Source of the DNA: Alkalihalobacillus sp. AL-G
Lineage (GTDB): Bacteria > Bacillota > Bacilli > Bacillales > Fictibacillaceae
Length of the DNA stretch: 64,000 nucleotides
Direction: 5' to 3'
Assembly (NCBI RefSeq): GCF_030643805.1
Contig: NZ_CP094656.1
Span: 2,542,001-2,606,000, forward strand
Shown: positions 1-64,000 of the stretch, piece after piece
Numbering within the stretch: position 1 is the first letter of the stretch
How the letters are laid out: every line of letters starts with the position of its first letter
Notes under the pieces: model-generated
The model's input: the letters and a program-made list of their open reading frames with translations, nothing else
The model's database searches: none
Told to the model about the DNA's origin: nothing
Program-made: the position numbers and the translations under genes

Positions 1-41
1 AGGGCACACTATTTAAAATAATTTTAATATAAAATTCTAAA

Positions 42-150
42 GAAAACTCGGCGATTGCCGAGCCTTCAGGCGAGAGCAAAGTCGTAGTTGCGCTAATACA
101 ATTGAAAGTATTTTTATACTTAACGTGTAAAAAAAGAACCGAACCGAATA
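42..150 (+). repeat. Intergenic hairpin repeat, copy A
   Basis: Divergent member of a repeat family also found near 31.03, 31.13 and 33.56 kb. It starts with a CTCGGC/GCCGAG stem, followed by a CTTCAGGCG segment, a 'GTAGTTGCGCTAATAC' block and a GAAAGTAT/ATACTT stem before 'CGTGTAAAAA'. All four copies have the same orientation and lie between genes. Function unknown. This stretch lies downstream of the peptidase gene and holds no gene that I can see. Confidence 0.6.
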
Positions 151-235
151 GGTCGCTCTTCTCCTTAGACAACTTGCTATACGGAGGAGACGGACATTTT
201 CCTATTACGGATCGGTAGTATAATTTATCTGCTTG

Positions 236-1366
236 TTAGTTTTTTGCTCCAACCTGCTCGATAATCGATACAACGAGCTCAGAGGTTTTCACCAGTTCTT
301 CAATCGGCATACGCTCATTTGCTGTATGAATTTCTTCGTAACCGACTGCGAGGTTTACAGTTGGGATGCCAAATCCTGCGATAATGTTGGCATCACTTCC
401 TCCCCCACTGTGAAGCAAGTCCGGCTTACGACCGATTTTTTCTACAGCCTGTTTCGCAACCTCAACGACTTCATCCCCATGATCGAACTTGAATCCTGGA
501 TACATGACGATGACCTCGACATTTGCTGTTGCACCCATTTCTTCTGCAGTCTTTTCAAACGCATCCTTCATCTTTTGGACTTGCTCTTCCATTTTCTCTG
601 GGATCAAGGACCTTGCTTCTGCCAGGATTTCAACATGGTCGATAACAATGTTTGTATTCGTTCCAGCACCACCAGAAAAGCGGCCAATGTTCGCTGTTGT
701 CTCTTCATCTATCCGACCAAGCGGCATTTTCGAAATTGCTTTAGCTGCAACAGTTATTGCGGAAACACCTTTTTCAGGGGCAACACCCGCATGAGCAGTT
801 TTACCTTTGATAGTTGTAATCACCTTAGCTTGAGTCGGCGCAGCTACAATAATATTTCCGACTTTACCATCAGAATCAAGTGCGAATCCATACTTTGCAT
901 CGACGAGTGCTGGGTCAAGTTCTTTCGCACCAACTAGACCCGACTCTTCACCGACTGTAATAACGAATTGAATTTTGCCGTGTTTTATGTCATTTTCTTT
1001 TAAGACTCGGATTGCTTCAAACATAGCAGCTAATCCTGTTTTATCATCTGCTCCAAGTATGGTTGTCCCATCCGTTTTAATATAGCCGTCTTCAATCGAT
1101 GGTTTAACCCCATTACCAGGTACAACTGTATCCATATGAGAAGTGAAGTAAATTGGATCAGCTTTTTCATCTGTAGCGGGTAACGTACAAACTAAGTTGC
1201 CAGCTCCGTGTCCAGTTTTCTCTTTCGTATCATCCTCAAACACCTCAAGACCAAGGTTAGAAAACTTTTCCTTAAGCACCTTCGATATTTCTTCCTCATA
1301 TTTTGTTTCTGAATCAATTTGTACGAGTTCTAAAAATTCCTCAACAATTCGTTCTTGATTAATCAT
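236..1366 (-). CDS. M20 family metallopeptidase, tripeptidase T-like (YqjE-like)
   Basis: Predicted cytosolic dizinc exopeptidase of about 376 residues, releasing N-terminal amino acids from short peptides. Visible M20 landmarks in order are the zinc-ligand motif HMDTV, ILGADDKTG (bridging Asp), the catalytic GEESG, and a C-terminal HSGGGSDAN followed by EEIHTANE (last His ligand). I start at the ATG at 1366 because AAAGGAG lies just upstream and the next residues (MINQERIVEEFL) begin family homology; a longer frame to 1432 lacks a good ribosome site. In B. subtilis yqjE lies beside yqjD, as here. Peptide specificity cannot be read from sequence. Confidence 0.85.
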   Translation of the reverse strand: MINQERIVEEFLELVQIDSETKYEEEISKVLKEKFSNLGLEVFEDDTKEKTGHGAGNLVCTLPATDEKADPIYFTSHMDTVVPGNGVKPSIEDGYIKTDGTTILGADDKTGLAAMFEAIRVLKENDIKHGKIQFVITVGEESGLVGAKELDPALVDAKYGFALDSDGKVGNIIVAAPTQAKVITTIKGKTAHAGVAPEKGVSAITVAAKAISKMPLGRIDEETTANIGRFSGGAGTNTNIVIDHVEILAEARSLIPEKMEEQVQKMKDAFEKTAEEMGATANVEVIVMYPGFKFDHGDEVVEVAKQAVEKIGRKPDLLHSGGGSDANIIAGFGIPTVNLAVGYEEIHTANERMPIEELVKTSELVVSIIEQVGAKN

Positions 1367-1508
1367 ATTTTTAGCTCCTTTGTTGTTAGCAATTACGTTT
1401 TGTTTACGGTCCAGACATTTTGAACCCCCCATTCAAATCATGTTCAAAAAGGGGGATCAAAAGAGCCGGAATTTCTGAAGTTCAACTAAATACGCCTGAA
1501 ACCACGTT

Positions 1509-1560
1509 GAACTGACTCACATCCTGTGAGCACAACGCCGAACTGACTAACATCCTGCGA
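1509..1560. repeat. Imperfect 21-bp direct repeat
   Basis: Two 21-bp copies at 1509-1529 and 1540-1560 share the core AACTGACT-ACATCCTG and differ at only two positions. They lie in the roughly 200-bp gap between the peptidase and carboxyltransferase genes. No ORF with a ribosome site is visible here. Significance unknown. Confidence 0.5.
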
Positions 1561-1641
1561 CTGCGGTTACTCGGCGCAAAACTGCATTGTAGTAACTAAA
1601 TCTGTAGTCTTGTTAGCCTCCGGACTTTTTGTACTACTACT

Positions 1642-3189
1642 CTATAAAGGGATGTTTCCGTGTTTTTTGGAAGGACGACTATCCTTTTTGTTACGTAGCA
1701 TATGTAATGCTTGAGCGAGCTTTATCCGTGTTTCTCTTGGGTCGATTACATCATCGACCATACCTCTTGATGCTGCAACATATGGGTTTGCGAATTTTTC
1801 CCGATATTCATCGATCTTCGCATTTCGAGTTTCTTCAGGGTTATTGCTATTTTGGATTTCCCTAGCAAAAATGATATTGGCTGCTCCCTCTGGTCCCATT
1901 ACGGCAATTTCAGCATTTGGCCAGGCGTAGACAAGGTCTGCACCGATCGATTTACTATTTAGGGCCACATAAGCCCCACCGTATGCTTTTCTTGTAATCA
2001 CGGTGATTTTTGGAACGGTCGCCTCAGAATAAGCATAAAGGATTTTCGCTCCATGTCTTATGATACCGCCGTGCTCCTGTTTAATTCCAGGAAAAAAGCC
2101 TGTAACGTCTTCAAATGTAATTAACGGTATATTGAAGCTATCACAAAATCGGATGAATCGAGCAACTTTATCAGAGGAATCGATATCCAATCCACCTGCC
2201 ATCACCTTTGGCTGATTGCAAATCAGACCAATCGACTCCCCTTTTATCCGACCAAAACCGACAACGATATTCCGCGCAAAGTCTTTATGGACCTCCATAA
2301 ATGAATCCTGATCGACTACTTCTAGAATAACATTTCTTACATCGTAAGGGCGAATAGTTTCAAATGGTACGACATCGGCAAGATTTTCTCGATAATCAGA
2401 TTGTTCTTCACCAGATACCCGTTCGGGTTTTTGCTCATTGTTTTGTGGAAGATACTCAAGCAGACGGCGGACCTGGAGCAACGTCTCTTCCTCAGTAGGT
2501 GCGGTAAAATGAGCATTTCCACTTTTGGAACTATGAACCTTTGCTCCACCTAAATCCTCTGAACTGATGTTTTCGCCAGTCACCGTTTCAATTACCTTCG
2601 GACCTGTTATGAACATCTGACTAGTCTGCTCCACCATAAATACAAAATCGGTAATAGCAGGAGAATAGACCGCTCCACCTGCACACGGACCTAAAATCAC
2701 AGAGATTTGCGGAATGACCCCAGAGTAAATCGAATTTCGGTAGAAAATTTGTCCGTACCCATCTAAAGATACGACACCTTCTTGAATTCGTGCCCCGCCT
2801 GAATCGTTCAACCCTATAAAAGGGGCCCCATTTTGCGCAGCAAGGTCCATTACCTTCGCAATCTTTTGTGCGTGCATTTCACCAAGTGCACCACCGAAAA
2901 CGGTAAAATCCTGTGCAAACAAATAAATAGAACGCCCATGGATGGTCCCATAACCGGTTACGACTCCTTCACCGGGTGCACTATTCTTATCCATTCCAAA
3001 ATCCTGATTTCTATGCTCGATAAATGGATTTATTTCTATAAAGCTGTCTTTATCCAGGAGCAAATCGATTCGCTCACGTGCAGTTAATTTTCCTTTTTCA
3101 TGCTGTTTATCGATTCGTTCATCCCCACCGCCCATTTGTACTGTTCTGCGGCGGTCGTAAAGCTCATTGATTTTATCATAGATGTCCAT
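1642..3189 (-). CDS. yqjD: Propionyl-CoA/methylmalonyl-CoA carboxyltransferase (YqjD/MmdA family)
   Basis: A 515-residue biotin-dependent acyl-CoA carboxyltransferase. It transfers CO2 from carboxybiotin to propionyl-CoA, giving methylmalonyl-CoA. The length and both crotonase-like halves fit: the N half has 'GLNDSGGARIQEGV' and 'GPCAGGAVYSPA', the C half has 'TFEDVTGFFPG' and 'KAYGGAYVALNSK'. It lies 2 bp upstream of nothing of its own complex: no dedicated biotin carboxylase or carrier is adjacent, so the AccB/AccC proteins at 42-44 kb or another set may serve it. It follows the B12/epimerase gene by 2 bp, so the genes are probably cotranscribed. Carboxylation of propionyl-CoA is inferred from the mutase and epimerase neighbours. 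Confidence 0.88.
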   Translation of the reverse strand: MDIYDKINELYDRRRTVQMGGGDERIDKQHEKGKLTARERIDLLLDKDSFIEINPFIEHRNQDFGMDKNSAPGEGVVTGYGTIHGRSIYLFAQDFTVFGGALGEMHAQKIAKVMDLAAQNGAPFIGLNDSGGARIQEGVVSLDGYGQIFYRNSIYSGVIPQISVILGPCAGGAVYSPAITDFVFMVEQTSQMFITGPKVIETVTGENISSEDLGGAKVHSSKSGNAHFTAPTEEETLLQVRRLLEYLPQNNEQKPERVSGEEQSDYRENLADVVPFETIRPYDVRNVILEVVDQDSFMEVHKDFARNIVVGFGRIKGESIGLICNQPKVMAGGLDIDSSDKVARFIRFCDSFNIPLITFEDVTGFFPGIKQEHGGIIRHGAKILYAYSEATVPKITVITRKAYGGAYVALNSKSIGADLVYAWPNAEIAVMGPEGAANIIFAREIQNSNNPEETRNAKIDEYREKFANPYVAASRGMVDDVIDPRETRIKLAQALHMLRNKKDSRPSKKHGNIPL

Positions 3190-3191
3190 CT

Positions 3192-4034
3192 TTATATACG
3201 CTCCTTCGATGATTTGTCACATAGTTCATAAAGTACCCCTTGTGTCGATTTCGGGTGCATGAATGCGATCTCTGCGCCCCCCGCTCCAGGCTTAGGTACG
3301 TCATGAATCATCGAGATCCCATTTTCTTTCAGTTGTTGGATCCGCTTTTCAATATTCTCGACTCCAAGAGCGACGTGATGGATTCCAACTCCTCGCTTTT
3401 GAATAAATGAATGGATCGAACTGGATTCATTCGTTGGTTCGAGTAGTTCAATTCGAATATTCCCAGCATTTAGAAAGGCAATCTTCACAGATTCTGACTT
3501 CACTTCTTCGATGCCTTCAAGCTTTAAATGTAGCGTATCTAAATAAAATGGAAGCGACTCGTCAAGCGACTCAACCGCTATCCCGATATGATCAACCTTT
3601 TTCACGATTTCGTTGTCCACATCTAGGTTAATTCCATCGCGCTGATAGACAGCTTTTTCAATGTATTTGGCAGTTTCGATAGAAGGAGTTCCTGGTGTGA
3701 AAATCTTTTGTACACCGTTTTTCTCAAGAAAAGGAATATCCTCCCAAGGAATGACACCACCACCGATGACAATAATCTCCTCTGCTCCCTGTCCTTTTAG
3801 TCCATTTACAACCTCTGGAAACAATTCGTTGTGGGCACCAGAAAGGCAGGACATCCCGATTGCATCCACATCTTCTTGTATAGCGGAAGCAACGATTTGC
3901 TCTGGAGTTTGTCGCAATCCAGTATAAATAACCTCCATTCCATAATCACGTAACGCCTGAGAGATGATTAACGCCCCACGATCATGCCCATCCAAGCCTG
4001 GCTTGGCAATTAAAACACGAATTTTCTTTTTCAT
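3192..4034 (-). CDS. Methylmalonyl-CoA mutase B12-binding subunit fused to methylmalonyl-CoA epimerase
   Basis: A two-domain protein of 280 residues. Residues about 1-135 form a cobalamin-binding domain with the base-off motif DGHDRG (His ligand), SCLSGAH and IGGGVIP. Residues about 145-275 form a vicinal-oxygen-chelate epimerase with metal-ligand regions DHIGIAV, GIHHVAL and VLYELC. The first part completes the mutase encoded upstream; the second interconverts (R)- and (S)-methylmalonyl-CoA. There is no stop or frame change between the domains, so this is a true fusion. In many bacteria the two are separate genes or the B12 domain is the C-terminus of one long mutase. Confidence 0.88.
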   Translation of the reverse strand: MKKKIRVLIAKPGLDGHDRGALIISQALRDYGMEVIYTGLRQTPEQIVASAIQEDVDAIGMSCLSGAHNELFPEVVNGLKGQGAEEIIVIGGGVIPWEDIPFLEKNGVQKIFTPGTPSIETAKYIEKAVYQRDGINLDVDNEIVKKVDHIGIAVESLDESLPFYLDTLHLKLEGIEEVKSESVKIAFLNAGNIRIELLEPTNESSSIHSFIQKRGVGIHHVALGVENIEKRIQQLKENGISMIHDVPKPGAGGAEIAFMHPKSTQGVLYELCDKSSKERI

Positions 4035-4055
4035 TTGTTTTGACCTCCATGTCTC

Positions 4056-5711
4056 CTATATACCCGTAAACTCACCGAATTCTTCTCGTAATACGCCGCA
4101 AATTTCACCAATCGTACAATAGGATCTTACACAATCAACAATCAGCGGCATCAGGTTGTCTTTTCCTTTTGCACCAGCTCTAAGTGCATCTAACTGAGCG
4201 CTCGCTCGTTCATTATCTCTCGTCTGTCGTATTTTAGTGAGCTTCTCGATTTGATGCTCGCGTAAGCTCGGACCAACCCGGTGCAGCTCCGGCTTTGGTT
4301 CATCATCGAGCTTGAATGCGTTCATACCGACGACAATTTGTTCTTCTTTTTCAATCGCCTTTTGTGTTTCATACGATGTGTGGTGAATTTCGCGCTGCAT
4401 GTAACCTTGCTCAACAGCGGAAACTGCCCCGCCAAGCTCTTCGATTTTTTCAAGATATTCATTTGCAGATTGCTCCAGATGGTCCGTTAAGGATTCCACA
4501 TAGTACGAACCTGCAAGGGGATCCACTGTGTCCGCCACACCACTTTCATGTGCAAGAATCTGTTGTGTTCGAAGAGCGATACGTGCCGACTCTTCAGTTG
4601 GCAGGGCTAGTGCTTCATCACGTGAATTCGTATGCAAGCTTTGTGTTCCTCCCAGAACAGCTGAAAGCGCCTGAACGGTGACCCGTACAATATTGTTATC
4701 AGGTTGTTGGGCAGTGAGGGTCGATCCACCTGTTTGAGTATGAAACCGCAACTGCCAGCTTTTCGGATTTTTGGCACCATACGTTTCCTTCATTATTTTC
4801 GCCCACATGCGCCTAGCTGCTCTGAACTTAGCAACCTCTTCAAAAAACTCATTATGAGCATTAAAAAAGAAAGCGAGGCGAGGTGCAAAATGATCAACAT
4901 CCAGACCCGCTTCAAGGGCTGCTTCAACATATGCTTTTCCGTTCGCAATCGTAAACGCAAGCTCCTGTGCCGCTGTCGCACCTGCTTCACGTATGTGATA
5001 GCCGGAAATACTGATTGTATTCCATTTTGGTACATCTGTAGCGCAATAGGCAAAAATATCGGTGATGAGACGCATGGACGGCTTTGGTGGAAAAATGTAC
5101 GTCCCTCTTGCAATGTATTCTTTAAGGATATCGTTTTGAATCGTTCCAGAAATCTGTTCAGCTGAAATCCCTTGTTTTTCAGCGACGACAATGTACATCG
5201 CCAGCAACACAGCTGCGGGTGCATTGATTGTCATTGATGTACTTACTTTATCAAGTGGGATATCCTTCAAAAGTGCTTCCATATCCTCAAGTGAATCAAT
5301 AGCCACCCCAACCTTACCTACCTCACCCCTTGACATCGAATGATCTGAGTCATAACCAATTTGTGTGGGGAGATCAAATGCAACCGATAAACCTGTCTGA
5401 CCTTGCTGCAATAGGTATTGGAAACGATTGTTCGTTTCTTCTGCGGATCCGAAGCCGGCGTATTGTCGCATCGTCCAATACCTTGCACGGTACATGGTCG
5501 GCTGGATTCCTCTAGTAAACGGGTATTGACCAGGCAACCCGAGTTGTTCCATATATGCTGAATCCAATTGATCTGGCAAATATAAGCGGTCAATATCAAT
5601 TTTAGAGGACGTTTCGAACGCTTCTTTACGTTCCGGAAACCTATCCATTAATTTTTTCGTGGTTTCTTGCCATTCTTTGTACAATTTAGAGAAGTCCTTT
5701 TCCTGTTCCAT
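4056..5711 (-). CDS. Methylmalonyl-CoA mutase, catalytic large subunit
   Basis: A 551-residue TIM-barrel domain of the adenosylcobalamin-dependent mutase that rearranges methylmalonyl-CoA to succinyl-CoA. Recognisable blocks are '[20 protein letters not shown]', '[18 protein letters not shown]' and '[20 protein letters not shown]'. It lacks its own B12-binding domain, which the next gene supplies. It is the first gene of the three-gene unit (22 bp to the next). The G-protein chaperone MeaB, often linked to this mutase, is not seen in the window. A cre-like site lies in its upstream region. Confidence 0.92.
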
Positions 5712-5761
5712 TCTAGAAGCCTCCTTAAACTCTTATGTTTACCACTTAACTCACTTCTCTA

Positions 5762-5775
5762 TGTAAGCGGTTAAC
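5762..5775. promoter_or_regulatory. Candidate CcpA cre site
   Basis: TGTAAGCGGTTAAC matches 12 of the 14 positions of the Bacillus cre consensus TGWNANCGNTNWCA. It lies about 50 bp upstream of the methylmalonyl-CoA mutase start, so glucose repression of this catabolic unit is plausible. Sequence match only. Confidence 0.4.
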
Positions 5776-5929
5776 TCCTGCAAATACTCGAAAAAACTCG
5801 ACAACCTTTACGCTTGTCCCTTAATCTTTTTCTTTGTACAATAAAAATATGTGTTCAAAAGTGAACAATCAGAATAGGGGTTCGACTTAGATCATCACGA
5901 TTTAGAGTGATTGTTAGGAGGTTTACCAA

Positions 5930-6019
5930 TTGCGTAGAAAATGGATGAAAATCATCATTTATATCATGATCATTTCAATGTTACTCTCGATTCTAACTAG
6001 TGTTGCCTTCATGTTTTAA
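5930..6019 (+). CDS. prli42: Prli42-like stressosome membrane micropeptide
   Basis: A 29-residue protein with a basic start (MRRKWMK) and a single membrane segment (about residues 8-29) ending in FMF. Start is TTG with AGGAGG ten bases upstream. Charge pattern, length and the LLS-LT-VA-F pattern match Prli42, the small protein reported in Listeria to tether the stressosome at the membrane. It sits just upstream of the encapsulin operon on the same strand. Identity is by pattern only, but the ribosome site and composition make a real gene likely. Confidence 0.7.
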   Translation: MRRKWMKIIIYIMIISMLLSILTSVAFMF

Positions 6020-6081
6020 CTTGATGATAAAATAGGCGTTCTGTACTGAATGATTTTTTTTGATAATTTTCACTCACGTGC

Positions 6082-6106
6082 GTTTAGAACGTGAACAAAT
6101 GGGAAA
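6082..6106 (+). promoter_or_regulatory. Candidate sigma-B promoter of the encapsulin operon
   Basis: GTTTAG, a 13-nt spacer, then GGGAAA resembles the sigma-B consensus GTTTAA-N12-15-GGGTAT. It lies 43 bp upstream of the IMEF cargo start and would make the encapsulin a general-stress gene. No Fur-like box is visible in this upstream region, unlike that of the ferredoxin gene. Confidence 0.45.
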
Positions 6107-6148
6107 TATGTTTAGATATGGAGCATGTAAAGAGGAGCGTGATAACCC

Positions 6149-6757
6149 ATGTCTAATCACTTCCCTTTGTTAAAAAACATTTTTACTAGAACAGAGGAAG
6201 CATTAAAGGTCTTCATGGAAGTTCTTGAACCGACAATTGAAAATGCTAAAGATGAACATGAGCGTTTATATTTCCATCATATTTATGAGGAAGAAGAACA
6301 CCGGCAGGACCGTCTAACTGTACTAAACCCAAAGTTGGACTATTTTATTGAACACAACGATGCAGCAGATCGATCGAACCATGAATTTATAAGGTTGCTA
6401 CAAGATATCAGCCTTGAAAAGTTCGGACTTCATAATTTTCTTGAACACTTGGATCTGGCACTCTTTCAATTTAAAGATACCGAGTACGAACCTAGCTTAC
6501 AAAGCTTGCGTGATATGACCAACGAAGATTATCAAGCCATAAAATCTCTTCTTAACGAATTGAATGATCAATTTGAAGGGGCGGCAAACTCTGCTGCTTC
6601 GATTCCAACTGACGAAAAAGAACATGTAGCGAAACACCTTAAGGTTGATAAATATATAAATGACCCGGTAACACAATCATCTTTAACATCGTCTATTACT
6701 ATTGCCAGTCAGAAAAAAAAGCTTACCGTCGGCAGTTTAAAAGGAGGCGATCAATAG
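6149..6757 (+). CDS. IMEF-type encapsulin cargo protein (iron-mineralising, ferritin-like)
   Basis: A 202-residue, mostly helical acidic protein resembling the iron-mineralising encapsulin-associated Firmicute (IMEF) cargo. It oxidises and deposits ferrous iron inside the shell made by the next gene. Helical stretches carry Glu/His clusters (YFHHIYEEEEHRQDR near residues 43-57) suited to a di-iron ferroxidase. After a flexible linker the C-terminus (residues about 189-202) holds the targeting peptide KKKLTVGSLK, which docks on the inner shell. It is transcribed with the shell gene: its TAG stop abuts the shell ATG. An AGAGGAG ribosome site precedes the start. Confidence 0.88.
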   Translation: MSNHFPLLKNIFTRTEEALKVFMEVLEPTIENAKDEHERLYFHHIYEEEEHRQDRLTVLNPKLDYFIEHNDAADRSNHEFIRLLQDISLEKFGLHNFLEHLDLALFQFKDTEYEPSLQSLRDMTNEDYQAIKSLLNELNDQFEGAANSAASIPTDEKEHVAKHLKVDKYINDPVTQSSLTSSITIASQKKKLTVGSLKGGDQ

Positions 6758-7609
6758 ATGAATAAAACGTCAAGATTTGCTGATTCTCCCTTAGGTGATC
6801 GTGATTGGGAACGACTAGATGAAACGATTGTTAATAGTGTCCGCAGACAATTGATCGGCCGTCGATTTATTGATATTTATGGACCACTAGGACAAGGTGT
6901 CCAAACCGTTACAAATGACGTATATGAAGAAAAAGAACATGGTATGATGGGCTACCATGGTGAAAGCCTCCAGTTGACTGAGCCAACGAAAAGGATCAAC
7001 TTGACAGTCCCGCTATTGTACAAAGACTTTATTTTGTACTGGCGGGATATTGAACAAGCGAAAACATTAGATATCCCAGTCGATTTCTCGGCTGCAGCCA
7101 ATGCTGCCGCCCAATCTGCTCTACTAGAGGATGATATGGTATTTAATGGTGCGAAAACGTTTGATATCGACGGGTTGATGAACGTTAAAGGACGCTTGAC
7201 TCATATTCGGGAAGATTGGATGAAGTCGGGGAATGCATTTATGGATGTTGTTGAGGCACGTAACAAATTACTGAAAATGGGACATAGCGGACCCTATGCA
7301 CTGGTTCTTTCACCCTCTTTATATGCCTTGATTCACCGTGTACATGAAGGTACTCATGTTCTTGAAATTGAGCATATCCGTGAGCTTGTTACAGATGGTA
7401 TACATCAATCACCGGTTATAAAAGAGGATTCGGGTGTTCTTGTTGCAACTGGCCGGGAAAATCTTGACCTTGCCATTGCTGAAGATTTTGATTCGGCCTT
7501 TATGGATACTGATAACATGAATTACTTGTTCAGAGTTTATGAAAGCTGTGTCTTAAGAATAAAAAGGCCCTCTTCCATCTGTACACTCGAGTCACCTAAA
7601 AAAAAGTAG
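6758..7609 (+). CDS. Encapsulin shell protein (HK97-fold nanocompartment)
   Basis: A 283-residue family 1 encapsulin. The N-terminal motif 'RDWERLDETIVNSVRRQL' followed by 'GRRFIDIYGPLGQG' is typical, and the cargo gene directly upstream confirms the class. Shells paired with IMEF cargo form large compartments (T=4, 240 subunits in the Quasibacillus homologue) that store tens of thousands of iron atoms. Its ribosome site AAAGGAGG lies inside the last codons of the cargo gene, the ones encoding the targeting peptide, so cargo and shell are tightly coupled. A hairpin terminator follows immediately. Confidence 0.93.
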   Translation: MNKTSRFADSPLGDRDWERLDETIVNSVRRQLIGRRFIDIYGPLGQGVQTVTNDVYEEKEHGMMGYHGESLQLTEPTKRINLTVPLLYKDFILYWRDIEQAKTLDIPVDFSAAANAAAQSALLEDDMVFNGAKTFDIDGLMNVKGRLTHIREDWMKSGNAFMDVVEARNKLLKMGHSGPYALVLSPSLYALIHRVHEGTHVLEIEHIRELVTDGIHQSPVIKEDSGVLVATGRENLDLAIAEDFDSAFMDTDNMNYLFRVYESCVLRIKRPSSICTLESPKKK

Positions 7610-7633
7610 AGTCCCATTAGGATTCTACTTTTA
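7601..7633. terminator. Bidirectional terminator after the encapsulin gene
   Basis: AAAAAGTAGAGTCC pairs with GGATTCTACTTTT around a short loop, with one mismatch. A- and T-rich flanks on both sides would let it end both the encapsulin operon and the opposing gene at 7649. Confidence 0.75.
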
Positions 7634-7648
7634 CTCTTTTGTACTCTA

Positions 7649-8119
7649 TTATGCAATTTTTATGATTTTCGAATTAAATTCTTTATTCAGCTGTTTTAAT
7701 TCACGTTCTCTCTCAATAGCATCCATACCGATGTCATCTAGGATCGCTTGAACTTCTTCCCAAAAAATCTGTGTGAAGGAACCCTCGTTTACTTCACAAA
7801 GACGTATTAAGTAGTCGATCCTCTGTTTCGTTTTGAGTTTTTTACAGTAACTGTTTTTCAATTCTTTAATCGGACAATGCCGTGTTGACGTCATTATACT
7901 AATGTCATGAACATTGACAATGTAATGCTCGCCTTCATCCGAAATAAAACCGATCGAATAAAAAGTTGCTCCAGAGTAATCGACGTTGGTAATTACAGGG
8001 TATGTAAATTCTTCACCCGTACTCAAACGAATTCGATTCGCTTCAATAGCTCCACCTAGTTTTCTCTCGTTTGTAATCAATGTGTGCATATCAGTGAAAC
8101 CATGTACATCGTAATTCAT
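7649..8119 (-). CDS. Uncharacterised protein with a Fur-box promoter, encapsulin neighbour
   Basis: A 156-residue soluble protein I do not recognise. It starts at an ATG preceded by AAGGAGG. The first half looks beta-rich (IRLSTGEEFTYPVITNVDYS); the second half is charged and helical (ELKNSYCKKLKTKQRIDYL). It has three cysteines (HCP, YCK, LCE), no signal peptide or membrane segment, and no LTVGSLK targeting peptide at either end. It lies between the shell gene and the ferredoxin gene, transcribed away from the latter. A near-consensus promoter (TTGACA-N17-TAAAAT) has a Fur-like palindrome exactly in its spacer. An iron-starvation role linked to encapsulin iron release is an inference. Confidence 0.8.
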   Translation of the reverse strand: MNYDVHGFTDMHTLITNERKLGGAIEANRIRLSTGEEFTYPVITNVDYSGATFYSIGFISDEGEHYIVNVHDISIMTSTRHCPIKELKNSYCKKLKTKQRIDYLIRLCEVNEGSFTQIFWEEVQAILDDIGMDAIERERELKQLNKEFNSKIIKIA

Positions 8120-8136
8120 GAGAGTTCCTCCTTAAC

Positions 8137-8194
8137 GATAATCGTTCTCATTGATATTCATTCTCATTTTATATGAGAATCGTTCTCATGTCAA
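8137..8194. promoter_or_regulatory. Fur-box cluster and divergent promoter region
   Basis: Three Fur-like 7-1-7 elements: a half-conserved one at 8137-8150 (GATAATCGTTCTCA), one at 8152-8166 (TGATATTCATTCTCA) and a perfect palindrome at 8174-8188 (TGAGAATCGTTCTCA). On the minus strand TTGACA (8194-8189) and TAAAAT (8171-8166) are separated by 17 bp, and the palindrome fills most of that spacer, the ideal place for repression. The region separates the unknown gene and the ferredoxin gene. Consensus used: TGATAATNATTATCA. Confidence 0.8.
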
Positions 8195-8268
8195 CGAGTA
8201 AATTATGATTTTCGGAACATTTCATAAAAAAACGTAATGTTTCGTATGCTATGAAAGGATGGTTGAAG

Positions 8269-8640
8269 GTGAAAAAAGCCTTAACAGTGGGGTCTCTTAA
8301 ACAAAATGCAATTGTTGAAGTGTCGAAGGAAGTTTCAGGTGCCGCTAATACGTCGGAAGCGACGATCAAGAATACTACAACAACTGAAAAGATCTATTTT
8401 ATACAAAATCGAAGAAGCTGCACTATTCCTTTTAAAAAATGGTCAACTGTATTAGATACTGCCTTGGCGAATGGTTGTCAGTTGGATTTTAAATGCAAAA
8501 AAGGAATATGCGGAAAATGTGAGATTCATGTCCTAAAGGGGATGGACAGACTAACATCACCGAACGGAGTTGAACAGAAAAACCTTGGTTCTAATCTTCA
8601 TTCAGGACACCGGCTTTCTTGCCAAGCACGAATGAAGTAA
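8269..8640 (+). CDS. [2Fe-2S] ferredoxin with an N-terminal encapsulin targeting peptide
   Basis: Read from GTG at 8269 (AAAGGA nine bases upstream), this is 123 residues. Residues 2-11 (KKALTVGSLK) repeat the targeting motif found at the C-terminus of the IMEF cargo. Residues about 14-40 are a Ser/Thr/Ala-rich linker. The rest is a plant-type ferredoxin fold with cluster ligands Cys76, Cys81, Cys84 (C-x4-C-x2-C) and Cys118. In known IMEF systems such a ferredoxin is co-packaged and thought to reduce stored ferric iron for release. Its upstream region holds Fur-like boxes, fitting release under iron starvation. An ATG at 8251 is in frame but lacks a ribosome site. Confidence 0.9.
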   Translation: MKKALTVGSLKQNAIVEVSKEVSGAANTSEATIKNTTTTEKIYFIQNRRSCTIPFKKWSTVLDTALANGCQLDFKCKKGICGKCEIHVLKGMDRLTSPNGVEQKNLGSNLHSGHRLSCQARMK

Positions 8641-8646
8641 TTCCTG

Positions 8647-9174
8647 CTATTCGTCATATTCCACAATCACATTCCGCATTTGTGCAATTTCCAGAAGCGA
8701 TTTTGAGGTATTTACTACCACTATCTTTGTTCCAAGCGGTACATGGTCGTACAACCATTGGATGTCGTCTTCTTTAAACCGGACGCAGCCTGCTGTCACA
8801 TATTTTCCAATCGTTTCAGGGTTGTTGTTTCCATGGAGTCCATAGATTCTTCCATCAGTATTCTTCGCATCAAACCCGATCCAGCGTGAACCGAGAGGAT
8901 TATCCGGATCACCGCCACGGATATCTTTTTTCCTATAATAAGGGTCCTTTGCTTTAACGACAATTGTAAATTCTCCCTCAGGTGTTAGTTCTGTTGATTT
9001 TCCAGTTGCTACACGTCCTTCTTTTACAATGTTCCCTTCATCAACAAAGAGATATGAATTCGTTTGTTTGTTCACAATCAAGTAAGGATCCCCAGGCAAT
9101 GGGTTTTCTCCTAATGGCCATATAGGCGATGAAAAGGCAATGATCAGGGCAAAAACTAGATTTATGGCTCCCAC
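8647..9174 (-). CDS. L,D-transpeptidase (YkuD family)
   Basis: A 175-residue exported cell-wall enzyme that would form 3-3 cross-links or modify peptidoglycan stems. The N-terminal 15-20 residues are hydrophobic, as in a signal peptide or anchor. The YkuD catalytic motif is present as YGLHGNNNPETIG followed by TAGCVRF, with His and Cys in the expected positions. No LysM or other wall-binding module. It converges on the ferredoxin gene with 6 bp between stop codons and no clear terminator. Confidence 0.85.
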   Translation of the reverse strand: MGAINLVFALIIAFSSPIWPLGENPLPGDPYLIVNKQTNSYLFVDEGNIVKEGRVATGKSTELTPEGEFTIVVKAKDPYYRKKDIRGGDPDNPLGSRWIGFDAKNTDGRIYGLHGNNNPETIGKYVTAGCVRFKEDDIQWLYDHVPLGTKIVVVNTSKSLLEIAQMRNVIVEYDE

Positions 9175-9226
9175 TTCTAACTCTCCCTTCCAATCAATTA
9201 ATTATAGTTTGCCCAATCCACCTATG

Positions 9227-10180
9227 TCATTCATCCCTTACTTTAAAATACCGCTTTAAAATTAAGTATTGTTCCATTTCATTTAAAAAATGAAGCAAAG
9301 AGGACCGAGTCTCAAATTCGATTCGATCAGACGGTAATTCCATTTCCCGAAAGGATTGCCGTAACTGCTCAAGTTCATTTAGATATTTTTGGGCGGTATT
9401 CCCTGGGTGAATTGCATCGGCAATACGCTTTAAGAAATCTGCGATTTGATGACTTTGGACATAGCTTCGATCGAGCGATGAAATGATCGGAAGTACACGT
9501 TCAAGGATTTCAAATTGCTTTTCCCTCATTTTAAAATAATTGTAATACTCGTTTTGATCTCTTAACAGGTGGTTTTCCACATCCTGAAATGCCAAACTTT
9601 TCCCTTTTTGTATTAACTGATCTGCTTTGACAATCTCTTTCCCATCCCAATCGTTGTCACCGTTTCGTAAGAATCCTGCATATTCAAGTAAGATAGTTTG
9701 GATTAAGTCTTCTAATTCTGACTGGTATCCCTTGAGCTGTTTCTCCATGCTTGGCATATACAAATTCATAAGCAATGCAACCCCTATTCCAATCGAAATG
9801 ATAGCAAGCTCATTGAACACAATCGATACATTGACATCTTTAATCATCAGCAAGTGCAGAATAATTACGGAGCTTGTAATCACTCCCTGTTGGATACGTA
9901 ACGCTACGGTCGTCGGTATAAAAACAAGCAGCAAAAAACCGAGGATAAAGGGATGGTATGAAATCCCTTCAAAGAATACGAATCCATACAGAATACCGAT
10001 GATACACGCAACAAACCGCTGTGCAGCACTGATTATCGACCGTTTTTTCGTCACTTGTATTGAAAGGATTGCAAGTATACCGGCTGAAATATAATTATCG
10101 AGTTCCAAAAATTTTGCAATATAGATCGCAACAGGCGCTGCAATCGCAGTCTTAAATGTACGATAACCAATCCGAAACAT
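9227..10180 (-). CDS. yqjA: YqjA-like integral membrane protein (aromatic acid exporter family, DUF939)
   Basis: A 317-residue protein with about four to six membrane segments in the first 140 residues (for example ILGFLLLVFIPTTVAL and VFNELAIISIGIGVALLMNL) and a charged, helical cytosolic C-terminal half. The architecture matches the FUSC/DUF939 family, some members of which export aromatic acids. The substrate is unknown. In B. subtilis yqjA is likewise adjacent to the yqiXYZ transporter. Confidence 0.8.
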   Translation of the reverse strand: MFRIGYRTFKTAIAAPVAIYIAKFLELDNYISAGILAILSIQVTKKRSIISAAQRFVACIIGILYGFVFFEGISYHPFILGFLLLVFIPTTVALRIQQGVITSSVIILHLLMIKDVNVSIVFNELAIISIGIGVALLMNLYMPSMEKQLKGYQSELEDLIQTILLEYAGFLRNGDNDWDGKEIVKADQLIQKGKSLAFQDVENHLLRDQNEYYNYFKMREKQFEILERVLPIISSLDRSYVQSHQIADFLKRIADAIHPGNTAQKYLNELEQLRQSFREMELPSDRIEFETRSSLLHFLNEMEQYLILKRYFKVRDE

Positions 10181-10305
10181 CCGATAAACACCTCCTGATC
10201 GAACGTAAAAATGGAATGACTCATAAGAATCATTCCCTAAAATAAACCATTCTAATGATTCAAGATAAATATCATGACTTTCTTAAAGTGTGGGGCATTC
10301 GGGAT

Positions 10306-11028
10306 TTAAAGTATCTTCGCTAAAAACTGTTGCGCCCGTTCCGTCTTCGGTGAAGAGAAAAATGTATTTGGATCACATTCTTCTATTAGCGTACCTTCAT
10401 CTAAAAATAAGACTCGATCGGAAACCTCTCTCGCGAAAGCCATCTCGTGTGTAACGATGACCATCGTCATTCCGGTATGTGCTAAAGATTTGATAACCTC
10501 GAGAACTTCTTTTACCATTTCAGGATCTAGTGCTGAGGTCGGTTCATCAAACAGCATCACCTGTGGCTCCATCGCAAGTGCACGTGCAATAGCCACCCGT
10601 TGTTTCTGACCGCCTGAAAGTCGACTCGGATAATCCTGTTCTTTTTCCGATAAACCCACTTTTTTAATCAGTGTCCGTGCTTTTATGATGGCGTCGTACT
10701 TCTTCATTTTCTTAACCGTAATCGGTGCATAGGTGACATTCTCGAGTACCGTCATATGCGGGAATAGATGAAAGTGCTGAAACACCATACCGATTTGCTC
10801 TCGTATTTTAAAAATCGGAGCGCGTTTATTTGTGATCTCTTGGCCGCTCACCGTGATTACACCATCAGTTGGTGTTTCCAAACGGTTAATGCATCGTAAA
10901 AATGTTGATTTACCAGATCCAGAAGGACCGACAACCGCTATCACTTCACCATTTGCGATGGTCGTTTCGATTCCTTTTAAAACGACTGAATCACCGAATG
11001 ATTTATAAAGATTGCTAACATTAATCAA
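10306..11028 (-). CDS. artM: Polar amino acid ABC transporter ATPase (ArtM/YqiZ-like)
   Basis: A 240-residue ABC ATPase that powers uptake through the permease encoded upstream. Walker [10 protein letters not shown], the Q-loop ([19 protein letters not shown]), signature LSGGQ, Walker [15 protein letters not shown] and switch His (VTHEM) are all intact. Its start overlaps the end of the permease gene by 8 bp, so they are translationally coupled. Arginine specificity is inferred from position relative to the B. subtilis yqiXYZ operon. Confidence 0.9.
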
Positions 11029-11680
11029 CGACTCTCAACCTCTTTTCAATAATCTTCCCAGTAACCGACAAGCACATCACCATCAGATAATAGATGAATC
11101 CGACAATCAGAAGCGGTTCGAAAAAGTAATACGTATCTGCACCAACAATTTGCGCTCTCCTCATAATATCTGTCACACCGATTACTGAGACGATTGCAGA
11201 TTCTTTCGTAAGCGTCGCAAACTCATTCACCATTGCAGGCAAAATATTTTTTAGAGCTTGCGGAAAAATGATTTGCCTCATCATCGGACGATATGGAACT
11301 CCAAGTGCTTGAGCAGCCTCAGTTTGACCTTTATCAACAGCTTGGATACCCGCTCTGATGATTTCAGACATATACGCACCAGAATTGAGTCCGAAGGTGA
11401 GGATTCCAGCTATGAACGGCGTAATTTGGTAGCCCGTCAGTTGAGGTGTCGCAAAATAAATGATCGATAATTGCAAGATAAGCGGTGTTCCTCTAAAAAT
11501 AGATGTATACACACTAGCAAGCCAGTTTAATAGTGAAATACGTGTGAGTTTGGAAAGTGCTAATAAGATACCTAATACAAAACCAAGTACTGCTGATACC
11601 GTTACAAATTTTAACGTGACCCATATCCCCTCAATGATGAATGGAATAGAAGGCACAACTTGGCCGAAATCCAAATTCAT
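11021..11680 (-). CDS. artQ: Polar amino acid ABC transporter permease (ArtQ/YqiY-like)
   Basis: A roughly 219-residue HisM-type permease with five membrane segments. It carries the cytoplasmic coupling motif around [22 protein letters not shown] place the start at 11680 ([10 protein letters not shown]), a few codons inside the longest frame, because AAAGGG lies upstream. It is the middle gene of the transporter operon. Confidence 0.88.
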
Positions 11681-11726
11681 GCCTCTGTACACCCTTTCTC
11701 TCTAGTAGTCTTCTTTTATATTTTTT

Positions 11727-12503
11727 CTATTTCGTGGTAAACCATTTTTCAGCGATTTTATCAAGGTCGCCGTTTTCCTTCATTTTGGTCAATTCCTTAT
11801 TGAACGCTTCCTTAATGTGACTGTTTTTTTGGAAGGCAACTGCAGACCCAGCCGTTTTCTCTGCTGGTTTTTTTATTTCAAATGTGTCTAAGCTTTGATC
11901 CTTTTCGAGAAACCCAAAGGCGACAGCATCTTCAATGATCATGGCATCGATACGACCTGACTTCAGCTCTTGAACGATTTCAGGAATCTTATTCAGCTTT
12001 ACGATTTCAATATCGACCTGCTGCTGGATTTTTTCCGCCTCTTTTTCCTGAATAGAGCCAAGCTGTACGGCAACCTTTTTCCCATTGAGATCGTCGATAG
12101 ATCCGATGTTATTGTCATCTGTCGTCATGATAAGTTGTTTCGCTTTGTAATATATATTTGAAAAATCAACACTATTCTTACGCTTTTCAGTCGGTGTCAT
12201 ACCGGCCATCACAAAATCGACTCGATCGTTTTTGAGTGCTTCTATTAAACTGTTAAAATCCATGTTTTTGATTTCCAGCTCATAACCAAGATTGGTTGTA
12301 ATCTGTTTTGCAATGTCAATGTCAAATCCTATGACCTCGCTACCCTTTGCTGTATCAATGTACTCATATGGCGGATAATCTGCAGAAGTCCCCATTACGA
12401 GTGTCTTTTTATCGGCGCTGGCAGCCCCTGAGCCTGACCCTCCGCACGCCGCAAGACTCATTACAATTAGAAGCATACCAATTAAGATCATTAACTTTTT
12501 CAT
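11727..12503 (-). CDS. artP: Amino acid ABC transporter substrate-binding lipoprotein (ArtP/YqiX-like)
   Basis: A 258-residue lipoprotein with signal peptide and lipobox LAAC (Cys20), tethered outside the membrane. The mature part is a periplasmic-binding-protein type 3 fold ('TSADYPPYEYID', 'EVIGFDIDIAKQI', 'DFVMAGMTPTEKRK'). It delivers a polar amino acid, probably arginine by synteny with yqiX, to the permease. It is first in the operon. Confidence 0.88.
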   Translation of the reverse strand: MKKLMILIGMLLIVMSLAACGGSGSGAASADKKTLVMGTSADYPPYEYIDTAKGSEVIGFDIDIAKQITTNLGYELEIKNMDFNSLIEALKNDRVDFVMAGMTPTEKRKNSVDFSNIYYKAKQLIMTTDDNNIGSIDDLNGKKVAVQLGSIQEKEAEKIQQQVDIEIVKLNKIPEIVQELKSGRIDAMIIEDAVAFGFLEKDQSLDTFEIKKPAEKTAGSAVAFQKNSHIKEAFNKELTKMKENGDLDKIAEKWFTTK

Positions 12504-12528
12504 ACTTACATACTCCTCCTATCCATAC

Positions 12529-12556
12529 TATGTTATTTATTTTTATACATAGTAAT
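12529..12556. promoter_or_regulatory. Possible ArgR operator upstream of artP
   Basis: On the minus strand TATGTATAAAAATAAAT resembles the Bacillus ARG box CATGAATAAAAATKCAAK, and it is flanked by an ACTATGT/ACATAGT dyad. It lies 25-55 bp upstream of the lipoprotein start. The region is very A+T-rich, so the match may be chance. The neighbouring 12557-12744 stretch shows no gene. Confidence 0.3.
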
Positions 12557-12744
12557 TAATATTTATTAATTCATAAAATGTATATTAGCATGTAATAAGG
12601 AATATGTGAAGTGATTTTATAACTTTTTTGTATCTTTATAATCTAAAGAGTGTGATGCATTAATATTTGCAGGCTGATCACGGGAATTAATATCGAACTT
12701 GAGGAAATATTTGCGGCCTTTATTGGTTCCAGTGTGTCGGAGGT

Positions 12745-13480
12745 TCATTGAATTGAGAAGTGCTTTAGCGACGTGCCTTCGACGTGCCTTGAATTAAGAA
12801 TTAAAAAGCTTACGGCCTCCTGATTCGTCATGTCATTAGAAACAAGTAAGGAATAATCGATTAGTGCGTCGATTTGTGCTTCCTTATCAGAATAACCGCA
12901 ACTTGGACAAAGCCACGTTCCATGTGGGCGTTTCATAGGTGCGAAAGAAGTACAGTACACCCCTTTTCTCAAATCATTGATTTGTATGTTGAAATTTTGC
13001 AGAAAGCTTGTAGACAACGGACAGTGTTCTTTAACTAATCGATTAGATAACTTACGAAGGACTATATCGGTGGTCTTTTCGATAGAGTGAATGCTTTCAA
13101 ATTCCTGAACTTTTTTCGTGATATCAATGTTATGGATGATTATTTGATGAAGGATTTATTCGAAAATTCGAGGATCGTTTTAGGACTACTAATCACAATA
13201 AGATACTCAATCGGAAGGCTTTTTCGTTAGCAATAAACAATCAATTTAAAAGTGACCGGTCTTTATGTTATTGAGTCTTATGCCACGAAGGATCAAATAG
13301 TTATCTTCTGGAAGGAATTTGAGAGGAAAATCGAGGGCAGGTTCACCTTTGTAGCCTGCAGCTTATCTCTTGCATATTCTCATCGATAAAGAGACGTGCG
13401 GGATGATGACTAGGTATTCTTTTACGTAACGCTTCTAACTTTTTTAAATTAATCGGCTACGTCCGGCGTTTAATAATCAT
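12745..13480 (-). pseudogene. Decayed NERD-domain (nuclease-related) protein gene
   Basis: The start is intact: a ribosome site GGAGATG and ATG at 13480 give MIIKRRT, then a stop, then a continuation that looks like NERD proteins ('LKKLEALRKRIPSHHPARLF'). Further fragments appear in shifted frames ('LPEDNYLIL', 'VISSPKTILEF'). The last 90 codons (12745-13017) are open and match the family's zinc-ribbon C-terminus (LCPSCGYSDKEAQ, ALIDYSLL, TNQEA). The central part of the NERD domain appears shortened. Several stops and frameshifts mean it cannot make the full protein. The family assignment is from memory of its typical ends. Confidence 0.75.
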
Positions 13481-13678
13481 GGAACATCTCCTTTTTACAA
13501 AATCTGAAGTTAATTTCTTCATAATCGATTCTTATACCTTCTCCAAAAAGACAATCGGTGAATTTATGAGGAATTTCTTCGGTTTATGAGTGTAAAAAAT
13601 ATATATGAGAAAGTTACCATTTTCTAACAAAAAACTCTGCTCGATGTTGATCGATGCAGAGTATTGTTCATTATGTAA

Positions 13679-13754
13679 TGGCGCGCCTACCAGGACTCGA
13701 ACCCAGAATACGAGAGCCGAAATCTCGTGTGATATCCAATTTCACTATAGACGC
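13679..13754 (-). tRNA. tRNA-Arg, anticodon UCG
   Basis: A complete 76-nt cloverleaf with encoded CCA. Acceptor GCGTCTA/TAGGCGC has one U-G pair, the D-stem is GTGA/TCAC with GGA in the loop, and the anticodon stem CGAGA/TCTCG encloses loop TTTCGGC (anticodon TCG). The T arm is CTGGG-TTCGAGT-CCTGG with two wobble pairs. A20 and discriminator G fit arginine identity. It would read CGA codons. It stands alone, between a decayed gene and a small zinc-finger gene. Confidence 0.85.
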
Positions 13755-13969
13755 AAGTTAACCTGACAAGTACTAATTTTACTCAATATGAAGTAAACTG
13801 TCAAGCATTATTCTTACTTCCCTTTTTTAAAATGAGGACATTGGTCTAACACTACCAGAAATCAGAAAAAGGGTGAACATTCTCAATACTCTGTTATATA
13901 ATAATATTAAATTTAAACATCACTGTACCAATACAGAGTAATAATCAAATTCAAAAGGAGGAAACGAAG

Positions 13970-14122
13970 TTGAATTGCCAGACTTGCAATGGAAATGGCG
14001 AATTGGAATGTACTACTTGTTGTGGAGAGGGAGTTTATGAAGAGGGAGTACAATGTGACAGCTGTTTGGGCGTTGGGTGCATCAGTTGTAACCGGTGTTC
14101 TGGAAATGGATTCATTGATTAA
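13970..14122 (+). CDS. Small cysteine-rich DnaJ-type zinc-finger protein
   Basis: A 50-residue protein read from TTG at 13970, with AAAGGAGG eight bases upstream. It has ten cysteines in CxxC pairs of the CxxCxGxG type (CQTCNGNG, CTTCCGEG, CDSCLGVG, CNRCSGNG), the pattern of the DnaJ zinc-binding domain. It could be a free-standing zinc module acting as a chaperone or redox helper. It lies about 110 bp upstream of isocitrate lyase on the same strand. Function unknown, but the strong ribosome site and regular cysteine spacing argue for a real gene. Confidence 0.75.
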   Translation: MNCQTCNGNGELECTTCCGEGVYEEGVQCDSCLGVGCISCNRCSGNGFID

Positions 14123-14230
14123 AAGGTACTGATCGGACTTGATGATGATTGTAGGAGGAATTAAGGGGACTGCATGTTCAATTCAACAATCGCACGGAAA
14201 GCCTGAAATAAAAATGGAGGAGTATAGAAA

Positions 14231-15508
14231 ATGGATCGAATTCACAATACGGAAAAAATAACAAATGAATGGAAAAAGGATCGATGGAATGGAATCGTAA
14301 GACCTTACTCTGTCGAAGATGTCCTTCGTCTCAGAGGTTCGGTGCAAATTGAATACACGTTAGCAACTAACGGTGCAGAACGTCTATGGAAGTTGCTTCA
14401 TACCGATCCTTACGTAAATGCGCTCGGTGCACTTACTGGAAATCAAGCTGTTCAACAAGTAAGAGCTGGGTTGAAGGCTATATACTTAAGTGGTTGGCAG
14501 GTTGCCGCAGATGCAAACTTATCCGGTCATATGTACCCAGACCAAAGCTTGTATCCGGCAAACAGTGTACCACATGTTGTCAAACGGATTAATCAAGCTC
14601 TAGGGCGTGCCGATCAAATCGACCATGCGGAAGGTAAAAATGAAACGGAATGGTATGCCCCTATTGTCGCGGATGCTGAAGCAGGCTTTGGCGGTCCATT
14701 AAATGTGTATGAATTGATGAAAGCAATGATTGAAGCTGGTGCTGCAGGCGTGCACTTCGAAGATCAGCTATCCTCTGAAAAGAAATGCGGTCATTTAGGC
14801 GGAAAGGTACTACTGCCTACTCAACAAGCTGTTCGCAACCTGATTTCTGCACGTCTTGCGGCAGATGTATTAGGGGTACCAACCGTATTGATAGCAAGAA
14901 CGGATGCGAATGCCGCGAATTTGATCACAAGTGATGTCGATTCCTACGATCATCCATTTCTTACAGGGGAGCGGACCGCCGAAGGCTTTTATCGAACTAA
15001 AGCCGGGCTTGATCAAGCAATTGCAAGAGGATTGGCTTATGCGCCGTATGCTGACCTTATCTGGTGTGAAACTTCTGAACCGAACTTGGAGGAAGCAAAA
15101 CGGTTCGCAGAGAAAATTCATCACCACTTCCCGAATAAACTGCTCGCATATAACTGTTCGCCATCTTTTAACTGGGAGAAAAAGCTTGAAGCCGAGGCAA
15201 TCGCTGAGTTTCAAAATGAATTAGGAAAAATAGGTTATAAGTTCCAGTTCGTAACACTCGCAGGTTTCCACGCGTTGAATCACAGCATGTTCGAATTGGC
15301 ACGGAGCTATAAAGAACGGGGAATGGCTGCTTACTCAGAGCTCCAGCAGGCGGAGTTTTCCAGTGAGCAATTCGGTTACACAGCCACAAGACACCAACGG
15401 GAAGTCGGAACAGGCTACTTCGATGAAGTCGTACAAATCATATCTGGAGGAACTTCTACTACCACAGCTTTAAAAGGTTCCACCGAAGAAGAACAATTTA
15501 CAGTTTGA
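14231..15508 (+). CDS. aceA: Isocitrate lyase
   Basis: A 425-residue enzyme splitting isocitrate into glyoxylate and succinate, the first step of the glyoxylate shunt. The catalytic loop [11 protein letters not shown] and preceding FEDQLSSE are those of isocitrate lyase rather than methylisocitrate lyase. Other landmarks are [19 protein letters not shown] and YNCSPSFNW. Ribosome site GGAGGA precedes the ATG. Malate synthase is not adjacent. It lets the cell grow on acetyl-CoA yielding substrates such as fatty or branched-chain acids. A strong hairpin follows. Confidence 0.95.
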
Positions 15509-15514
15509 CAAAAC

Positions 15515-15540
15515 CCTGAGTGGAGGCGCCTCCACTCAGG
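15515..15540. terminator. Perfect palindrome terminator between aceA and brxB
   Basis: CCTGAGTGGAGGC is followed directly by its exact complement, a 26-bp perfect palindrome. A short T-run lies on the minus-strand side (GGTTTTG). It probably serves both convergent genes. Confidence 0.8.
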
Positions 15541-15544
15541 ACCT

Positions 15545-15976
15545 TTAACAGTGCTTTTGAAAAGCTTCTTGAAGTTTTTTTACGACTTCAATCGGTTCAG
15601 AGCCTTCAATCTCATGCCGTTCCACCATCGAAACCAACTTTCCATCCTTTAACAGCGCAAAAGAAGGCGATGATGGCGGATATCCAGTAAAATAAGAACG
15701 TGCCTTTTCAGTGGCTGCTTTATCTTGTCCCGCAAATACAGTAACAGCATGAGTTGGCTTTTGCTCACTTTTATGCAATGCGTATCCTGCTGCAGGACGG
15801 GCAATTCCTCCAGCACAGCCACATACCGAGTTCACGAGCACTAACGTTGTTCCACCTTCTGCAAATGCAGTTTCCACTTCTTCAGGTGACGTAAGTTCAT
15901 TAAATCCAGCTTCCTTCGCCTCGTTACGGGCTGTTCCTACAACATCGTTCATAAAAAAATTAAAATTCATATTCAC
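15545..15976 (-). CDS. brxB: Bacilliredoxin BrxB (YqiW/YphP family)
   Basis: A 143-residue thioredoxin-fold protein with the CGC active site (NSVCGCAGG). Bacilliredoxins remove bacillithiol from mixed disulfides on proteins after oxidative stress. Length and the [11 protein letters not shown] segment match the family. I prefer BrxB to BrxA because B. subtilis yqiW lies near the bkd operon, as here. Confidence 0.9.
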
Positions 15977-16090
15977 GTAAACACATCCTTCCGTGTTTCA
16001 TATAATTCCATTTTAAGGCGAAACGGCCCTCCAGTGCAAATAAAAGTGCTCAGTATCATAAAAATCCGAGCACTATCACAGGCACTAATA

Positions 16091-16119
16091 AAAGAAAAAA
16101 AGCAAGCTCTAAGCTTACT
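16091..16119 (-). terminator. Terminator of the zinc lipoprotein gene
   Basis: On the minus strand AGTAAGCT-TAG-AGCTTGCT forms an 8-bp stem followed by a run of seven T. It lies about 90 bp downstream of the stop codon at 16211. Confidence 0.8.
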
Positions 16120-16210
16120 TTTGAATGAGGTAGGGATTTAGAGGGATAGTATTCTTTGTGTTCCCACCCATGGCAATTTCAAACATACCTGTTCAAAAAA
16201 CATGCTGGAT

Positions 16211-17152
16211 TCAGTTTAAAGCCTTGCGTAGCGTCTCGATGTTCGTGTGCATTACGCTTAGGTAGTCCTCGCCTTGATCAAGTTGTTGTTGGGTCAACGA
16301 TTCAAGGTTGCTTAAATAAAGAATTTCAGCATTGATTTCTTCCCCGATCATTTCCGTAATATTCGATGAAATATTCCGTTCTAGTAAAATATGTGAAATA
16401 TGATTGGAACGTGCAAAATCAATTAGTTCTTGAACTTCTTTTTGTGAAGGCTCGTGTGAAGGGGAAATTCCAGACACAGAAACCTGTTCAAGTCCGTACC
16501 TTTTTTCCCAACGGCCATATGCACTGTGAGCAACGATAAATGTATTGCCTTCGGCTTCATCTACAACCTTCTGAAAGGATTCGTGAAGTGATAGCAAATC
16601 TTTTTTCAACTGATCGAAATTCTTTTCAAACTCGCTTTCTAATTCCGGCTGTTCTTCCACCATAGCGTCCTTGATCATTTCAGAAACTCCGATAGCTAGT
16701 AACGGATCGAGCCAAACGTGCGGATCCTCTGTACCATGATCCTCGTGGTGCTCTTTTTGGTCGTGCTCCTCATTTTCACTCTTTTCACCGTCTCCCGCAG
16801 GTTCGATTCCAGCAGAAGAGTTAATGAACTTAACCTCTTGTTCCTTTAAAGATTCCTTAGCCTTTTCGATAAAACCTTCAAAACCAGCACCGTTGTAAAT
16901 CAACAAGTCAGCTTCAGCTACTTCAATGAGTTCTTTTGTGGTAGGTTCAAAAGTATGGCCATCGGATCCCGGTGGAACGATTGATTGAACTGAAACCTTG
17001 TCACCGCCGATTCTTTCGGCAAAATATTGTAAAGGGTAAATGGATGTATAGATCATCATATCGGAATCGTCATGCTTCGCTGATTCTGAATCAGAAGATC
17101 CGCATCCTGCTAATAAAAAAGGAATGATAAGTAGTAGTGTTAAAATTCTCAA
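16211..17152 (-). CDS. znuA: Zinc ABC transporter substrate-binding lipoprotein (ZnuA/AdcA-like)
   Basis: A 313-residue lipoprotein (lipobox LLAGC) of the cluster A-I metal-binding family. Metal-ligand regions are 'GSDGHTFEPTTKE' (His), 'EDPHVWLDPLLA' (His) and 'VAHSAYGRWE' (His), and a His/Asp/Glu-rich loop (EHDQKEHHEDHG) lies before the second one, typical of zinc rather than manganese binders. It would bind extracellular Zn2+. The permease and ATPase genes are not adjacent, so it must work with a transporter elsewhere. Two Zur-like boxes upstream support zinc control. Confidence 0.9.
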   Translation of the reverse strand: MRILTLLLIIPFLLAGCGSSDSESAKHDDSDMMIYTSIYPLQYFAERIGGDKVSVQSIVPPGSDGHTFEPTTKELIEVAEADLLIYNGAGFEGFIEKAKESLKEQEVKFINSSAGIEPAGDGEKSENEEHDQKEHHEDHGTEDPHVWLDPLLAIGVSEMIKDAMVEEQPELESEFEKNFDQLKKDLLSLHESFQKVVDEAEGNTFIVAHSAYGRWEKRYGLEQVSVSGISPSHEPSQKEVQELIDFARSNHISHILLERNISSNITEMIGEEINAEILYLSNLESLTQQQLDQGEDYLSVMHTNIETLRKALN

Positions 17153-17166
17153 TGATGCGTCCCCTT

Positions 17167-17224
17167 TCGTAATGATTCCGATTTAACAAATGCCATTTCC
17201 TATTATATATCGTAACCATTACGA
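17167..17224 (-). promoter_or_regulatory. Two Zur boxes upstream of znuA
   Basis: TCGTAATGATTCCGA (17167-17181) and TCGTAACCATTACGA (17210-17224) each match the Bacillus Zur 7-1-7 core TCGTAATNATTACGA with one mismatch. They lie 15-72 bp upstream of the start codon and would repress the gene when zinc is plentiful. Confidence 0.8.
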
Positions 17225-17282
17225 TTTTCAAGAGTCTTGTTTGATCAATTTTTAAAATATTGCTTGGGTAAAAGCAAAGAGA

Positions 17283-17317
17283 AACGAGGCGACCCTAATT
17301 GAGTCAGCCCCGTTATC
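17283..17317 (-). terminator. Probable terminator of the bkd operon
   Basis: On the minus strand AACGGGGC...GACT and GGTC...GCCTCGTT can pair as an interrupted stem, followed by a T-rich stretch. It is 12 bp after the bkdB stop. The stem is imperfect. Confidence 0.5.
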
Positions 17318-17328
17318 AATTTATGTTT

Positions 17329-18657
17329 TTAGTATACAGATGTGTTTTCTTTGGATGTATTTTCAAGGATTTCCTTTACATGAGTCAGGAATCGTCCGCA
17401 AACTAATCCATCGAGTACACGGTGATCAAGTGACATACAAAGGTTAACCATGTCACGTACTGCAATCATGCCATTGTTCATCACAACAGGTCGCTTCACA
17501 ATCGATTCGACTGAAAGTATCGCTGCTTGAGGATAGTTGATGATCGGCGTGGATTGGATGGAACCGAATGAACCGGTATTGTTCACCGTGAATGTTCCGC
17601 CCTTCATATCTTCCCCAGAAAGCTTTCCGTTTCTTACTTTCCCAGCAAGATCCTTCACTTCTCTTGCGATGCCTTTAAGGCTTTTTTCATCCGCATGCTT
17701 GATAACAGGAACAAAAAGCGAGTCCTCTGTCGCTACTGCAATGGAGATGTTAATGTCCTTCTTCTGGACAATTTTGTCTCCTGCCCACATCGAGTTGACC
17801 ATCGGATATTCTTTAAGGGCTTCTACAGTCGCTTTAATGAAGAATGGAAGGAAGGTCATGCTGTATCCTTCTTTTTGCTTGAATTCATTTTTAATACTGT
17901 TCCTATACTCAACTAGGTTGGTTACATCCACTTCCATCATCATCCATGCGTGCGGCGCTTCATGCTTGCTGCGGACCATGTTATCTGCAATCGCTTTACG
18001 AACACCACTGACAGGAATTTCAACATCACCAGGTTCAACTGGGATATTGGCAGGTTGGGATGTCGGCTTAGACGCTGCTGCAGCTGCTGGTGTTTCCTTC
18101 GGTGCCTCAACGGCTTGTTCAGCTGAAGGAGTCTCCTTCTGCTCTCCTGCCTTTGGAATGTCACCGGAATCGATTAGCTTTTGAAGGTCCTTACGAGTAA
18201 TTCGACCTTCTCGGCCGGATCCTTCGACTTGTTCAAGATCGATGTCATTCTCTTGAGCTAAACGTAAGACAGCTGGTGAATAACGAGCTTTTCCGTTCTT
18301 AGGCTGTTTTGGTGCTTGTTTTTTAGTTGCGGCTGCTGACTTTTCATCCGCAGCTGGTTCTTCTTTGACATGATCCTCTTTTACAGGTTCTTCTTTTTCA
18401 TCGGCTGTTTCTCCGCCTTCTGTAACGATATAGCAAACGAGCTCGCCGACTTCGATTGTATCCCCTTCATCAGCGACTAGCTCTTTAATCGTCCCGGTAA
18501 AGGATGATGGTACCTCAGCGTTCACTTTGTCGGTCATCACTTCTGCAATTGGATCGTATTTTTTTACTTCATCTCCAACTTGAACGAGCCATTTACTGAT
18601 CGTCCCTTCAGTCACACTCTCTCCAAGCTGAGGCATCGTTATTTTTTCAGTTGCCAT
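17329..18657 (-). CDS. bkdB: Branched-chain keto acid dehydrogenase E2 (dihydrolipoyl acyltransferase)
   Basis: A 442-residue E2 core of the branched-chain 2-oxo acid dehydrogenase, transferring the acyl group from lipoamide to CoA. An N-terminal lipoyl domain (MTDKVNAEVPS, lipoylated Lys) is followed by an Ala/Pro/Glu-rich linker. Next come a peripheral-subunit-binding domain (YSPAVLRLAQENDIDLEQV, residues about 125-165) and a catalytic domain ending in SLDHRVLDG with the active His. It is the last gene of the operon. Products feed branched fatty acid synthesis or catabolism. Confidence 0.94.
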   Translation of the reverse strand: MATEKITMPQLGESVTEGTISKWLVQVGDEVKKYDPIAEVMTDKVNAEVPSSFTGTIKELVADEGDTIEVGELVCYIVTEGGETADEKEEPVKEDHVKEEPAADEKSAAATKKQAPKQPKNGKARYSPAVLRLAQENDIDLEQVEGSGREGRITRKDLQKLIDSGDIPKAGEQKETPSAEQAVEAPKETPAAAAASKPTSQPANIPVEPGDVEIPVSGVRKAIADNMVRSKHEAPHAWMMMEVDVTNLVEYRNSIKNEFKQKEGYSMTFLPFFIKATVEALKEYPMVNSMWAGDKIVQKKDINISIAVATEDSLFVPVIKHADEKSLKGIAREVKDLAGKVRNGKLSGEDMKGGTFTVNNTGSFGSIQSTPIINYPQAAILSVESIVKRPVVMNNGMIAVRDMVNLCMSLDHRVLDGLVCGRFLTHVKEILENTSKENTSVY

Positions 18658-18677
18658 TGATATTCCCTCCTTGCAGA

Positions 18678-19661
18678 TTAAAATTCTGCTAAATCACGCA
18701 TTGCTTTTTCAACTTTATCCGGATTGATCATGAAGAATTTTTCCATTGTTGGTGCATACGGCATAGCCGGTACGTCTGGTCCAGCTAGACGTTGGATTGG
18801 CGCATCTAAGTCAAATAGACAATGCTCGCCGATGATTGCAGATACATCACTCATGATGCTTCCTTCTTTGTTATCTTCAGTGACAAGTAATACTTTGCCT
18901 GTTTTTGATGCTGCTTCAATAATCGCTTCTTTATCAAGTGGATACACTGTACGAAGGTCAAGTACATGTGCGGAAACTCCATCTTTTTCAAGCTTTTCAG
19001 CAGCCTGAAGTGCGAAGTGGACAGATAGTCCGTAAGCAATTACCGTAATGTCATCGCCTTCACGTTTTACATCTGCTTTACCAATTGGCAATGTGTAATC
19101 ATCTTCAGGCACTTCACCTTTAATTAATCGATATGCCCGCTTATGTTCAAAAAACAGAACTGGGTCGTCGTCACGAATGGCGGCTTTCAACAGTCCTTTA
19201 ACGTCATAAGGTGTTGATGGCATAACGATTTTAAGTCCTGGTATGCCTGCAAAAAGGGCTTCCACAGATTGAGAATGGTAAAGCGCTCCATGTACTCCAC
19301 CGCCGTAAGGTGCACGGATCGTGAGAGGGCAATGCCAATCGTTATTTGAACGGTAACGGATTTTTGCTGCTTCAGAAACGATCTGATTGACTGCTGGCAT
19401 GATAAAATCAGCAAACTGCATTTCCGCAACTGGTCTCATACCGTACATAGCAGCCCCGATACCAACCCCCGCGATCGCTGATTCAGCAAGAGGCGTATCA
19501 ATGACACGTTCCTCGCCAAATTGTGCATAGAGTCCGTCTGTTGCACGGAATACACCACCGCGTACTCCAACATCCTCACCGAGTACAAATACTTTATTGT
19601 CACGTTCCATTTCTTCACGTAAAGCCTGTGTAACAGCTTCTATATATGAGATTACTGGCAT
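18678..19661 (-). CDS. bkdAB: Branched-chain keto acid dehydrogenase E1 beta
   Basis: A 327-residue beta chain of the thiamine-diphosphate E1 decarboxylase. It has the transketolase pyrimidine-binding fold (VFVLGEDVGVRGGVFRATDG, DTPLAESAIAGVGIG) and a C-terminal transketolase domain (VLLVTEDNKEGS). It pairs with the alpha chain encoded 12 bp upstream. Confidence 0.94.
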   Translation of the reverse strand: MPVISYIEAVTQALREEMERDNKVFVLGEDVGVRGGVFRATDGLYAQFGEERVIDTPLAESAIAGVGIGAAMYGMRPVAEMQFADFIMPAVNQIVSEAAKIRYRSNNDWHCPLTIRAPYGGGVHGALYHSQSVEALFAGIPGLKIVMPSTPYDVKGLLKAAIRDDDPVLFFEHKRAYRLIKGEVPEDDYTLPIGKADVKREGDDITVIAYGLSVHFALQAAEKLEKDGVSAHVLDLRTVYPLDKEAIIEAASKTGKVLLVTEDNKEGSIMSDVSAIIGEHCLFDLDAPIQRLAGPDVPAMPYAPTMEKFFMINPDKVEKAMRDLAEF

Positions 19662-19673
19662 TTTTTCGTCCCC

Positions 19674-20666
19674 CTATTCCGCATACACATATTTGAGTGC
19701 ACTTTCAGCATCTGCATATGGTGCCTCTTCAGCGTAATCCGTTGCTTCATCGACTTCTTTTTCGATACGTGCGTTAAGCTCTTGTTCTTTTTCTTCAGTC
19801 AGGATGCCCAATTCTTGCAAGTATTTTTTAAATGTGTGGATCGAATCCTTCTCTTTCGCCTCTTCCACCTCTTCACGCTCACGGTATGCACGATCATCGT
19901 CATCACTAGAGTGTGGTGTAAGACGGTAAGAAACCGTTTCAATCAATGAAGGACCTTCGCCACGACGCCCACGGTCAGCAGCTTCCTTTACTGCCTCATA
20001 CACGGCTAAAGGATCATTGCCATCTACCGTAACACCCGGCATACCATAGCCGATTGCTCGGTCCGAAACTTTTTCACAAGAAAGCTGTTTCGAAACTGGG
20101 ACTGAAATTGCATATTTGTTGTTTTCACACATGAAGATAACCGGTAGCTTATGTACCCCAGCGAAGTTGGCAGATTCGTGAAAATCTCCCTGGTTAGAGG
20201 AACCTTCTCCGAATGTTGTGAATGTAACCAAGTCTTTTTCTTCCATTTTACCTGCAAGTGCGATACCAACTGCATGTCCTACTTGAGTTGTAACTGGAGA
20301 TGAACCCGTTACGATATTGTTTTTCTTTTGTCCGAAGTGTCCCGGCATTTGCCGACCACCGGAATTCGGATCTTCAGCTTTGGCAAAACCAGATAGCATA
20401 AGATCACGGGCTGTCATTCCAAACCAAAGCACAACACCCATATCGCGGTAGTATGGCAGGACAAAATCCTTTTCTTTATCCAGTGCCATTGCTGCTCCAA
20501 CCTGCGCAGCCTCTTGGCCTTGGCAAGAGATTACAAACGGAATCTTTCCTGCACGGTTCAACAGCCACATTCTTTCGTCGATTTTACGAGCCATTAACAT
20601 CGTTTCATACATCTTCAAAACTTGTTCATCGTTCAAACCTAATTTTTCATGACGATTTTCGGCCAT
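19674..20666 (-). CDS. bkdAA: Branched-chain keto acid dehydrogenase E1 alpha
   Basis: A 330-residue alpha chain that binds thiamine diphosphate through the GEGSSNQGDFHESAN...N motif and decarboxylates keto acids of Leu, Ile and Val. The flexible phosphorylation-loop region (TPHSSDDDDRAYR) is also recognisable. The ATG at 20666 is preferred over GTG at 20669 because of spacing from GGAGGG. Confidence 0.94.
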   Translation of the reverse strand: MAENRHEKLGLNDEQVLKMYETMLMARKIDERMWLLNRAGKIPFVISCQGQEAAQVGAAMALDKEKDFVLPYYRDMGVVLWFGMTARDLMLSGFAKAEDPNSGGRQMPGHFGQKKNNIVTGSSPVTTQVGHAVGIALAGKMEEKDLVTFTTFGEGSSNQGDFHESANFAGVHKLPVIFMCENNKYAISVPVSKQLSCEKVSDRAIGYGMPGVTVDGNDPLAVYEAVKEAADRGRRGEGPSLIETVSYRLTPHSSDDDDRAYREREEVEEAKEKDSIHTFKKYLQELGILTEEKEQELNARIEKEVDEATDYAEEAPYADAESALKYVYAE

Positions 20667-20700
20667 CACATTACCCTCCTTTTAAATACGTGAAAATTTT

Positions 20701-22122
20701 TTAGTTGTGAATCGCTTTCCCATCAACTGCTAAAGCTGCTTCTCCCATAACTTCAGATAGAGATGGATGTGGGTGTATTGTATGGGCAACTTCCCATGGG
20801 GTTGCATCCAATACTTTTGCCAAGCCTGCTTCAGAAATCATGTCGGTTACATGAGGTCCAATCATATGGACGCCTAAGATATCATCCGTTTCTTTGTCTG
20901 CAATGATTTTTACAAATCCATCTGATTGACCATAAACAAGCGCTTTACCGATTCCTTTAAATGCAAACTTGCCGACTTTGACCTCAAAGCCTTGTTCCTT
21001 AGCTTCGTCTTCCGTAATACCGACACTAGCCATTTCAGGGTTTGAATAAATACATTTTGAGATCATCGTGTAATCAATCGGATGTGGATTCAGATCTGCC
21101 ATGTGCTCAACCGCAGTGATTCCTTCATGAGAAGCGACATGCGCCAATTGAAGCCCTCCGATTACATCACCAATTGCGTATATGTGCGAGTCCTTCGTTT
21201 GATAAAATTCATTTGTCTTGATTGCACCTTTTTCTACTTCAATCTCAGTGTTTTGAAGACCGATATCCTCTACATTAGGTTGACGACCGACTGATACGAG
21301 TAGTTTGTGTGCAGAAAAAGCCTTTTCTTCCCCTTTATGTTCAGCCTTGATAGTTACACCTTCACCTTTTTCGATTGTGTCAGGAAGTACTTTTGCGCTT
21401 GTAACGATTTTAACGCCTTTTTTCTTAAGAATGCGCGTCGCTTCTTTTGAAACTTCCTTATCTTCCGTCGGTACAATTCGATCAGCATATTCCAATACGG
21501 TAACTTCCACACCGAAGTCGATGAACAATGAAGCCCATTCAATTCCGATAACTCCACCACCAACGATAATGACGGACGAAGGAAGCTCTGGAAGGTTTAA
21601 TGCTTCATCTGATGTAATGACTTGTTCTCCGTCAATTTCGAGACCTGGTAATGTTCTTGGCCGTGAACCAGTCGAAACCATCAAGTTTTTCGGGACTAAT
21701 ATGACGTTTTCATCACCATTATTAAATTCGACTGATACTGCACCAGGCATAGGCGAGAAAATAGATGGTCCTAATATACGGCCATGCCCCTCATAAACAT
21801 CGACTTTACCTTTCTTCATCAAGTGCTGGACACCTTTATGAAGCTGGTCGACAATCGATTGTTTTCGTTCTTGGACACGTTCAAAATTCAAGGCAACATC
21901 TTTGGCGATTACTCCAAATTCTTCACCCTTTTTCGCTGTTGCAAATACTTCTGCACTTCTAAGCAATGCTTTACTCGGAATACATCCTTTGTGCAGGCAT
22001 GTTCCACCTAGCTTACCTTTTTCTACGATAGCAACAGTTAATCCTAGCTGCGATGCTCGAATCGCTGCCACATAGCCGCCAGTTCCTCCACCGAGGATGA
22101 CGAGGTCGTAATTTTCAGCCAT
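20701..22122 (-). CDS. lpdV: Dihydrolipoyl dehydrogenase E3 of the Bkd complex
   Basis: A 473-residue FAD enzyme reoxidising dihydrolipoamide with NAD+. Motifs: FAD-binding GGGTGGYVAA, redox disulfide GGTCLHKGCIPSKALL, NAD-binding VGGGVIGIEWASLF, a second FAD motif YAIGDVIGG, and the C-terminal catalytic HPHPSLSE. Its place in the operon assigns it to Bkd rather than to pyruvate dehydrogenase. Confidence 0.93.
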   Translation of the reverse strand: MAENYDLVILGGGTGGYVAAIRASQLGLTVAIVEKGKLGGTCLHKGCIPSKALLRSAEVFATAKKGEEFGVIAKDVALNFERVQERKQSIVDQLHKGVQHLMKKGKVDVYEGHGRILGPSIFSPMPGAVSVEFNNGDENVILVPKNLMVSTGSRPRTLPGLEIDGEQVITSDEALNLPELPSSVIIVGGGVIGIEWASLFIDFGVEVTVLEYADRIVPTEDKEVSKEATRILKKKGVKIVTSAKVLPDTIEKGEGVTIKAEHKGEEKAFSAHKLLVSVGRQPNVEDIGLQNTEIEVEKGAIKTNEFYQTKDSHIYAIGDVIGGLQLAHVASHEGITAVEHMADLNPHPIDYTMISKCIYSNPEMASVGITEDEAKEQGFEVKVGKFAFKGIGKALVYGQSDGFVKIIADKETDDILGVHMIGPHVTDMISEAGLAKVLDATPWEVAHTIHPHPSLSEVMGEAALAVDGKAIHN

Positions 22123-22160
22123 GATTCTATCCCCTTTCCATTATGTCTATTCCGGCACCT

Positions 22161-22207
22161 AGCTACGCTCAGGTAGCTTCGATTCTCCCTAAACACGAAA
22201 AGCGTGT
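22161..22207. other. Two short hairpins between buk and lpdV
   Basis: AGCTAC-GCTCAG-GTAGCT (22161-22178) and ACACG-AAAAG-CGTGT (22193-22207) lie in tandem in the roughly 100-bp gap inside the operon. They lack T-runs, so they are more likely mRNA processing or stability elements than terminators. Confidence 0.4.
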
Positions 22208-22230
22208 CAGATTGCAGAAACGTTGTTTCA

Positions 22231-23334
22231 TTAAATAGATTGTGCGATTGGTTTGTTCGGGTATACTTTTGATTGCTCTTCACCTCGAAGAACACGTAAC
22301 CCACCTTCTGCAAGTGCTTGAAGCTCGTTCTCCCCTGGTTGAACAATAACATCACTGATCCATGCCACACGGTCTGTTATTTCATTTACAAATTCTTTTC
22401 CGTATGCTAATCCCCCGGTTAACACAATCGCATCAACTTGCCCTTTTAAGACAGAGCTTGCTGCCCCAATTTCTTTCGCAACCTGATAAGCCATTGCATC
22501 ATAGACCATTTTTGCCTCTTGATCTCCATGTTCGATCCGCTTTTCAACCTCTACTGCATCATTTGTTCCGAGATATCCAACGAAACCTGCTTGTCCAACT
22601 AGCTTTTTCATAATTTCTTCGGCATAATACTCACCGGAAAAACACATAGAAACAAGATCACCAACAGGTACGGTTCCAGCTCTTTCGGGTGAAAACGGTC
22701 CTTCTCCATGAAGACCATTGTTCACATCGATAACTTTTCCTTCCTGATGTACGCCAACTGTAATCCCGCCGCCCATATGCGTAACGATCAAACGTAGATC
22801 CTCATAAGATCGTCCGAGCTGTTTTGCAACTCTACGTGCAACAGCCTTTTGATTCAATGCGTGAAATATACTTTTTCGTTCGATTTCCGGCACACCGGAC
22901 ACTCTTGCGATAGGTGCCAATTCATCCACCACGACTGGATCGACAATAAAGGATGGGATATTCAGTCCCTGAGCAATTTCATATGCGATGATCCCGCCTA
23001 GATTTGATGCATGCTCTCCTGAGAAACCTTTTCGAAGGTCCTCAAGCATGAGGTCATTCACATCATAAGTGCCACCTTCGATTGGCCGAAGCAATCCACC
23101 TCTACCTACCACAGCACTTAACTTTGAAACATTGATCCCTTCGTGGTCTAATGTCTCCAAAATCACATTTTTACGAAATTCATATTGGTCAATGATATGC
23201 TCAAAAGAATTGATTTTTTCAGATTCGTGTCTGATAGTTTTTTCAAACACTGAGCGTTCATCGTCAAAGATACCGATTTTCGTAGATGTTGAACCCGGGT
23301 TTATTACGAGTACGCGATATTCTCTTTGTTGCAA
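22231..23334 (-). CDS. buk: Butyrate / branched-chain fatty acid kinase
   Basis: A 367-residue acetokinase-family enzyme making acyl phosphate or, in reverse, ATP from (iso)butyryl-phosphate. The phosphate-binding start [11 protein letters not shown], the [13 protein letters not shown] segment and VLTGGLAYG are diagnostic. I choose the TTG at 23334 (MQQREYRV): GGAGGG lies eight bases upstream, whereas the first in-frame ATG is itself part of that ribosome site. It acts with Ptb. Confidence 0.9.
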
Positions 23335-23472
23335 AACGGAGCCCTCCATTAATAATGATCCATAGGTAGAGACTCAGTATCGGCTCAGGCTTAGAACTTA
23401 GATCACTTAAAAGTTAAGATTTCCTGAAATTGATTTGTTATGAGTCTCGCCTTTGGACCTACTCTTTATTAT

Positions 23473-24573
23473 TTATCCTCTACGATTTGAAAGGATGTGA
23501 CGATCATTCAATAAAAATTGGCTTCGTGAATTTTTCAGACGCTCAATTCGCTCTTCAGCAAGTCGATCTGCTGCCAAATAAGTTGGTATGTTATCACGTT
23601 GAGATATGTCGAACACGCGACTGATATTATCGTAAATCGTTTCAACCTTCTTCATTGCACGCTCACGATCATAGCCGTAAAGCTCGTCGGCGACGTTTAT
23701 CACACCGCCCGCATTGATCACGTAATCAGGTGCATAAGCAATACCCATCTCATGAATTTGATCACCATGTTTTGTATCTTTTAATTGGTTGTTTGCAGCA
23801 CCAGCAATCACTTTCGCTTTTAATTGTGGAATCGTATCATCGTTGACAGTCGCTCCTAATGCACACGGAGCATAGATATCACAATCGACTGAGTAGATTT
23901 CATCTGGATCAACCGCTTTTGCTCCAAAATCCTCTACTGCACGTTGTACAGCTTCTTTGTTAATATCTGTAACAATCAGTTGTGCACCTTCTCCATGAAG
24001 GTGTTTACAAAGGTTATAGGCTACGTTGCCAACACCTTGCACCGCGATAACTTTACCTTCCAAAGAGTCTGTTCCGAATGCAGCCTTTGCTGCTGCTTTC
24101 ATTCCACGATATACCCCATAAGCTGTTACAGGGGAAGGGTTACCAGAAGATCCGAATGCAGGAGAAACACCTGTTACGAATTCAGTTTCTTGACGAATCA
24201 AGTCCATATCAGCAACAGTCGTTCCGACATCCTCTGCAGTGATATAACGTCCATTTAATCCGTGGATGAAGCGACCGAATGCCCGGAACATCTCTTCATT
24301 TTTGTCAGTTCGCGGGTCTCCGATAATTACTGTCTTTCCGCCACCAAGATTTAGTCCTGCAGCAGCGTTCTTATACGTCATTCCTTTTGCAAGTCGCAGT
24401 GCATCTTCAAATGCTGCATCTTCAGTTTCGTATGTCCACATTCTAGTTCCACCAAGTGCTGGACCGAGAGTTGTATCATGAATACAAATTATTGCCTTCA
24501 ATCCAGATTGTTTATCCTGACAAACCACCATTTGCTCGTAATCGTATGTTTCCATGTACTTGAAAATTTCCAT
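23473..24573 (-). CDS. bcd: Leucine (branched-chain amino acid) dehydrogenase
   Basis: A 366-residue NAD-dependent Glu/Leu/Phe/Val dehydrogenase, deaminating Leu, Ile and Val to keto acids for the Bkd complex. The catalytic Lys motif is [13 protein letters not shown] and the NAD-binding motif [16 protein letters not shown] strong AAGGAGGA ribosome site precedes the ATG. Confidence 0.93.
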
Positions 24574-24638
24574 TTTATTCTTCCTCCTTAAAAATAATAA
24601 AAAATCAAAACAACACTCAGACCCTTTCGAACAACCAT

Positions 24639-25532
24639 CTAAACTGCACGAACAGCTAATGCGATAGAATAAAGCTTACTTTCTGCAGAATCCGCACGAG
24701 AAGTAAGTACGATTGGCGCCTTTGCTCCAGCAATAACAGCACCGACCTTCGCACGTGCAAAATAGATTAACGACTTATAAAGTGCATTCCCCGTTTCGAT
24801 GTTGGGAACGAGTAGGATATCTGCTTTACCAGCAACTTCCCCACTAATTCCTTTATGTTCAGCAGCTTCCAATGAAACTGCGTTATCAAGGGCAAGAGGT
24901 CCATCGACATAACAGTTTTTGATCTGACCCCGACGGTTCATCTGAGTAAGTGCAGCAGCATCAAGTGTTGCTTCCATTGCTGGATTTACCGTCTCGACTG
25001 CGGTTATTGGTGCGACTTTCGGTTCTTCGACACCAATGCTTGTTGCAATATTCACTGCATTTTGTATAATCTCAGCTTTTTGCTGAAGGTCGGGTGCAAT
25101 GTTCATTGCTGCATCCGTAATAAAAACCAAACGGTCATAACCAGTAATATCAAATGCCGCCACGTGTGAAAGAACCTTTCCTGTTCTTAATCCGTACTCT
25201 TTATTCAATACAGCTTTCAGAATGCGGGCTGTCGGTATCATGCCTTTCATCAATACATCGGCTTGTCCGCTATTAACTGCCTGTACGGCTTTGACCGCAG
25301 ACTCTTCTGGAGTATAGCAAGGCATCACTTTAAGCTTATCTGATGTTTCTAAATTGAATTCCTTAAGCAAGGATAGCGTTTTTTCTTTATCTCCAAACAA
25401 TTGAAAAGAAGCAAGGTCTCGTTCTAAAGCCATCACAATTGCATGTATGACTTCATGATCCTCAGATGCTGCAACTGCAACAACCTTGTCGGGTCTTTGG
25501 ATTGCTTCTTCGATGAGTTTTTCTAATAGCAT
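24639..25532 (-). CDS. ptb: Phosphate butyryltransferase (Ptb/YqiS)
   Basis: A 297-residue phosphotransacetylase-family enzyme converting (iso)butyryl- or isovaleryl-CoA to acyl phosphate, which Buk uses to make ATP. Family blocks: 'VKAVNSG'-like segment [27 protein letters not shown] and GADILLVP-like [16 protein letters not shown]. It is the first gene after the sigma-54 promoter. Confidence 0.9.
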
Positions 25533-25585
25533 GACCTGGCTTCAACCCTTTCTAATCAAATAAATTATCCACACCCGATAGTTAA

Positions 25586-25602
25586 TGCAAGTTTCGTGCC
25601 AA
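25586..25602 (-). promoter_or_regulatory. Sigma-54 (SigL) -24/-12 promoter of the ptb-bkd operon
   Basis: On the minus strand TTGGCACGAAACTTGCA matches the -24/-12 consensus TGGCAC-N5-TTGC perfectly. It lies about 55 bp upstream of ptb and just downstream of bkdR, the expected activator. Imperfect dyads containing TGCAATTATTTGCA (about 25665-25679) could be BkdR sites. Confidence 0.9.
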
Positions 25603-25684
25603 CTTCCGAACCTTAATACACCACATTTCACACACACATCACCCTGCAATATATTTCGCGCTGTGCAATTATTTGCATGCTTAT

Positions 25685-27733
25685 TTATTCAATACTGTAC
25701 TTATCAAGCTTGTAATATAAATTTCTTAATGAAATACCTAAAAGCTTTGCAGTTTTTGTTTTGTTATTTTCACAGTGGTCCAATGTTGTTTGAAGAACCT
25801 CTTTTTCATAAACCTCCATTTGAGATTGAAGTGAACGGCTTTCTTCTGGAAGTAGAATCGGTTTTTGCGATAAAGACGAATTCGAATTTAGAGAAGGAAT
25901 CGCCTCAACGTTGATCCAGGATTCATGAAAGGATAGATGAATGATCGCACGCCCGAGAATATTTTCAAGCTCACGGACATTACCAGGCCAGTCGTACTCG
26001 TTCAGGTAACGAATTGCAGGCTCTGTAATCCCTTCAATGTTTCTGCCATAGTCTTGATTTAGTTTTTGGATAAGATGGTTACATAATAATGCAAGATCTT
26101 CTTTCCGTTCACGAAGTGGTGGAATAAAAATGGGTAAGCGATTTATCCGATAATATAAATCTTCCCGAAAAGAACCATCAATTATTCTTTTTTCGAGGTT
26201 AACATTTGTTGCTGCGATAACTCTTACATCAATCGGGGTCGATTTCGTTCCTCCAACTCGTATGATTTCGTTTTCTTGAAGGACTCGAAGCAGTTTCGCC
26301 TGGGTATCGCCTGATAGTTCGCCGATTTCATCAAGAAAAATGCTGCCGCCATTTGCTTCCTCAAAAAGTCCCAACTTTCCGCCTTTCCGAGCCCCGGAGA
26401 ACGCACCTTCTTCATAACCGAACAATTCGCTCTCAAGCAGTGATTCTGAAATTGCTGCACAATTGACCCGTACGAATTTCTTATATTTTCGATTACTGCT
26501 ATTATGGATCGCATGGGCAAATAGCTCTTTACCAGTCCCGGATTCCCCACGCAATAAAACTGTGGCCGGAGTAGTTGCACCAAGTTTCGCTTGTTCAACC
26601 GCAAATTCCATCTCTCTAGAATTCCCGATTATGTCGGTAAATGAATATTTGGCTTCCAATGTACGAATGATTTGTCTAGCTCGGTGAAGTTCATCTGTCA
26701 ACGATTTAATTTCTGACACGTCGTGAATAACTCCAACACTACCCTTGATTTTCCCATCTACTATAACAGGAGCCACATTTACAACGACATCTCTGCGGTT
26801 TGGTCCGACTTTCAACCTCACACCTCTTACGGGCTTTCGTGTTCGCAGCACCTTCATGTGCATACTCTCGCCTTCAGAAATATCAGTTGTTGCAGGTTTT
26901 CCGTATATATCCTCAGCCTTTAAACCCGTTAAGCGTGTATAGGCAGGGTTCACCATCAGTCCTTTTCCATCCTCATCAACTACCGTAATGGCCTCTTCTG
27001 AAGAATGAATAATCGCTTCAAGCATTGTTTGGACGCTCTTTAAACTTGTAACCTCTTCAGCCATCTCAACCACTTCTGTGATGTCCTTGAAGACGGCAAA
27101 GGCACCGACAATATTTCCAGCATCATCGATCATAGGGGTTCTTGTCGTTATGATTTTCCTACCGTTATCCAGCATTTGTTCCCGATTGACCTCAGGCACA
27201 CCACTGTCAAGAATTCTCGGAAGCTCACTGTTTGGTATCAGTTCCGAGATTTCCCTTCCAATCACGTCCACATTCTGGAGGTCAGTCATTGATTGGGCGC
27301 TCTTGTTAAAAATCGTAACCTTGCGACTTTGATCGATCGCAATCATTCCATCGTGTGTCGAGCGCAACACGAGATCCTGTTTCCGGGATTGGGTCGATAA
27401 TTGATTAATGAGCTTTTCCTGCTCCTCCATCAAATCGGAAATCAGTTTTGCAACAGTCGCAGGAATGATGACCCATCGGCGATCCCTCACTTCCCTTAAC
27501 GAGGAAAAAATCGATTCGTTACCCGTCGTTTCGATAACAACATCAATCGGTTGATCTATGTACTTTTCCCAACTGCTATCGGTTGCGATTCCTCTTTCCT
27601 TTGCAAGCCTTAACGCAGGAGCAACAGGATTCGAATCAACAACCGCTATTAAATATAATGAGTCGGATTGATCAATAATTTTGACAAGTGCAGCCCCCAC
27701 TCGATCTGCACCGATAATAATCGCATTTTTCAT
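25685..27733 (-). CDS. bkdR: Sigma-54-dependent transcriptional activator BkdR
   Basis: A 682-residue enhancer-binding protein. Residues 1-110 look like a Rossmann-type sensor ([17 protein letters not shown]). Two PAS-like regions follow (about 120-230 and 235-345). The AAA+ domain (about 365-600) has Walker A GESGTGKE and a sigma-54 contact loop GAFSGA instead of the usual GAFTGA. A Fis-type helix-turn-helix ends the protein ([16 protein letters not shown]). It would activate the sigma-54 promoter just downstream in response to branched-chain amino acids or their products. Confidence 0.92.
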
Positions 27734-27868
27734 TTTTGCACACCCTAATTTTTACCATGCAATATTTTTCACACTTTCTATTTTACAGTTATCATTATCC
27801 CTTGGCAAACTTATGGACAATCGGATCTAAAAACTATAAAATGAGTAGCGTAGAAAAGGATGGTTTTT

Positions 27869-28105
27869 ATGACACGTATAATTGCACTTCTCATCTTGGT
27901 TCTCCCTGGCATTGGTGGAGTAATCGGTATTAAATTAATGAGGGATGCGCTATTTGGAATAGTTCATCCACTTTTTCCTAACTTTTTGGTTGAAATGATT
28001 GCAGGTATATTCTTATTTATTGCTGGATTTGCATTTATCGGAGGATTCATTTTTTATCGAGACCAGAAACGGAATAAAGTACAGAAGCGGTTTCAAAAGA
28101 AATAA
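27869..28105 (+). CDS. yqzF: Small membrane protein, DUF2627 (YqzF-like)
   Basis: A 78-residue protein with two membrane segments (ALLILVLPGIGGVIGI and MIAGIFLFIAGFAFIGGFIF) and a basic tail. I start at 27869 because AAAAGGA lies eight bases upstream; an ATG three codons earlier is less well placed. In B. subtilis yqzF also sits between bkdR and spo0A. Function unknown. Confidence 0.8.
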   Translation: MTRIIALLILVLPGIGGVIGIKLMRDALFGIVHPLFPNFLVEMIAGIFLFIAGFAFIGGFIFYRDQKRNKVQKRFQKK

Positions 28106-28116
28106 GGAGGAGAAAC

Positions 28117-28326
28117 GTGGAACAATTCAGTGTTGCCTTTTTCGAAGAAAACTTTCTTCAATTTGCCAAACAAAATAGTGATGTCTTTTCCAAACACCAA
28201 GCAATGAACAATTATTATGTATCAATGGTCTCCACAATCATCAACGACAACATCAACAAAAATTCAGAGCTTGTGAAGCGGATTCGTAATCTGGATACCG
28301 CTTATCAAAAAGTGCGAAAACATTAA
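28117..28326 (+). CDS. Small hypothetical protein
   Basis: A 69-residue, Asn-rich soluble protein read from GTG, with AAGGAGG six to seven bases upstream and only 11 bp after yqzF, so probably cotranscribed. No motif recognised. The predicted helices contain FAKQNSDVFSKHQAMNNYY. A strong hairpin follows, supporting a complete unit. Confidence 0.6.
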   Translation: MEQFSVAFFEENFLQFAKQNSDVFSKHQAMNNYYVSMVSTIINDNINKNSELVKRIRNLDTAYQKVRKH

Positions 28327-28340
28327 ATCATTATACACAG

Positions 28341-28376
28341 AAATAGAGGGTGGACCATTATAGTCCCCCTCTATTT
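28341..28376. terminator. Bidirectional terminator between the yqzF unit and spo0A
   Basis: AAATAGAGGG-TGGAC pairs with GTCC-CCCTCTATTT around a seven-base loop, with one mismatch. Convergent genes end on both sides. Confidence 0.8.
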
Positions 28377-28427
28377 AGATTCGAATATAACTATTCAATT
28401 GTTCTTATCGGTTTTTCGAGTGCTCTT

Positions 28428-29213
28428 TCAGCCTGCCTTGTGCTCAATGCGAAGCTTATCTGCGACCATCGCAATGAACTCAGAGTTTGTAGGCTTGGCT
28501 TTCGACATGCTGACTGTGTAACCGAACAAATTGGAGATCGAATCAATATTACCACGACTCCAAGCTACTTCAATGGCATGCCGGATGGCACGCTCGACAC
28601 GGCTTGCTGTCGTATTGAATTTCTTCGCAATATCCGGATACAATACTTTCGTTATGGAACCGAGTAATTCAATGTCATTGTAAACCATTGTAATCGCTTC
28701 CCGAAGATACATATAACCCTTTATATGAGCAGGGACTCCAATTTCATGAATGATACTTGTAATGTTTGCATCAAGATTCTTCGGCTTGAATTCTTTTGTA
28801 ATTGTTCTGGATGAGGTGGATTTAACAAAAGATTTTTTCGTCCCGCTGATCTGGCGGATTTGATTTGTAAGGTTCTCCATATCAAAAGGTTTAAGAATAA
28901 AATATGATGCCCCTAATTCTACGGCTTTTGATGTCACATCTTCCTGTCCGAAGGCTGTCAACATAATAACGTTTGGCTTTGTACTCAAATTCAAATCATG
29001 CATGTTTTCAAGCACCGCAAGACCGTCTAGGTGAGGCATGATAATATCCAGAACCAAGACATCCGGGGATTCTTCTTCCAACAGCTCTAGGCATTCTTTT
29101 CCGTTATAAGCCACACCGACTACTTCCATGTCCTCCTGATTCGATATGTACTCCTCAAGAAGACCCACCAATTCTCTGTTATCATCTGCTAGGCACACTT
29201 TAATTCTTTGCAA
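28428..29213 (-). CDS. spo0A: Stage 0 sporulation response regulator Spo0A
   Basis: Master regulator of entry into sporulation, about 261 residues. The N-terminal receiver has ADDN and the phosphorylated Asp in [11 protein letters not shown]; the conserved Lys is in LKPFDME. The C-terminal DNA-binding domain includes [13 protein letters not shown] and [17 protein letters not shown]. The TTG at 29213 ([12 protein letters not shown]) is chosen: GAGGAGG lies nine bases upstream and it matches the usual N-terminus. The upstream GTG at 29231 is part of that ribosome site. Confidence 0.97.
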
Positions 29214-29353
29214 TTTTCTGCTCCTCCTCACAACAATATCATCCTTGTTGTTTTACGTTTTTCACGCTACGATATGATTTCCACATATGTATCATATTTC
29301 CTCTAATTATTTTAAATATTTATAAAAAAACTTTCTATTCTTAGATATGCTTT

Positions 29354-29418
29354 TATATTCTCTATATTTCGACGCAATCCTCGATTTGACAGGTCGTTTT
29401 TTTGTGTTACTTGTCGAA
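29354..29418 (-). promoter_or_regulatory. Sigma-H promoter and 0A boxes upstream of spo0A
   Basis: On the minus strand AGGATTG, 11 nt, then AGAGAATAT fits the sigma-H consensus RNAGGAWWW-N11-12-RNNGAATWW (29381 down to 29354). A 0A-like box TTCGAC overlaps its spacer, and a clear one (TTCGACAA, complement at 29411-29418) lies upstream, so Spo0A could act on its own gene. About 140 bp separate this from the spo0A start. Confidence 0.65.
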
Positions 29419-29490
29419 TTTTCTTTATCTTTATAATTATTGTATCAAAGCATTCAAGATAAGCGCAAGAGCCTATTTACATAAGACGTG

Positions 29491-29577
29491 AATCGTTTCC
29501 TTTTTTGTTGAAAATGCAATTTGAGGGCATCATTCAGTGCTAATCATTCCTTTTTTTGCAGAAATGCATTTTGAGGT
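29491..29577. repeat. Imperfect 36-bp direct repeat in the spoIVB-spo0A gap
   Basis: Two copies at 29491-29527 and 29542-29577 share the blocks AATC-TTCC, TTTTTTG and GAAATGCA-TTTGAGG. They lie within the roughly 415-bp gap between spoIVB and spo0A, which otherwise holds the sigma-H promoter. No ORF. Possibly duplicated regulatory DNA. Confidence 0.45.
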
Positions 29578-29613
29578 TACATTGCTGACATGCTCTATGT
29601 GGTTCTAATCCGT

Positions 29614-29638
29614 AAAAAAAGCGAGCTTTGTCAGCTCG
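29614..29638 (-). terminator. spoIVB terminator
   Basis: On the minus strand GCGAGCT-GACAA-AGCTCGC is followed by seven T. The upstream arm includes the last spoIVB codons (stop at 29631). Confidence 0.85.
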
Positions 29639-30944
29639 CCACTTTTTCACCATTCCGATTTTCTTTATATATATTTATTCCTGCCTCGTTTAACATCCAT
29701 TCGATGTGTACCCCATATCCGCTGGTAGGATCATTTACAAATACATGTGTGACGGCCCCGACAACTTTCCCATTTTGGATAATCGGACTTCCACTCATCC
29801 CTTGTACGATTCCTCCGGTTGCTTTGAGCAGATCCGGGTCTGTAATTTTAATGACTAATCCCTTTGTTGCAGGAAATTTCTGTGGTACTGAGCTGATGAT
29901 TTCAACATCATACTTTTGTACTTTATCCCCTTTAACTACAGTCAATATTTCTGCAGGTCCTTCTTTCACTTGATGTGATAACGCAATTGGCATTGCCTTA
30001 TCTAAGATTCCGTTCCGAAGATCTGAGTTTAACTTACCAAAAATCCCATATTGTGTGTTTTTTGTTATTGTACCTAAAATTCTTTCCCCATCACTAAAGC
30101 GAGCTAGCTTCTCTCCGGGATGGCCATTACTTCCTTTTTCAATCGAGGTAACAGTGGATTCGATAATTTGCCCATCATTCACGACAATCGGTTTTTTTGT
30201 ATCCATATCTGAGATCACATGGCCGAGTGCTCCATATTTTCCTGATTCAGGGTGATAAAATGTCATTGTTCCAACACCCGCAGCTGAATCTCGAATATAA
30301 AGTCCGATTCGATAGGTTTCATCCGATTTATCTTTTACAGGAGATAGCTTCTTTTGGATTTTTTGTTTATCCCTTAAAACCGTAACTCTCATTGGCTGAT
30401 TTGATTTACCACTCTTTTTTACAATTGGAGCAACATCACTTAATTTTTGAATCGATTTTCCATTAATAGCAGTAATCATGTCACCAACACGGATTCCTGC
30501 TTTTTCACCTGGTGATACATCTCCATTTGAAGTCTCCACAAGATGATGACCTACGACGAGTACTCCTACAGTATTTAATTTTACCCCTATAGTTTGTCCA
30601 CCTGGGATGACTCTAAATTCAGGAAGTACTTTTACATCAACTTTTTTCACTGGTATGTTAGAGACCGTTAATGTTACCTTCTCATTTCCTTTATTCAATG
30701 TTTCAAGGGAAAAAGATTGAGGTTGGTTTTCCAGCTTACCAATTGATAATATTGATTCTTGTTCATTTGATGTTTGGATTGTCGCAGAAAGTGGCTTATG
30801 ATCTATTGTTAATCTCTCTCCCTGGAAGACGGTTATTTCAGTAGGGATACTGAGATAATCCTGAACTGGCTTTAGAAAGCCCAGGCTGATGAGGAATCCA
30901 AGGAGAAGAATGCCGATTAATTGTCTACTCGTAATTCTTTTCAT
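29631..30944 (-). CDS. spoIVB: SpoIVB serine protease (sigma-K checkpoint)
   Basis: A 437-residue S55-family protease made in the forespore and exported to the intermembrane space, where it triggers pro-sigma-K processing by cleaving SpoIVFA. One N-terminal membrane segment ([15 protein letters not shown]), a PDZ domain (residues about 100-190) and the protease domain with GALGHVISD (His) and [11 protein letters not shown] (Ser) are present. It lies directly upstream of spo0A as in B. subtilis. Confidence 0.96.
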
Positions 30945-31029
30945 TCAGTCACTCTCCTCTCTCCTTACCCTGCACCTTATGTTGGCTGCATTTATAATGT
31001 AGCCTTTTGATGTTGTTTCTATAACCGGA

Positions 31030-31125
31030 AACATAAAGAAAACTTGGCAATGTCAAGCTTTAGCTTAGACTGAGCCTTAGTTGCACTTATACTGTGGAAA
31101 GTAATTCTTTTACTTTCTACACGTG
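31030..31125 (+). repeat. Intergenic hairpin repeat, copy B
   Basis: Contains AACTTGGC-AATGTCAAGC, GAGCCTTAGTTGCACTTATACTG, and a GAAAGTAA/TTACTTTC stem. It is followed 3 bp later by copy C, so the spoIVB-recN gap (about 310 bp) is almost entirely repeat DNA. Confidence 0.75.
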
Positions 31126-31127
31126 CA

Positions 31128-31200
31128 AAGAAAACTTGGCAATGTCAAGCTTTGGCGTAAACTGCGCCTTAGTTGCACTTATACTGTTTAACCGTGTAAT
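31128..31200 (+). repeat. Intergenic hairpin repeat, copy C
   Basis: Nearly the same as copy B over its first 55 bp (AACTTGGCAATGTCAAGCTT, then GCGCCTTAGTTGCACTTATA) but lacking the GAAAGTA stem and ending in CCGTGTAA. It forms a tandem pair with copy B. Confidence 0.75.
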
Positions 31201-31224
31201 AAATATTCTTCCCCGAAGAACAAG

Positions 31225-31252
31225 AAAAAGCTACCCAAATTTGGATAGCTTT
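31225..31252 (-). terminator. argR-recN terminator
   Basis: On the minus strand AAAAGCTATCC-AAATTT-GGGTAGCTTTTT forms an A/T-flanked stem ending in T residues, just after the recN stop. Confidence 0.8.
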
Positions 31253-32980
31253 TCACGAGCTGACCTTGACTTCATCAGCGAACTGAATCATTTCCTTTGC
31301 GTGCTGTTTCGTAAGTTCCGTAATTTCAACGCCCGAGATCATACGACCAATTTCCTTCACTTTTTCCTCATACGATAGTGGCTTCACATTTGTAAAAGTT
31401 CGGTCATTTTTCAACTGCTTCTCAATATATAGATGTCTGTCAGCCATCGCTGCAACTTGAGGTAAATGAGTAATGCAGAGAACTTGTGAGCCTGCAGAAA
31501 GCTTTTGAATTTTTTCAGCAATTGCTTGAGCGACCCGGCCGCTTACCCCAGTATCTACTTCATCGAATATGATCGAAGATAACTGTTGTTGATTTGAAAA
31601 GATTGCCTTCATTGCCAGAATAATTCTGGATAATTCACCACCAGAGGCAATCTTCACGAGTGGTTTTAAAGGCTCACCTGGATTTGTAGATATAAGGAAC
31701 TGAACCTCATCGATACCTTGTTTTGTAAAATGTATAGGTTTACCGTCTATTTCCGGATCTGCATCGAACTTACCAACCGATTCTGAAAATGAAACCTTGA
31801 ATGTGGTTTTTTCCATATACAGATCTTGAAGCTCACTATGTATAGCTTTCTCTAACTTCTTAGCGGTATCCATTCGTAAGCGAGTCATATTTTTCGCCTC
31901 AACGTACAAATCATGGCCAACTTCTTTTAAATCGTCCTTTAGCGATTGGATTCGGCTATCTTTATTCGTAAACGTATGAAGCTCTTCTTCAATCTTAGAG
32001 CTATATTCGAGAATTTCTTCAACTGTATGACCATATTTTCGTTTTAACGCAGTAATTTCGTGTAACCGTTCCTCAATCTCGTCAATTCGATTCGGATCGA
32101 ACTCTAATGTGTCAATATAATCTCGAAGCTGATGGGCAGCGTCCTCTACCATATAAAAAGCATTTGCAACAGCTTCCTTTAAAAGAATCCGAGCAGGATC
32201 AAGCTCCGCTACGTCCTCCAAATGACTCATTGCTAAACCTAAATAATCGATCCCTTTCTGCTCTCCGTATAAAGATTGATAAGAATCATTCGCAGATTGA
32301 AACAACCGCTCAAAGTTATTGAGACGTTGCTTTTCCTCTTGTAATTGTTCATCTTCCTTCGGTTGAAGGTTTGCTTTTGAAATTTCATTTAATTGATATT
32401 GTATTAAATCTATTCTATGGGCTACTTCCTGTTCGTTTTCAGTTAAATGATACAATTGCTTTTTCGTGTTTGTATAACGTTCATATAAATGCTTGTATTC
32501 GGCTAGAGACCGACTCAATGCTTTAGAGTTGAATTGGTCAAGCATACTTAAGTGCTTATCGCTTTGGAGTAAGAATTGATGCTCGTGCTGGCCGTGTATA
32601 TCGATTAAAGATTGTCCGATTTCTCGAAGTATCGCTAGTGTGACAAGCTTTCCATTCACTCTGCAAATACTCTTCCCCGAGCCGGTCATATCGCGTTTTA
32701 AAACGACCATTTCATCTGATAACTCAATACCAAGTTCTTGACATTTCCGTACTGAGGGATGATTTGGTTGAATATGAAATAGTCCTTCTATTTCTGCACG
32801 ATCTGTTCCGTGTCGTACAAATTCAGAAGAACCCCGGCCGCCGATTAATAAGCCGATTGCATCGATGATGATCGATTTCCCTGCACCTGTTTCCCCTGTT
32901 AAAACAGTAAGCCCTTCCTCAAAGGGTACCGTGATTTCGTCAATAATTGCAAAATTACGTATAGAAAGCTCGGCAAGCAT
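31253..32980 (-). CDS. recN: DNA repair protein RecN
   Basis: A 575-residue SMC-like ATPase recruited early to double-strand breaks. Walker A GETGAGKSIIIDAIG is near the N-terminus, a long coiled coil fills the middle (about 160-400), and the signature (LVKIASGGELSRIILAMK) and Walker B (SSIIFDEVDTGVSG) lie in the C-terminal half. It follows argR by 12 bp, the conserved Bacillus arrangement. Confidence 0.96.
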   Translation of the reverse strand: MLAELSIRNFAIIDEITVPFEEGLTVLTGETGAGKSIIIDAIGLLIGGRGSSEFVRHGTDRAEIEGLFHIQPNHPSVRKCQELGIELSDEMVVLKRDMTGSGKSICRVNGKLVTLAILREIGQSLIDIHGQHEHQFLLQSDKHLSMLDQFNSKALSRSLAEYKHLYERYTNTKKQLYHLTENEQEVAHRIDLIQYQLNEISKANLQPKEDEQLQEEKQRLNNFERLFQSANDSYQSLYGEQKGIDYLGLAMSHLEDVAELDPARILLKEAVANAFYMVEDAAHQLRDYIDTLEFDPNRIDEIEERLHEITALKRKYGHTVEEILEYSSKIEEELHTFTNKDSRIQSLKDDLKEVGHDLYVEAKNMTRLRMDTAKKLEKAIHSELQDLYMEKTTFKVSFSESVGKFDADPEIDGKPIHFTKQGIDEVQFLISTNPGEPLKPLVKIASGGELSRIILAMKAIFSNQQQLSSIIFDEVDTGVSGRVAQAIAEKIQKLSAGSQVLCITHLPQVAAMADRHLYIEKQLKNDRTFTNVKPLSYEEKVKEIGRMISGVEITELTKQHAKEMIQFADEVKVSS

Positions 32981-32992
32981 AAAATACCACCT

Positions 32993-33442
32993 TTACAGCA
33001 TATCCAAAAATTTTTGAGCGATTTCAGGGCTATCATTACCTGATCGACAAATGATAAGTATCGTATCGTCACCACAGATCGTTCCCATGATTTCTTCCCA
33101 ATCAAGATTATCGATCAAAGCACCAATCGCATTTGCATTTCCTGGCAATGTTTTCATTACAATCAGATGATCGGTGTGATCAATATTAATAAAGCTATCT
33201 GTGAGTGTCCGTTTCAATTTTTGCAAAGGGTTAAACCGTTGATCTGCAGGTAAACTGTATTTGTAACGTCCATCCTGCATCGGCACCTTGACGAGATGAA
33301 GTTCTTTTATGTCTCTGGACACAGTTGCCTGTGTAACGTTAAAACCAGCATTTTTCAAACGTTCTACGAGCTCATCCTGTGTATCAATATCAAAATTCGT
33401 TATGATCTCCCTGATTTTAATATGCCGCTGTCCTTTGTTCAA
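32993..33442 (-). CDS. argR: Arginine repressor ArgR/AhrC
   Basis: A 149-residue hexameric regulator that represses arginine synthesis and activates catabolism when arginine is bound. The winged helix includes [17 protein letters not shown]; the C-terminal arginine-binding domain contains [17 protein letters not shown] at 33442 ([14 protein letters not shown]) is chosen because it gives the standard N-terminus, with AAAGGG upstream. It may control the art-type transporter at 10-12.5 kb. Confidence 0.95.
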
Positions 33443-33554
33443 ATAAATCACGCCCTTTTCACTATACCATGTCTATTTTTATCATAAACGATGTTGTGTA
33501 GAATGTACATAAAGGTATGTATAATAATGTAGAAAATTGTATATTTTTATAACA

Positions 33555-33650
33555 TTTTAAACAAAACTTGGCTAGCGCCAAGTCTTAGCGTAGGCGATCG
33601 CCTAAGTTGTTCTTATACTATAAAAAGTACTTTATACTTTCTTAACGGTA
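33555..33650 (+). repeat. Intergenic hairpin repeat, copy D
   Basis: The most symmetrical copy. It has ACTTGGC-TAGC-GCCAAGT, then a TTAGCG...AGGCGATCGCCTAAG region, the TTCTTATACT block, and an AAAGTA/TACTTT stem before AACGGTAAAAA. It fills the gap between argR and the tlyA-like gene. Confidence 0.75.
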
Positions 33651-33680
33651 AAAAAAGATAACGATCTCATCGTTATCTTT
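33650..33680 (-). terminator. Terminator of the dxs-tlyA transcript
   Basis: On the minus strand AGATAACGAT-GAG-ATCGTTATCT is a perfect 10-bp stem followed by TTTTTT. It overlaps the end of the methyltransferase gene (stop at 33673). Confidence 0.88.
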
Positions 33681-34503
33681 CGTCAAACTTTTTCGATTCA
33701 TGAGCATCATTTACCACTTGTTCAATGCTTCCGGTCCACTTGCATTCCCCGGGCTCATTTTGTGGAAGTTTTTCCAAGTATAGTAAAAATTCAATATTAC
33801 CTTCTCCCCCTCTTATTGGTGAGAACGTACAATCCAAAACCCGGAACCCTACATCAACAGAAAAGGAGATGATCGATTCGAGTACTGATTGATGAACTTT
33901 ACGATCACGGATAATTCCCTTTTTCCCGACATCATCTCTCCCTGCTTCAAATTGTGGTTTTACGAGAGAGACGACATGTCCGCCTGAAAGCAATATATCT
34001 TTTAATACAGGAAGAATCAATCGCAATGATATGAAGGATACATCAATGGTAGCAACATGCGGTAAGCCATTTTGAAAATCAATGGGCTTTACGTAGCGAA
34101 AATTTGTACGCTCCATCACATGAACACGGTCGTCATTTCGCAGCTTCCACGCAAGCTGATTATAACCAACATCCAAAGCATACACCAACTGGGCACCATT
34201 TTGGAGGGCACAGTCCGTAAACCCTCCGGTTGAAGCACCGATGTCTAACATGATTTTATCCTTTACATCAAATTGAAACACATCAAGTGCTTTTTCAAGC
34301 TTTAAACCTCCCCGACTGACGTAAGGGACTGGGTTACCTTTTAGTTCGATCGGGATATCTATATTTACTTTCAAACCAGGCTTGTCCAATCGTTCTTGTT
34401 CAGAATAAACAAGTCCGGCCATGATTGTGCGCTTTGCTTTTTCTCTCGTCTCGATTAAACCTCGATCAACGAGAAGAACATCAAGTCGTTCTTTTTTTTT
34501 CAT
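33673..34503 (-). CDS. yqxC: TlyA-family rRNA methyltransferase/S4-domain protein (YqxC)
   Basis: About 276 residues. An N-terminal S4 RNA-binding domain (RLDVLLVDRGLIETREKAKRTIMAG) precedes an FtsJ-like SAM methyltransferase (MLDIGASTGGFTDCALQNGA, LVKPQFEAGRDDVGKKGIIRD as separate blocks). The family 2'-O-methylates rRNA and some members act as hemolysins. ATG at 34503 lies one base after the dxs stop and is chosen because homology begins there; an 18-codon upstream extension is an artefact inside dxs. Confidence 0.9.
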   Translation of the reverse strand: MKKKERLDVLLVDRGLIETREKAKRTIMAGLVYSEQERLDKPGLKVNIDIPIELKGNPVPYVSRGGLKLEKALDVFQFDVKDKIMLDIGASTGGFTDCALQNGAQLVYALDVGYNQLAWKLRNDDRVHVMERTNFRYVKPIDFQNGLPHVATIDVSFISLRLILPVLKDILLSGGHVVSLVKPQFEAGRDDVGKKGIIRDRKVHQSVLESIISFSVDVGFRVLDCTFSPIRGGEGNIEFLLYLEKLPQNEPGECKWTGSIEQVVNDAHESKKFDER

Positions 34504-34504
34504 T

Positions 34505-36397
34505 CTAAAATGCCCTTTGCTGTTGTTTCGGAACCATCGTCTTAACGCGCTCCACAACGCCCTCTGGTGTCAGATCGATTTCTTCAAGAAGCTTCGAAAC
34601 ACTTCCATGCTCGATAAAACGGTCAGGAATACCCATGCGATCAATCATTGCATTGTGTATGCCAAGATCATGGACGAACTCCAATACAGCACTTCCGAAC
34701 CCACCTTGAAGGATCCCTTCTTCAATCGTTAAAATCGGAACTCGGTTCGTGACAAGCTCGGTAATCATACCATGATCGAGCGGCTTGATCGAACGAGCAT
34801 TGATGACTTTTGCATTTATTCCCGATCCATTCAAACGTTCAGCAGCTTTTTCAGCGACAGGAATCATTGTACCAACTGCAATCAGTGCAATATCCTTACC
34901 TTGTCGCAGTACTTCCCAAGACCCTATTTCAATTTCATGTAATTCCTTATCCATCGGGACCCCTAAACCGGTTCCGCGGGGGAAACGGACAGCGATAGGT
35001 CCATCATCATATTGGACAGCTGTATGCATCATATGCTGCAATTCGTTTTCATCCTTCGGGTTCAGTACGACCATATTCGGAAGATGACGAAGGAAGGCAA
35101 TATCAAATACACCTTGGTGGGTTTCACCGTCTGAGCCAACAAGGCCTGAACGATCCACAGCAAAAACGACATTTAAATTTTGACGGCATACATCATGAAC
35201 GAGCTGATCATAGGCACGTTGTAAAAAGGTTGAATAAATAGATAGGACCGGCTTCATATCCTGTGTAGCAAGTCCGGCAGCCATTGTTGTCGCATGCTGT
35301 TCAGCAATTCCTACATCGTAAAGCCGATCTGGAAATTCTTCGCCGAAGGATTCTAGCTTGGATCCTACCGTCATTGCTGGTGTAAGGACAACGAGCCGTT
35401 CATTTTTTCGTGCAATCGTTCTTAATGTTTCGCTAACAACCTTGCTATAGCCAGGACCTGTAACTGAAGGCTTGATAAAATCTCCGGATTCAATCTTGTA
35501 TGGACCAGGTCCGTGCCACGTTCCAATAGCATCCGTTTCCGCCGGTTGATAACCCTTTCCTTTTTGGGTCAGCACGTGCACTAGAACAGGTCCTTTCGTT
35601 TTCTTCGCATATCTGATATTCTCTGTCAGGTCATCGATATTATGGCCATCAACAGGTCCTAAATACGTAAACCCGAGCTCCTCGAAGAAAATGCCTGAAA
35701 CAAATAAATATTTTAAGCAATCCTTCAATCGCTCTGCAGTTGCTGCCATTCGACCACCAGCCGGGACTTTCTTCAAAAGGGATTCGAATTCTTCCTTCAC
35801 CTTTTTATATTTACCGGCAGTACGTAATCGACCTAAGACGTTATGCAATGCCCCGACATTCGGTGCAATCGACATTTCATTATCATTTAAAATAACGATA
35901 AGATCCTTTTGTTCATGCCCGATGTGGTTTAATGCTTCTAACGCCATTCCACCTGTTAAAGCACCGTCACCGATTACTGCAACGATGTCTTCATCCGTCC
36001 CTTTTAAGTCGCGTGCAGTTGCCATTCCCATTGCTGCCGATAACGACGTGGAGCTATGCCCGGTTTCCCAAACGTCATGTGCGCTTTCGGATCGCTTCGG
36101 AAATCCGCATAACCCTTTGTATTGCTTCAATGTATCAAATTGACTGGCTCGTCCGGTTAATATTTTATGAACATAAGCTTGATGTCCTACATCCCAAATG
36201 AATTTATCTTTCGGGCTTTCAAACAAATGATGTAAGACTAAAGTTAACTCAACAACACCAAGGTTCGGGCCAAGATGCCCACCCGTTTTTGAAATTTTTT
36301 CAATCAGAAAAGTACGTATTGTCGATGCTAGGTCTTCAAGTTTATTTGTGTCATATGTTCTTAAAAACTTTGGATCTTTGATCGATTCCAAGTCCAT
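34505..36397 (-). CDS. dxs: 1-deoxy-D-xylulose-5-phosphate synthase
   Basis: A 630-residue thiamine-diphosphate enzyme making DXP from pyruvate and glyceraldehyde 3-phosphate, the first step of the MEP isoprenoid pathway. It has '[18 protein letters not shown]', the TPP motif [17 protein letters not shown]...LNDNEMSI, and the transketolase C-terminal half ([15 protein letters not shown]). It lies 10 bp after oapA. Confidence 0.96.
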
Positions 36398-36406
36398 GGA
36401 ACATCC

Positions 36407-37015
36407 TCACTTTCTTTTTGTATTACGTTTCAGTTTATTTCCAGCGGGATTGGAAAAAAAATCCTTAAACTTTAATCTTTCCTCAAAAAGATAGATTAAA
36501 CGTCCTACCTGAAAAATAATGTTGGTAGAGAAATGTATCGCAAATGACTTTCCAAATGCTTTTCCTCCAACAGTAAGTGCAGCTACTACACTGGTAAATA
36601 TAATTGAGACGATATATTCGAAAGCAGCGTCTCCTCCCGACGCAAGGGTCAATTGTAATATAACCGTCGCAGATGCGGTACCGCTTATTATACCAGAAAT
36701 ATCGCCAATAACATCATTACAGAAGTTTGCGACCCTGTCGGCATTTCGACAAATTGCTATAGCCTGACGAGAGCCTTTTACCTTTTCCGACGCCATTGCA
36801 TGAAAAGGTACTTCATCGACAGCAGTTGCAGCCACCCCAATAATATCAAATACTACCCCAACTAGCACGATTAAAAACACGATTATCATGCCGATGGCCC
36901 AAGCAACTCCATCAAGCAAAATGGTGGAAATAACTGAAAAAATAGCCGCTAACACTAGTGTGATAACGGCGATTCCTGTACTCCACTTTAGCGATTTATG
37001 AAAAATTGAATTCAT
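36407..37015 (-). CDS. oapA: OLE-associated protein OapA
   Basis: A 202-residue membrane protein with at least three hydrophobic segments (ITLVLAAIFSVISTILLDG, AIGMIIVFLIVLVGVVFDII, YIVSIIFTSVVAALTVGG) and a basic C-terminus (NKLKRNTKRK). Its place directly downstream of OLE RNA, between ispA and dxs, and its DUF21-like pattern identify it as the protein that brings OLE RNA to the membrane. GAGGAG precedes its ATG. OLE-OapA complexes are linked to tolerance of alcohols, cold and Mg2+ stress in alkaliphilic bacilli. Confidence 0.9.
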   Translation of the reverse strand: MNSIFHKSLKWSTGIAVITLVLAAIFSVISTILLDGVAWAIGMIIVFLIVLVGVVFDIIGVAATAVDEVPFHAMASEKVKGSRQAIAICRNADRVANFCNDVIGDISGIISGTASATVILQLTLASGGDAAFEYIVSIIFTSVVAALTVGGKAFGKSFAIHFSTNIIFQVGRLIYLFEERLKFKDFFSNPAGNKLKRNTKRK

Positions 37016-37050
37016 ACGAGCTCCTCGTTTTAAAAAAATAATATGTATGG

Positions 37051-37668
37051 AAGGAGTGGTCGTTCAAAAAGTAAACACTGCGGCTTAGGTCCAGTAGGTT
37101 TTCCCAAAAGGGTACCAATACGTTGCCATACCGGTGGTTTCCCATTAAACCCTTCTTGGCGTTGTCACCAATCGCCAGACTAGATTACCACTTAGTCCGC
37201 ACTATAATCCCTTTCGAACGTCACATGGAACAGTCTAGGAGTTTTCCTCTACAGCCTTTACCATTTCCTAGCCTCTTTTGCAAAGTTGATTTCATATGGT
37301 ATAGAACTGAACTCACCGGCGGCCAACCAGTGCAGGTTCCTCATCCATAATCCCCTCAAACTCCACTCAAGGCAGGCTACGCTGCTTACCAGTAATTTCT
37401 AGCGAGCGAAAAAACCAGTGACAGCAGGTTTATAACCCCAGTTCGCAATAAGGTATTAGCACACAAATCGCAAATGTTGAGGTCCTCCGCGGCAAAAGGG
37501 TCAACGCCCACATGCCCTTGTGGATCGCCCTTCAGCCTTAACCCCCAGTGTAGACCCAAAGCTGGGCGCCTCGAGCCTATACAAGGGACTTCATCGATGT
37601 GCCCTTTGGCGGATTTTTAGGCCCGCCCTCAGAAATGGGAGACTGACTAGAATACTGCACCACTCCTC
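37051..37668 (-). ncRNA. ole: OLE RNA (ornate, large, extremophilic)
   Basis: The 700-bp gap between ispA and oapA has no protein gene and is visibly richer in G+C and local complementarity than other gaps. The outermost pairing joins AGGAGTGGT at the 5' end (37667-37659) with ACCACTCCT at the 3' end (37060-37052), bounding an RNA of about 618 nt. Length, operon position (ispA-OLE-oapA-dxs) and the adjacent OapA gene all match OLE RNA. It is probably processed from the long operon transcript. Exact ends are inferred from the terminal helix. Confidence 0.92.
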
Positions 37669-37713
37669 ATGTACTACTAATATACCATAAAACCGGCGTT
37701 TTCTCAATGGTTT

Positions 37714-38601
37714 CTAATGGTCACGACTTACCATATAGTCAGTAAAGCTCACAAGCCAAGTATGATCAATTCCTGCTTTATAAAGATGTTCCTTCGCATT
37801 ATCAACTTCTTGTGAAAGTTTCTTTTTGGCACCTTCTAAAGTTAAAAGCTGAGGGTATGTACTTTTTTTATTTTGCTGATCACTACCCACCGGTTTTCCA
37901 ATTATCCCCTCATCGCCTTCGATATCAAGAATATCATCCTGAATCTGGAAAGCGAGACCAAGATGGTTTGCAAAGTGAGTGAGATGTACTAATTGTTGTT
38001 GAGACCCACCAGCTACTTTCGCACCTCCATAAATAGAAAAACCGAGCAGCGCACCTGTTTTATTTCGGTGAATTTGTTCTAGTTCATCAATGGCAATCTT
38101 CTTATCTTCGGCATCAAGGTCTGCCGCTTGTCCATCAATCATTCCTTCCGGGCCGGCTGCTGTTGCCAACTTACTGATCAGATCAACCTTTACATTGCTT
38201 TCAATCGTTTTAGAGTCTGCGATCGTTTGAAAAGCGAAGGTCAAAAGTCCGTCTCCCGCAAGGATGGCAAGTGCTTCTCCATAGACTTTATGGTTCGTCA
38301 AGTTCCCACGGCGAAAATCATCATCGTCCATAGCAGGAAGATCATCGTGAATCAATGAGTACGTGTGAATCATTTCGATTGCACACCCGATATCCATGTA
38401 TGGCTGACTGTCTTTACCAAGTGCTTCAATCGTCCTGAAAAATAAAATCGGGCGAAGGCGTTTACCACCGGCTAAGATGGAATACAACATGGCCTCTTTT
38501 AGCCCTGAGTGGGCATCAATGCCTTCAATCTTCGCTGGTAACGCCTCATCGATCTCTTGCTTTTTCCTTTGTAAAAGTTCCAAGAACGTATCCTTGTTCA
38601 A
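37714..38601 (-). CDS. ispA: Geranylgeranyl/farnesyl diphosphate synthase (IspA/YqiD)
   Basis: A 295-residue trans-prenyltransferase condensing IPP with DMAPP and GPP to farnesyl diphosphate. Both Asp-rich motifs are present: first [14 protein letters not shown], second [11 protein letters not shown]. It starts at TTG overlapping the xseB stop (TTGA), with AGGAGGA nine bases upstream. Immediately downstream lies OLE RNA. Confidence 0.94.
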
Positions 38602-38837
38602 TCTGAGTCGTCCTCCTGTAGCGTAAACGGCTCTGTTTCGCCATCCTCGTTCAAGAGCTCGTCCATCTGTTTTTCAACCTTTTGAAGCTTATCGTGACAT
38701 GATTTAGATAATTTCATCCCCTCCTGGAAAAGACGGATTGACTCTTCTAGAGGTACATCTCCTTCTTCTAACTTACTCACAATTTCTTCAAGCTCGACCA
38801 TAGATTCTTCAAATGTTTGTGCTTTTTTTTCTGCCAT
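38598..38837 (-). CDS. xseB: Exodeoxyribonuclease VII small subunit
   Basis: About 79 residues, highly acidic and helical ([25 protein letters not shown] is the hallmark region, here from residue 8). I start at 38837 (MAEKKAQTF); the longer frame lies within xseA. Overlaps the end of xseA by 29 bp and the ispA start by 4 bp. Confidence 0.92.
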
Positions 38838-40185
38838 TTGTTTCACTCTCCTCGATTCCCCACACTTGGCAATCCAATTTTCCATCCTTTAACCGAACTG
38901 CAACTTGTTCACCTGGTTGAACCTGATCAATACTTTTAATAAGGGATTGATCCTGTTTATATGCTAAGCTATAGCCTCTCTCCATTACCTTCAACGGACT
39001 TAATGCATTTAACTTTCCAACCTGCTGGTCGAATCGTGACTGGCTTTCACCTAGATTTTTGTGCATTTCTTTTGAAAGCATTCGGGTAAGTCCTTCGAAC
39101 CTATTACTTGCTTGTTTATGTTTTTCGGCAGGATGATTCCGCTTTAATCGACCGTTCATGCGATCGACTGTTTCTCGGTTCATCTGAAGATTACGGACAC
39201 TCTCCCGCTGTATTCGTTCAATTAAGCGATCGAGATCCTGTTCTTTCTGTTTTACGAGTTGCATCGGGTATTTAAACGCGTAAGAACGTTGTAATCGATT
39301 CAGATCACTCTGATACCCAGAAACCTTTTCGGAAATTGCTCTAGTCAGGCGGAGCTGTCGCTGACTGACCTTTTCCTGTAATTCTGCAATATGCGGCACA
39401 GCAAGCTCTGCAGCTGCTGTTGGTGTAGCCGCACGAACATCAGCAACAAAATCAGCGATCGTGAAATCTGTCTCATGTCCGACTGCAGATATGATCGGAA
39501 TTTTCGACTGAAAAATACTTCTGGCAACTGCTTCCTCATTAAAAGCCCAAAGCTCCTCGATAGATCCTCCACCTCGACCGACAATCAATACGTCCCACTG
39601 TGAACGATGGTTGGCAAGCTCTATCGCCCGAGAGATACTCGGTGCTGCATGAGGACCTTGCACGAGTACAGGGATGACGGTCACTTTTGCAATTGGAAAC
39701 CGGCGTTTGATCGTTGTAATGACGTCACGGACTGCTGCACCTGTCGGAGAAGTGATTACACCAATTTTTTGAGGGATGGTCGGCAACGGTTTTTTACGCT
39801 CTTCAGCAAACAGCCCTTCCAACTCCAACCTTTTTTTGAGCTCTTCAAACGCAAGGAACAAATTCCCGATTCCATCAGGCTGCATTTCTCTTGCATATAG
39901 CTGATACTGGCCATAAGGCTCGTATACCGATACCTCACCACGGATCAATACCTTCATGCCTTCTTCGGGGCGGAATTTCAGGAATCGATTATTGCCCGCA
40001 AACATTACAGATTGTATTCGGCTATTTTCATCCTTCACAGTAAAATACATATGTCCTCTACTGTGGAATTTCAAATTAGACAGCTCACCACGTATCCAAA
40101 CGTCTTGTAAGTTCCCATCATCCTCAAACTTCCTACGAATATAACGAGTCAAAGCTGTAATACTTAAATAACGATCATTTTGCAT
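38809..40185 (-). CDS. xseA: Exodeoxyribonuclease VII large subunit
   Basis: A 458-residue nuclease subunit degrading single-stranded DNA. An N-terminal OB fold ([20 protein letters not shown]) precedes the catalytic domain ([44 protein letters not shown]) and a coiled C-terminal region. Its ATG shares one base with the folD stop (TAATG). Confidence 0.95.
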
Positions 40186-41051
40186 TATAGGACACCTTCA
40201 GTTTGCTGACTCCATTTCGCTGAAAGAATCGTGTTATGTAGAAGCATCGTAATTGTCATTGGTCCAACACCCTTCGGCACTGGCGTAATATATGAAGCAA
40301 TATTCTGTGCTTCCTCAAATTTCACATCACCCGTCAATTTCCCGTTTTCTAGGCGATTAACACCTACATCAATTACAACTGCACCGGGTTTTATATACTC
40401 ATTTCCGATAAAATTCGCCTTCCCGACTGCTACGACAAGAATATCCGCTTGCTGTGCGATTTCCTTCATATTAGGAGTCCGAGAATGACAGTATGTAACC
40501 GTAGCATTTTCATTAAGGAAAAGTTGCCCCACCGGCTTTCCGACAATGTTGCTTCGCCCGATTATGACGACATGCTTCCCTTCGATTACTATCCCTTTCG
40601 CTTTAACCATTTCGATAATCCCAAATGGTGTACACGGCAAGAAAGCTCGCTGTCCAGTCATCATCCGACCGATATTTATCGGATGGAATCCATCCACATC
40701 TTTATCCGGAGAAATCGCTTCAATGACTGCTTTTTCAGAAATGTGATCCGGCAAAGGAAGTTGTACAAGAATTCCATGGCAGGATTCATCATTATTATAT
40801 TGTTCGATTCGTTCCAACAACTCGGATTGATGAGTATTTTCTGGCAACTCAATCAGCTTTCCATCGATGCCTACCTTTTCGCACGCTTTTTGTTTCCCTC
40901 TCACATAAGATTGAGAGGCAGGATCTTCCCCGAGAATAATGACGACTAAGCCAGGTACGATCCCTTTTTTCGCCAACTCCTGTACCTCTACCTTCATCCG
41001 TTCGCGTTTTTCATTTGCGATTTCATTTCCTTTTATCAGCTCTGCAACCAT
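40185..41051 (-). CDS. folD: Bifunctional methylenetetrahydrofolate dehydrogenase/cyclohydrolase
   Basis: About 288 residues. It interconverts 5,10-methylene-, methenyl- and 10-formyl-tetrahydrofolate with NADP. Catalytic Tyr-Lys region SYVRGKQKACEKVG, then GILVQLPLPDH, CTPFGI, and the cofactor site GRSNIVGKPVGQLFL. ATG at 41051 follows GGAGGGG; an in-frame ATG five codons earlier is part of that ribosome site. Confidence 0.95.
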   Translation of the reverse strand: MVAELIKGNEIANEKRERMKVEVQELAKKGIVPGLVVIILGEDPASQSYVRGKQKACEKVGIDGKLIELPENTHQSELLERIEQYNNDESCHGILVQLPLPDHISEKAVIEAISPDKDVDGFHPINIGRMMTGQRAFLPCTPFGIIEMVKAKGIVIEGKHVVIIGRSNIVGKPVGQLFLNENATVTYCHSRTPNMKEIAQQADILVVAVGKANFIGNEYIKPGAVVIDVGVNRLENGKLTGDVKFEEAQNIASYITPVPKGVGPMTITMLLHNTILSAKWSQQTEGVL

Positions 41052-41065
41052 GTTTGTCCCCTCCA

Positions 41066-41458
41066 TTATTGAAATGATTTGCTTATTTTGGATAATACAC
41101 CATTAACAAATCGACCGGATTCGTCTCCCCCAAATGTTTTAGCAAGGTCAATCGCTTCATTAAAAGTCACATTTATTGGTATTTCCTTCAAAAACAACAT
41201 TTCAAATACTGCAAGTCTAAGTACAGACCGGTCCACATTTCCAATTCGTTCAAAGCTCCATCGCTCTAGATGTTCTTTGATTTTTGAATCAATTTCTTCT
41301 AAATGATCAGTCGTTCCTTCAACAAGTTGAATAAGGAATTCATCCTTAGCCTCATCTTCATCCAAAACATGATGGATTGCTTCCTCACGGTCAACCTCAC
41401 TTACATCTATCTGAAATAATGACTGAAGCGCCTTTTCTCTAGCAAGCCTTCTTTTCAT
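41066..41458 (-). CDS. nusB: Transcription antitermination factor NusB
   Basis: A 130-residue all-helical RNA-binding protein. With NusE (S10) it recognises boxA in rRNA operons. The start KRRLAREKALQSLFQIDVSE and the end FVNGVLSKISK are typical. It heads the nusB-folD-xseA-xseB-ispA-OLE-oapA-dxs-yqxC run. Confidence 0.94.
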   Translation of the reverse strand: MKRRLAREKALQSLFQIDVSEVDREEAIHHVLDEDEAKDEFLIQLVEGTTDHLEEIDSKIKEHLERWSFERIGNVDRSVLRLAVFEMLFLKEIPINVTFNEAIDLAKTFGGDESGRFVNGVLSKISKSFQ

Positions 41459-41570
41459 AATTTTTTCTTCCTTTCAAATTCTTCTCTACATGATGATAGC
41501 ATAGTGCGGCTTACCTTAACAGCATTCACATCATTCAATTCTGTTAAGCAATATTTGACGCAAAACGTGA

Positions 41571-41616
41571 AAAAGGAGTCAGGATTCTCCACTTCGGAAG
41601 CCCCCTGACCCTTTTA
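41571..41616 (-). terminator. Terminator after yqhY
   Basis: On the minus strand AAAGGGTCAGG pairs with CCTGACTCCTTTTT around an inner partly paired loop. It separates the accB-accC-yqhY transcript from nusB and its followers. Confidence 0.75.
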
Positions 41617-41629
41617 TGATGATTCTTTA

Positions 41630-42034
41630 TTAAAATTCCTCAGCTTCTTCATTCTGATTCGCTTTTTCTTCAAACTGGACACCTACGACGTGAACATCGA
41701 TCCGGTTCGGTTCAAGAGCAGTCATAGTATGCAACGTTTGACGAATGTTCACCTGAAGTTTCTCAGCAGTATCTGGGATAGATACCCCAAAACTCATCGT
41801 TACAAAAACATCGATATTGATTCCCTCTTCGGTAAGTTCTACCTTTACACCTTTTCCTAAAGTCTTTTTTCCTAGACGCTCCACAACACCAGATGCAAAG
41901 TTCCCACGTGCCGAAACACCTTCAACCTCTGTTGCAGCTAGGCTGGAGATAACTTCGATTACTTCAGGGGAGATTTCAACTTTCCCAAGGTTTGAATCTT
42001 TTTCTTCCATTTCAAACGTTTGATATTCATTCAT
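41630..42034 (-). CDS. yqhY: Asp23/Gls24 family protein YqhY
   Basis: About 134 residues, acidic, of the alkaline-shock protein family. Core: [24 protein letters not shown] and [20 protein letters not shown]. In B. subtilis YqhY is coexpressed with accB-accC and its loss disturbs acetyl-CoA carboxylase activity. The start at 42034 (MNEYQTFEM) overlaps the accC end by 8 bp, supporting the same link here. Confidence 0.88.
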
Positions 42035-43409
42035 TCTTGCCACCTCCACTTAAATTGGACTTTGATGTAAGGTCGTTTTGTTCTAAAAACTTCGTATTGA
42101 ATTCTCCACTTACAAATTGTTCATTTTCCAATAGACGGAGATGGAACGGAATTGTTGTTTCAACTCCATCGATGACAAATTCTCCAAGTGCCCTTTTCAT
42201 TCGACGGACCGCTTCGTCACGCGTTTTCCCGTAAGTGATGACCTTTGCGATCATCGAATCGTAGTAAGGAGGAATGAAATAGCCGGGATAAGCTGCAGAA
42301 TCGACTCGTACTCCTAGCCCGCCTGGTGGCAGGTACATGTCTATCTTACCAGGGGAAGGCATAAAATTCTTATCCGGGTTTTCAGCGTTGATCCGGCATT
42401 CGATCGACCAACCATTAAAGGTTATATCTTCCTGGGCAAAGGATAACCGCTCACCACTTGCTACTCGAATTTGTTCTTTAATCAAATCAATTCCAGTTAC
42501 CATTTCTGTTACAGGGTGTTCTACCTGGATACGCGTATTCATCTCCATAAAATAGTAATCACCCGTGTTGTGATCGAATATGAATTCAACCGTACCTGCG
42601 CCTGAATAATTAACTGCTTCAGCAGCACGGACCGCAGCAGAGCCCATTTCCTCACGTTTATCAGGATCAATTGCTGGAGAAGGTGTCTCTTCTAACAATT
42701 TTTGAAGTCTGCGTTGAATCGAACAATCACGTTCACCAAGGTGAATCACATTTCCGTAATTGTCACCAAGCACCTGGATTTCAACATGTCTGAAGTCTTC
42801 GATATATTTTTCGATGTAAACTCCAGGGTTTCCGAAGGCAGTCGCCGCTTCCTGCTGGGTAATATTGATTCCTTTGATCAGCTCTTGTTCAGTTCTAGCT
42901 ACCCTGATTCCTTTTCCACCACCGCCAGCGGTTGCTTTTATGATTACAGGATACCCAATCTTTTCTGCAAGTGAAATGGCTTCCTGCTTTGATTCGATGA
43001 TTCCTTCTGAGCCAGGTACAATCGGAACTCCAGCTTCCTTCATCGTCGAACGAGCCACGTCCTTCGTACCCATTTTGTTGATTGCATCCGGACTTGGTCC
43101 AATGAACGTAATATTACATTCAGAACAAATTTCTGCGAAATCTGCATTTTCAGCAAGGAAACCGTAACCGGGGTGAACCGCATCTGAGCCGGTTAAAGTT
43201 GCCACACTCATTATGTTCGTAAAGTTCAAATAACTGTCTTTTGAGGCTATCGGGCCGATGCAATAGGCTTCATCTGCAAGTCGAACATGCAATGATTCTT
43301 TGTCGCCTTCCGAGTAAACAGCGACCGTTTCAATTCCCATTTCATTGCACGCACGAATGATACGTACTGCAATCTCGCCTCGATTTGCTATCAGTACTTT
43401 TTTTATCAT
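42027..43409 (-). CDS. accC: Acetyl-CoA carboxylase, biotin carboxylase subunit
   Basis: A 460-residue ATP-grasp enzyme carboxylating biotin on AccB, the committing step of fatty acid synthesis. Landmarks: [64 protein letters not shown]. It follows accB by 9 bp. Confidence 0.96.
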
Positions 43410-43418
43410 ATTATCACC

Positions 43419-43913
43419 CTACTGTTTCTTCACTAGGAATAAAGGTTGGCCATACTCAACAAGCTGTCCATTTTCGACGAGGACTTCTACAATCTCCCCA
43501 TTTACTTCTGCTTCAATTTCATTGAACAGCTTCATCGCTTCGATTATACATACTATCGAATCATTTGATACTTTATCACCTGTGCCTACATATTGAGGTT
43601 CATCTGGTGATGGTGAGGAATAGAATGTCCCTACCATCGGAGATTCGATCTTATGTAACGATTCGTCCATCTTCGTTTCAACTGCTTTAACAGGTTCCGA
43701 AGTTGTTTCTGTCTTTTGTTCAACCTGCTGTGGTGCAGGCTGTGATGTTACAGGTTCCTCCACTCTCGGTTGAGGGGAATGCTGAATAGCGCTAGCTTCC
43801 ACACCAGCTTTTTTCAATGACAGTTTTGCACCATCTTCTTCATATTCGAATTCATTGATCGATGATTGATCGATTAATTTGATCAATTCACGAATTTCTT
43901 GGATTTTAAGCAT
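43419..43913 (-). CDS. accB: Acetyl-CoA carboxylase, biotin carboxyl carrier protein
   Basis: About 164 residues. A short N-terminal domain ([17 protein letters not shown]) and a Pro/Thr/Glu-rich linker lead to a C-terminal biotinyl domain with EAMKL (biotinylated Lys). The ATG at 43913 is eight bases after AAGGAG; the GTG three codons earlier is too close to that site. Confidence 0.95.
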
Positions 43914-44036
43914 CCTTTCCACTCCTTCAATCTGACTGCTATTTTTGATGTCATTATAGCATAAATTTTGATTCGTTTTTCACTTAACACCTTCTTATGT
44001 GAGCAGGTACTAAGTCGTTTTTATCATATCATAACT

Positions 44037-44078
44037 TAAAAAATGGGGGTAGTGGTTATTACACTATCCCCTGTAGTG
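44037..44078 (-). terminator. recQ terminator
   Basis: On the minus strand GGGGATAGTG-TAATAAC-CACTACCCCC is a 10-bp stem followed by ATTTTTT, just after the recQ stop. It isolates recQ from accB. Confidence 0.88.
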
Positions 44079-44083
44079 TGAAT

Positions 44084-45877
44084 TCAAAGAACTTTTTCAA
44101 GAGGCATATCATTCTCCTTACAAGCAGCTGCAATTTCTGCTAAAAAATCAGCCCCATACAATTCTAGCTTCCTCTGTCCAACCCCCTTAACATTCAATAA
44201 CGCTTCTTCAGAAATAGGCAATTGTACACACATTTCATGTAAGGTTGCATCAGAGAAAATGACAAAAGGAGGTACCTTTTCAGTTTCAGCGAGGTGTTTG
44301 CGCAACGCTCTCAGCCGCTCGAACAATTCCCCTTCGACAACAAGTTGCTCCGCTTGAACCTGTTCCTTTTTAAGTACGTCTTTATTGCCGAAGATCACTT
44401 CCGCAGCTTTGTGTGTCAAGGTTAATACTGGGTATGAACCATTTGTAGGTGCCATATATCCTTCTGCTGTTAAAAAGTCGATAAGTTCTATGACATGCTT
44501 TTGTGTTTGACCCTTCATGATTCCATAGGTTGAGATTTGATCAAAGCCGAATTGTTTAATTTTACTGTCAGATGAACCTGTTAAGACTTTTGCAATGAAG
44601 GTTTTCCCGAAGCGTTCCTTCATCCTTTTGATGCACGAAAAGACCATTTGTGCTTCACGGGTAACATTCACAGACTGACGCTGATCGGTACAATTACTGC
44701 AATAACCACACCCTTCAGCCTGTTCACCAAAATATTTTAAAATGTATTGCCGTAAACAAGATTCTGTATGGCAGTAGCCGACCATTTGCTGTAACTTTTC
44801 GTACTCATGCTTTTTACGTTCTGGGTCCATGTCCGATTCTTCGATGAAAAATTTCGGAAGACGGACATCTTGAGGTGAATAGAGAAGTATACATTCGCTG
44901 TCGACACCGTCACGCCCGGCACGACCAGCTTCTTGATAATAGGCTTCAATGTTTTTCGGCAAGTGATAATGGATTACATAACGAACATTTGATTTATTAA
45001 TTCCCATGCCAAATGCAGATGTCGCTATCATGATTGTAATATCGTCATAAAGAAATTGTTCCTGATTGTCATTGCGTTCTTGTTCGGGCATTCCGGCATG
45101 ATACCTACCGACAGAGAGGCCTTTCTTTATTAATCGATTGTAAATACGTTCGACTTCTTTCCTTGTGGCTGCGTAAATAATACCTGATTGTGATTCATTA
45201 CTCTTTATGTATGATTCAAGGAATGGATCCCTGCTTTGACCTTTAATAACGCGAAATGAAAGATTATTGCGACCAAATCCTGTTGTCACAATACCGTCCT
45301 GAGTAATTTCCAGCCTTTCACAAATATCTTGCGCAACTTCCGGGGTTGCAGTTGCCGTTAACGCAATGATCACCGGTTGATATTCAAGCCGTGCGATCAT
45401 TTGTTGAATCAGTAGATAACTCGGTCTGAAGTCGTGTCCCCATTGCGATATACAATGTGCTTCGTCGATGGCAATAAGCGAAATAGGTAGTTTATGTAAC
45501 AACCTGGAAAATAGCGGCGACTCCAATCGTTCCGGGGCTATATAAATCAGCTTATAGTACCCATTTGCTGCACCATTCAACCGCTCCTGGACCTCTCCAG
45601 CAGAAAGGGAGCTATTTATGAAAGTAGCCGAGACACCCTCTTGATCCAGGGCATCTACCTGATCTTTCATCAGGGATATCAATGGAGATACGACAAGCGT
45701 AATACCTGGGAAGATCATCGCAGGAATTTGATAGCATAAGGACTTCCCGCCACCGGTCGGCATAATGCCTACCGTATCTTTCTTATCCAATAGACGTTTA
45801 AGAATATCTTCCTGCCCGTCCCGAAATGAGTCATACCCAAATGTATCTTTTAAAATCGTTTTTGCTTTTTGAAGCAC
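44084..45877 (-). CDS. recQ: ATP-dependent DNA helicase RecQ
   Basis: A 597-residue 3'-5' helicase for recombinational repair. Helicase motifs GIMPTGGGKSLCYQIPA and IDEAHCISQWGHDFRPSY, a zinc-binding RQC module (C-x16-C-x2-C-x2-C around EGCGYCSNC) and a C-terminal HRDC domain are all present. In B. subtilis accB is next to spoIIIAH; here recQ, with its own terminator, sits between them. Confidence 0.94.
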   Translation of the reverse strand: MLQKAKTILKDTFGYDSFRDGQEDILKRLLDKKDTVGIMPTGGGKSLCYQIPAMIFPGITLVVSPLISLMKDQVDALDQEGVSATFINSSLSAGEVQERLNGAANGYYKLIYIAPERLESPLFSRLLHKLPISLIAIDEAHCISQWGHDFRPSYLLIQQMIARLEYQPVIIALTATATPEVAQDICERLEITQDGIVTTGFGRNNLSFRVIKGQSRDPFLESYIKSNESQSGIIYAATRKEVERIYNRLIKKGLSVGRYHAGMPEQERNDNQEQFLYDDITIMIATSAFGMGINKSNVRYVIHYHLPKNIEAYYQEAGRAGRDGVDSECILLYSPQDVRLPKFFIEESDMDPERKKHEYEKLQQMVGYCHTESCLRQYILKYFGEQAEGCGYCSNCTDQRQSVNVTREAQMVFSCIKRMKERFGKTFIAKVLTGSSDSKIKQFGFDQISTYGIMKGQTQKHVIELIDFLTAEGYMAPTNGSYPVLTLTHKAAEVIFGNKDVLKKEQVQAEQLVVEGELFERLRALRKHLAETEKVPPFVIFSDATLHEMCVQLPISEEALLNVKGVGQRKLELYGADFLAEIAAACKENDMPLEKVL

Positions 45878-45970
45878 AAAAATTCTCCTTCTTATAGAGA
45901 TTTTTCAACACATGACTTATTGTATTTCTATTCTAACGCAAGTATATCATTTTAGTATGTCATTCCATAG

Positions 45971-46004
45971 AAAAAACGGGGACTCAATTTGAGTCACCCG
46001 TTTA
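45971..46004 (-). terminator. spoIIIA operon terminator
   Basis: On the minus strand AACGGGTGACTC-AAATT-GAGTCCCCGTTTTTT forms a stem with one mismatch and a T-run, at the spoIIIAH stop. Confidence 0.85.
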
Positions 46005-46538
46005 TTTTGCTGCTTGGTATGATACGGCAACTTGCTTATCACCGAGATGTTCTTTCGCTTTTCTCATAATTTCATTTGCTTCTTGTTTAGAGAGCGTCTC
46101 TTCAACCTTGACAATGATTTGCACTTTTTCTTGCATCGTATTTACGAGAACATCCTCATAGCCCATGCCCTTGACAAGCGTTTCAAGGGTTCCCTCTTTC
46201 ATTGCGAGCTCTTGCAGTGCGGTCAATTTATCCAGCGCGTCTGACTGAACCTCCGCAGCAACGGTCGTTGATGCAAGGATTTCATTATATTTTTGCGCTA
46301 ACTCTGCTCGTTGGTCCTCGATTTTGATCCTCAACTCTGTAAACATCTGATCGCTATCAACTTGTTGAATTGTCGTGTCACCGTTTGTTTCTTTTGATCC
46401 ATCTTCAGACGCTTTTTCCTCTTGATCGAATGCAAGGTCTGTCGGTGACTGTTCAGGTGAGGTAATGTAATAAACCGATAATACGATGATCAAACTTAAC
46501 ATGGTTAAAAGCCAAACCGTTTGTTTTTTCAACAACAT
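46002..46538 (-). CDS. spoIIIAH: Stage III sporulation protein SpoIIIAH
   Basis: A 178-residue mother-cell protein with one N-terminal membrane segment (LLTMLSLIIVLSVYYI) and an extracellular YscJ/FliF-like ring-building domain at the C-terminus (MGYEDVLVNTMQEKVQIIVKV). It binds SpoIIQ across the septum to form the feeding-tube channel. Confidence 0.94.
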   Translation of the reverse strand: MLLKKQTVWLLTMLSLIIVLSVYYITSPEQSPTDLAFDQEEKASEDGSKETNGDTTIQQVDSDQMFTELRIKIEDQRAELAQKYNEILASTTVAAEVQSDALDKLTALQELAMKEGTLETLVKGMGYEDVLVNTMQEKVQIIVKVEETLSKQEANEIMRKAKEHLGDKQVAVSYQAAK

Positions 46539-46544
46539 AATTGC

Positions 46545-47195
46545 TTATTCCCCCTTCAGCTTTTTCGGCATTACACTTACGTTATGGCTTGGTACATCAA
46601 ACACTCGTGTTACGACTTCTCTTACCCACTGCTTTACTTGCAGGTTTTCCACTCCATCAGCTACAACAGCAACACCTCTCACCTCTGGCATTTCTGTAGT
46701 GACGATAATCGGGTGCTCACCATTTTCATCCTGGATGATGACGACTTTCTCTTCGGATTGATTGGTTGTTGATTTTCGTTTCCCACCATGCTGATCGGTT
46801 TCATCGGTCGTGGTTGTTTGTTCGTTGACATCTTTTTCGAAAACCTTCACTACAGTAGAGTCAAGCGTTACAACAACTAATGCATCTTTCACACCGACCA
46901 TCTCATCTAAAAGTTCCTTCAGTTGATTTTCATAGTGATTCTCCATGGCTCTAATTGATGACGGATCGTTTGCCTTCTTAAAAGAGAAAGTGGATTCAGT
47001 TTTTTGTTTATCTTCCTCTGCCACGTTCATGACAGAAGAAGTATCAGGGGTTTCAAAAAGATTCTGAACGAGCATCATCGCTACTCCCAATCCCAGAACG
47101 ATTAATATGTACTGGGATTTTTTACTCCGTTTTGGAGCATCTTTGGACGGGCTTAGGATTGATTTTAGCCATTCATACTTATTCTTTTCAGACAT
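46545..47195 (-). CDS. spoIIIAG: Stage III sporulation protein SpoIIIAG
   Basis: A 216-residue protein with one membrane segment near residues 27-45 (YILIVLGLGVAMMLVQNLF) and a ring-forming domain (VKDALVVVTLDSTVVKVFEKD). In B. subtilis it forms a large 30-fold ring in the channel. It lies 6 bp upstream of spoIIIAH. Confidence 0.94.
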   Translation of the reverse strand: MSEKNKYEWLKSILSPSKDAPKRSKKSQYILIVLGLGVAMMLVQNLFETPDTSSVMNVAEEDKQKTESTFSFKKANDPSSIRAMENHYENQLKELLDEMVGVKDALVVVTLDSTVVKVFEKDVNEQTTTTDETDQHGGKRKSTTNQSEEKVVIIQDENGEHPIIVTTEMPEVRGVAVVADGVENLQVKQWVREVVTRVFDVPSHNVSVMPKKLKGE

Positions 47196-47201
47196 CTTGC
47201 A

Positions 47202-47813
47202 TTACGATCCCCCTTCCTCTTTTACTACGATTTGATCGACTGGAACTTCCCATTGTTCAGAAAGAAATTGTTTGATCTCCTTAAAATCAGGGGTACTGTT
47301 CATTACTTCTGTAGATGATTGAGTGTTGATGGTTACATCTTCAATGGGGTCGATCTCATTTGTACGATCTGTTGCATCTTCAAGCGTGACATGGATGATC
47401 CATTGATTCGTTCCAGATTCGCTTTGAGACGGTTCACGTACCTCCACTTCCTTTAGACTTTTCTTAAAAGTATCCTCCAGCTTTCCCTCAACCATTTGTT
47501 CAAATTGGACAGCCATTTGTTTTAATTTATATGCACCTTGTTTAGCTTGTATTTCACTTTTATTCTTTTCTATTAAATTTTTCACCTTTTCATTTTCCAA
47601 AGTATAGCCATCAATTTGAAAAGAGGCTAATTCATCATCGAAATCTATTGAAAAAAATTGTATGAGTGGATTCAGAATAGCGATGATAAGCAATAGTCCG
47701 ATAACGACTTTTATATATTTTTGAAACGACGAAGAGGGAAGAAGTAACTCTAGGATTGTCGCTAATAGAATAATTAGTATGATGTTTGTAATCCATTCAT
47801 AAATGAAAGACAT
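47202..47813 (-). CDS. spoIIIAF: Stage III sporulation protein SpoIIIAF
   Basis: A 203-residue membrane protein with two N-terminal membrane segments (NIILIILLATILELLLP and VVIGLLLIIAILNPLI) and a soluble domain related to ring-forming subunits. Part of the mother cell-to-forespore channel. Confidence 0.92.
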   Translation of the reverse strand: MSFIYEWITNIILIILLATILELLLPSSSFQKYIKVVIGLLLIIAILNPLIQFFSIDFDDELASFQIDGYTLENEKVKNLIEKNKSEIQAKQGAYKLKQMAVQFEQMVEGKLEDTFKKSLKEVEVREPSQSESGTNQWIIHVTLEDATDRTNEIDPIEDVTINTQSSTEVMNSTPDFKEIKQFLSEQWEVPVDQIVVKEEGGS

Positions 47814-47828
47814 TTATATCCCCCTCAA

Positions 47829-49028
47829 TCACCTCATCATTATCGTCAGATTCCCTGCAGCGATCATCATCGTTACTGCAAGAAAAAACATAAAGCAAAC
47901 GATCGATAATGCCGCAAAAATAAAGAGAACATTTTTACTGATGATGTTCAAGCACTGAATGATCGGTCCGCCGCCCAGCGGTTGCAAAACGGCGGCGGCA
48001 ATCTGGTAGATCAATGCGAGCGATAGAACTTTAAGAGCCGGAAATGCACACATGAGCAGTAAAATGACTACACCTGCAATGCCGACTGTATTTTTAAGTA
48101 AAAGGGAAGCACTCATTACGGTATCCGTCGCATCGGTAAACATTCTTCCGATAATAGGAATGAAGTTGCCAGTTATGAATTTCGCAGTCCGGATGGCGAC
48201 TCCATCAGCCACTGCAGCCGTTGCACCTTGAACACTGATTACGCCGAGAAAGATTGTGAAGAAAACGAGCATGACACCAATCGCAATTCCTCTTAATAGA
48301 TTAGCAAGCTGTGTAACTTTATAGTGTTCTGTCAACGTGCTCACGATGCTTAATAACGCGGATAAAAACAATAAGGGCAAAACAAAATGCTGAATCAGCA
48401 ATCCACTTGTGTTGACGAGCAGAATGATGAACGGATGGAAAAAGGCTACCGAGACAAGACTACCCGTTGATGCCATTAGTGCAAGGATAAGCGGGATAAG
48501 AGCAATGATGAATGCGTTCATATTCTGGATCGCTTCAACTGTATAAGAAGCCGCTACATGGAAGCTGTTCAATGCGATAATTACGAGAACCATATAAACG
48601 ATACCGTAGGCGACCTTACTCACCGCCTGTTGCTCAAACGCGTTCTGCATGGTTTGAAGAAGCATACTGAACACAGTAAGAAGAATCAACATCCCTAATA
48701 ATTTTCCATTTGTTAAAATTTCATGGAACAGATATTTCAGCAGCCCCATACCCCAGTCTGTAAATGAAAAACTCTTATCACTCTGAATAAACTCTAGAAT
48801 ACTTCCTTTTTGACTTTCTGGAAGAAAGCCGCCGTACTCGTTACGGATTTCATTCCAGAAATGACGGATATCCTGTAACTGGTCATCCTCAAGGGTCAGG
48901 GATGGTTGAATATCCGTTTTCGTATCGGTATTCGCATTTGCTTCATGTAGGGGCTGTCCAAGGATAAACAAAAAAAGAACCAGTAAAATAAACCCTATAA
49001 GTCGCTTTGATTGAACTGGATCCTTCAT
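47829..49028 (-). CDS. spoIIIAE: Stage III sporulation protein SpoIIIAE
   Basis: A 399-residue polytopic membrane protein with an N-terminal signal-like segment and about eight further membrane segments (for example VVILLLMCAFPALKVLSLAL). It is thought to be the permease-like core of the SpoIIIA channel. Confidence 0.93.
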   Translation of the reverse strand: MKDPVQSKRLIGFILLVLFLFILGQPLHEANANTDTKTDIQPSLTLEDDQLQDIRHFWNEIRNEYGGFLPESQKGSILEFIQSDKSFSFTDWGMGLLKYLFHEILTNGKLLGMLILLTVFSMLLQTMQNAFEQQAVSKVAYGIVYMVLVIIALNSFHVAASYTVEAIQNMNAFIIALIPLILALMASTGSLVSVAFFHPFIILLVNTSGLLIQHFVLPLLFLSALLSIVSTLTEHYKVTQLANLLRGIAIGVMLVFFTIFLGVISVQGATAAVADGVAIRTAKFITGNFIPIIGRMFTDATDTVMSASLLLKNTVGIAGVVILLLMCAFPALKVLSLALIYQIAAAVLQPLGGGPIIQCLNIISKNVLFIFAALSIVCFMFFLAVTMMIAAGNLTIMMR

Positions 49029-49043
49029 TCTTTTTTTTCACCC

Positions 49044-49433
49044 CTAACTCGGTAGCAGCGTAATAATGGTTTCAATCAAAACAGTAAGGATCGGTATTGC
49101 CATAACAAGGATTAACACCTTTCCCGCAAGTTCAATTTTAGCTGCAATCGCTCCCTGTCCTGCGTCCCGTGTAATTTGTGCTCCGAATTCTGCAATATAT
49201 GCGATGCCTATGATTTTCAGGATCGTTTCTACATAAACCATATTTAGATTTGCATTGGTCGCCAAACGTTCTAGCATTTCGATCACAGCCTGTATCTTTC
49301 CAACTAAAAAGAGGAAAATTGTCGCACCAGCAAACAGTATGACGAGAAAAGAAAATGCTGGCTTCTGTTCTTTTATAATAAGGGCAAGGAAGGTCGCGAT
49401 TAAGCAGAAACCGACGATTTGGATGATTTCGAT
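49044..49433 (-). CDS. spoIIIAD: Stage III sporulation protein SpoIIIAD (unusual start codon)
   Basis: About 129 residues with three to four membrane segments (VYVETILKIIGIAYIAEFGAQ). Homology begins at EIIQIVGFCLIATFLAL. No ATG, GTG or TTG stands there: the sequence after the spoIIIAC stop reads AAGGAGGGATTAACCATC. ATC at 49433 lies eight bases after AGGAGG and would give the usual N-terminus. TTA at 49439 or an ATG at 49496 inside spoIIIAC are alternatives. The reading frame itself is certain; the start is not. Confidence 0.85.
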   Translation of the reverse strand: MEIIQIVGFCLIATFLALIIKEQKPAFSFLVILFAGATIFLFLVGKIQAVIEMLERLATNANLNMVYVETILKIIGIAYIAEFGAQITRDAGQGAIAAKIELAGKVLILVMAIPILTVLIETIITLLPS

Positions 49434-49446
49434 GGTTAATCCCTCC

Positions 49447-49653
49447 TTAGCCCTGGAAGAGGAATACACTCCGTATTTGCTGGAACAAATCCTCAAGCAA
49501 AGTAATCACCATAAACAGAACTATGACAAACCCGATCAATGTTATCCAATGGGCGATGTCTTCTTTTCCCATTTGCTTAAGAACTGTGTGCAGCATCGCT
49601 ATGATAATTCCAATCCCTGCAATTTGAAAGATGGTGTTCACATCATACGGCAT
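49447..49653 (-). CDS. spoIIIAC: Stage III sporulation protein SpoIIIAC
   Basis: A 68-residue protein with two membrane segments (IFQIAGIGIIIAMLHTVL and WITLIGFVIVLFMVITLL), matching the family's length. Small membrane component of the SpoIIIA complex. Confidence 0.93.
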   Translation of the reverse strand: MPYDVNTIFQIAGIGIIIAMLHTVLKQMGKEDIAHWITLIGFVIVLFMVITLLEDLFQQIRSVFLFQG

Positions 49654-49675
49654 CTGTTTATGCGCTCCTCTCAGG

Positions 49676-50188
49676 CTAGATCAACAAAATTACAATTAAT
49701 AATCCTGATAAAAATCCTAAGCTTTTTATCATCGTTTCGTATTTATGTTGGATTTCCACTGCTTCACTTTCCTCACGCTCTAAATGAACGATGGCCAGTT
49801 TTATTTGTTTTTGCTGATGCTCTCGATCGTGGCGTCCGAGCATAGCTCCAAATTGCTTAAGTATTTCGATTTCACCTTTTTGAAGAGCAGAATGTTTACG
49901 TATGATTACGAGACTTTCCTCCCAAGCTTCCTGTACGGATGTCCTTCCCGATTGCAGCTGCTCTGAAAACCGTACGAAAAACCATGATAAAGGCGGTTTC
50001 AACTGGGTTGACAGTCGTGAACATGCCTCATTAAGTGGGGTAAGACCGTAGACGATTTCTGCCTCAAGGGATTGTAGCGCGACCTTCAGTTGTCTAAGCT
50101 GGCGCGGTCTATCCTGAAGTCGCTTTGCCCACTCGAATCCAATCCAAGTTGTAGCCAGGATAATACAGACTGCTCCGATGACTTTCAT
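49676..50188 (-). CDS. spoIIIAB: Stage III sporulation protein SpoIIIAB
   Basis: A 170-residue protein with an N-terminal and a C-terminal membrane segment around a helical domain (LKVALQSLEAEIVYGLTPLNEA), resembling GspF-type secretion proteins. Overlaps spoIIIAA by 4 bp. Confidence 0.93.
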   Translation of the reverse strand: MKVIGAVCIILATTWIGFEWAKRLQDRPRQLRQLKVALQSLEAEIVYGLTPLNEACSRLSTQLKPPLSWFFVRFSEQLQSGRTSVQEAWEESLVIIRKHSALQKGEIEILKQFGAMLGRHDREHQQKQIKLAIVHLEREESEAVEIQHKYETMIKSLGFLSGLLIVILLI

Positions 50189-51132
50189 CCGAATTGCCGT
50201 GCTTTTGTTATGTGAACGGGTTGGTAATCTTCATCTAATACTCGTTGTACTCTACCCGGCCCGTTCGCTCTTGATAATTCAACGAAACGATCGAACAATT
50301 GGATTTCCAGCAATTTTCTCAATGTGGGGCGTTTCAGGACATTTTCAATACTATATCCATGCACAGTCATAATCATTTGAACACCTGCATTCATCGCTTC
50401 AAGAATCGCTTCTGAATCTTCAGCTCTTCCTATCTCATCGACCACGATTACATCAGGACTTAAACTTCGTATCATCATCATGACTCCTTCCGCTTTAGGG
50501 CATGCGTCCAGTACATCAATCCGATTTCCAAGATCATGCTGGGGAACCCCTTTGATCGACCCAGCAATTTCAGACCGCTCATCAACGATACCAACCTTGT
50601 AAGAAGGGATATTTCGCCCAGATATACCAAGACTAATGATCCGTGCAATATCTCTGAGCAACGTTGTTTTTCCTGTCTGAGGTGGACCGATAATCAATGT
50701 ATTCAACCATCTTCCGGAATACAAGTACGGAACGAGTGGTTCGGCGATCCCTTTTTTCTGTTTGGCAACTCGGATGTTAAAGGAACTGATATCACGTATG
50801 GCTTTGACTTGTCCTCTATCTGTGATGACCTTGCCAGCAAGACCAACTCTGTGCCCACCTTGAAGCGTAATGTATCCGCGCTTCAGTTCTTCCTCAAATG
50901 CGTACAAGGAATACTGACTAAGTTTGTTCATAAGTTGTACAGCATCCTCAGCAGTAATGATGTAATTCCCTGCATCACGACCACCTAAATAGTGTGGCTG
51001 TCCATTGCATATGATTTCAAATGGACGTTGAATACGAATCCGAAGCTCTTCAATTTCACTCAAATACTTCGTCGGGTAATGTTCGATTAACTGCTTAAGA
51101 GATTCAGGCAATACTTCGAATATTTCTTTCAT
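50185..51132 (-). CDS. spoIIIAA: Stage III sporulation ATPase SpoIIIAA
   Basis: A 315-residue secretion-type ATPase. Walker A GPPQTGKTTLLRDIA, Walker B DVIVVDEIGRAEDSEAI and the VHGYSIENV segment are intact. It energises the SpoIIIA channel and is first in the operon. A short ATTATCC-type leader with GGGAT ribosome site precedes the ATG. Confidence 0.95.
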   Translation of the reverse strand: MKEIFEVLPESLKQLIEHYPTKYLSEIEELRIRIQRPFEIICNGQPHYLGGRDAGNYIITAEDAVQLMNKLSQYSLYAFEEELKRGYITLQGGHRVGLAGKVITDRGQVKAIRDISSFNIRVAKQKKGIAEPLVPYLYSGRWLNTLIIGPPQTGKTTLLRDIARIISLGISGRNIPSYKVGIVDERSEIAGSIKGVPQHDLGNRIDVLDACPKAEGVMMMIRSLSPDVIVVDEIGRAEDSEAILEAMNAGVQMIMTVHGYSIENVLKRPTLRKLLEIQLFDRFVELSRANGPGRVQRVLDEDYQPVHITKARQFG

Positions 51133-51167
51133 ATTATCCCTGCTTTTCTCACTGGGCTTGTATTCTC

Positions 51168-51195
51168 AATGTATGCGGCCAAGCTTGTTTTATGA
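51168..51195 (-). promoter_or_regulatory. Candidate sigma-E promoter of the spoIIIA operon
   Basis: On the minus strand TCATAAA (51195-51189), a 13-nt spacer and CATACATT (51175-51168) resemble the sigma-E consensus KMATATT-N14-15-CATACAMT. The -10 matches 7 of 8 positions. It lies about 40 bp upstream of spoIIIAA. The spoIIIA operon is known to be sigma-E dependent. Confidence 0.6.
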
Positions 51196-51214
51196 CTTTG
51201 ACACATTACGAAAA

Positions 51215-51496
51215 TCATTTCAGGATACCTAATACGATTAAAAAAACCCCGATTCCAATCAATGCGAGTTTTTCGAAGGTGATTTGGCCTGCAACCCCGA
51301 CTAACCCAAGTGCCATCGTAGTTATAAAAATACAAGGTCCAACAACAGCGAGGGATGCATTGATTACAATCGCCTTTTGAATCGAATTAAAATAAAGTAT
51401 AAGGAAAGCCGCAGTGAATTCTAGTGTTGCAGACAAAAATCTCAGGCTGGCCATGCCGGCTAAATACGGCCCAAAATGATCGAGCAAAAACTTCAT
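51215..51496 (-). CDS. yqhV: Membrane protein YqhV
   Basis: A 93-residue protein with three membrane segments (YLAGMASLRFLSATLEFTAAF, VVGPCIFITTMALGLVGVAG when split, and LALIGIGVFLIVLGIL). It sits between efp and spoIIIAA exactly as B. subtilis yqhV. Function unknown. GGAGG ribosome site precedes the ATG. Confidence 0.85.
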   Translation of the reverse strand: MKFLLDHFGPYLAGMASLRFLSATLEFTAAFLILYFNSIQKAIVINASLAVVGPCIFITTMALGLVGVAGQITFEKLALIGIGVFLIVLGILK

Positions 51497-52062
51497 CCCA
51501 TTTCCTCCACGTATTTTTAGTACAACCTATGTAAAGATCTTGGGAAAAAGAATAAGGAATCACAGACTTAGGAGGTTTTTTCGATTCGATTGCCAATGAT
51601 GATAGATTGCTTTAATTTATGATCGAACTCATGGGGAATGGACATATTATTGTTAGATTACGGGCGGGAAATGTAAGTGAAATCATTAATTTTTCGGGTG
51701 TATGGCTTGGGGCACTGTGTGTTACGGATATAAATTGCCGCGAAACCACAATGGAAAATTTACGGACGTAAATTTAACCGAATTTGGGGGTTAAAAGCGG
51801 AGCCGATCTCCCTTCGAGGCTAACTTCCGTGTCAAACTCTCCTAATTCCTCGTAAAAAATCAAATTTCCGCGTCGAGCATTGCCATTTTCGCGTGTGAAA
51901 GAGATCTTGACGCTTTACCAGAGGACGCCCCGCATATACTTCGGATGAGGAACTGCGAAAATCAAGAAAGAACTGCGAAATCTGGAAATTAACTGCAAAA
52001 ATCAAAAATTAACTACGAAAAGAAACCACAGAATTAACTGCGAAACACGGTTGCGTTCAATC
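51497..52062. other. Long gene-free stretch with degenerate short repeats
   Basis: About 565 bp without a convincing gene. From about 51951 to 52050, a unit like AACTGCGAAAATCAA-GAAATT occurs about five times with drift (AACTGCGAAA, AACTGCGAAATC, AACTGCAAAAATC, AACTACGAAAAG, AACTGCGAAACAC). The rest (51600-51950) shows no recognised RNA or regulator. Confidence 0.5.
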
Positions 52063-52108
52063 AAAAAAAGGCTGATCCACCTATTTTCAAATAGATGAAT
52101 CAGCCTGT
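52063..52108 (-). terminator. efp terminator
   Basis: On the minus strand AGGCTGAT...TATTTGAAAATA...TCAGCCT forms a stem with small internal bulges, followed by TTTTTTT. It ends the aroQ-papA-efp unit 24 bp after efp. Confidence 0.85.
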
Positions 52109-52131
52109 CGTTTGCCTCAAGCTTACATATA

Positions 52132-52689
52132 CTACGCTCTGGAAATATAAGCTCCAGTACGTGTGTCTATAATGAGTACATCCCCTTCGTTTACGAAAAA
52201 AGGCACCTGCACGCTAAGACCGGTTTGTAGTATAGCTGGCTTTGTTCCACCAGACGCAGTATCCCCTTTAATACCTGGTTCGGTTTCGGTTACCTCCAAA
52301 TTAACGGTATTTGGAAGCTCCACTCCGATCGTTTCACCTTGATACATTTGTACTTGAACAGTCATGTTCTCAAGAAGATACTTCAGTTCTTCCTCAATTT
52401 GTGAGGTTTGAAGTTCCATCTGCTCGTAGGATTCGTTATCCATGAACGTATGCATATCACCAGAAGAATAAAGGTATTGCATACGACGGTTGTCAATATG
52501 CGCTTTCGCCACTTTTTCTCCGCCTCGGAATGTCTTTTCCTGTATTGCACCGGTTCTAAGGTTGCGTAATTTCGAGCGAACAAATGCCGCACCTTTTCCT
52601 GGCTTAACATGTTGGAAATCGATAACAGTCCAAATTCCGCCATCAACTTCAATTGTTAGACCTGTTTTAAAGTCGTTTACTGAAATCAT
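52132..52689 (-). CDS. efp: Elongation factor P
   Basis: A 185-residue, three-domain beta-barrel protein that rescues ribosomes stalled on polyproline. KOW-like N-terminal domain with the modified-Lys loop [15 protein letters not shown]-terminal OB domain with signature [16 protein letters not shown]. It follows papA, a conserved Bacillus pairing. Confidence 0.96.
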
Positions 52690-52707
52690 TTGATTCCCTC
52701 CAAATCT

Positions 52708-53775
52708 TTACTCTCCAATAATCAGCAATTCTTTCGTTGATTTTGTCAACCGTTCATTCCCATTTTTTGTAATCACGACATCATCTTCAATTCGTACCCC
52801 GCCAAGACCAGAAACGTAAATACCGGGTTCAACGGTAACAACCATTCCTGGCTCAAGTTGAGTATCAACCTTGAACGAAAGACCTGGACCTTCATGGACA
52901 TCCAGTCCAATTCCATGACCTGTCGAATGGCCAAACTGCTCTCCATAGCCTTTTTCTTTTATATAATCTCTAGTCAATGCGTCTGATTCCTTACCAGTCA
53001 ACCCTGGTTTTAGTCCTTCTAAACCTTTTAGTTGAGCATCAAGCACTATTTGATAAATATCTTTTAATTGCTCCTTCGGCTCTCCAACAGCAACGGTTCT
53101 CGTAATATCGGAGCAATATCCATTATACAAAGCTCCAAAATCCAACGTTACCATGTCACCTTTTTCGATGATCTTATTCGATGCAACGCCATGCGGCAGT
53201 GATGATCGTACACCAGAAGCAACAATAATATCAAACGATGATGAGGTTGCCCCATTTTTTCTCATAAAAAATTCAAGCTCATTCGAAACTTCGATTTCAC
53301 TTAATCCCGGGCGAATGAACGATAAAATATGTTCGAAGGTTTGGTCCGCCAATTCCGCTGCTTCTTTTAAAACCTTTAATTCATTTTCATCCTTAATGAG
53401 GCGCAGCTTTTCAATCAAACCTGAAATCGGTACCAGTTGCCCCTCAATTTCTTGTTGATAGGATTGGTGCACTGCATATGTAAGATAATCTTGTTCAAAT
53501 CCTAGCTTTTCTATCCCCATTTGCTTGGCTTGCTTCGCCACTTCAGCAGGAATTGATGCGGTATGCTGAACGATTTCAAATCCTTTAGCCTGCTCGGTAG
53601 CCTGATCGATATAACGGAAATCTGTAATTAGTTTCGCTTCTTTCCCGGAAATCAATACGACACCCGAAGATCCAGTAAATTGGCTCATATAACGACGATT
53701 ACTCGCACTTGTGATCAACATACCACCAATATTTCGGTCACTAAATTGCTCTCTAAGACGTTCAATTCGATTCAT
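52708..53775 (-). CDS. papA: Xaa-Pro aminopeptidase family M24 (YqhT/PapA)
   Basis: A 355-residue dimetal peptidase that removes an N-terminal residue preceding proline. Creatinase-like N-terminal domain (about 1-125). Metal ligands lie in TLDFGALYNGYCSDITR, GHSTGHGIGLDVHE, VTVEPGIYV and GVRIEDDVV. The second of two adjacent ATGs is preferred on spacing from GGAAGGA. Confidence 0.93.
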   Translation of the reverse strand: MNRIERLREQFSDRNIGGMLITSASNRRYMSQFTGSSGVVLISGKEAKLITDFRYIDQATEQAKGFEIVQHTASIPAEVAKQAKQMGIEKLGFEQDYLTYAVHQSYQQEIEGQLVPISGLIEKLRLIKDENELKVLKEAAELADQTFEHILSFIRPGLSEIEVSNELEFFMRKNGATSSSFDIIVASGVRSSLPHGVASNKIIEKGDMVTLDFGALYNGYCSDITRTVAVGEPKEQLKDIYQIVLDAQLKGLEGLKPGLTGKESDALTRDYIKEKGYGEQFGHSTGHGIGLDVHEGPGLSFKVDTQLEPGMVVTVEPGIYVSGLGGVRIEDDVVITKNGNERLTKSTKELLIIGE

Positions 53776-53778
53776 CAT

Positions 53779-54219
53779 TTATCCTTCCCCTTTCAAATAA
53801 TGGATTAGCCCTTGAAGGCCAAGCTCATAACCTATACTCCCCAATCCGGCGACCTGTCCAACAACCACCCCTGCCAGTACAGATGTATGGCGAAATGATT
53901 CTCGTGCATAAATGTTAGATAGGTGAACCTCAATCGTCGGGATCTGGATGCTTGAAACAGCGTCACGGATCGCATAACTGTAATGTGTATAGGCACCTGC
54001 ATTCAGCAACAACCCTTCACTACAATCCCCCGCATCATGAATCCAGTCTATGATCTCTCCTTCATGATTCGACTGCCTAGCAACGACTTCACACTGCAGC
54101 TCAGTCGCCTTATCTTTTAGGGAGGTGATCATGTCATCCAATGTTTTTTTACCATATATAGATGGCTCACGACTTCCTAGACGATTTAAATTAGGACCAT
54201 TAATCAGCATGATTTTCAT
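53779..54219 (-). CDS. aroQ: 3-dehydroquinate dehydratase, type II (YqhS)
   Basis: About 146 residues. It dehydrates 3-dehydroquinate in the shikimate pathway. Motifs: INGPNLNRLGSREPSIYG (catalytic Arg and Tyr), NAGAYTHYSYAIRDA and VHLSNIYARESFRH (catalytic His region). The start at 54219 matches the family; the longer frame adds a non-homologous tail. Confidence 0.94.
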   Translation of the reverse strand: MKIMLINGPNLNRLGSREPSIYGKKTLDDMITSLKDKATELQCEVVARQSNHEGEIIDWIHDAGDCSEGLLLNAGAYTHYSYAIRDAVSSIQIPTIEVHLSNIYARESFRHTSVLAGVVVGQVAGLGSIGYELGLQGLIHYLKGEG

Positions 54220-54362
54220 TATGTAAAAAACCCCCTCTAACAAAACAGAATGCACGGGATTAACAAAACCAGGTAGAACCCTTGGTGGCTGAAGTGTTTT
54301 AATGGTGTTACAAACTTTCCCCTACAAAAAGGTTCAACTTGGTCAAAAACCTATCAATATCG

Positions 54363-54396
54363 AAAAAAAATAGAATGCTCCACGGAACATTCTATC
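54363..54396 (-). terminator. yqhR terminator
   Basis: On the minus strand ATAGAATGTTCC-GT-GGAGCATTCTAT is followed by TTTTTTT, 23 bp after the yqhR stop. Confidence 0.88.
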
Positions 54397-54418
54397 ATAG
54401 CTCGTATTTTTTGAATAG

Positions 54419-54931
54419 TTATTGGCTCTCATGGTGGTGGGCTTTATTATTCTCATCGTATTCAAATGAAATCGAAAATCCGACGAACAATCCATAAAGA
54501 ACATACAAGCATATCGTCGTTGTCAACGTATTCATTCCAAGTTCATGAATCGGTTTTAAATCCGGAAACATCGGTCTTAATAGATAGAATACGATCCCCC
54601 ATAAAATAAGACCAAAAATGACACCTGCAGCCATATGTTTAAACTTTGCGAATAAAATTTTATACGCAAAAGCGACTAACATCGACAACAAACCAATCAC
54701 AAAGATACCAACCCAATCACCTAACATGTCTTCCTTCCAATCTCCAATTACCAAGGGTGCTAATACGAAGGAAGGTCGGATTATTGAAAAATTGAATAAA
54801 TAAGCCAAGTACCCGATCAAGCTCCAAAAAACACCGCCGACGAAGCCGATTGTTAACACCCTTCCTGTAAAACTCACTTTTTCTTCTCGTTTATTCTGCT
54901 CTAACTCTTCAGGCTGTTTTTCCGTTTCCAT
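54419..54931 (-). CDS. yqhR: Membrane protein YqhR
   Basis: A 170-residue protein with four membrane segments (for example GDWVGIFVIGLLSMLVAFAY and HMAAGVIFGLILWGIVFYLL) and an acidic N-terminus. It lies upstream of aroQ as in B. subtilis. Function unknown. Confidence 0.85.
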   Translation of the reverse strand: METEKQPEELEQNKREEKVSFTGRVLTIGFVGGVFWSLIGYLAYLFNFSIIRPSFVLAPLVIGDWKEDMLGDWVGIFVIGLLSMLVAFAYKILFAKFKHMAAGVIFGLILWGIVFYLLRPMFPDLKPIHELGMNTLTTTICLYVLYGLFVGFSISFEYDENNKAHHHESQ

Positions 54932-55371
54932 CCTTGCACCTCCTGATTCTAGTATGCCCGGTCGAAAGAATTTATATTTTTATGAATGCCTTAATCAACG
55001 ATATTATTTAACATCACCAAATCATAAAATGTGTAAAAAGGAGCCAAACCGGGAAATGTAAAAATCAGTCACTATGATTCGAAGTGGTCGGATATTTTTC
55101 GAACTTCCTCACAAAATCTTATTGACAAGAAGTCCACACATGTAGAGGTTTCCATCACTATCATGTAGAATAGAGGTAGAATGGTAACGTGCAACACTTT
55201 GTGGAAAATCCTGTGAAAATTCATATTTATTAGTTTACCTGTGATCGTAGCAGAGGCATTTCGTTTCTATATTTTCAGAGCATGTTGGACAGAATATTAT
55301 TGAGGTATCTTAAAGGTTAATCCTATTAAGGACAATCGTAAAAGTGGTTTAATAACTAAAGGAGGTGAGTC
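54932..55371. other. Divergent intergenic region, nothing recognised
   Basis: About 440 bp between divergent yqhR and the SA1362-family gene. B. subtilis has yqhQ near here; no remnant is visible. The stretch is A+T-rich with a TTGACA at about 55132 but no good -10 at the right spacing. No gene or structured RNA is recognised. Confidence 0.5.
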
Positions 55372-55749
55372 TTGTTGTTTCAACGCAAGTTCAACTTGAT
55401 CATCCTGTTGCTGTTAGGTCTTTCAGCATTCGGCTTTGTGATAACCTTAATCACAGACCCGATGAGTATACTTAAAATGATCGCTGTTTTCTTAGCAGTC
55501 GGTGCGATTTTCTATTTTCTCTACAAGCGCTTTATTGTAAAACGAATGGGCAAAGGTATGGGACAGTACCAGCAAGCGGCTCGCTATTCAAAGAAAAAGT
55601 ACCAAACTCATTCTCGGACTGTTTCAAAATCACAACCGACAACAAAATCCTCCTTTAAAAATAATTTGAAAAAGCACAAAAAACGTAAAGACCATCATTT
55701 AACCGTAATTGAAGGAAAAAAAGGCAAGAAAAAAAATCGGGCACTATAA
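55372..55749 (+). CDS. yqhP: SA1362 family membrane protein (YqhP-like)
   Basis: A 125-residue protein with two membrane segments (LIILLLLGLSAFGFVITLI and IAVFLAVGAIFYFLYKRFIV) and a very basic C-terminal half (KKHKKRKDHHLTVIEGKKGK) likely facing the cytoplasm. Start is TTG after AAAGGAGG. Position next to the patatin gene matches B. subtilis yqhP-yqhO. Function unknown. Confidence 0.78.
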   Translation: MLFQRKFNLIILLLLGLSAFGFVITLITDPMSILKMIAVFLAVGAIFYFLYKRFIVKRMGKGMGQYQQAARYSKKKYQTHSRTVSKSQPTTKSSFKNNLKKHKKRKDHHLTVIEGKKGKKKNRAL

Positions 55750-55767
55750 TGTGCTCGATTTTTTTGG
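55730..55767. terminator. Bidirectional terminator between yqhP-like and yqhO-like genes
   Basis: AAAAAAATCGGGCAC-TATAAT-GTGCTCGATTTTTTT has one G-T mismatch and A/T runs on both sides. Both convergent stop codons lie inside it. Confidence 0.9.
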
Positions 55768-56682
55768 TTTGAAAGTCGTATATATTCCATGAGGACGGTA
55801 GCGCCAATTTCTCAAAAACTTCTCGGTATTCTCCTTACCCACCTCCGTTAATTCATCAATTAGCTTTTCTGAGAGATCAAAATTAATCATTGAAATTTGC
55901 TTTACAGGTATAAAGACAATATCTGTACTGTGCGCCTCAGAGATGTGGTGATTATCATGTGCATCCATCATCGTATCGAATAAACCATGGAACAAAGAAA
56001 TTGCATTCGAAATTCGGTTTGGCTCCTGATTAAACTGAGATGGTCTAAGTTGAAATCCTAAAATAGGACGTTTAGAATTATTCTTTTCATCCTGAAAGAG
56101 CCAGATCGGGAAATTACTAAGGACACCGCCATCAACAATGTAATTTTTCTTACCCATATGATCGTAAATCTTAATCGGATCAAAAAAGTATGGGATGCTC
56201 GCACTCATCCGGACTGCTTTTGATATCTTAAACCGTTCAGGTAATAAACCATAACGCTCAAGATCATCTGGGAGGACGATCATTCTTCCATTTGTAATGT
56301 CAGATGCAATGATTTTTAATGATCCTTCCGGAACATCTGCGAAGGTTTTGACGCCTTTTTCAGCAAGCACCTCCTCAATCCAATTCTCCAGTTTTTTACC
56401 TTTATACAACCCTAATTTCCAGTAAAGTGTCAGCCATTTCATGAACGGGAATGGTATTGAAAGACGTCTCGGATCCAAAAACTCCTTTAAATCAACCTGG
56501 TGAATTAAACGTTTAATATCCTCTGAATGATAGCCTGCTGAAACAAGCGATGCGATGATCGCACCTGCACTCGTTCCTGCCGACCGTTTAAAAGTGATGC
56601 CTTGTGTTTCAGCCACCTGTAGTGCACCAATAAAGGCAATGGCTTTTACACCACCACCCGAAAACACACCATCTACATCCAT
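55744..56682 (-). CDS. yqhO: Patatin-like phospholipase (YqhO)
   Basis: A 312-residue lipid acyl hydrolase. Oxyanion motif SGGGVKAIAFIGAL, nucleophile elbow GTSAGA (Ser-39 region) and the dyad Asp in DGGVLSNFPI are intact. Its substrate is not known. It is convergent with the SA1362-family gene. Confidence 0.9.
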   Translation of the reverse strand: MDVDGVFSGGGVKAIAFIGALQVAETQGITFKRSAGTSAGAIIASLVSAGYHSEDIKRLIHQVDLKEFLDPRRLSIPFPFMKWLTLYWKLGLYKGKKLENWIEEVLAEKGVKTFADVPEGSLKIIASDITNGRMIVLPDDLERYGLLPERFKISKAVRMSASIPYFFDPIKIYDHMGKKNYIVDGGVLSNFPIWLFQDEKNNSKRPILGFQLRPSQFNQEPNRISNAISLFHGLFDTMMDAHDNHHISEAHSTDIVFIPVKQISMINFDLSEKLIDELTEVGKENTEKFLRNWRYRPHGIYTTFKPKKSSTL

Positions 56683-56833
56683 CGCTCCACCCCTCTCCTT
56701 TTATATATGTATAAAAAAAGTGTGATTTTCAGTATTACGATTTTTATGGCCCCTGAATTTTTGTTTTGATGATTTTACGGGATCGTATTAAAATATGACG
56801 GCTGTAAATGGAATCGTTATTCGTTTACAAAAT

Positions 56834-56866
56834 AAAAAAACAACCACAACAAATGTTATGATTGTT
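56834..56866 (-). terminator. mntR terminator
   Basis: On the minus strand AACAATCATAACA-TTT-GTTGTGGTTGTT pairs throughout (with wobble pairs) and is followed by TTTTTTT. It overlaps the mntR end. Confidence 0.85.
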
Positions 56867-57290
56867 CCTGTTCTTCTTCATTTTTTCTTTGTACTTCGCG
56901 CAATTCGTTGACTCTCGTTTTATTTTCATCAAAATACTGTACTAGATCACCGATGCGGTCGATCGCATTCCAGCTTAGGTGATGCTCGATGCCCTCGACA
57001 TCCTCATAGATGTTTTCATCATCCACACCTATCACTTGTAAAAACTCCTCAAGCAGTTCATGACGGAAAACGAGTCGTTTCCCGAGCTTTTTCCCGTTTG
57101 GAGTTAGGACAAATCCTCGATATTTTTCATAAACTACATACTTTCCTTTGTCTAGCTTTTGAACCATTTTCGTCACCGAAGATGGATGAACATCTAAAGC
57201 TTCTGCAATATCAGATACCCTTGCATATCCTTTTTCTTCGATTAATTGGTAAATACGTTCAATGTAGTCCTCCATACTTGGAGTTGGCAT
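56856..57290 (-). CDS. mntR: Manganese-dependent transport regulator MntR
   Basis: About 144 residues, DtxR family. Winged helix [22 protein letters not shown], metal ligands in the dimerisation domain ([31 protein letters not shown] as consecutive blocks with His77, Glu99, Glu102 and His103 type residues). It represses Mn2+ importers when manganese is ample. I start at 57290 ([14 protein letters not shown]), the standard N-terminus; a 33-codon upstream extension is not homologous. Confidence 0.95.
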
Positions 57291-57609
57291 GTACTTCCCC
57301 TCCAATACTGCAGATCCTGTTTCATAATAAATGTAAATGACAGAATCAAAACATACTAAAAGGATACAACAATAATCAGAAGGTGACAAGAAGAGTACTA
57401 GTCATTTAAGTGAAGCACTCGATTGAAGCTTCTGTAAAGCATTGATGGATGTAAGATTCGATTGTTTCCCTTAATTCCTGTGTTTTCCTCATCTGAAGAC
57501 GTTTCGTTTCCACTGATATCGAAAATAGCAATAGGAAAAAAGATGCAAGCATGAAGAGACTCCCAATACAGAAAATACAATAAAGTATGTAAATCGGGAG
57601 GAAACGGAT

Positions 57610-58854
57610 TTGAGAAAGTTATCGATCATCATCGTTATCATAATAAGTTTTGCAATACCTCAGACGGCAAGTGCTCAAACGGATCCGGCAGTAATAGCTG
57701 CATTCATACGAGATGGTGACCTTTGGGTAATGGAGGGCGATACAGAACGGCAAATAACAAAAGGAAAAAAAATAGCCAGCCCGCGCTGGTCGTTTGACGG
57801 TAACTGGCTCGCTTACTTGGAAGGGAATCAGGATAAGCAAAATGTTTGGCTTTACAATATTGATTCCGGAAAAAAGAAATTAATATTTAAAAGCGATACT
57901 TCTAATTTACAATGGGCGTCAAATAAGGATGTACTCGCTTTTCAGGCAGGTGAAATTTTGTATGTGAAAGATGCCCGGAAGAGCAAGAAAGCTGCCAAAC
58001 GTATAGCAACTGAAGTCGGAAATTACTCATGGCTGCCAAATGGGAATGGTTTTTTAACATCCACTATTTCCGATTTAACACCTGACGGCTGGACAGATAT
58101 AGAATTTCACAAAATATTACTGAAGAACAATAAGGTGAAAAAGTCAACTTTCTTTGAGTTGCCAGCTCTGACAATCGGAAATGAAGATTTCGGCATCGGT
58201 ACAAGTATGTTCAAATGGTCACCTGATAATAAATGGATCTCTTTCATCAAGTATCCAACAGCCTCATTATCAGCAGATGCGAACCTTTTGTATGTACTCT
58301 CTTCGGATGCAAAACAATTGATCAAACTTGACGAAATGCTGAATGAGCCAAGTTGGTTCAAATGGGCTCCAAATCGGAATTCACTTGCATATATCGGGGG
58401 AATCAATCGAATGTCGATTATGAATAAGTTTTTAACAGTGAAGGAGCTGCCAGCCTTGTCGCCAGGAACACTGACACCAGAGGGATATGTGGACAGGGAT
58501 TTTACTTGGCATAACAACCACCTGATTACAGTTGCCCGCTCAAAGGAAAGTGAATGGTCGAATGATCCAGCAGAGCGCCCATTACCCGCTTTGTATCAGA
58601 TTGATCTCGAGGGGAAAAAGCAAAAAAGGATAACAAACCCTAAAAAGGGTTTTGGTGATTTCAATCCAAATTACTTAAGCGAATCTGACCGACTCGTCTG
58701 GGTACGTACCGACCGAGAAAAAAGTGATGTGTGGATTGCTGCTCGGAATGGAAAAAATGCAAAGGTGTGGATCAAAAACATCGACCTCGGTGATAACTAC
58801 TACGAAAAATGGAACTGGAGCAATGTTTTAAGTGTATATGACCCTGAAAAGTGA
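57610..58854 (+). CDS. Secreted beta-propeller protein (TolB/WD40-like)
   Basis: A 414-residue protein read from TTG after GGGAGGAAAC. A signal peptide (MRKLSIIIVIIISFAIPQTASA) with AxA cleavage site lacks a lipobox Cys, so it is probably secreted or wall-associated. Repeated blade-like motifs follow: SPRWSFDGNWLAYLEG, FKWSPDNKWISFIKY, FKWAPNRNSLAYIGG and FGDFNPNYLSESDRLVW. These resemble TolB-type propellers. Function unknown; binding partner cannot be inferred. Confidence 0.75.
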   Translation: MRKLSIIIVIIISFAIPQTASAQTDPAVIAAFIRDGDLWVMEGDTERQITKGKKIASPRWSFDGNWLAYLEGNQDKQNVWLYNIDSGKKKLIFKSDTSNLQWASNKDVLAFQAGEILYVKDARKSKKAAKRIATEVGNYSWLPNGNGFLTSTISDLTPDGWTDIEFHKILLKNNKVKKSTFFELPALTIGNEDFGIGTSMFKWSPDNKWISFIKYPTASLSADANLLYVLSSDAKQLIKLDEMLNEPSWFKWAPNRNSLAYIGGINRMSIMNKFLTVKELPALSPGTLTPEGYVDRDFTWHNNHLITVARSKESEWSNDPAERPLPALYQIDLEGKKQKRITNPKKGFGDFNPNYLSESDRLVWVRTDREKSDVWIAARNGKNAKVWIKNIDLGDNYYEKWNWSNVLSVYDPEK

Positions 58855-58889
58855 AAAGAACCGAGTGGATTTTATCACTCGATTCTTCT
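58855..58889. terminator. Bidirectional terminator between the propeller gene and nrdJ
   Basis: AAGAACCGAGTG-GATTTTAT-CACTCGATTCTT forms a 10-bp stem with one mismatch between convergent genes. Confidence 0.75.
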
Positions 58890-58899
58890 ACTATTCAAC

Positions 58900-61824
58900 T
58901 TATAACCCACATTTCAATTGTGCATTACAGTTCGTACATGTATTGCAGCCACCTATTTCTTTCACCTGTCCCTTTCGACAGACTGGACAAGTGTTTCCGA
59001 CTTCGCTCCCGATTGTAACATCCGTAGAACGAAGGTCAGCAATCGTGTCTAGGAGAACGACTTTTTGCGGTGCTTCTTGTTTCGCTTCTTGTTCTTGATC
59101 GTCATCAAACGTGTTTTCTTCTGCTTTTAACGTAAGAACTTGAGAATCGCGGCTTCCATCTACATAAACGGTTCCGCCTTTCGCACCGCCATTGTATAAC
59201 CGCTCATATACGGCTTGAACCTGTTCAACGGTATACCCTTTTGGAGCATTGACGGTTTTACTGATCGAACTGTCAATCCAGTTTTGGATGACACATTGTG
59301 TATCCGCATGGGCTTCTGGACGAAGTTCCATTGCAGAGATGAACCATTCCGGAAGTTCATTTGCATCTATGTCAGGGTTTCTTTGAAGATATTCGTTTAC
59401 GATATCCGCTTTTACTTCAATAAACTTCCCAAGACGCCCACTTCTGAAATAAGAGAATGAGAAGTAAGGTTCAAGTCCTGTGCTCACGCCGACCATTGTC
59501 CCGGTAGATCCAGTAGGAGCAACAGTCAATAGATGTGAATTTCGTATTCCATGTTCCAGAATGCCTTGACGGACATCTTCCGGCATTTTCTTCATATAAC
59601 CTGTATTTATATACGCTATCCGAAGTTGGCGGGTTTCCTCTTCCGTTCGACCTTCTAAGAATGGAAAACTTCCTTTTTCTTTTGCGAGCTCGATCGACTC
59701 ACGATAAGCAGTAACTGCAATCGTTTCAAAAACTTCATCGACTAACTTATTTCCTTCTTCAGAACCATAGACCGTTTCACAATAAATGAGTAGATCATGT
59801 AGGCCCATAACACCCAGCCCGACACGTCGTTCTCCAAGTGCTTGCGTTCGGTTTTTTTCTAAGAAATAAGGCGTAGCATCGATTACATTATCCTGCATCC
59901 TTACTCCGGTTTTTACTGTTTGTTTTAACTTATCGAAGTCAACACGTTTCGTGTCCTTGTCTGCAACATTCGCAAGATTGACTGCAGCTAAGTTACAAAC
60001 ACTGTATGGTGCAAGTGGTTGTTCGCCACACGGATTCGTCGCTACAACTTTCTGGCCGTACGCTTTTGCATTCGTCATTTCATTGGCGTTGTCGATAAAG
60101 AAAATTCCAGGTTCTGCTGAGTATGTCGCACAAATATTGATCAGGTTCCACAGTTCACGAGCTTTTACTCTTTTGTAAACTCGAATTCCGTATCCAAGTG
60201 CTTCCCATTCACGAACATCACCATATTCCTGCCATTTCTCGTTATACTCTAACATTTCTTCAAATGTATAGTTTTCAACATCAGGAAAGCGTAGTTCGTA
60301 TTCTGAGTCATTTTCTACTGCTTCCATAAATTCCTTCGTTACGCAAACTGAAATGTTCGCTCCTGTTAAAAACTCGGAGTTATGGACGGTGTACGTTCCA
60401 CCAGTAGCAAGCTTCTGTTCCGCCTCTTTGATGGCCTTTTCTGTAAATCCACCTTGTCCAGGAATCGTTTTATAATTGACAATGCTTTGATACATATCGC
60501 GTTCTGTTTCACTTAATGGTGTGAACTTCAGCTTGTCCTGTGCCAATTGTTTAATCGTTTCGTCTTCTGTGTTTTCAACAAGGAATCGTAATATTCTAGG
60601 ATTCTGCATTTTTGAGATGATGAATTCAATAATATCAGGATGCCAATCCGTTAGCATAATCATTTGTGCACCACGCTGTTTTTGTTACTCCTCGTTTTGA
60701 GGGGCCAGGTCATTTCTGCCTGACTCTTATGCTTTCACATAAGTTCGGACTATATCATCAAGGATTCCTAAGTCATCCTTGTCCCGCGCCTCGAAAGTTA
60801 CATTTCTGTGCTTTCGATTTACTTACACCTTTTTCTCGAATTATTCGAAAGGTAAGGTGCTTTCAATAGTCTCTGAACGTTCATCTCAGTTTCCCAAGAC
60901 GCTTCGCTGCTGATTGCCCATTTTGATCCTTGAAATTTTTGAGCATTCACGCTCGTTGTTACCAACCACGTTGTAGCTTTCAAGGTTTTAGGGTGTTCCA
61001 GCAATTCACGGGATTAAGTCGCCATGGTCTTAACGACTTCCACCTTGCTCGACAAGGTGAGTGAGTTTAGCTATATCATCAAGCCAGGATACCGATCCGG
61101 AAGATTTTCCGTTCACCCCTTTTGCGAGAGTGTTCCGGGGACGTAATGTGGATCCATTCGTCCCTACTCCACCGCCTCGGCTCATGATTTCCATCACCTG
61201 TTTACGATGATCGGAAATTCCTTCCCGGGAATCTTCAACGAAAGGCATGACGTAACAATTAAAATAGGTAACTTCCGTTGCAGCACCTGCTCCATATAGG
61301 ACACGTCCGGCGGGTACAAAGTTCAGATTCACCAACTCATGATAAAACCGTTCAAATGATTCCTGCCGCTTCTCTTCTGTTGGCTCAACGGATGCAAGTC
61401 CCGTTGCATTTCGCCTAGCAATTTGCTCATAATAAACTTCCAAAGGCTTGTCTATGATGTCAAGGGACCGTTTTACAATACCGGTTTCCATCTCACCTGG
61501 TCGATCGAGTACACCTCGGTAATCCTCTTCTACCCTTACTTCAGCAGTGTTCTGTTCCCTATCGATTTTGACAATAAAACCGAGGCCGCGCGCCGGAAAC
61601 TTCGGATCATCTTTAACAGTGAGTACTACAAAATCACCTTCACGTAATGTTTTTTTCTCCGTATCCTTAAATGAATACCTGTCGAGCATGACTAATCTTG
61701 ATACACCTTTATGTGCAGTATTCATGTCTGGGGTTATTGAGTGTACTTGTTCAAATTTAGCAATGTCTTCATTCAGTCGATCAATATTTATCTGTTGTCG
61801 TTGGTCGTCTGTTATTATCGCCAT
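58900..61824 (-). CDS. nrdJ: Adenosylcobalamin-dependent ribonucleotide reductase, class II, split by a group I intron
   Basis: Two exons: 61824-61033 (264 codons) and 60675-58900 (591 codons plus stop), 855 residues after splicing. It reduces ribonucleotides to deoxyribonucleotides using a B12-derived radical, with no need for oxygen. Exon 1 has the first redox Cys (YFNCYVMP) and ends EQGGSR. Exon 2 continues RGAQMIML, has the radical-site segment NPCGEQPLAPYSVCN, VGLGVMGLHDLL and APTGSTGTM, and ends in a Cys-rich tail (CPVCRKGQ, CNTCTNCN). The intron splits the conserved GGSRRGA motif and begins with an in-frame TAA, so unspliced mRNA gives only a truncated product. Two NrdR boxes lie upstream. 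Confidence 0.93.
60676..61032 (-). ncRNA. Group I self-splicing intron in nrdJ
   Basis: 357 nt without an ORF. P1: exon end AAGTCGT pairs with internal guide GCGACTT (61022-61016), leaving the U-G wobble at the 5' splice site. P10: the 3' exon start CGTGGT pairs with ACCATG next to the guide. The intron ends in G (AACAG), as required. Core elements: R, GTTCAGAGACTA (60878-60867), and S, GATATAGTCCGAAC (60756-60743); GACTA/TAGTC form P7. Splicing joins CGT to CGT and restores GGSR-RGA. No homing endonuclease is encoded. Confidence 0.95.
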
Positions 61825-61908
61825 CCATGATCCTCCTTTTGCTTAGTATGCTGGTTATCTGGCTGTATGTATTTCCTTACCCAAATAATAGCATACCAAA
61901 ACACTAAA

Positions 61909-61956
61909 TATCAATATATAGTGTACATTATTTTAATATAATACAATATATTGTGT
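61909..61956. promoter_or_regulatory. Tandem NrdR boxes upstream of nrdJ
   Basis: TATCAATATATAGTGT (61909-61924) and ATACAATATATTGTGT (61941-61956) match the NrdR consensus ACACWATATATWGTGT at about 13 and 15 of 16 positions. Their 32-bp offset is three helical turns, the usual spacing. This indicates repression by NrdR when dNTPs are high. Confidence 0.85.
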
Positions 61957-62195
61957 CTAAGAACGAGTCGAATTAATTTTGTCAAAATCAAAATTGAATA
62001 AAAAATGTAGAAAAATGAAGAAAAGTGTACATTTTTCTACCCAAATCACCGTATAGGATTTTTTTTATCAATTGCTAAAACACACATCTTTTGAATCCTC
62101 TATCATTACTGGATTTTTATTTTGAAGTAATATGTCATACGTTAAATAAATAAAAAAAGATGACAAAAAATTTTCTTGCCACCCTCATTTTCCGA
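61957..62195. other. A+T-rich gap upstream of nrdJ
   Basis: Apart from the NrdR boxes, this gap between divergent transcription of nothing and the lipM 3' end holds a hairpin GTAGAAAAATG/CATTTTTCTAC (62009-62041). No B12 riboswitch is recognised, although nrdJ needs B12. Confidence 0.5.
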
Positions 62196-63029
62196 TTATC
62201 GACGATACGTCCATTCATCATTCTCGTATCTTCGCTTTGCAATCTCTTCTACATATAGTAGCTGCTCCTTCGTAAGCTTATAAGGAACGAATTCAATATC
62301 CAATCCTTTTTCAAAGCCCAGTTTAAAAGCCGGCTTTGCTTCACTTATTGTAACCGGTTCTTCTCTTAGATCATTGATAGCCACCGCTTTTTTGCTAAAA
62401 GCACGTTGCATACGCTCACGTACCCTGTCATTGGCGAACTTGAAGCAATCAAACAGCTTGCCTTCATCAATGTCTAACAAAATAGAGCCATGCTGAAGGA
62501 TAACGCCTTTTTGGCGGGTTTGAGCACTACCAGCAACTTTTCGCCCTTCCACGACGAGTTCATACCAGGACGGGGCATCGAAACATACAGCAGAACGCGG
62601 ATTTTTCAACCCTGCCTTTTCAGCCTCAGTTTCTGGTACCGAAAAATAGGCTTCAAGTCCGAGGTTCCGAAAGCCTTCCAAAATTCCATTGGAGATGACC
62701 CGATATGCTTCTGTCACAGATTGCGGCATATACGGGTGTTCCTCTGATACAATTACACTGTAGGTCAACTCTTTATCATGAAGTACCGCTCTGCCCCCAG
62801 TAGGCCGACGGACGAAACCATAACCGTGACGGTCGACCGCTTCCAAATCGATCTCTTTTTCAACCCTCTGGAAATAACCAATCGATAGGGTTGCTGGATT
62901 CCATTCATAAAATCGGACGACAGGCGGGATTTCACCTTTGCTATGCCACTCCAGTAATGCTTCATCCAACGCCATGTTAAAGGCTGGTGAGCATGCACCT
63001 GAATCAATAAAATACCATTGTTCCTTCAT
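62196..63029 (-). CDS. lipM: Octanoyltransferase LipM (YqhM)
   Basis: A 277-residue enzyme moving octanoyl from acyl carrier protein to GcvH, the first step of de novo lipoyl synthesis. Motifs: [28 protein letters not shown], and [20 protein letters not shown] with the catalytic Cys. Lipoyl groups it starts are needed by the Bkd E2 at 17-18 kb. Confidence 0.93.
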
Positions 63030-63264
63030 ATATGTACGCCTCTTTCTTTACAATCATAGAAAAGTACCTATCATAGTTTAACAGAAACAAAATCGTCTAT
63101 CCAATGGTGTTATTCGAATACCAATGTTCAACGAGTTGGGAAACGTTTTCAATAGCAGCTAAAAGATTTCTTGCGTTTCAGTTGGTTACTTTTTGAACAT
63201 CCGCTATAATGGACATGGTATAATAATTACAGCAAAGATTGATTCTATAGGGGGAATTGGCAAA

Positions 63265-63639
63265 ATGGATTGGTTATGGATTATACCTTTAGGGCTCCTC
63301 ATTTATATGGTAGGAGCAGGGTTGTATCAACGAAAACAAATTAAAACACTTACAGAAGAAGAATTTCGCGAGGGCTATCGTAAGGCTCAGCTGATCGACG
63401 TCCGTGAACCGAAGGAATATGAAAATGGACATATTCTTGGCGCACGTAATATACCTTTGTCTCAAATGCGAATGCGTTACAAGGAAGTTCGGAACGATCA
63501 GCCCGTTTACTTATATTGTGAAAGCGGAATGAGAACAGTTCGAGCTGCATCAGTGCTTCGTAAAAAAAACATTAAAAATCTATACCAGCTTAAAGGCGGC
63601 TTCAAAAAATGGGGCGGCAAGGTAAAAAGAGGAAAATAA
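63265..63639 (+). CDS. yqhL: Membrane-anchored rhodanese-like protein YqhL
   Basis: About 124 residues. One N-terminal membrane segment (WLWIIPLGLLIYMVGAGLY) precedes a single rhodanese domain with active-site loop CESGMRT. It is likely a sulfur carrier or persulfide transferase at the membrane. The start at 63265 is chosen because AGGGGGAA precedes it. Divergent from lipM as in B. subtilis. Confidence 0.88.
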   Translation: MDWLWIIPLGLLIYMVGAGLYQRKQIKTLTEEEFREGYRKAQLIDVREPKEYENGHILGARNIPLSQMRMRYKEVRNDQPVYLYCESGMRTVRAASVLRKKNIKNLYQLKGGFKKWGGKVKRGK

Positions 63640-63650
63640 TATAGATTAGG

Positions 63651-63677
63651 GACTGATGTGATTATCAGTCTCTTTTT
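63651..63677 (+). terminator. yqhL terminator
   Basis: GACTGAT-GTGATT-ATCAGTC followed by TCTTTTT, 11 bp after the yqhL stop. Confidence 0.85.
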
Positions 63678-63686
63678 AAATTTTAT

Positions 63687-63836
63687 TTACTTTGCAAATT
63701 TCGATTCCATTTCACTAAAAAAAGCTTCGAATAGGAGTTCAATATCTTCTTCCCTCAATTTAATTTCCTCACCGATTTCATACTTTAAAACGGACTCAGT
63801 CGGAGTATACTTCATTGAATTCGTTTCCTCGGTCAT
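63687..63836 (-). CDS. Possible 49-residue acidic protein
   Basis: An open frame of 49 residues (MTEETNSMKYTPTESVLKYE... rich in Glu) directly after the response regulator gene, separated by 16 bp. No good ribosome site is visible, so translation would need coupling to the upstream gene. Regular amphipathic pattern near the C-terminus (EEDIELLFEAFFSEME) suggests it could be real. No function. Confidence 0.4.
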   Translation of the reverse strand: MTEETNSMKYTPTESVLKYEIGEEIKLREEDIELLFEAFFSEMESKFAK

Positions 63837-63852
63837 ATTAAAGCACAAATGC

Positions 63853-64000
63853 TTAGATCCATTTGTACCCTACTCCCCAAACCGTCATCAAATGTTGATC
63901 AATTTCGAAGCCTGCTTTCCGACATTTTTCACGAAGGTTTCGTATATGAGAGTCGACTGTCCTTCCTTCAGTATCAGTATCAAATCCCCAAACTGATTCG
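63853..64000 (-). CDS. OmpR-family response regulator, C-terminal end (partial)
   Basis: The last 48 codons of a winged-helix DNA-binding domain: VWGFDTDTEGRTVDSHIRNL and the terminal VWGVGYKW are hallmarks. The gene runs off the right edge of the window, so receiver domain, sensor kinase partner and signal are not visible. Confidence 0.88.
   Translation of the reverse strand, partial: ESVWGFDTDTEGRTVDSHIRNLREKCRKAGFEIDQHLMTVWGVGYKWI

Follow-up and report, generated by a model that had tools for sequence, protein, structure and literature searches.

The window, that is, the whole stretch of 64,000 nucleotides analysed here (Alkalihalobacillus sp. AL-G, contig NZ_CP094656.1, positions 2,542,001 to 2,606,000), carries an IMEF encapsulin locus in which the IMEF cargo gene is followed by the shell gene, by a gene on the minus strand and by a ferredoxin gene. 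The third of these genes encodes a protein of 156 residues without an established name, which we label U156. The features of the locus are the following:

6082-6106, plus strand: SigB-like promoter of the IMEF-shell genes (GTTTAG at 6082-6087, 13 nt, GGGAAA at 6101-6106; 11/12 positions)
6149..6757, plus strand: IMEF ferritin-like cargo, 202 aa (TIGR04536, 251.3 bits against a family cut-off of 100; PF24309, 192.9 bits), with the tag KKKLTVGSLK followed by GGDQ
6758..7609, plus strand: family-1 encapsulin shell, 283 aa (NF041155, 286.6 bits; PF04454, 243.1 bits)
7649..8119, minus strand: U156, 156 aa, convergent with the shell gene; a relative is found in 73/75 IMEF loci
8136..8188, no strand assigned: three Fur-like boxes by consensus scoring, at 8136-8150 (11/14), 8152-8166 (12/14) and 8174-8188 (11/14)
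8194-8166, minus strand: SigA-like promoter of U156 (TTGACA at 8194-8189, 17 nt, TAAAAT at 8171-8166), its spacer occupied by a Fur box
8251..8640, likelier start GTG at 8269, plus strand: plant-type [2Fe-2S] ferredoxin (PF00111, E 8.5e-10) with the N-terminal tag KKALTVGSLK

The host genome (4.16 Mb, a single contig) holds a single PF04454 match, which is the shell gene of the window, together with one PF00210 ferritin-superfamily gene, three FUR-family genes, a SigB gene (408 bits, cut-off 315) and one Hfq gene proper, separate from U156. Among named relatives, the IMEF cargo is closest to that of Pseudalkalibacillus decolorationis (85% identity). The comparison set comprises 75 loci (the window, L013 and 73 named IMEF loci), with a shell in 74 of them, a U156 relative in 73 and a ferredoxin in 66. 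The commonest arrangement, IMEF-shell-ferredoxin with U156 convergent, is seen in 29 loci, and that of the window, in which the ferredoxin is divergent from U156, in 27; the ferredoxin is absent in eight, lies on the minus strand upstream of U156 in six, and the remaining five loci have one-off arrangements.

The targeting tag and the ferredoxin

The near-identical LTVGSLK tags on the IMEF cargo and the ferredoxin, to which the original prediction drew attention, are real and conserved: the C-terminal tag occurs in 74 of the 75 IMEF open reading frames and the N-terminal tag in 65 of the 66 linked ferredoxins, the exception being in both cases the decayed locus L089. This recurrence is far beyond chance. 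In 64 pairs, cargo and ferredoxin tend to have the same residue following TVGSL (24 K/K, 20 I/I, 9 K/I and 11 other), the related species among them not being independent. Two details need amending, however. The cargo was said to end in KKKLTVGSLK, and the tag does lie near the C-terminus, but GGDQ comes after it; likewise, the shell gene is indeed located between the two tagged proteins, but U156 lies there as well and had been overlooked. A scan of the same loci for more tagged open reading frames, with those already assigned left out, gave five matches, all unconvincing and all other than U156, and inspection by eye of 73 U156 sequences revealed no TVGSL-like motif, so that U156 was rejected as a tagged cargo.

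The two-tag IMEF store is already published knowledge. In the sections available to us, ferredoxins are reported for 70% of 71 IMEF operons (PMC6668986), and the 2Fe-2S ferredoxins of such operons are described as carrying an N-terminal TVGSL motif, co-purifying with IMEF shells and being proposed to reduce the stored iron (PMC8346489, PMC11202242), which is the same role that had been suggested for the ferredoxin of the window. The claim that the tags show both proteins to be loaded agrees with this co-purification, but is too strong because PMC11202242, in those sections, treats encapsulation of the ferredoxin as unclear.

Within the ferredoxin gene, GTG 8269 (VKKALTVGSLK) is the likelier start, since AAAGGA can be read by eye directly ahead of it and the open frame of the relative L017 begins at precisely the V of this motif. 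The plant-type cysteine pattern CX4CX2CXnC is present in the ferredoxin of the window and in 66/66 linked ferredoxins, and the Bfd-type pattern in 0/66, for a set collected with a plant-type seed. The Bfd-type pattern is CxC...CxxC, and it is matched by three of 3266 short open reading frames near IMEF, apparently chance frames, so that a Bfd-type ferredoxin near IMEF was rejected as a candidate. The label "Bfd-homologous", which the IMEF ferredoxin bears in the available text of PMC6668986 and PMC8346489, would therefore seem not to be borne out by the cysteine pattern in the loci examined.

Control regions of U156, the ferredoxin and the storage genes

Fur-like boxes were scored against the consensus TGATAATNATTATCA, with 14 informative positions, and promoters against the SigA and SigB consensus, the latter being GTTTAA-N12-15-GGGWAW. 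In the window, the boxes lie in the region common to U156 and the ferredoxin: one fills the 17 nt between TTGACA and TAAAAT, and the other two follow. The good SigA-like promoter within the boxes faces U156 (11/12 positions) and not the ferredoxin (9/12). Boxes of the 7-1-7 kind, an idea stated in the available part of PMC7762939, cover the U156 promoter in the window and in 67/73 relatives.

Within 250 nt upstream of U156, a box of at least 12/14 by this consensus is found in 67/73 loci, leaving six U156 genes without one, and a box of at least 11/14 in 72/73; the corresponding backgrounds are 0.8% and 7.8% in shuffles, and 1.5% (12/805) and 4.2% when 805 regions preceding the other genes of these loci serve as controls. 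In the thinned set of 45 loci, 39 keep the box of at least 12/14, and among 43 additional U156 genes, 24 of which repeat earlier loci, it occurs in 15 of the 19 others. Counting of 8-mers without the Fur consensus led to the same element: the top word upstream of U156, GATAATGA, is present in 21/45 loci (0.47 expected; shuffle maximum 9), and the top words are Fur half-sites. A SigA-like promoter of at least 10/12 precedes U156 in 64/73 loci against 7.4 expected, a count partly inflated by Fur half-sites that resemble promoter elements, and 67 of the 72 SigA-like U156 promoters of at least 9/12 are overlapped by a Fur box. These findings point toward repression of U156 by Fur and its induction by iron shortage.

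The same boxes had originally been assigned to the ferredoxin. They do lie in the region that it shares with U156, but the box tracks U156 (67/73) and not the ferredoxin (23/66). All 23 ferredoxin loci with an upstream box of 12/14 are among the 27 loci in which ferredoxin and U156 diverge, where the shared region has a box of at least 11/14 in 27/27; the ferredoxin may be co-regulated in these 27 loci, because the boxes sit in the shared region. In the other 39 ferredoxin loci, no 12/14 box was found within 250 nt of the ferredoxin, whereas U156 keeps its box, which also persists where the ferredoxin belongs to the IMEF-shell operon. Within the divergent loci, SigA-like promoters of at least 10/12 face U156 in 23/27 and the ferredoxin in 3/27.

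As for the storage genes, a stress-like promoter had been proposed. The SigB-like motif is real in the window (11/12) and enriched upstream of IMEF, at 11/12 or better in 14/75 loci against 2.2 expected and in 12/45 thinned loci, but it is far from universal; none was found upstream of U156 or the ferredoxin. Since the 8-mer counts upstream of IMEF all stay within the shuffle maximum, SigB-like control of the IMEF-shell genes may be taken as a lineage-level hint and not as a rule. A Fur box of 12/14 precedes IMEF in 8/75 loci. Thus, as judged from these predicted sites, the conserved regulatory contrast is that between the storage genes and U156, because Fur boxes and the SigA-like promoter go with U156, while the ferredoxin side varies by lineage.

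Distribution and predicted fold of U156

Co-occurrence of U156 with IMEF is near-strict. U156 lies near IMEF in 73/75 loci, being absent from the metagenome contig L045 and from the decayed IMEF remnant L089, and is a more constant partner of the IMEF system than the ferredoxin (73/75 against 66/75 loci). Two overlapping, phylogenetically structured genome samples, which include weak IMEF hits (the family cut-off is reached in 31/397 genomes of the order sample and in 47/398 of the class sample), gave a similar picture. At the level of the order, U156 is present in 34 of 397 genomes, every one of them with IMEF, and IMEF in 35, the one genome lacking U156 having only a 62-residue IMEF fragment on a short contig (G409). 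At the level of the class, U156 is found in 51 of 398 genomes and IMEF in 50, all 50 with both, leaving a single U156 genome without IMEF. The hypergeometric probabilities of co-occurrence, 1.9e-48 (order) and 3.9e-63 (class), treat genomes as independent and are descriptive only.

Where there are two IMEF loci there are two U156 genes (L026/L028, L042/L049 and G572). U156 also persists at a distance of about 9-10 kb from IMEF in G737 and G761 and on a different contig in G537. Eight extra genomes or loci were picked as odd cases; among them, G427 combines U156 with a neighbouring shell but no recognised IMEF or other cargo, and in G478 and G554 the shell next to U156 comes with a shortened IMEF-like cargo that bears the tag. 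A search for the shell family in 299 genomes gave a strong match (E below 1e-60) in 25, of which 24 carry IMEF together with U156 and the remaining one, G204, lacks the two; in 7 more genomes the shell matches are just weak and phage-like, and U156 is absent. Genome G029, of the same genus as the host, has neither IMEF nor U156, and no match to the U156 protein of the window was found in 72,556 plasmid records.

By sequence, the U156 of the window has no Pfam or NCBIfam match at E 0.1. Forty-one members compared with Pfam gave no informative match, with no helix-turn-helix family among the results, a weak RemA-like match in one member (E 0.023), and no Hfq among the 25 of 26 Pfam families listed; PHROGs returned just an unnamed family (E 0.0033). 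The 18 rows of a PDB sequence search, mainly consensus TPR repeats built from summed weak stretches, were set aside as not meaningful. The structure model (pLDDT 87.3) predicts an N-terminal helix and a five-stranded small beta-barrel of the Hfq/Sm-like kind, then C-terminal helices. Over the N-terminal helix and barrel, Hfq or snRNP/spliceosome entries make up 35 of the 50 matches listed for the window protein, with Synechocystis Hfq as the top Foldseek match (probability 1.00), and 47 of the 50 listed for a protein 37% identical to it. Membership of the Hfq family itself was rejected, the hhalign probability against 19 Bacillales Hfq being 0.2%, the same as for decoys.

A proposed role for U156 and its relation to known systems

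We propose, with a probability of roughly two in three, that U156 is a control factor induced by iron starvation and dedicated to IMEF stores. A Fur-repressed promoter together with near-strict dependence on IMEF suggests a protein made in iron shortage and acting on the IMEF store, from which we infer a direct action of U156 on the IMEF system. In such a model, the ferroxidase cargo and the ferredoxin, both bearing the targeting peptide, one toward its C-terminus and the other at its N-terminus, would share one common shell. When iron is plentiful, Fur would keep U156 silent, and iron would be stored through the IMEF-shell operon, driven in part by its SigB-like promoter; when iron is scarce, U156 would be produced and would shift the store from storage to release, or halt further storage.

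With regard to the target, protein distances in 38 loci, uncorrected for species kinship, correlate most closely between U156 and the shell (r 0.93, partial 0.72), followed by IMEF and U156 (0.86, partial 0.35) and by shell and IMEF (0.85, partial 0.28), with the ferredoxin at 0.43 to 0.49 against the others. Because changes in U156 parallel those in the shell protein, an action on the shell rather than on RNA would be the slight favourite, whereas the predicted fold suggests an action on RNA. We consider it an even bet that U156 founds an unreported family, namely a Fur-repressed Sm-fold protein for IMEF encapsulins that would dock on the shell or its mRNA, trigger the storage-to-release switch and represent a missing third core component.

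Other readings of these data have to be considered. U156 might be an RNA-binding regulator of the Sm/Hfq type that keeps the IMEF-shell mRNA from being translated when iron is scarce, a dedicated form of iron sparing that leaves the shell untouched; the predominance of Hfq and snRNP/spliceosome entries among the fold matches and the top rank of Synechocystis Hfq make this a possible, if tentative, reading, against which the parallel change of U156 and shell has to be set. A reading in line with the original prediction, in which the Fur boxes belong to the ferredoxin as release factor and U156 is a bystander, is unlikely: all 27 divergent loci do have boxes in the shared region, but elsewhere the box stays with U156, and the SigA-like promoters mostly face U156.

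A transcription factor acting on the IMEF-shell promoter seems improbable. U156 is a dedicated neighbour with a Fur box and one of its relatives has a weak RemA-like match, but that match is isolated, no helix-turn-helix family was matched in Pfam, and no conserved operator-like 8-mer lies upstream of IMEF. We regard it as equally doubtful that U156 is an unrelated gene hitchhiking with an iron-storage island that is mobile or tightly linked. Its physical adjacency to IMEF in most loci and its joint absence with IMEF from a genome of the host's own genus would fit such an origin, but U156 is kept when unlinked on another contig and doubled in two-system genomes, and its control region is conserved in the 45 thinned loci.

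If U156 is indeed a control factor dedicated to IMEF stores, it would offer, through its Fur-covered promoter, a direct handle on storage versus release of IMEF iron, and as a missing control part it could help to explain how stored iron is managed. The regulatory picture would also be corrected, the conserved iron-responsive partner being U156 and not the ferredoxin. Neither U156 nor a control of IMEF loci by Fur was found to be mentioned in the literature searched, which was the running text of papers free of subscription.

Among known systems, the IMEF encapsulin of Quasibacillus thermotolerans (PMC6668986) shares, in the available text, its cargo family, its shell family and the C-terminal targeting peptide with the window; a T=4 shell that mineralises iron, a further trait of IMEF systems, would be putative in the window. 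The C-terminal residues of locus L068 (Bacillus thermotolerans SGZ-8) equal those of the published construct (HKKKGFTVGSLIQ), and U156 is present there too, which suggests that the structurally characterised locus also has it. The available sections of that paper give ferredoxin and ferrochelatase as associated genes, without naming U156 or discussing Fur; unlike in the Q. thermotolerans system, in the window U156 separates the ferredoxin from the shell. Bacterioferritin and Bfd likewise combine a store with a differentially expressed [2Fe-2S] release partner, without which iron deposition in P. aeruginosa is irreversible (PMC7762939, available sections). In contrast to Bfd, however, the IMEF-linked ferredoxins are plant-type in every one of the 66 cases collected with the plant-type seed.

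Proteins of the Hfq/Sm fold would resemble U156 in the predicted N-terminal helix and five-stranded small barrel, but U156 differs from Hfq in lacking profile homology to it, in its extra predicted C-terminal helices and in the presence of a separate, true Hfq in the genome. In B. subtilis, FbpABC is grouped with the FsrA iron-sparing response. That response is likewise Fur-controlled and shifts priorities under iron shortage, according to the available part of PMC11202242; it constitutes a general regulon, whereas U156 is a single protein linked to a single storage system.

Genes preceding the IMEF cargo

Upstream of IMEF, the ferritin-like encapsulin cargo, the window carries:

1642-5711, - strand: methylmalonyl-CoA mutase subunits, an epimerase and a carboxylase-like gene
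5930-6019, + strand: Prli42 (NF033880), 29 aa, TTG start, directly 5' of IMEF

The small ORF is identified as Prli42 by a profile score of 35.3 bits, the cut-off being 27.5. Prli42 is a stressosome-associated miniprotein linked to SigB signalling. With a narrow search pattern, ORFs resembling it also precede IMEF in loci L017 and L020 (3/75 loci). Within the minus-strand group, the mutase, B12-binding and epimerase domains were matched by profile; the gene at 1642-3189 was judged carboxylase-like by eye.

The C-terminus of U156

The unnamed 156-aa protein U156 ends in alanine in 71 of 73 loci, mostly preceded by I, F or L, and this end forms a low-confidence tail in the predicted model. Such a C-terminus could possibly serve as a docking or degradation motif.

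Other loci and shortened cargos

Other genomic loci show different combinations of these genes:

L177, 5284-6180: family-1 shell; its genome has neither IMEF nor U156
L138, 5797-7568: U156 and shell genes
L139, 6137-6670: truncated IMEF-like cargo adjoining shell and U156
L140, 6704-7045: truncated IMEF-like cargo adjoining shell and U156

An ORF predicted to be copper-oxidase-like, a name assigned by eye, is located close to the L177 shell. L089, from Geobacillus thermodenitrificans, is a remnant with pieces of IMEF and of ferredoxin, the shell, U156 and tags all being absent. Beside the U156 and shell genes of L138, neither a recognised IMEF nor a tagged short ORF was found.

In L139 and L140, the IMEF family match is confined to the first part of the protein (E = 6.6e-4 and 1.1e-8, respectively), and both proteins bear a TVGSL-like tag at the C-terminus. 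These short tagged proteins possibly represent a reduced cargo type.
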